Shown piece after piece: positions 1 to 23,189 of a DNA stretch of 23,189 bases. Source of the DNA: a virus. A program made the position numbers and the translations under genes. The stretch spans positions 1-23,189 of the IMG/VR virus record IMGVR_UViG_3300047557_000429; one strand, given 5' to 3'. The notes beneath the pieces were generated by a model. The model was not told where the DNA came from. It did no database searches and saw nothing but the letters and a program-made list of their open reading frames with translations. Each line of letters starts with the position of its first letter. Position 1 is the stretch's first letter.

Positions 1-1
1 C

Positions 2-37
2 AAGGGAGGTAAGCAGAAGCTGCCCCTTCCCAAGTAG
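2..37 (+). CDS. C-terminal end of an upstream gene (partial)
   Basis: The frame starting at base 2 reads as a short basic, proline-containing tail (KGGKQKLPLPK) and stops at TAG 35-37. It lies upstream of a well-supported gene on the same strand, separated by about 90 nt of non-coding sequence. That fits the last codons of another early or replication gene whose body lies left of the window. Only eleven codons are visible, so neither the product nor the reality of the gene can be established. Confidence 0.35.
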   Translation, partial: KGGKQKLPLPK

Positions 38-129
38 TACTATATCTAGTAACCCCCTCACTACATCCAGTGGCTTGCGCCGGTGAGGATAAGGGACTAT
101 GGTGCGAGCCCCCACAAAGGAGAAAGTCA

Positions 130-555
130 ATGGCTGACAACAACACGCTGCCGTCTCTCGTTGAGTTCAGTGAGAACATTGCTGATGCTGAGGCTCCCGA
201 GCCGCTGCCGGCAGGTGAATACCGAGGCACGATTCAGTCGTGCGAAGTGAAGCTCTCGCAGAAGGGTACCAAATACGGCTCCGCGCGTATCCTCATCCCT
301 ACCGATCAGTTCCCTGCGGACTTCGATGCGTCGCAGTATCCTGACGGCATGACGCTGAGCTACAACCTCATCGGTCTCGAAGACAATCGTATCGCACGGT
401 ATCGTCTGCGTCAGTGGTGCGAGGCAATCGGCGCTCCGGCCACGAAGCAGATCGATGTCAACGATTGGGTCGGCCTCGATGCCAATTTCCGACTCGACGT
501 TGAGACGTACGAGGGCGTGAAGCGCAACAATATCCGTGGCGTCTCTCGCGCTTGA
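130..555 (+). CDS. Probable ssDNA-binding-like phage protein (DUF669-like)
   Basis: This 141-residue protein starts at ATG 130, behind a good Shine-Dalgarno (AAAGGAGA at 117-123). A TTG-initiated extension back to 70 would have no such signal and was dropped. The chain has an acidic N-terminus, then a PAGEY segment at residues 27-31 leading into beta-rich sequence, and a short helical stretch around residues 86-101. This order resembles the small phage proteins grouped as DUF669, which are thought to be OB-fold-like and are often found beside recombination or replication genes. A role in covering ssDNA for the helicase and polymerase downstream is inferred from that resemblance and from position. 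No catalytic motif is visible. The family match is from pattern only and is moderately uncertain. Confidence 0.6.
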   Translation: MADNNTLPSLVEFSENIADAEAPEPLPAGEYRGTIQSCEVKLSQKGTKYGSARILIPTDQFPADFDASQYPDGMTLSYNLIGLEDNRIARYRLRQWCEAIGAPATKQIDVNDWVGLDANFRLDVETYEGVKRNNIRGVSRA

Positions 556-564
556 CAACAACGA

Positions 565-590
565 TGGCCGGGGCTACATTGTCCCGGTCA
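565..590 (+). other. Intergenic GC-rich hairpin
   Basis: Bases 565-574 can pair with 581-590, giving a stem of about ten pairs that includes two G-U pairs, around a six-base loop (TACATT). It sits ten bases after the stop of the ssDNA-binding-like gene and about 40 bases before the next start. No T-run follows on the + strand, so a classical intrinsic terminator is not supported. An mRNA 3' stabiliser or processing site is possible. Its GGCCGGG core recurs in the hairpin at 940-975. Confidence 0.45.
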
Positions 591-628
591 CTACCTCATA
601 CAACCAACCCTTTCTAGGAGACTAGACT

Positions 629-901
629 ATGGCTCTCGATACCATCAAGAAGAATGACCGTCCCGTCGCTGACAAGCCGAAGCGGGTTCAGAAGCCCATC
701 GACAAGAAGCTGTACCTCTTCTACCGTGCCACGACCGGTGCGGACGGTATGCCGGATGTCGAAATCATCGACGTGCAGTCGGACAAGCGCAAGGCCCTCG
801 ACACCTTCATGTCTTACCGTGCGGACGCCACGGTCAAGATGAAGGAATACAAGCTGCCGAAGCGCAGTGACACTGCCGAGATCGCTGAGGCGGTTGAGTA
901 A
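629..901 (+). CDS. Small basic protein of unknown function
   Basis: This 90-residue protein starts at ATG 629 with a clear ribosome binding site (TAGGAG at 615-620, eight bases upstream). The N-terminal third is rich in Lys and Arg. The middle contains a beta-like stretch (KLYLFYRATTG) and the C-terminus is acidic (AEIAEAVE). I do not recognise a family. The basic N-terminus and the location between a probable ssDNA-binding protein and a helicase suggest contact with DNA or with a replication protein, but this is inference only. Hairpins flank the gene on both sides, which suggests its message level may be set separately from its neighbours. Confidence 0.75.
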   Translation: MALDTIKKNDRPVADKPKRVQKPIDKKLYLFYRATTGADGMPDVEIIDVQSDKRKALDTFMSYRADATVKMKEYKLPKRSDTAEIAEAVE

Positions 902-939
902 GCGCAGCTAGGACTTCTTCTCCGTTGGACTAGCAGCGC

Positions 940-975
940 GAGGGCCGGGACAGAGTTGAGGCTGTTCCGGCCCTT
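940..975 (+). terminator. Strong intergenic hairpin, possible terminator
   Basis: Bases 940-953 pair with 962-975 in a 14-pair stem (two G-U pairs) around an eight-base loop. The stem is very GC-rich (core GGGCCGGGACAG). The following sequence (CTCGTATTTATC) has only a weak T-run, so it may be an inefficient terminator, an attenuator, or an mRNA 3' stabiliser ahead of the helicase gene. It lies in the 114-base gap between the 90-residue gene and the helicase. Confidence 0.5.
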
Positions 976-1015
976 CTCGTATTTATCACTACCACCACCA
1001 GCTGTGGAGCATGGT

Positions 1016-2362
1016 ATGCAAGACCTAGACGTCAACCAGCAACTAGCAATCGCCGATGTGATCGATCTGAATAAGAGGCTCGTAGCAGTAACAGGGCCAG
1101 CAGGTTCCGGTAAGACAACGATCATCAAGACCGCCTGCGACAAGCTGTCAGATGCAGCAGTGTCGTTTGCACTAGCAGCGCCAACAGGCAAGGCTGCACG
1201 TCGCATCACAGAAGCGACAGGCTACAAAGCCACAACCCTCCACCGTCTTCTCGAATACTCGCACCCAGGTCAACCTGATCCCGAGACTGGTGAAGTCTCG
1301 CAGACGTCAGAACCGAAGCGTGACAGGAACACTCCTCTCTCGCAGCAAGTGATCATCATCGATGAGTACGCGATGATCAACACAGTGCTACATCGCAATC
1401 TCGTCAACGCTCTCGGTCCTCAGTCTGTGCTGCGTTGCTTCGGTGACTTGGCGCAGCTACCTCCTATCGAGGATGCTGATCTCAAGACTGTCGATGAGAC
1501 TCCGTTCGAACGTGTGCTGAAGATGAAGCATACGCACAAGCTGGAGACTGTGTATCGACAGGCTGAGGGCTCCGATCTCTTGACGGCTGCGAACCAGATT
1601 CGTCTCGGTCGCGCGCCGCGCATTGGTCTGAACTTCAAGTTCAAGATGACTGACAATCCTGTGGATCTGCTCATGGACCATGTGGTCAAGAGTGGTATCG
1701 ACTATAAGTCTATCAAGAACCAGATCATCACTCCGCAGAAGAAGTCGTGGGTAGGTACACATGCACTCAACACTACACTTCAGGCGCTGCTCAACCCGAC
1801 AATGGACATGGGTCTTGAGCTACCGAGACATCGATGGGACATTCGTTTCGATACCCGTAAGCGTCCTATTCCGACCTTCATCAATGTCGGCGACAAGGTG
1901 GTCTGCACTGAGAACAGCTATGAACTGCGCAATTATGAAGAACGCTTTGCGCAGTGGGATGACAAGGAAGACAAGCCTGTCCTCGGTACGTACATCCCTA
2001 CGCCAGACAATAAGCAGATGCTCAACGGTGAGACCGGCGTGGTGGTTGCTATCTCGCCTCTTGGGGCGTTGGAGATTGACTTCGGAGATCGTGTGGTCGA
2101 GGTGCCACATGAGTATTCCGAGTTCCACAAGGATCACTTCATTACAATCGATCCGCGCAAGCGACTGGACTTGGCCTATGCTCTCACGACTCATAAGACG
2201 CAGGGTAGTGAGTACGAGAATGTGTGCTACGTGATGAACAAGTCTACGTGGTACATGGCGAACCGCAAGAACTTCTACACTGGTATCACACGTGCGCGCA
2301 AGAGTGCATTCGTGATCACTGATCAGCGCGCATGGACTAGGAGCCTCGGCAATGCGGGGTAA
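1016..2362 (+). CDS. SF1B DNA helicase, RecD/Dda type
   Basis: This 448-residue ATP-dependent helicase should unwind duplex DNA 5'-3' during phage replication or recombination. Starting at ATG 1016, with GGAG at 1006-1009, the motifs are in order: Walker A GPAGSGKTT at residues 27-35; a motif Ia-like APTGKAA stretch near 55-62; Walker B with D116-E117; motif III GDLAQLPP near 143-150; an arginine-bearing YRQAEGSDLL segment near 180; and C-terminal motifs THKTQGSEYENV (about 392-403) and YTGITRARK (about 421-429). Length and layout match T4 Dda and short RecD-like helicases. A longer reading from TTG 956 starts inside the loop of the upstream hairpin and lacks a ribosome binding site. The stop overlaps the next gene by 11 bases. 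No key residue appears to be missing. Confidence 0.92.
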   Translation: MQDLDVNQQLAIADVIDLNKRLVAVTGPAGSGKTTIIKTACDKLSDAAVSFALAAPTGKAARRITEATGYKATTLHRLLEYSHPGQPDPETGEVSQTSEPKRDRNTPLSQQVIIIDEYAMINTVLHRNLVNALGPQSVLRCFGDLAQLPPIEDADLKTVDETPFERVLKMKHTHKLETVYRQAEGSDLLTAANQIRLGRAPRIGLNFKFKMTDNPVDLLMDHVVKSGIDYKSIKNQIITPQKKSWVGTHALNTTLQALLNPTMDMGLELPRHRWDIRFDTRKRPIPTFINVGDKVVCTENSYELRNYEERFAQWDDKEDKPVLGTYIPTPDNKQMLNGETGVVVAISPLGALEIDFGDRVVEVPHEYSEFHKDHFITIDPRKRLDLAYALTTHKTQGSEYENVCYVMNKSTWYMANRKNFYTGITRARKSAFVITDQRAWTRSLGNAG

Positions 2363-2927
2363 GAAGCGAGATCCACAAGTCGCTCGCGTGCGGTACGAAG
2401 ATGCGATGAAGCTGTATGATCGACTAATCGACGCAGGGATGTATGCGATCAAACCCATTCCACCAGAAGGCATGGAGACAGAGATGAATGAGCCTGAACA
2501 TGACCACCTCCGAGAAGCTATGGCAGCAGTGGATCAGCAAGAGACAGAGATTGCTGACACTGTGGCTGGTGCCGCCGTTGTGGATCGCACTGAGCATGTT
2601 GACGTGCGTTCTATGATCCTCGATCTGCAACAGTCGAAGTACCCTGACGATAACATCGCTGCTCTCCTACGCGAGAGAGGCAAGACCCATGGTGAGTTTA
2701 CCGATCACGCTATGGTGACGCAGCAGTTGAAGCAGATCGTTCGCACGCATTGCAACATGAATAGTGGCGTGCGTTCGTATGAGCTTCTGTCTCCGATCCA
2801 GCAGGAAGCTATCGACATGATCCTGCACAAGATCGGTCGCATCATCGCTGGTGATCCTAACTTCCCTGATCACTGGGATGATCTCTCTGGGTATCCGAAG
2901 CTCGTAGCACAGAGGCTCCGCAAATGA
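2352..2927 (+). CDS. DUF6378-like phage protein
   Basis: This 191-residue protein starts inside the end of the helicase gene (ATG 2352, with AGGAG about eight bases upstream), so it is probably translationally coupled. Residues about 105-190 contain the pattern RGKTHGEF, then a helical stretch, LSPIQQEAIDM, HKIGRIIAGDP, and HWDDLSGY. I recognise this as the phage domain DUF6378, whose biochemical role is unknown to me. The first 40 residues are basic and helical, followed by an acidic linker at about 41-80. An internal ATG at 2484, preceded by GGAG, could give a shorter 147-residue form. The neighbours are helicase and DNA polymerase, so a replication or nucleotide-related role is plausible but not shown. 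Confidence 0.85.
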   Translation: MRGKKRDPQVARVRYEDAMKLYDRLIDAGMYAIKPIPPEGMETEMNEPEHDHLREAMAAVDQQETEIADTVAGAAVVDRTEHVDVRSMILDLQQSKYPDDNIAALLRERGKTHGEFTDHAMVTQQLKQIVRTHCNMNSGVRSYELLSPIQQEAIDMILHKIGRIIAGDPNFPDHWDDLSGYPKLVAQRLRK

Positions 2928-5425
2928 TCACCACCACAGAGCAGATGAAGTCTGAGTTCACTATGCGTGCGAACGCTGCTGAACTCGACGTCCACTGCCT
3001 GATGGATGGTTCGCTCTACTCTACTATCGCTGTCGTTGCCGAAGCTCCTGGCGACACAGAGTGTAGAGTAGGGCGTCCGCTCGTTGGTGGTAGTGGCACG
3101 CATCTCTGGAACACACTCCGTCCACAGAAGATCACGAGGGCTGACTGCTATGTCACGAACGTCGTCAAGAAGAAGCTCATTGAACGCGATGATTCGAAGG
3201 CGGTGTTATCAAGACACGAGCTTGATCACTGGAGCAGTCTGCTTACGTGGGAACTCCTTCAGCTACCGAACCTTCGTTATGTGTTCGCTCTTGGCAACTA
3301 CGCGCTCCGGGCCCTTACAGGACATGAGGGGATTACCTCTTGGCGTGGCTCTGTCCTTGAAGTCACGCTTGAAGCAGAAGGCATCAGTCGAACTGTTAAG
3401 GTTATATGTGCAAACAATCCCGCACTAGTGCTGAGGGAGCCGAAGAATGAGATCATATTCGCCCTCGATTGCGCTAAACTCCGAAGAGTTATCGACGGCA
3501 GACATCAACCTCATCCAATGCTGGTCCACATTAACCCCACACCTCGACAGGCTATCGACTTTATACGTGGACTCAGAGCGGATCGTATTCCCATCGCAAC
3601 TGATATTGAGACTATCGGTGGAGAGACAGCATGTATTGGATTTGCGAACCGAACTGACGAAGCTATGTGCATCTCTTTCCGAGACCTTACCAGTAATCGG
3701 TTTGATACGAGTGACGAGGCCCGCATACGGCAGGAGATACAGTCTCTATCTGATGATCCGGCTACGCGGTATGTGATGCAGAACGGCATGTTCGACATGT
3801 CGTGGCTCTGGTACAAGGACAAGATCGCGCTACGCAAGGCGCACTTCGACACGATGCTCGCACATCACACGCTGTATCCTCAGCTGCCGCACAACCTCGG
3901 CTTCCTCACTACGCAGTACACTGATCACCCCTACTACAAGGATGAGAAGGATGACTGGAAAGAAGCCGGAGACATCGACTCGTTCTGGCGATACAACGGC
4001 CACGATTGCTGCATTACGTTGCAGGTGTTCATGCGGGAACTGGATGAACTCCGTGCGGCACGTCTGGATCGATTCTTCTTCGAGCACGTTATGCGTCTAC
4101 AAATGCACCTCGTGCGGCTTACGGTTGGCGGCATTCGTGTCGATACCACCCTTAAAGACCGTCTGTTCGTCGAGCTAGAACAGGAGGTGCAGCAGAAGCT
4201 ACGCGTGTTCCAAGAAGCTGCACGCGCTGCGACTGGCGAGGGGGAGGACTACGAGCCTAACCCGTCGTCGCCGAAGCAACTCAGTGACCTGCTGTTCAAC
4301 AAGCTGAAGCTGGTGGGGAGAGGTAGTAGCACTAACGCTGAGAACCGTACGACGATGTACAACCATCCGCGTACGAAGGAGGAAGCGCGTGCTGTGATCC
4401 GCGCGATCGATGAGTACGCCAAGGAGAAGAAGTTCTTCTCGACCTATGCGTCGATGGCTATCGATCCTGATCAGCGGTTCAGGTGTGAGTGGAAGCAGAC
4501 TGGTGTGCAATCTGCTCCCGGTCGTCTGTCGTCAGCAGCGACATGGTGGGGCTGCGGTATGAATGCGCAGAACCAACCATCACGGGCGCAGCAAATGTAC
4601 ATTGCTGACCCTGGCTACTGCTTTATCTACTTCGACCTTAGTCAAGCCGAGGCGCGAGTCGTCGGCTGGCTTGCTAATATCGAGTCGTGGATTCGTGACT
4701 TCGAGCGTGCGAGAGTCGATGGGAAGTACGACTGTCACAGGGCCCTTGCCAGCGAAATGTTCGGCGTACCTTACGACGAGGTTCCGACCAAGGACCGTGA
4801 CGCTAGTGACCAACCCACGATCAGGTACATTGCTAAGCGGTGCAGACATGGCCTCAACTACCGTATGGCCCCAGATAGGCTAAGCCTCACCACCGGGCTT
4901 TCACGCAGTGAGGCATACCGTTCTTACGAGATCTATCACAAGATCAATCCCGAGTTGCGCTTGTGGTGGGCCGCGTTAGAGCAGGAGATCCGCACTACCA
5001 AGGCCCTCTACAATGCGTTCGGCAGACGCTTGCCGTTGCTTGAACGTCCTAGCACAGAGGCACTGGAAAGTATAGTGGCGTTCAAGCCCCAATCGACAAT
5101 CGGCGATAAGGTTTGCCGTGTAATCTATAAGGCACACGATGACCCTCGATGGCCGAGAACGGCTAGGCTTGGCATCAACGTCCACGATGCGCTGATCGGG
5201 CTAGCGCCTATCGACAAGGCTAAGGACTGTCTACGCATCCTACGTAAGTACGCAGAGGAGCCTATATTGTTCCCGGCTAATCCCATCAATGTTGGAGGCA
5301 AGACTGTCCGCTCGTGTACTGAGCCACTCATCATACCGATGGACGCAGGCATCTCGGTCCCTGACGAACAGGGACTTCACAGATGGTCTACGATCAAGAA
5401 GATCAGTCGCGAAGACTACTGCTGA
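2924..5425 (+). CDS. Family A DNA polymerase with UDG-like and 3'-5' exonuclease domains
   Basis: This 833-residue replicative polymerase starts at ATG 2924 in an ATGA overlap with the previous stop. Residues about 30-190 resemble family 4 uracil-DNA glycosylases (EAPG at 40-43, GRPLVGGSG at 50-58, a VTNVVK stretch near 77-82). The usual His-Pro motif reads NNPA (164-167), and no N-terminal CxxC iron-sulfur ligands are seen. Such fusions are known from SPO1-type polymerases. Residues about 220-400 are a DEDDy exonuclease with D227/E229, N287/D291 and Y357/D361. The polymerase domain has motif A DLSQAEARV (D571, E576), motif B with R634, K638, H642 and Y646, and motif C H754-D755. In motif B, H642 replaces the usual Phe or Tyr. 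Motif C reads HDA rather than HDE. Polymerase and exonuclease activities are expected; glycosylase activity is doubtful. Confidence 0.95.
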   Translation: MITTTEQMKSEFTMRANAAELDVHCLMDGSLYSTIAVVAEAPGDTECRVGRPLVGGSGTHLWNTLRPQKITRADCYVTNVVKKKLIERDDSKAVLSRHELDHWSSLLTWELLQLPNLRYVFALGNYALRALTGHEGITSWRGSVLEVTLEAEGISRTVKVICANNPALVLREPKNEIIFALDCAKLRRVIDGRHQPHPMLVHINPTPRQAIDFIRGLRADRIPIATDIETIGGETACIGFANRTDEAMCISFRDLTSNRFDTSDEARIRQEIQSLSDDPATRYVMQNGMFDMSWLWYKDKIALRKAHFDTMLAHHTLYPQLPHNLGFLTTQYTDHPYYKDEKDDWKEAGDIDSFWRYNGHDCCITLQVFMRELDELRAARLDRFFFEHVMRLQMHLVRLTVGGIRVDTTLKDRLFVELEQEVQQKLRVFQEAARAATGEGEDYEPNPSSPKQLSDLLFNKLKLVGRGSSTNAENRTTMYNHPRTKEEARAVIRAIDEYAKEKKFFSTYASMAIDPDQRFRCEWKQTGVQSAPGRLSSAATWWGCGMNAQNQPSRAQQMYIADPGYCFIYFDLSQAEARVVGWLANIESWIRDFERARVDGKYDCHRALASEMFGVPYDEVPTKDRDASDQPTIRYIAKRCRHGLNYRMAPDRLSLTTGLSRSEAYRSYEIYHKINPELRLWWAALEQEIRTTKALYNAFGRRLPLLERPSTEALESIVAFKPQSTIGDKVCRVIYKAHDDPRWPRTARLGINVHDALIGLAPIDKAKDCLRILRKYAEEPILFPANPINVGGKTVRSCTEPLIIPMDAGISVPDEQGLHRWSTIKKISREDYC

Positions 5426-8400
5426 GGTGGCTTGCCTATCAGCAATCGTCTACTGACAGCAGCTAGGTTCTCTAGCGTCAGAGGTACACCGTACTGCTGT
5501 TTGAATGCCTCGCCATAAGCCTGCTGGATAGACTCTACGTTCTTGTCCAGCAGGTCTTTCTGTTGCATCTGTGCAATGAGCGTACGACGTGCGATGTTGT
5601 TGCTCATCTGCGCACGGTCGGTAGGACTAATGGACGCACGGCTCGTAGCACTACGTGTCAGGTCGATCTCCGCACGCAACATGTCTAGCTGTTTGCCAAG
5701 CTGTCCATATGGCGTCTTGTTCCCGAGCTTCTTCGTCAACTCACCAATGATCTGCTGCGTGAGTGGATCACGGATCGTCTCAGGATTGCGCACCTGCGGG
5801 TTGCCAGCTACCTGTGTGTAGTACTGGCTAGCCTCGCGTAGATGACCACCAGCCTCACGCAGTGCCTTGCTATAAGCATTGAACGTCTTCACGCGTTCAG
5901 TCAGTGACCAGACACCTGGACCGTCAGGCATCTTGTCCATCTGCTGTTGCCAGTACTCGTCAATGAATCCCTCAACACCCTGCTTGAGGGGAGACCATTT
6001 GTCCTTGCCTTCTCCTGCCTTCTTAGCAGCAGCATGCACAGACGCACCAGTCTCTAGTCCCTCTAGCATCTGCACACCGAACAGACCACCGAGAGCCATA
6101 GCTACGTCCTTGATGCGCGTGCCCATAGCCGCGGCGCTCGCACCAACATAAGGCAAGTCCTCTAGCGACGACACACCAGACGTCGCACCAGGATCGATGC
6201 GCGTGCTTTGCTGTCCACCACGGAACGGATTAGTTCCTTCAGCAATAGCATCCTGCATATTGATCTTAGCGCCGAACAGAGAGGCACCGGCAGTCACAGC
6301 CGTCGGCACAAAACCCCCCAACACGTCAGCTAGTGTATTGCGTACCACACTCCATGCAGTCGGATTGTCCTCGACAGTACCAGCAGGCACCATGCCCATA
6401 GCAGGCATCGACTGAATGATGGCACTCGTCAGTGGGCCGAAGTCAGGCGGGATTGGCATCTTCATGAACTTCTCTGGTTCGAAGTCCATGAGTTCACCAT
6501 TGTGCCACTTCGAGAATGTGTCGAAGAAGTCAGGATGCGCAGGATCAGGGAACAGCATGTTCCTCTCGCGTTCATAGCGAGGCATGACATTCCAATAGTA
6601 GTTGCTCGTACCAGGGCTACGGCTAGCCAGATACGCAGCAGCTACGGCAGGCGCAACGCCGAGCATCATGACTCGAGAGAACGCATCGAGATGATCGACA
6701 CTGAACGGCTTCACCGTAGGGTCCATGCCGAATGCAGCACGCAGGCGCTTAGACATGATAGCGTAGCCTGCCATCTGCACACGCGCGTATGGCACAGTGC
6801 GTTGCAGGAACCGCATCGTGCGACTACCACTCATGCGGATGAGGTCGCCTTCTGTCTCACGACCTAGCATCTCGATGCGTGCAAGTTCCTTCTTGGGGAT
6901 CAGGTCTACAGATCCGTATTGCTTCTTAGCCTTGGCCATCTCCTGTGCAATAGCACCGAGACGAGAGCCAGACTGCATAGTCTCGAAGAAGTTAATCCAT
7001 GCCTTGAGCGGATAGCTAAGAGGGAACGTAGCCAAGCGTCCAGCAGCGCCAAGCCTAGAACCAGTGATCTCTTCAACACGCGACCGTAGACCCGCAACCT
7101 TCTCGACAGTATGTCCCACCATCGACTCAGGATCTAGTCCAAGTGTCAACGCATCTTCGAGCATGAATCGCTTCATGTTCTGCGATGAGGTCCACATCCA
7201 GTCATCGAACTTCTTGACGTCGCCGAACGCAGAGACTAGGCGCTTACCGCTTTCTGTCTGCACCAGAACAGTGCGCAGGTCCCTCATGATGTCTGCGATC
7301 ATGTGATGCACAGGTTCGCCAGCAACAGCAGCACGTGCCATGCCTCGCGCCACGGTGACAGGCGAGATACCGCTACCCGCTCTAGCGAGAGAGACAGCAC
7401 TAGGCATAGCCCACAGCAACTGCTTCATCAGCGCCGCAGGACCGCCTAGCGCACCAGTGTAGCCGCGCTGCAACCAGACGCGCGGTACCTGCATCATCTT
7501 CTCTGCCATCGAGAGATTGTCAGCGACGACGTTCAAGCCTTTCGCCAATCCCTCTGGTACCTGCCATACCTGTTCCTTGCCTTTGTCGAACGTGACGACG
7601 TGCTTAGTAGGATCGATCTCCTTCACAGCATTGCGGTTCGTAGGAGTGAGACCGAGCCTTTTCATGATAGCAGTGTGACTAGCATTGCGCTCAAGCAACG
7701 ATGCACTGTGCTGTGCGTACTGCACCAAGGCTTCCATAGATGCTCCAGGCAAAGTCACCATGTGCGACACGTCATCGGTGTTTACACGACGAGCGTCACG
7801 GGTCAGTGCCTGAAACGCAGGACCACGCTGCTTCTCTCCGCGCATGGCTTTGTCCCACCACGAACGGCCAATGTCTTCATCCTGCCACTGACGGCCGTAG
7901 TAGAAGAAGCGCTGTAGGTTCTGTGCAGACTGAGGATCATCGATGCCACGGCCCACGCGTTCATTGAGGATGCGCTTCGTCGTGCGATCGACAAGGTTGA
8001 GATGTTGCTTCAACTCAGGCAGATCATTCGTCATCTTAGCGACGAGCTGCTCAGCCTCACGTGTCGTGTACTGCGGCATCACAAGACGCGTCTCAGGCTC
8101 ATCATCCTTGATCTTCCTCACTGCTTCCTGTGCAGCTTGGTAAGCATCGAGGTTAGCCTTCGTCGGCGCACGTCTGAACGCAGTGCCAGCATCGAGCATC
8201 GCGTCATCCGCAAGCTTCAATGCCTCCTTGCGTCTGTCGAGCAGCACATGCAAGTTCGCGTACTCGTCCCATGCCTTCTGTGCATCAGGACTCATGCGCT
8301 GGTAGTTGCGCACAGGTTCGATGACCCACTCATCAGCTTGCTGCTTGACGCGCTTGAAGAACGACGCACCATGCGCAGATGCAGCGATGTCGTCAACATC

Positions 8401-9462
8401 ACCCGGCGCCTCTGGATCTTTGCTCACCTCTCGCACGGCAGCACGCACCGGCGCCTCTTCGTCAAGGCCCGTCTTCACCTTGCCCATGGCACGGCTGTAT
8501 AGGCCCCCTGGCCCCTGCGGCCCGATGTCTCGGACGATGGTCTGTGCCCCTCCTACGGCCCCCGCAGGCACCTCTATGAACTCCTTCGTCCCTTCGCGCG
8601 TGATGCCCTTGGCGACCTGTGTAGCCTTGCCGACCTTGCCTAGAGCAGCGGCAATACCCACGCCAGCAGCACCAGCCCCAAGACCAGTAGCAGCATCTCC
8701 CGCGTCATCGAGGATAGTCTCCTGATCGGTAGCGTAGCGAATGCCTTGGTTGATAGCAGCACCAACGCCGATGTTCGCAGCTACGTTGCCAGCACTATAT
8801 GGCACAGTGAACGGTGTCGCGAGTTCCACACTCTTAGCTGCATACTTCGCAACCTTACCCACCAGTGACGCAGGCAGCTTTGCAGCAGCAGTGGGATTGC
8901 GCAGTGACAGGCCGATGGCACCCTGCGTAGCCAACTCTGTGAGTTCATCAGCACTCGTCATCTGATCAGGCTTACGCGTCTCACCGACGAGAGTGTTGAT
9001 GCCCTCCTCGATCTTGGCTGCCCAACGCAACGGCGCTGCTAGGCTCTCCTGTGTCTTGTGATAATAGTCATCACTCTGGATATAGCTGTTGAGGAAGTTC
9101 TGAACCTGCTCGTTGGTAGCTGTGGGGTTCTGACGCAGAAAGTTGTCACGCTCTGCAACGATGTCAGCCTGCATAGCTGCGCCCTCATCAGGGATAGCAG
9201 CAGCTTTTAGCGCTTCGCCCCAATTGTCCTTCTCAGCTACGCGATTGTAGACAGTCTTGCCTGCAAGATACGGCAGACCGACAGCGACATTGAGCATATC
9301 GCTCGTAGCGCCCTTAGCTACAGCACCAGCAGTACGCTTCGCTATCCACGAGGCCCAGCCGTCTTCACTCTCCTTCTCTTCGCGCTTCATCGAAGGCTCT
9401 GCTACAGGAAGCTTGAAGCCTTGCGCTAGGAGTTCTTTCTTCTCTTCTTCACTTAGGTCCAT
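5416..9462 (-). CDS. Large internal virion / ejection protein (LPD38-like region suspected)
   Basis: This 1348-residue protein is the last and largest gene of the virion block. Its start at 9462 is preceded by GGGAGAAG and overlaps the previous gene by 14 bases. The N-terminus is charged. A Gly/Ala-rich hydrophobic stretch lies near residues 220-285, and further hydrophobic segments lie near 675-700 and 925-945. A helical region around 880-910 (RTVPYARVQMAGYAIMSKRL) resembles the large polyvalent protein domain LPD38 found in long phage proteins; this is from memory of the pattern. No lytic transglycosylase, protease or polymerase motif was seen. By position it corresponds to the large ejection proteins of podoviruses (such as T7 gp16), which leave the capsid and help DNA cross the envelope. 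Its stop overlaps the polymerase stop tail to tail by ten bases. Confidence 0.8.
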   Translation of the reverse strand: MDLSEEEKKELLAQGFKLPVAEPSMKREEKESEDGWASWIAKRTAGAVAKGATSDMLNVAVGLPYLAGKTVYNRVAEKDNWGEALKAAAIPDEGAAMQADIVAERDNFLRQNPTATNEQVQNFLNSYIQSDDYYHKTQESLAAPLRWAAKIEEGINTLVGETRKPDQMTSADELTELATQGAIGLSLRNPTAAAKLPASLVGKVAKYAAKSVELATPFTVPYSAGNVAANIGVGAAINQGIRYATDQETILDDAGDAATGLGAGAAGVGIAAALGKVGKATQVAKGITREGTKEFIEVPAGAVGGAQTIVRDIGPQGPGGLYSRAMGKVKTGLDEEAPVRAAVREVSKDPEAPGDVDDIAASAHGASFFKRVKQQADEWVIEPVRNYQRMSPDAQKAWDEYANLHVLLDRRKEALKLADDAMLDAGTAFRRAPTKANLDAYQAAQEAVRKIKDDEPETRLVMPQYTTREAEQLVAKMTNDLPELKQHLNLVDRTTKRILNERVGRGIDDPQSAQNLQRFFYYGRQWQDEDIGRSWWDKAMRGEKQRGPAFQALTRDARRVNTDDVSHMVTLPGASMEALVQYAQHSASLLERNASHTAIMKRLGLTPTNRNAVKEIDPTKHVVTFDKGKEQVWQVPEGLAKGLNVVADNLSMAEKMMQVPRVWLQRGYTGALGGPAALMKQLLWAMPSAVSLARAGSGISPVTVARGMARAAVAGEPVHHMIADIMRDLRTVLVQTESGKRLVSAFGDVKKFDDWMWTSSQNMKRFMLEDALTLGLDPESMVGHTVEKVAGLRSRVEEITGSRLGAAGRLATFPLSYPLKAWINFFETMQSGSRLGAIAQEMAKAKKQYGSVDLIPKKELARIEMLGRETEGDLIRMSGSRTMRFLQRTVPYARVQMAGYAIMSKRLRAAFGMDPTVKPFSVDHLDAFSRVMMLGVAPAVAAAYLASRSPGTSNYYWNVMPRYERERNMLFPDPAHPDFFDTFSKWHNGELMDFEPEKFMKMPIPPDFGPLTSAIIQSMPAMGMVPAGTVEDNPTAWSVVRNTLADVLGGFVPTAVTAGASLFGAKINMQDAIAEGTNPFRGGQQSTRIDPGATSGVSSLEDLPYVGASAAAMGTRIKDVAMALGGLFGVQMLEGLETGASVHAAAKKAGEGKDKWSPLKQGVEGFIDEYWQQQMDKMPDGPGVWSLTERVKTFNAYSKALREAGGHLREASQYYTQVAGNPQVRNPETIRDPLTQQIIGELTKKLGNKTPYGQLGKQLDMLRAEIDLTRSATSRASISPTDRAQMSNNIARRTLIAQMQQKDLLDKNVESIQQAYGEAFKQQYGVPLTLENLAAVSRRLLIGKPPQQ

Positions 9463-10051
9463 TGACGACTTCTCCCGTCGCCGGGTTAATAAACACGACC
9501 TTGCCTGTGCTCAGAGTGTGTGGTTTCAAGCCAGCAGGTGCAGGCGGTGCGCCATTGGGAGGAGGTGCTTGTACAACACCGGGTGCTGGAATATTAGAGC
9601 CTTTGTCTGTGTATGCTGCAACAGCAGGAGGCGCTAGTTTTACTGTCTCGTCAGCACCTACAGGCTTCACAATAACTTTCGGCTTGCCTTTATTATCAAC
9701 ACCCGGCCCGACGATAGTACCACGCCCGGCTGTTACGAAGTTCAGAGCCTCGCTGCCACTTAGCAGCAAGTTGCCATTGGGATCGAGCGATGGCTCACTA
9801 CTAGCATGTGATGCAGCACGCATGTTAACCAAGTCTTTGGCGTACTTCTGTTTCAGCGCGGCCAACTCCTTTGCCTGCTCAAAGTTAGTGGCATCCTTCC
9901 TACGAGCCTCAGTAATGTTGCCACTCGCAAGCAGCAACCGCTGTGCCATCTCCTTAGCGAGATTGCCTTCACGTCCCCACGTCTCTAGCACCTTAGTGCC
10001 AAAGTCAGGGAAGTCCTGATTGTAGTCAGGGATGGAGTTGCGCCCAGCCAT
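9449..10051 (-). CDS. Probable internal virion protein, proline-rich C-terminus
   Basis: This 200-residue protein starts at ATG 10051 in a TAATG junction with the upstream gene. Residues about 20-85 are helical and charged, ending in ALKQKYAKDL and MRAASHASSE. The middle is Gly-rich. Residues about 155-178 are rich in Pro and Ala (APPPNGAPPAPAG), followed by a short beta-like tail (TGKVVFINPATGEVV). I do not recognise a family. Its place between two probable ejection proteins suggests a minor virion component, perhaps packed inside the head with them. A long open frame on the opposite strand across the same bases is a composition shadow. Confidence 0.75.
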   Translation of the reverse strand: MAGRNSIPDYNQDFPDFGTKVLETWGREGNLAKEMAQRLLLASGNITEARRKDATNFEQAKELAALKQKYAKDLVNMRAASHASSEPSLDPNGNLLLSGSEALNFVTAGRGTIVGPGVDNKGKPKVIVKPVGADETVKLAPPAVAAYTDKGSNIPAPGVVQAPPPNGAPPAPAGLKPHTLSTGKVVFINPATGEVVNGPK

Positions 10052-11040
10052 TACGCTTGCCCTCCGAACAGCTTCATGAACATAGCAAGCATCTGCTTCT
10101 GCTGATCATCACCTGCTGTCTTGCTCTGCAGTCCCATCAGCGTCTGTCCGAACTGGCTCAGTGCATTCGGCAGGCCCATGTTCGGCGGTGCATAGTCCAT
10201 AGTACCGCCCGTCTTGCCAGCGGCATCGATGAGAGAAGAACCAGCCTTCGATGCGTTGGCTCCAAGACCAGTAGCGGCTTGGTTGAACTGCGATGTGAAA
10301 TCACGAGGATTGAACTGTGCGTCAACAGGCTTGCCAGCGCGAGAGGCAAACGACTCATACAGTCCACCAAGCTGTGACAAGTCCTGTGACTTCATCGACC
10401 GAGACGCATCAATGCCACGTAGACGCGCATCTGCAAACGCTTTAGAAAGGGCGTCGGCACGCGCTGAACCGATCGACGAGAATATCGCGCCAGCGTTACT
10501 AGATCCTGTCCTGAGTGCGTTACGCGAGGCAATTTCAGTCTGGTCATCGAAGCCCTTGTTGATGCCCTGCGTGGACGCATCACGGATGAGTGCTTCCATA
10601 GAAGCTGGCGACCTGCTGCTATCAGTCAGTGCTCGCGTGAACATGTCACGCAGGCCCTGCGCCATGTAGCGATCCTGTCCTTGCTCCCTCTCGTTAGCAG
10701 CTTCAATGCGACGCTTGCGCGGGAGATCGATGTTGAGGATGTTAGCCTCTTCTCGATCACCTGCACGCATCAACTGGTCAGTCTCGTAGGTGGTGTCAGT
10801 GACCCACCCCTTGCCCGGCACGAAGTAGATGCGATTGCCACGCGCATCCGTCATGCCTAGCTGGCTATCAGCATATTGCTGCTGAGCAAAGCGCATCGCC
10901 TCTTCGCGAGCACGTTCCTCGGCCTGCATGTTCATCAGGTTGATGGCATTGTTCGCAGCACTCGCCTGATTAGTGGCGTTCATGCCGAGCAAGCCAGTGC
11001 CTGCACTGATGCCTAGAATGGCGAGAGTGATCGGGTCCAT
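10051..11040 (-). CDS. Probable internal virion / ejection protein (T7 gp14-like by context)
   Basis: This 329-residue protein starts at ATG 11040, overlapping the upstream stop by one base. The N-terminus is a hydrophobic glycine-containing segment (residues 3-21, PITLAILGISAGTGLLG). A long helix rich in Ala, Gln, Glu and Arg follows (about 25-60). The rest is mostly helical, polar and rich in Ala, Ser and Gly. One hydrophobic N-terminal segment followed by a helical body is typical of small podovirus ejection proteins such as T7 gp14, which insert in the outer membrane. That role is inferred, since sequence identity to T7 cannot be judged by eye. It shares a loose helical pattern with the adjacent 316-residue protein. 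Confidence 0.75.
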   Translation of the reverse strand: MDPITLAILGISAGTGLLGMNATNQASAANNAINLMNMQAEERAREEAMRFAQQQYADSQLGMTDARGNRIYFVPGKGWVTDTTYETDQLMRAGDREEANILNIDLPRKRRIEAANEREQGQDRYMAQGLRDMFTRALTDSSRSPASMEALIRDASTQGINKGFDDQTEIASRNALRTGSSNAGAIFSSIGSARADALSKAFADARLRGIDASRSMKSQDLSQLGGLYESFASRAGKPVDAQFNPRDFTSQFNQAATGLGANASKAGSSLIDAAGKTGGTMDYAPPNMGLPNALSQFGQTLMGLQSKTAGDDQQKQMLAMFMKLFGGQA

Positions 11041-11990
11041 TAGAACGCTCCTGCCTGGTTCTTGTTCCTGTTCAGCAGGTCATCTAGTGTACTCGTGCCA
11101 AGCTGCGTGTTGCCAGTAGTGGCTAGTGTACCAGCGTTCTGGTTAGCAGTGGTGATCAGCTTCGAGATGTCAAACAGCGAGGTGCCACCAACAGCGTTGC
11201 GAATATCACCTTCCAGCCGTGAGCGGAAGCTGTCAGCCAGCGTGTTGAGGCCCGTCTTCTCTTTCTCTAGATCGAAGCCCTGACCGAAGTCGAAGGTACT
11301 GATCTTGTTGCGGATGTTGTTGCCGTAGTCAGCCAGCTTCGACCTATAGCCCTGCAGCACACCGCCGCCGATGTCGTTCAGCTTGCCGAATGCACCGCTC
11401 TTAGCAGTGTCGAGGTCAGCCAGCGCACGTTCGAACGCAGAACCTGTAAGCTGCCCACGTGCAGACTGACGTTCGAAGTTAGCCTTCGCGTCGTTGTATT
11501 GACTGTCGAGAATAGACTGCAGGATTGCATCATCCGACGTGTCGCTGAACATGTCAGTCTCAAAGCCGCTACCAGCGAACTGGTTAGCCAAGCCCGTGAG
11601 CCTGTTGCGCTCGCCACTACGCACGCGATCATACGCCTGATCGTAGAGACTGTTGCCGAAGTACGCACTAGGTGCCGCCATCTCTGGCATCTGTGCGCGC
11701 TGCAGATCCAAGTCCGCGCGGAACGCTTTCATAATGCCGTAGGGATCACTAGGATCTAGCCCACTCTCTGCATATCGCTGCTGCGCGTACTGCTGTGCAG
11801 CGTTGTAAGCAGTGCCAACGTCGCCCTGCCAATCACGCAGGTCGCGTTTCTCCTGCTGCTCTGCTTGTAGCTCTGCTCGCTGCGCAGCCTGTCTGTCTAG
11901 ACGTGCCTGCTGCTGAGCAAGCATCATCTGTGCGCGTGCTTCTTGCTGAGGGCTGTACGTCTTCGGTGCCGCCGGTGCCGATCCACTCAC
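11040..11990 (-). CDS. Probable internal virion protein, Gln/Ala-rich helical
   Basis: This 316-residue protein probably begins at GTG 11990, in a GTGA overlap with the acetyltransferase-like gene and with GGGAG upstream. Residues about 13-50 form a very polar helix rich in Gln, Ala, Arg and Glu. Further helical segments lie around 155-200 and 215-270. There is no signal peptide, membrane segment or catalytic motif. Gene order (directly before two other helical proteins and the giant protein) suggests a member of the internal core or ejection complex. Function is inferred from context alone. Confidence 0.78.
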   Translation of the reverse strand: MSGSAPAAPKTYSPQQEARAQMMLAQQQARLDRQAAQRAELQAEQQEKRDLRDWQGDVGTAYNAAQQYAQQRYAESGLDPSDPYGIMKAFRADLDLQRAQMPEMAAPSAYFGNSLYDQAYDRVRSGERNRLTGLANQFAGSGFETDMFSDTSDDAILQSILDSQYNDAKANFERQSARGQLTGSAFERALADLDTAKSGAFGKLNDIGGGVLQGYRSKLADYGNNIRNKISTFDFGQGFDLEKEKTGLNTLADSFRSRLEGDIRNAVGGTSLFDISKLITTANQNAGTLATTGNTQLGTSTLDDLLNRNKNQAGAF

Positions 11991-12469
11991 TGTCTTATTC
12001 TCCCACAGGTCGATTTATAGAATACTGCACCGGCAGGAATATAGCCGATGCGTGGAAACTGTGCCAGCACAGCATCCATCTCGTCACCCGGTCGGAGGAC
12101 GGTGAGTAGTATCTCAACAGCACCACCAAGTCGTGCCCATTCCTCATACTCTCTGATCAGTCGGAATAGGACACGTGTCTTGCGGTACTCAGGTAGAACA
12201 AAGAACAGATGGTCTGACGCATAGACCTCATATGAGTACATGTACTCAGAGATCGCAGCACTCAGGCCACCTGCAGGCTTGCCGTCTACGTACGCTATCC
12301 ATGCGTTGTACTTCGAACGTTCGAGATCATGAATGATTGTGAGACACGAAGCAACGACTTTCGACACACTGTATGGGTGCATCGGAAGCCGTTCCTTAAC
12401 CAGTGGTTCACAGACCTCAGCTAGTTGCTGTGCCTGCTCCAGTGTACGTACCTCTTTGATCTCGATCAT
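11987..12469 (-). CDS. GNAT-type acetyltransferase-like protein
   Basis: This 160-residue protein has the length and secondary-structure order of GCN5-related N-acetyltransferases. A mixed N-terminal half leads to a beta strand (HLFFVLPEYR, residues 87-96), then a long helix (LFRLIREYEEWARLGG, 101-116), a beta strand (VEILLTV, 118-124) and a C-terminal GYIPAGAVFYK segment. The acetyl-CoA pyrophosphate loop is normally R/QxxGxG/A. Here it reads RKTRVL (96-101) and lacks the glycines, so activity is uncertain. It starts at ATG 12469 in an ATGA overlap with the holin stop and ends in a GTGA overlap with a virion gene. Proteins of this type occur in other podovirus virion clusters. The target is unknown. 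Confidence 0.75.
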   Translation of the reverse strand: MIEIKEVRTLEQAQQLAEVCEPLVKERLPMHPYSVSKVVASCLTIIHDLERSKYNAWIAYVDGKPAGGLSAAISEYMYSYEVYASDHLFFVLPEYRKTRVLFRLIREYEEWARLGGAVEILLTVLRPGDEMDAVLAQFPRIGYIPAGAVFYKSTCGRIRQ

Positions 12470-12810
12470 TTGCTGCGCGGGATGGCGATACCAGTTGACG
12501 AGAAGAGACGAAGGACAATCGTGATGGCACTCTGCACAGCAGCGACCACAACAGGACTGTCGATGTACTGGTTGAGATCAGTAATCTGCAGCTGTTCCAG
12601 AATCATGATCACGACAGGGAACAGCACATTGAACCATGCCGTCTTGCTCTTGATGAGCGGCTTGGGTGCAGGAGCCTCGACAGGAGGATCAGGCTGATTG
12701 GGAGGAGTGACGACACTCGGTGTCTGCTGCGGTGCCTGCACAACTGTGCCAGTCGCTGCACCAACGATAGTGCCGAGGATCTGTCCAAAGATGCCAATGG
12801 GAGAACCCAT
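12466..12810 (-). CDS. Putative holin
   Basis: This 114-residue membrane protein starts at ATG 12810, two bases after the endolysin stop, with AAGGAA upstream. A longer start at 12852 would lie inside the endolysin gene. It has an N-terminal hydrophobic glycine-rich segment (about 5-24), a Pro-rich linker (26-52), a basic turn (KSK, 54-56), and two strong membrane segments (about 58-74 and 86-103) ending in LRLFSSTGI. The pattern of a KSKTAWFN entry, two membrane helices and an LR-x-hydrophobic exit is typical of small phage holins. Directly following the endolysin, it would form the inner-membrane lesion that releases that enzyme and times lysis. Confidence 0.7.
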   Translation of the reverse strand: MGSPIGIFGQILGTIVGAATGTVVQAPQQTPSVVTPPNQPDPPVEAPAPKPLIKSKTAWFNVLFPVVIMILEQLQITDLNQYIDSPVVVAAVQSAITIVLRLFSSTGIAIPRSK

Positions 12811-12811
12811 G

Positions 12812-13345
12812 TTATGATTCCTTCGCTGCGGTTGTCGGGAGTCCCTTGCCATCGAGCGTCACTACCCTCACATTCTCTGGTTGCACATTGTACTTAGGAC
12901 GACGGAAGTAAATCTCTCGCGTCTTCGGGAACGCCGTGATGTTCACTGCATCATTCTGGTTTCCACCGAGACCGTAGTAGTGAGTAGCTGTCTCGAAGAC
13001 ATACAGCGTGACATGACCACCACCATTGCGGCTCATAGCCATCACGTCGCCGAGCATCGGGCGGCTGACAGGAGTGCCAAAGTTGCGCCAGTTCAGGGCC
13101 CACAGCGGATCTTTCGGTACATCCTTGCCTGCGCGCTTAGCAACAACAGCCATGAACAGACCGCACCATGGCACGCTGTCAGCACTGTAGGCGTTGCGCA
13201 GTCCTACCTCTTTGGCCCATGCCATGATCTCTGGATTGTCACCAGTACCAGATTGTTCCTTCGTGCCATACAGCTTCAGCGCTTCCACGAGCATCCGTGG
13301 AGCACCCTCTTTGTCGAGCCATGCGTACTTGCTAGGCAGTGACAT
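12812..13345 (-). CDS. Endolysin, TIGR02594-type peptidoglycan hydrolase
   Basis: This 177-residue protein matches the NlpC/P60- or CHAP-like family TIGR02594 by pattern: EALKLYGTKE near residues 21-30, NPEIMAWAKEVGL (37-49), catalytic Cys in VPWCGLFM (C61), LGDVMAM then GGGHV with H111, and GGNQNDAV (128-134). The Cys and His are the expected catalytic pair. The predicted role is cleavage of cell-wall peptide bonds at lysis. No signal peptide is visible, so export would depend on the holin encoded next. The start at ATG 13345 is preceded by AGGAGAG. A hairpin lies just upstream at 13365-13387. The stop is two bases from the holin start, consistent with one lysis unit. Confidence 0.85.
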   Translation of the reverse strand: MSLPSKYAWLDKEGAPRMLVEALKLYGTKEQSGTGDNPEIMAWAKEVGLRNAYSADSVPWCGLFMAVVAKRAGKDVPKDPLWALNWRNFGTPVSRPMLGDVMAMSRNGGGHVTLYVFETATHYYGLGGNQNDAVNITAFPKTREIYFRRPKYNVQPENVRVVTLDGKGLPTTAAKES

Positions 13346-13364
13346 CTGTTCTCTCCTAAGAGGT

Positions 13365-13387
13365 GGTGAGGGCGATGTGCCCCCACC
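13365..13387 (-). other. Hairpin upstream of the endolysin gene
   Basis: Bases 13365-13373 can pair with 13379-13387 in a nine-pair stem with one imperfect (G-U on the - strand transcript) pair and a five-base loop. It sits in the 51-base gap between the coiled-coil gene and the endolysin ribosome binding site. No T-run follows on the transcribed strand. Processing or translation control of the lysis genes is possible. A terminator is not supported. Confidence 0.4.
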
Positions 13388-13396
13388 GTTGTTGGA

Positions 13397-13804
13397 TCAG
13401 GTCGGCTGACCAGACTCATCAACAGGAGCTTCGCCACCAGTCGGCGTCTCTTCAGTCGGAGTCGGGGCTTCTTCGCTCTCGGTGTTGCTCACAACAGCGG
13501 TAGCGAGACGATCAGCCTGAGCCGCAAGACGGTCAGCGAATGCATTGACCTCCTCGGGATCATCCTTGATGTCCTTGAGTTCGTTCGCCAGCTTCTCCAG
13601 AAGCGCGACGACAGACGGAACAACCGACTCGATCTTCTCGACAGACTGCTGCAGTTTATCAAAGTTCATTTTCAGTACTCCAACGTTGGTTTGCAGAGCA
13701 TCAAGTTTAACGGCCATGCTCTTATCGAGCCGATCGAGACCTTTCACGACATCGCGCAGAAGGTCGGCGATTATATCCAGACGATCACTATTTCGCAGGC
13801 TCAT
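13397..13804 (-). CDS. Coiled-coil protein with acidic tail, unknown function
   Basis: This 135-residue protein starts at ATG 13804, preceded by GGAG about eight bases upstream. A GTG nine bases earlier is less likely. Residues about 1-85 carry continuous heptad-like spacing of Leu, Val and Ile (LLRDVVKGLDRLDKSMAVKL, then LQQSVEKIESVVPSVVALLE). That predicts a long coiled coil. Residues about 102-135 are acidic, with repeated Thr, Pro, Glu and Gly (TPTEETPTGGE), and are probably disordered. No membrane segment or catalytic motif is present. It overlaps the upstream gene by 17 bases and precedes the endolysin. It could be a fibre accessory or lysis-associated protein; the family is not recognised. 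Confidence 0.75.
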   Translation of the reverse strand: MSLRNSDRLDIIADLLRDVVKGLDRLDKSMAVKLDALQTNVGVLKMNFDKLQQSVEKIESVVPSVVALLEKLANELKDIKDDPEEVNAFADRLAAQADRLATAVVSNTESEEAPTPTEETPTGGEAPVDESGQPT

Positions 13805-14273
13805 CAGCAGCACTCCGTGGCGGTACTATGACAGGCGGTACGTCTTGCCACACAAGCCACATCCTGTGTGCTGGCGTGTACGCTATTGACCTTTCGATGC
13901 GAAGACCGGAGACGTTGGCGAGCGTTCGTGGAATGTCGGCGCAGAAGTCGGAGGAGCCTGGGCCTGGATTTCTGTTCCGGGGCTGAGATACAATACCACC
14001 ATCCTGTCGTCGCTGTACGATAGCAGGATAATCAACACTAGTGCCCAGCAGTACAAAACTCCAAGCACTACCAGTGGGTATGGCGTCATGGGTCTTCCTC
14101 CATGTCCAGCGCCAGCACACTGTGTCGTCTATCCGTTCAACTGCTTCGATCTGCTGATCCCTTAGTACAGGAGCAAGCCATTGCTCTAGGTCTGGCGCAG
14201 TTTTCAACCAGATCAGACCGAAGATGAACAGCGCGTTGGGCCACACTATTGCAGCCGCTATGACGCGCTTCAT
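13788..14273 (-). CDS. Membrane-anchored protein of unknown function near the lysis genes
   Basis: This 161-residue reading starts at ATG 14273 in an ATGA overlap with the preceding gene. A longer frame back to 14402 would overlap that gene by about 130 bases and was rejected. Residues 4-23 (VIAAAIVWPNALFIFGLIWL) form an N-terminal membrane or signal segment after the MKR start. The rest is soluble and Trp-rich, with VCWRWTWRK near 53-61, a lone Cys near 111, and a C-terminal MWLVWQDVPPVIVPP. It probably faces the periplasm. The family is not recognised. A shorter ORF in another frame lies wholly within it. Whether both are translated, or only one, cannot be settled by reading. Confidence 0.65.
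   Translation of the reverse strand: MKRVIAAAIVWPNALFIFGLIWLKTAPDLEQWLAPVLRDQQIEAVERIDDTVCWRWTWRKTHDAIPTGSAWSFVLLGTSVDYPAIVQRRQDGGIVSQPRNRNPGPGSSDFCADIPRTLANVSGLRIERSIAYTPAHRMWLVWQDVPPVIVPPRSAADEPAK
13883..14089 (-). CDS. Candidate nested small membrane protein
   Basis: This 68-residue ORF lies entirely inside the 161-residue gene in another frame of the same strand. Its ATG at 14089 has the best Shine-Dalgarno of this area: GGAGGA at 14096-14101, six bases upstream. Residues 5-25 (PLVVLGVLYCWALVLIILLSY) are a strong membrane segment. The remainder is hydrophilic and Pro-rich (APPTSAPTFHERSPTSP). Nested, Pro-rich membrane proteins next to endolysin and holin recall the Rz/Rz1 spanin arrangement. 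However, the Cys at residue 14 is not in a good lipobox (VLYC), so a lipoprotein is not supported. Real translation is plausible but unproven. Confidence 0.42.
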   Translation of the reverse strand: MTPYPLVVLGVLYCWALVLIILLSYSDDRMVVLYLSPGTEIQAQAPPTSAPTFHERSPTSPVFASKGQ

Positions 14274-14653
14274 TGTATCATCCCTTTGATGTAGAATGCG
14301 GCCATTGTGATGAAACCAAGCACTGTGGCCGTGCCGATGGCCTTCAGGCCCTGCGATACGATCTCCTCTTCCATCTTGCGTCGCTTCGTCGTCCATGTCC
14401 AATTTGCTTTCGATTCGTCCAGCCCGCCGTTCGATAGCTTGATGCCCACGTCTTTGAATGCTTGTTGAACGATACGTGTGGCTATCTCTGTAGCCATCCG
14501 TTCTACATCGTCTTTCGCTACCTGCTCACGAATATGCTGTATCGCGTGCTTAGCAGCTTCTCGCGCGATGTCTCGTTGCGCTTCCTCTGCAGCGATATCA
14601 GCTCGTTCATCTCTTACGTGCTCATCTTCTGGTGGCACTCTGTGTGTGGGCAT
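14270..14653 (-). CDS. Tail-anchored membrane protein, unknown function
   Basis: This 127-residue protein starts at ATG 14653 in a TGATG junction with the tail-fibre gene. Residues about 8-60 are charged and helical (RDERADIAAEEAQRDIAREA and onward), likely a coiled coil. Residues about 102-122 (GLKAIGTATVLGFITMAAFYI) form one C-terminal membrane segment, leaving only four residues after it. This N-in/C-anchor arrangement fits a small regulator or accessory of lysis, or an infection-stage membrane protein. The family is not recognised. It ends in an ATGA overlap with another small membrane protein gene. Confidence 0.75.
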   Translation of the reverse strand: MPTHRVPPEDEHVRDERADIAAEEAQRDIAREAAKHAIQHIREQVAKDDVERMATEIATRIVQQAFKDVGIKLSNGGLDESKANWTWTTKRRKMEEEIVSQGLKAIGTATVLGFITMAAFYIKGMIQ

Positions 14654-15975
14654 CAGGCATAGCGGATGAAGTACGAGAGTGCGATGTTACGCGGCCGACC
14701 CTCGGAGCCGCTAGAGGCTGTGGTGAAGGTGTGGTTATGGTTGCCCACAGTCGTGGTGGTCTTGGTAGAGCCCCCACCGGCATTGTTCATATCCTGCACA
14801 CGATTCGCTGCACCACCCACAGACGTATTAGCCTGTAGGTCATAGCCCATGTCGTGGTTGTGGCTACCATCGTTAGAAGTAGTACCAGTGTGTGTATGTG
14901 GTTCGTTAGCTGCTGCCTGCGAACTGAGAAATACACGACCAGAGTCAGTGCCCTTAGCATCATCCCAGCCACGCACGAACTCGCCACGCAGATCAGGCAG
15001 AGCTAGTCGCCTGTTAGCAGCAAAGTCAGCAGCAGCACTTGCACCGCGAGCAACAGTAGCGCCAGCACTAGTGTAGAGCTGGAGTTCGCTGTTCGTTGTG
15101 TCGTTCCACAACGCAGTGAACAGATCCACTGTATCAGCGTTAGCACGTGCTGAGGCTCCTGACGCTGCGTTGCCGATAGTGCCACCATTGCACTTCAGCC
15201 AGCCACTAGTGGGCGTCTTGAATGCGAACAGCGCGATCATACCGACGTAGATGATGGAGTCCGCTGCTGCTTGTGCGCTCACAGCGCTAGCTGCTGCAGA
15301 AGACGCGCTCGTAGATGCCGCAGATGCAGACGCTGCTGCGTTGGTTGCTTGTGTCGTAGCTGTGTTGGCCTGCGTCGTAGCCGTGTTGGCACGAGTCAGA
15401 GCAGTCGATGCGCTAGTAGCTGCACTAGAGGCAGAACCAGCCGCCGCTGCTGCACTAGCTGCTGCCTGATCAGCAGACACCTGCGCATCGAGACCAGCAG
15501 CGTCAGTGAGATCGATCAGTACCTCAACCTTGTTAGCCGCAACATCGTCATCAAACGACGTACTCGACGTATGATCAGTATTGACGACGCAGTACTTATA
15601 GTTATAGACCACGAAGTCGTTGGCCGTGTACGCCGTGAGCGGGAGCCATTCTCCTCGGTTCTCGGGATCGTAGCTGAGAGCACGCCAATAGGTTGGGTTG
15701 GCTGTCTGATCATCAGCGAACGTCCCAGTCCCCGATGTGTGGCTCACCTGACAGATGTAGATGTTGCCGCCGAGCAGATCCAACACGCGGTCATCTGCCG
15801 CGTAGATAGTGCTAGGTGTCCACACGCCAGTAATCCCTTGCGCCGTCACGTATGTGCGGAACAGGGAGTCAATAATCGTGAAGTTGGCGTTGATGTACGT
15901 GCCCCAATCCGCCCAGTCGAACGCTGGTAGATTGAGCTTAAAGCCAGCAGTTTGGCCTTCGAGTGCGCCGCTCAT
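14653..15975 (-). CDS. Tail fibre with collar domain and His-rich tip
   Basis: This 440-residue receptor-binding fibre starts at ATG 15975 in an ATGA overlap with the tail gene upstream. Residues about 1-45 probably attach to the tail. Two similar beta modules follow (about 50-100 and 109-150, each opening with W-x-P-x-T/S-x-Y-x-A). Residues 160-240 are a long Ala/Ser/Thr repeat, probably a trimeric stalk, including a tandem ANTATTQ heptad. Residues about 244-335 match the phage tail collar domain (GMIALFAFKTPTSGWLKCNG, then LPDLRGEFVRGWD). The tip has three HxH motifs (H360/H362, H372/H374, H413/H415) and ends with EGRPRNIALSYFIRY, a usual fibre ending. It probably recognises the host surface. 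Confidence 0.9.
   Translation of the reverse strand: MSGALEGQTAGFKLNLPAFDWADWGTYINANFTIIDSLFRTYVTAQGITGVWTPSTIYAADDRVLDLLGGNIYICQVSHTSGTGTFADDQTANPTYWRALSYDPENRGEWLPLTAYTANDFVVYNYKYCVVNTDHTSSTSFDDDVAANKVEVLIDLTDAAGLDAQVSADQAAASAAAAAGSASSAATSASTALTRANTATTQANTATTQATNAAASASAASTSASSAAASAVSAQAAADSIIYVGMIALFAFKTPTSGWLKCNGGTIGNAASGASARANADTVDLFTALWNDTTNSELQLYTSAGATVARGASAAADFAANRRLALPDLRGEFVRGWDDAKGTDSGRVFLSSQAAANEPHTHTGTTSNDGSHNHDMGYDLQANTSVGGAANRVQDMNNAGGGSTKTTTTVGNHNHTFTTASSGSEGRPRNIALSYFIRYA
15349..15390 (-). repeat. Tandem 21-bp repeat in the fibre stalk
   Basis: Bases 15349-15369 and 15370-15390 are two tandem copies of a 21-base unit that differ at three positions, all compatible with silent change. 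Each encodes one ANTATTQ heptad in the Ala/Thr-rich stalk of the tail fibre. Flanking sequence decays into looser repeats of the same kind. Confidence 0.8.
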
Positions 15976-18167
15976 CTATGTATGTTCCCCATCAGGTAAG
16001 TGAAGGACACACCGACGAGGCGGAGCGGTTCTGTAGTCTGTCCCGAGAACCGAACTTTCAGCAGCTTGTGCTTTAGTGGTACAGCCCACAGTAGCTGATC
16101 GCGTGTCTTACGTCCACCGCCAAACGGTTGCGGACCGACACCATACCCGCCTGAGTCAGCGCCGACGAACGTCATCTCTCTAGCGGGCACTCGCTCCTGT
16201 GTGGCGCGTGAACGGTACAAGTTGTCTACATACAACTGAATGGTGAACTTCGCTGTGCCTTTAGCGTCGAGCATGAGATGCTTGAGTGTCTTGCTGCCCC
16301 AACGCCTGTCGAAGTCAGCCCACGGCAACTCCCATGCCCAATTGATTGGCTCACCGAGATCATCGTAGATCGGATCAGCGTCAGAGCCGTAGCGATACAC
16401 CTTCAAGCCCTTAGCGAAGTACGTGCTGCCTTTCAGTGACACGCTGCCACAAGCGAAGTTCCAGCCACGGAAGCGGTGCCACGTCTTGACCTTCAGCTTC
16501 GGATAGTAGGTGTAGACGTAGCCAATAGTCTCGTCGTTGACAGGCTGCACAGTGACGCTCGCACCACCGCCCTGCACACCAGCACTGGTGAACGTCCCAT
16601 CGACGTCGATCAGGAAGAAGTCCTCATCCACCACTGCTCGCACGTTGCGTGTGCCGTTGATGTCTGCTGCTGCTACACCGCCCACAGTGCCTGTCACGCC
16701 AGCGATGATGACCTGATCACCTTCTTCGATGGTGTGGTTAGGCAGATACACCATGCACCACTGCTGGTCTAGCATGTTAGTAGTGATGAACAGCGGATCC
16801 TCCGGCGCCTCTAGAACGTAGTCGTCCTCGTACTTCGGTGCGAACAGCATGTACTGACGCTGGCGCTTATTCCACACAGCGAACGTTTTCTCTTCAAGCG
16901 TGAGATCAGTCAAGCGCCCTAGATGCTTCTGGATCATCGGCTCGATGAGATCGCTGATACGATCAGGCACGAACTGTCCTGACTGCAAGGACGTCGTTAC
17001 AGAGGGAACTCCCGTATAGTCCAACGCGAACAGATCATTGCCCAAGGGAATCGTTGTTCTGTGAGAGACGGTACCATGTTGAGATAACGTATCACCGAAC
17101 TCCGGCTCATGGGCCGTACCTGCATAGATACCGACAGTTCCCAAGAGGGCATTGTCTTGGAAGGCTGCATACAGCTTGTCACGGTAGACGTTGAGGGCCA
17201 TGACCTGCGGATTGATTGCGCTGGTGACTTGTGTAAGATCGATGTCAACAGCGTCATCTGGGGCAATGTTGCCTGTGAATACACCTGGAGCATTCTTCGC
17301 ACTCATTCTGATGATGTGGCGTGCTGCTAGCTCGACAACAGCAAGATAGCCGCCAACAGTTGCGCCAATGCGGCCCACGGGGATCGCCGCGTTCGAAGAC
17401 GTAGCAGGATCGACAAGATACGTGGCCTTGATCACCGCAGAGGGATCGATCTCCAGTGGCTTGTCGTAGCTGTTGAATGCGATCAGCTTTGCCTTGTTGG
17501 TGACAAACGTCACGTAGGTACACCACCTCCACGGTGCAGGATTGCCGCTCAGTGCGTTAGATACAGACCAGTTCCAAATGCGCGTCTTCACGCCATTGCC
17601 ATCTGCCATTCCTACCTCGCCCGTATCCGTGAATACGATCTGGTAGTTCTGGAAGTACGTCATGTTGATGATGTTGCCACTCAGCTTATGCGTATCACGT
17701 ACACCAGTGCGCGTAGCTGAGGGATTGGTCGTGCTCGTCGCTGCCGTGCGTACGTGGAACGTGTATGCATTCACACCTGTGACGATAATTGAGTGTTTAC
17801 GCTCTAGCTCAGCAGCAGGAATGCCCCCAATAGCTGTAAGACTGCCTGCAGTGAACTGAATGTGGTCACCAGTAGCAAATCCATGAGCATTGTGCGTCAC
17901 CGTCACTAGCGTGGACGTGTTTGTCACGCCAATAGCGATAGTTGCGCTGAATGGCGTCTCTGTTCCGTCTTCCCAGTCGAGGAATAGCTCCAATCCATAG
18001 CGCGGGGCCACAGAACCGTCAGGCGCACGGGAAATGTTGTCCATTACGACGCTGAACCGTGGATCTAGGTTCAACTCGTTGTCAATTACGTTAAGACCAC
18101 CGCTGAAGTCTCGAACGGTGGTCTCTTTAAGCTGCGGAGGCGCCCTGCGCTGTGCTTGTCTCGCCAT
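15972..18167 (-). CDS. Large tail tube/nozzle-like structural protein
   Basis: This 731-residue protein starts at ATG 18167, overlapping the upstream stop by one base. The N-terminal region (TTVRDFSGGLNVIDNELNLD, residues 16-35) is typical of the large tail tubular or stabilisation proteins of podoviruses (T7 gp12-like in position). Two beta-rich inserts look alike: residues about 89-140 (HGFATGDHIQF ... GGIPAAE) and about 478-540 (HTIEEGDQVII ... GGVAAADINGT). Such inserts are often labelled FCCH-like in phage proteins. The rest is beta-rich with Trp and Tyr, consistent with a propeller-like nozzle at the end of the tail. No enzyme motif is seen. It sits between the adaptor-like gene and the fibre gene, as expected for a tail part to which fibres attach. 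Confidence 0.82.
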   Translation of the reverse strand: MARQAQRRAPPQLKETTVRDFSGGLNVIDNELNLDPRFSVVMDNISRAPDGSVAPRYGLELFLDWEDGTETPFSATIAIGVTNTSTLVTVTHNAHGFATGDHIQFTAGSLTAIGGIPAAELERKHSIIVTGVNAYTFHVRTAATSTTNPSATRTGVRDTHKLSGNIINMTYFQNYQIVFTDTGEVGMADGNGVKTRIWNWSVSNALSGNPAPWRWCTYVTFVTNKAKLIAFNSYDKPLEIDPSAVIKATYLVDPATSSNAAIPVGRIGATVGGYLAVVELAARHIIRMSAKNAPGVFTGNIAPDDAVDIDLTQVTSAINPQVMALNVYRDKLYAAFQDNALLGTVGIYAGTAHEPEFGDTLSQHGTVSHRTTIPLGNDLFALDYTGVPSVTTSLQSGQFVPDRISDLIEPMIQKHLGRLTDLTLEEKTFAVWNKRQRQYMLFAPKYEDDYVLEAPEDPLFITTNMLDQQWCMVYLPNHTIEEGDQVIIAGVTGTVGGVAAADINGTRNVRAVVDEDFFLIDVDGTFTSAGVQGGGASVTVQPVNDETIGYVYTYYPKLKVKTWHRFRGWNFACGSVSLKGSTYFAKGLKVYRYGSDADPIYDDLGEPINWAWELPWADFDRRWGSKTLKHLMLDAKGTAKFTIQLYVDNLYRSRATQERVPAREMTFVGADSGGYGVGPQPFGGGRKTRDQLLWAVPLKHKLLKVRFSGQTTEPLRLVGVSFTYLMGNIHR

Positions 18168-18805
18168 TATGCATCAGTCCATTCGAATAGACCAAGCTGT
18201 GTGCTGCTATTCATCGAGTGACCGAACTGATCCTCGTTATTTGTGAGCTGATTGTAGCGTTGATCGTACATCGCACGATATTTGTCGGCTGCTGCGGGGT
18301 TCGAAGCGTCATCTTCGAGGTATGCAGCACATGCACCGAACTCAAGCATCCCGCTGTCGAGCAGAATCTCGGTATCATCGGCGAATGCGAGGGGATAAGT
18401 GCGATAATTCACAGATACAACACCTGTCGTGGTGACAGGAATGACGCGGAATATCTTCTCGCCAGTGATAGGCTGCAAGCTGCGTGCGCGGATCTGTGAT
18501 TGGTTGGTGTTTACTGGTGCAATAGGCAGCGGACGGTTCGTCTGTTCGTAGTAGACGCTGTGAATGTCACCGAACCGTCGAATCTTGTTCGTGAGATCAG
18601 TCGTGACGACGCCTGTAGCACCGTCTAACGTCATCACTTCACCGAATGTCGTGTATGCTGCCCACCAGAACTTGTTGAAGCAGTCGTCGAATGTGTCTCT
18701 GACGATGAGTTCGATAGGCCCTTGACCATATGTCTGCGAGTCGAGACCTGAGTACATGCTCAGACGTATCAGAACGTTAGACACTATAGTGCTAAACGCT
18801 GTCAT
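18167..18805 (-). CDS. Tail adaptor / tail tubular protein A-like
   Basis: This 212-residue protein starts at ATG 18805 behind a very strong ribosome binding site (GGGGAGGT, about two to three bases after it the start). A TTG reading at 18823 would run through that site and was dropped. The N-terminal half is helical (ELIVRDTFDDCFNKFWWAAY near residues 32-51), followed by beta segments and a late helix with an acidic face (ACAAYLEDDASNP). Length and position right before the large tail protein fit the head-to-tail adaptor (T7 gp11-like), which joins portal and tail nozzle. The identification rests mainly on gene order. It is the first gene after the terminator, so it may be transcribed at a lower level than the head genes. 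Confidence 0.72.
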   Translation of the reverse strand: MTAFSTIVSNVLIRLSMYSGLDSQTYGQGPIELIVRDTFDDCFNKFWWAAYTTFGEVMTLDGATGVVTTDLTNKIRRFGDIHSVYYEQTNRPLPIAPVNTNQSQIRARSLQPITGEKIFRVIPVTTTGVVSVNYRTYPLAFADDTEILLDSGMLEFGACAAYLEDDASNPAAADKYRAMYDQRYNQLTNNEDQFGHSMNSSTQLGLFEWTDA

Positions 18806-18821
18806 AACACCTCCCCACAGC

Positions 18822-18855
18822 AAAATGGCCCTGTGAACTTATGTCCACAGGGCCA
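18822..18855 (-). terminator. Intrinsic terminator after the head genes
   Basis: Bases 18826-18835 and 18846-18855 form a perfect ten-pair inverted repeat (TGGCCCTGTG and its complement) with a ten-base loop. Read on the - strand, the stem is followed at once by TTTT (18822-18825 are AAAA on the + strand). It lies eight bases after the stop of the decoration-like protein gene. This is a classic intrinsic terminator. In phage T7 the major terminator likewise follows the capsid gene. Incomplete read-through would lower tail and lysis messages relative to head messages. Confidence 0.85.
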
Positions 18856-18862
18856 GTTATCG

Positions 18863-19540
18863 TCACGCGCTGTAGTGTGCGTTGCCGTGGAGGTTGTTGA
18901 TGTCTCCGATGCAGATCAGTTCGTACGTCCGCGTGCCATCGGGGAGGAAGGACGAGTGCGGAAGGTACGTACCACGCGGATCAGCCGTAGTGGCAGTCTG
19001 CGTGACGCTGCTCAGAGCACCGGCAACGAACGTCCCTGCAGACGGACTGACGCCCGCAACGAGTTCAGTGTCTAGCTTCATCGACTTGAACGGCAGGCCG
19101 AGAGCATTGCCCCAGCCGACGTTCATCGTCACCGCACCGACGACCGGCCAAGTGACGCTGTCCACATACTTGAACGCCTTGACGCCAAGCACAGGAGTGT
19201 TGCCATTGAGCGCAATCGTCTCACTCATCTTCTGATTGAGATAATCGCGACCAGTGATGACCACGTTGCCAGCGCCAGCGCCCGACAGAACGACAGTCAC
19301 GTTACGGCCGAACCGTCCCATGATGCCTTCAGTCGTGGCGATGTACGTGCTAGCGAACGACGTCAGAGAACCGCCAGCCGCCACACTCTGTGCAGCAACA
19401 ATGCCATCAGCATCGAGCGCGACAGGCGAGCCGAGGTTGACAGCATACTGTCCATCGTTCCGCACGTCGCTGTGATACGACAAGAGCGGAACGTATTCAC
19501 TGACGCGCTGCGGATAGTATTGCGCAATCTGCCTAGCCAT
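18863..19540 (-). CDS. Probable head decoration / cement protein
   Basis: This 225-residue protein starts at ATG 19540, overlapping the upstream stop by one base. It is beta-rich, with many Gly, Val, Ala and Thr. NLGSPVALDADGIVAAQSVA lies at residues about 36-55 and VTVVLSGAGAGNVVITGRDY at about 81-100. It has no membrane segment or enzyme motif. Its place after the major capsid gene and just before a strong terminator suggests a protein needed in many copies, such as a decoration or cement protein. The family is not recognised. Alternatives are a head fibre or a second capsid-shell protein. Confidence 0.72.
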   Translation of the reverse strand: MARQIAQYYPQRVSEYVPLLSYHSDVRNDGQYAVNLGSPVALDADGIVAAQSVAAGGSLTSFASTYIATTEGIMGRFGRNVTVVLSGAGAGNVVITGRDYLNQKMSETIALNGNTPVLGVKAFKYVDSVTWPVVGAVTMNVGWGNALGLPFKSMKLDTELVAGVSPSAGTFVAGALSSVTQTATTADPRGTYLPHSSFLPDGTRTYELICIGDINNLHGNAHYSA

Positions 19541-19857
19541 TAGACTTTCTCCTTAGCGCGACGCACAGGATTGGGCAGCATACCCACCTCATCGCCCTCA
19601 TCGTTGACGATAGGCACGGGATCAGCGAACCCCATGCGCTTGAGTTCTGCGTACGTGCCGACACGGATGCTGTGCCCTTTCGGGAACTTCACCATGTAGC
19701 CTGCGGGCTCCCTGCGCGTCTCGTACACGAAGGCACTGACTTTATCGTCAACCTTCTCGCGACGAACAGTCTGCACCTCGACTTCGCCTTCGAGTTCTTC
19801 GACAACGAATGCGGGCTTCGGAGCATTTGGTTGAGCGTAACCGCGATACTCAGCCAT
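19540..19857 (-). CDS. Small head-associated protein, unknown function
   Basis: This 105-residue protein starts at ATG 19857 with GAGGTGA just upstream, overlapping the stop of the capsid gene. The sequence is charged and beta-like (EELEGEVEVQTVRREKVDDK near residues 21-40). It then has a short basic patch (YMVKFPKGHSIRVG) and ends in a basic tail (RRAKEKV). There is no catalytic or membrane feature. Lying between the major capsid gene and the decoration-like gene, it is probably a minor head or completion protein. No family is recognised. Confidence 0.7.
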   Translation of the reverse strand: MAEYRGYAQPNAPKPAFVVEELEGEVEVQTVRREKVDDKVSAFVYETRREPAGYMVKFPKGHSIRVGTYAELKRMGFADPVPIVNDEGDEVGMLPNPVRRAKEKV

Positions 19858-19865
19858 GAATCACC

Positions 19866-20822
19866 TCAGTCGTTGACGACGGCGTGAGTGCGGTACGCCT
19901 TCCACAGACACCACTGACCCTGCCACACAACACGCGAGCCATGCGCATCCATGTTCCACGGCGAGGACAGTTCCTTCACGCGCATGTTGACACCCTTGAG
20001 GATGTGCAGACGCAGGTACTTGTCGTTGATGAAGTAGGCACGATCGACTGGGCAGTCTTCGTCGAAGAGGATCGGCACGCCCTGATGCGCCACACCGGCG
20101 AACCCGAGATCGACCATCTTCTTGCCACCGCCACCACCGATCTCACCGAGATTGATGACCAGCTTGTCACGTACAGCAGCACGATACATGCGATACTGAT
20201 TGCGCCCTGCGAGGATCACCGTGGGCTTGTCACCCTTCATGGTGAGATCCATGAGGATGTCATCGTAGGCTTCTTCGATAGTCGTAGAGTCGAGACCACC
20301 AGCGAAGTCATAGGACGACGTGCGCCATTGCACCTGCGAGGCACGGTTGATGCCGCCGAGTGTGCCAGTGGTCGGATCGTCAGGGATCAGCGCAGCGAGG
20401 CCGAGAGGGTTGGTACCAGTGCCAGCACCGTAAAGGTACTCACTGAACTTCTCTTTGATGCTCTCTTCGAGCACTTCCATCTTCGCCTTCATCAGCTTGA
20501 AGATGGCATGATCGCCCTTGTTCTCGTCCTCTTCCTGCTCGGAGATGATAACAGAACCAGCAACACGCGACCACGTGTACTCGACAGTGGTGAACTCATC
20601 CGTCTGCGCAACAGGCAGGGTGTCGTAGTACTCATACGTCGTGATGTTCGGATTGCGTCCGATGGTGAGCGGGTTGCGGATGTTGTAACCGCCCGGCTCA
20701 TACTCAACGCGATCGTTCGCGAAGGCCCACGCCATAAGCGCGTTGCTCTTCATCGCCGCGAGGATCAGCTTCCCACGCGACTTAACGAGCGTCGAGTTGA
20801 TGACAGTAGAAAGAGTGGCCAT
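19866..20822 (-). CDS. Major capsid protein
   Basis: This 318-residue protein starts at ATG 20822, one base into the stop of the scaffold gene. It begins with a short helix (residues about 3-30), then a segment resembling an extended arm. A long charged helix occupies about 105-135 (ENKGDHAIFKLMKAKMEVLE and following), compatible with the spine helix of the HK97 fold. Later come GRNQYRMYRAAVRDKL and a beta-rich tail rich in aromatic residues. Gene order (portal, scaffold, then this) and size make the major shell protein the best call. The HK97 fold itself is inferred, not proved. A 313-codon open frame on the other strand covers the same bases and is a shadow. Confidence 0.88.
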   Translation of the reverse strand: MATLSTVINSTLVKSRGKLILAAMKSNALMAWAFANDRVEYEPGGYNIRNPLTIGRNPNITTYEYYDTLPVAQTDEFTTVEYTWSRVAGSVIISEQEEDENKGDHAIFKLMKAKMEVLEESIKEKFSEYLYGAGTGTNPLGLAALIPDDPTTGTLGGINRASQVQWRTSSYDFAGGLDSTTIEEAYDDILMDLTMKGDKPTVILAGRNQYRMYRAAVRDKLVINLGEIGGGGGKKMVDLGFAGVAHQGVPILFDEDCPVDRAYFINDKYLRLHILKGVNMRVKELSSPWNMDAHGSRVVWQGQWCLWKAYRTHAVVND

Positions 20823-21877
20823 TAGTTGAAGCCTCCAAGCTCCTGTTTAACCTGCTCCAAGATGGAGTTCCATGACGAGGATGCAGGCAGTGGCGCGACA
20901 TGATCAACAACCGAGGGACCGGCCCCATTCCCGCGTCCATTAGGCATAGCGGGAGGTTGCGGTGTTTGAGCACGCTGCTGCGGAGGCTGTTGCTGTTGCA
21001 CGGGTGGTGCATTGTTCGCACCCTGCTGACGAGCTAGCACTTGCGGTTTCAGCGGTTGGCTGTAGTCAAACCCATTTTTCAGGCACCACTCACGCAGACG
21101 ATAGACAGCACGTTCTGCGAGGATGAATGGCCTGTCCTGTCTCGGATCTTCATTCATCATCGACGCAATCACGTCCTGATGGATGAGAGCATCCGGGTAG
21201 CTTTCGGAGAACTCAGTCATCTCCTTAGCAACTTCATTGCTAAGGGTCTCTTGTTGCTTCTGGCGCTCAGTCGCCTGCGTAATAGGCGCTAAGCGTTCGT
21301 CAATCATCGACCGAAGCGCGTTGGTCTGGATAGTACCGCGACCTGCTTCGCCAACGATGTCTTCGAGACTATGCCCTAAAGCCAATGCCTTGGCAAGTAT
21401 AGTCTGTGCCGTGCCAACAGGATCGCGCGCGAACGACGCAGTGAGAGTTAGGCCCTCTGCTACGTCTTCACGCGACAGTCCGAGACGCTGCGGGATACCG
21501 TCGAGCGCTTTATAGTCAGCAAGCTCCTTACGAACCTGTTCCAACTCACCGCGTGTGCGCTCTAGGTTCTGATATAGCCTGCGCTCAGAGCCATGCCGCG
21601 CGATGATGTTGCCGTTCGCATCGACGAGATCACCTTTCTCGTTCCTCTGCGCACGCTGACGTTCTGCTTCTGCCTTCTGCTCCTCTGTCTGCACAGGGGC
21701 AGGTGCGGGCGCCTTCTCAGCAACCTGCTGCTGACCACCCTTCGTCGCAGGAGTGCCACCACCCGTATCAGCAGGAGGGGCGTTTTGGGTATCAGCTACA
21801 GGCTCAGGTGCAGCAGTGAACGAGTCACCGCTGTTCTTCTCGATGCTAGAAAGAATCTCGTCGTCAGTACCAGGCAT
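20822..21877 (-). CDS. Capsid scaffold protein
   Basis: This 351-residue protein starts at ATG 21877, with GGAGA about eight bases upstream. It is acidic and Pro/Ala-rich at first (residues about 20-65). It then has a strongly charged coiled-coil stretch (EEQKAEAERQRAQRNEKGDL near 65-84 and LERTRGELEQVRKELADYKA near 104-123), further helices to about 285, and a Gln/Pro-rich linker (about 285-318). The C-terminal helix (SILEQVKQELGGFN) is the region that often contacts the coat in scaffolds. Low-complexity ends with helical middle, and position between portal and coat, fit a scaffold. No protease motif is visible. Confidence 0.87.
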   Translation of the reverse strand: MPGTDDEILSSIEKNSGDSFTAAPEPVADTQNAPPADTGGGTPATKGGQQQVAEKAPAPAPVQTEEQKAEAERQRAQRNEKGDLVDANGNIIARHGSERRLYQNLERTRGELEQVRKELADYKALDGIPQRLGLSREDVAEGLTLTASFARDPVGTAQTILAKALALGHSLEDIVGEAGRGTIQTNALRSMIDERLAPITQATERQKQQETLSNEVAKEMTEFSESYPDALIHQDVIASMMNEDPRQDRPFILAERAVYRLREWCLKNGFDYSQPLKPQVLARQQGANNAPPVQQQQPPQQRAQTPQPPAMPNGRGNGAGPSVVDHVAPLPASSSWNSILEQVKQELGGFN

Positions 21878-21889
21878 AGTCTTTCTCCA

Positions 21890-23188
21890 TTACTGGGTTG
21901 TGGGTCGTCCATTGCCGCGTTGTGCGGATTCTTGCTTAGCAGCTTCTACTGTTCGTGCAACTGCTTCCTGCACGGGGATGCCTCGCTTGATAGCTTCTCC
22001 GAGGAGAGCCTTTCCTTCAGGAGGTAGCTGGTCGATGAACTCAGACAGCATCGCGAGTGGATCGTCGCCCCCACCTCCCTGCGCAGGCGGTCCTCCTGCA
22101 TCAGCCGGAGCACCTCCCTCTGTTGCGCCTGCTTGCGGTCCTCCTGCTCCTGCACCTTGCGCTCCTATGGCTTGTTCTAGCGACTTGAGCAACAGCTTCC
22201 ACTCATCGTCGCTGATGTTCATGTCATCACTGAACGCACGAGCGAGAATCTTCATGGCGAAGTACACAGCCAGAGGTGTCGCACTGGCGAACTGGCCGAG
22301 GATCTGCGCAAGCTGCGTAGCGCCTTCCTTCTTCGCACGAGATGTGGGCTTTAACGTAGAGCCACCAGTGACACGCAGCGAGAGATTAGTGACAATCTCC
22401 TCTGGTGACATGTTGATCCACTTGCTAGCAGCCTCTTGGCCGATGAGATTGCCAACAGTCTCTGCGTCCATGAACTGCAAGCACATGAACGCAACGAGCT
22501 GCAGGATGTCACCGATGCACTCCTCGATGCAGTCCATCTTCTCGTCGAGACGTGTCTGTGTCTGAGACTCGTAGGTCTCGATAGCCTTATTCGTGGTGTT
22601 CGTCTTGAACTCAGCGCCACGCATGACGTTGGTCACTGACGAGATACGGTCAATCGCTGTTAGCTGTGGCGCTTTGTCGAACACCTGCAGCACGCCTGCG
22701 CTAGGCGGTAAGAGGGCCGTGATAACTTTGCTGAGATCAATGTTAGGATCAGCATCAATGCCAAGAATGCGCTCATCATTACCTCCATCTACGAAGGACT
22801 GAACAGCGGTCTTGTCCTTGAGGACATTCTTGTTGTACACGTACTTGCCAGAAGCATAGTCTCTGATCTTCTTGATCTCGCTGTTGATGTCATTGATGGC
22901 ATCCTGCTGATCAAGGTAGTAGCTCACCTCTGCGCGTGCGTACTGGTTGAAGGGATCTGTGTAGAAGATGAGAGGCACGATGGGCACAAAGTTCGGTAGA
23001 CGGTACGGATCATTCCAGACCCAGATAGGCCACGACCAGTCGGCATCATTGTACAGATACAGACGACGACATGTCTTATCCCACACCCACCACACACGGG
23101 TACGGCATCCTCGTTTGTAGCTGTCCTCGTTGGTGTAGCCGTATGCTTCTCCGCTCTTGTCGTTGCTGTACTGGAACAAGGAGGGATG
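21890..23188 (-). CDS. Portal protein (partial, 5' end outside window)
   Basis: The frame is open to the right edge, so the true N-terminus is missing; about 430 residues are visible. The visible part opens with an aromatic, Trp-rich region (WVWDKTCRRLYLYNDADWSW). A long helix region follows (DQQDAINDINSEIKKIRDYA), then VFDKAPQLTAIDRISSVTNVMRGAEF and a long helix that could form the portal stem and clip. The C-terminus is low in complexity (Gly, Ala, Pro, Gln) and probably disordered. Position before scaffold and coat makes the portal, through which DNA enters and leaves the head, the best call. Its stop (TAA 21890-21892) lies just before the scaffold ribosome binding site. Confidence 0.82.
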   Translation of the reverse strand, partial: HPSLFQYSNDKSGEAYGYTNEDSYKRGCRTRVWWVWDKTCRRLYLYNDADWSWPIWVWNDPYRLPNFVPIVPLIFYTDPFNQYARAEVSYYLDQQDAINDINSEIKKIRDYASGKYVYNKNVLKDKTAVQSFVDGGNDERILGIDADPNIDLSKVITALLPPSAGVLQVFDKAPQLTAIDRISSVTNVMRGAEFKTNTTNKAIETYESQTQTRLDEKMDCIEECIGDILQLVAFMCLQFMDAETVGNLIGQEAASKWINMSPEEIVTNLSLRVTGGSTLKPTSRAKKEGATQLAQILGQFASATPLAVYFAMKILARAFSDDMNISDDEWKLLLKSLEQAIGAQGAGAGGPQAGATEGGAPADAGGPPAQGGGGDDPLAMLSEFIDQLPPEGKALLGEAIKRGIPVQEAVARTVEAAKQESAQRGNGRPTTQ

Positions 23189-23189
23189 T

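Follow-up and report, generated by a model that had tools for sequence, protein, structure and literature searches.

The analysed window, a 23,189-base IMG/VR fragment, comes from a tailed phage whose late genes lie on the minus strand. PHROGs identified genes for the portal, the major capsid protein and the tail-collar fibre, and Pfam an SU10-type adaptor. After the tail fibre gene, the late operon runs through u127, P161, d138, an endolysin, a holin candidate and a GNAT acetyltransferase, and the genes beyond the acetyltransferase have no Pfam match (Table 1). Further along the same strand, a 1348-aa late protein (5416–9462) has neither a Pfam match nor a tblastn match in the loci compared, where two nearby virion genes do match.

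Table 1. Coordinates of the nested ORF, its host gene and their neighbours in the window.
Feature	Position	Strand	Remark
u127, 127 aa, C-terminal hydrophobic segment	14270–14653	-	stop overlaps P161 start (ATGA)
P161 (host gene), 161 aa, N-terminal membrane anchor at residues 4–23, remainder predicted outside	13788–14273	-	
Nested ORF in the +1 frame of P161, 68 aa, one hydrophobic helix followed by a Pro-rich tail	13883–14089	-	
Shine-Dalgarno (SD) motif GGAGGA of the nested ORF, 6-nt spacing to its ATG	14096–14101	-	duplex energy -9.3 kcal/mol
Codons of the hydrophobic stretch, nested residues 5–25	14015–14077	-	Kyte-Doolittle 2.8; AlphaFold2 helix 4–34
Codons for nested residues 37–68, the Pro-rich tail predicted to be unstructured	13886–13981	-	translation; pLDDT under 60
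d138, 135 aa from ATG, soluble coiled-coil type	13397–13804	-	downstream ORF
Endolysin, TIGR02594 family	12812–13345	-	95.3 bits versus cut-off 70.55
Small membrane protein, holin candidate	12466–12810	-	Pfam Phage_holin_1 sub-threshold, 14.3 versus 22 bits

Entirely within P161 (14273 to 13788) and in its +1 frame, a second ORF of 68 codons plus stop runs from an ATG at 14089 to 13883, spanning, by arithmetic from the coordinates, approximately 0.38–0.80 of the length of its host. Its position, strand and length, the ATG with GGAGGA at a spacing of 6 nt, and its full inclusion in another gene in a different frame are as the original prediction, made from the letters and their translations, had described them. 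The same is true of the claim that the nested ribosome binding site (RBS) is stronger than that of the host: the energies of the duplex with the anti-SD RNA are -9.3 and -5.1 kcal/mol for the nested ORF and P161, respectively, and the nested site is tied for third among the 21 starts tested, equal to that of the major capsid gene. The predicted membrane helix and Pro-rich tail were recovered as well, with a best 19-residue Kyte-Doolittle mean of 2.8, a single AlphaFold2 helix at residues 4–34 (single-sequence mode, pLDDT ~97 over residues 11–20) followed by an unstructured tail, and eight prolines, six of which fall within the last 32 residues. The only cysteine, Cys14, is preceded by V-L-Y, so the protein has no lipobox, in keeping with the initial remark that a good one is missing; the hydrophobic residues continue past Cys14, and there is no positive n-region. 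The ORF had also been placed next to endolysin and holin; both genes are indeed close (within 1.6 kb), but d138 intervenes before the endolysin and the holin candidate lies beyond it.

The host gene starts with an ATG that overlaps the stop codon of u127 and is preceded by an SD sequence of its own. Its N-terminal transmembrane (TM) segment arises in 0.05% of shuffles. The P161 frame would be open by chance in 3–26% of cases in the overlap (given the nested protein), in 5.7% in the N flank and in 32% in the C flank. P161 has no match in PADLOC, Pfam, NCBIfam, PHROGs or PDB sequences, and its single-sequence AlphaFold2 model, with a pLDDT of 38, is unusable.

The length of the nested ORF alone is ordinary: when P161 was resampled synonymously with phage codon usage, 7,792 of 20,000 versions (39%) contained a +1 ORF that reached 68 aa or more. 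The conjunction of its features, unlike its length, looks more than accidental. An ATG, an SD of at least 5, a TM segment and at least 60 aa came together in 5 of 20,000 resamplings with phage codon usage. When the synonymous codons of P161 itself were permuted (20,000 permutations), the 68-codon span was open in 1.6%, open with a TM value of at least 2.0 in 0.08%, and open with TM, ATG and SD in 0.02%; all p values in this analysis are optimistic, since the ORF was chosen for looking unusual, from ~79 open stretches of 40 aa or more lying out of frame, and its features were known when the cut-offs were chosen. The full set (open, TM, ATG and SD) was obtained in 0.01% of cases with uniform synonyms and in 0.085% with phage usage, and an open frame with TM in 2.4% when P161 was resampled with average phage codon usage.

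For a window-wide estimate, the codons of all 22 genes were permuted in 4,000 windows and same-strand out-of-frame ORFs of at least 60 aa were scored. An ORF with TM, SD and ATG was found in 0.15% of these windows, one with any start in 0.375%, and one with TM and no demand for an SD in 5.75%; with both strands counted, an ATG ORF of the full kind appeared in 5.3% of 300 permuted windows. As an empirical rate, the same kind of ORF was counted in 916,056 nt from the fetched loci (L002–L161), deduplicated and restricted to genes of 150 aa or more. These genes contained 1,349 open stretches out of frame that reached 60 aa, one of which had TM and SD; none had both together with an ATG. Within the window, a further out-of-frame ORF on the minus strand (15003–15188, 61 aa from an ATG, with a very hydrophobic end) lies in the tail fibre gene, in a part rich in Ala; counted from its SD-preceded GTG at 15146, it is a TM ORF of 47 aa. 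It is probably a composition artefact of GCN-rich repeats.

Codon fit was scored as a log-likelihood, in bits per codon, from the codon frequencies of the other 21 genes. In the overlap, the nested frame scored 0.018, the P161 frame -0.185 and the third frame -0.529. Across 545 windows taken from the other genes, the +1 frame never beat the true frame, and P161 scored below all of them; with a second coding score, the nested frame ranked above all 5,899 +1-frame windows from those genes. The codon usage of P161 is atypical beyond the overlap as well (0.09 and -0.06), and some of the contrast is therefore a property of this gene and not of dual coding. Permutation within P161, which removes this codon bias, shrinks the codon-fit excess to P = 0.03, and the results for openness and TM hold. 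The atypicality suggests either recent acquisition or constraint. None of the 14 Arg codons of P161 is CGT, which the window as a whole uses 162 times, more than any other Arg codon.

Overlapping spanin-type pairs from relatives served as positive controls, the difference between host and nested scores being ranked against windows, and their codon signals were mixed. This difference was small in L124, where 3 of 146 windows had a value as low, in L084 (6/179) and in L096 (13/207), middling in L174 (32/200) and ordinary in L085 (49/179), L082 (102/126) and L013 (189/397); L117 was left out, its host frame being spurious (99/173). Within this one genome, the nested frame is open and coding-like beyond the level imposed by its host, and the proposal of a second gene there is supported statistically by the permutations, the codon fit and the comparison with 916 kb of phage genes.

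Searches for homologues used tblastn, phmmer and degenerate-pattern scans, on material from which the closest records to the window may be missing. No homologue of P161 or of the nested protein was returned from phages, plasmids, viral contigs, genome contigs, the fetched loci or 30 whole relative records, and none came up for u127 and d138. A weak plasmid match of P161 (E 0.07, 39% coverage), which lies inside a VOC family gene, was dismissed. The only match of the nested protein in PADLOC, Pfam, NCBIfam and PHROGs was one in PADLOC at chance level (E 0.055). The relatives taken were the best 80 of 264 by capsid and the best 80 of 146 by endolysin. Among those returned, the capsid protein is at most 76% identical and other genes are ~25–43% identical over the matched segments; their loci, where read, hold other lysis cassettes. 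Two contigs only, L117 (5394–5906) and L124 (5328–5837), have an anchored protein of P161-like architecture after a u127-like gene and behind an Rz/Rz1-type pair. Homology between this protein and P161 is not claimed (hhalign probability 1.7%). The listings returned by literature searches on nested or hidden lysis genes contain no entry on this locus.

The arrangement had been said to recall nested spanins. This stands for the embedded +1 register, the N-anchored host and the Pro-rich tail, but not for the lipidation signal, as neither a lipobox nor a positive n-region is present. Embedded two-component spanins such as lambda Rz/Rz1 and T7 18.5/18.7 likewise consist of a small +1 ORF inside the gene for an N-anchored protein, near the endolysin, with a Pro-rich tail and an RBS of its own; a Pro-rich periplasmic part is of lambda type and not universal. 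The differences are that the hydrophobic helix of the nested protein continues past its only cysteine, that P161 belongs to no recognised i-spanin family, and that the pair lies between tail fibre and endolysin and not after a holin. A survey of spanins (PMC6139136) gives the o-spanin lipobox as [LVI][ASTVI][GAS]C, with AWAC, LNGC and FVGC as deviants, and reports that ~70% of embedded o-spanins start at 0.4–0.5 and end at 0.9–1 of the i-spanin, so that the nested ORF is slightly early at both ends. An o-spanin identity is rejected, since the lipobox is lacking and the helix runs past Cys14, features with which the protein would be expected to remain in the inner membrane. Of the i-spanin traits, an anchor and a periplasmic coiled coil, P161 has the N-terminal TM segment, and for the remainder there is no family match and only the low-confidence model mentioned above.

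No lipobox ORF was found on the late strand of the window, which is a fragment. Overlapping Rz/Rz1-type pairs were found in relatives retrieved by capsid and virion genes (L013, L037 and L174) and by endolysin (L082, L084, L085, L096 and L124), the o-spanin of L124 being the only one checked against a spanin family. Of the loci retrieved by endolysin, 23 of 80 held a lipobox ORF, as did 17 of 93 of those retrieved by capsid or virion genes; some of these ORFs lie in spurious frames. As they are present in few loci, as the window is a fragment, and as 91 of the 677 surveyed phages had no identified spanin (PMC6139136), their absence here is weak evidence.

Taken together, we consider it probable that both frames of the overlap are coding and that the nested ORF is a real overprinted gene; given either frame, the other is improbable, and dual coding is accordingly preferred to a single coding frame. 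The contrary view, that P161 happens to contain this open frame by chance, that the ORF is not usefully translated and that its SD-like string simply comes from Trp-Arg-Lys codons (TGG AGG AAG), is a possible reading to which we give appreciably less credence. It draws on the frequency of +1 ORFs of this length among the resamplings, on the odd codon usage of P161 over the whole gene, on the lack of homologues and hence of conservation support, and on the size of the pool from which the ORF was picked. Against it stand the rarity of the open frame with TM, ATG and SD both in P161 and window-wide, the absence of an equivalent ATG ORF from the 916 kb of phage genes, and the better fit of the nested frame to phage codon usage in the overlap. 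The reverse case, with the nested ORF as the only gene and P161 as an accidental open frame, would account for the poor codon fit of P161 in the overlap and for its lack of homologues, but we regard it as highly improbable: P161 begins exactly at the upstream stop, has an SD and a signal-anchor N-terminus, and stays open over 161 codons, and its removal would leave gaps of 181 and 79 nt in a compact operon. A frameshift or assembly error joining two frames is not favoured either, each frame having its own start, RBS and membrane anchor.

It is unlikely, in our estimate, that P161 and the nested protein form a spanin-like pair without lipidation, in which the anchored P161 would reach out and the Pro-rich tail of the nested protein would fuse or bridge. 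The embedded +1 register near the o-spanin range, the small size, the Pro-rich tail, the N-anchored host product and a late strand free of lipobox ORFs, as compared with the Rz/Rz1-type pairs of the capsid and virion-gene relatives, are in line with such a pair, and the survey did not consider anchors other than the lipoprotein type (PMC6139136). The missing lipobox and positive n-region, the absence of a family match for P161, the scarcity of lipobox ORFs among relatives in general and the chance that a spanin lies outside the fragment speak against it. Slightly more doubtful still is the extended form of this proposal, namely a non-lipidated envelope-disruption pair confined to the inner membrane and replacing Rz/Rz1 in a spanin-less phage. 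If true, it would constitute an independent solution to outer-membrane disruption, with the same embedded +1 architecture and a different anchor.

For the overprinted gene itself, the most economical explanation is that internal initiation yields an inner-membrane protein with a single span, which may serve as a lysis accessory of the holin/antiholin type. Ribosomes would initiate at the strong RBS of the nested ORF on the late transcript shared with P161, both frames of 14089–13883 would be used, and the product would be a 68-aa single-span protein with a flexible Pro-rich tail; from the features of the ORF we infer its translation and insertion into the inner membrane. Judged from its position alone, it would be a lysis accessory, most likely of holin or antiholin type, and may help to set or trigger permeabilisation of the membrane for the endolysin close by, perhaps in concert with the anchored P161. 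We place this full reading, an overprinted gene with an inner-membrane product and an accessory role in lysis, at about even probability.

Single-span holins and antiholins are small proteins with one hydrophobic helix that are encoded near the endolysin, and the nested protein resembles them in size, in its single helix and in its proximity to the endolysin. It differs from them in having no match to a curated holin family (PHROG, Pfam or NCBIfam) and in the presence of the separate holin candidate (12810 to 12466). An overprinted lysis gene is known from phiX174, where gene E lies in a shifted frame of another gene, has an RBS of its own and encodes a small protein with a membrane helix at its N-terminus. 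The nested ORF shares this design, the likeness being one of architecture only, and the phage described here differs in having an endolysin and a holin candidate.

If translated, the nested ORF would add to a phage lysis region a membrane gene that lacks both annotation and known relatives. Small overlapping genes routinely escape gene callers, and 196 of the o-spanins in the survey had previously been unannotated (PMC6139136). Its product would also be a candidate for envelope handling by phages that do without lipoprotein spanins, a question that the survey leaves standing (PMC6139136).

Two other genes of the window deserve mention. An 833-aa ORF on the plus strand (2924–5425) encodes a family A DNA polymerase with a 3'-5' exonuclease domain and an N-terminal domain of the uracil-DNA-glycosylase superfamily. 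The GNAT acetyltransferase gene (11987–12469, minus strand) lies between the lysis region and the virion genes and occupies the same relative place in several of the capsid relatives.
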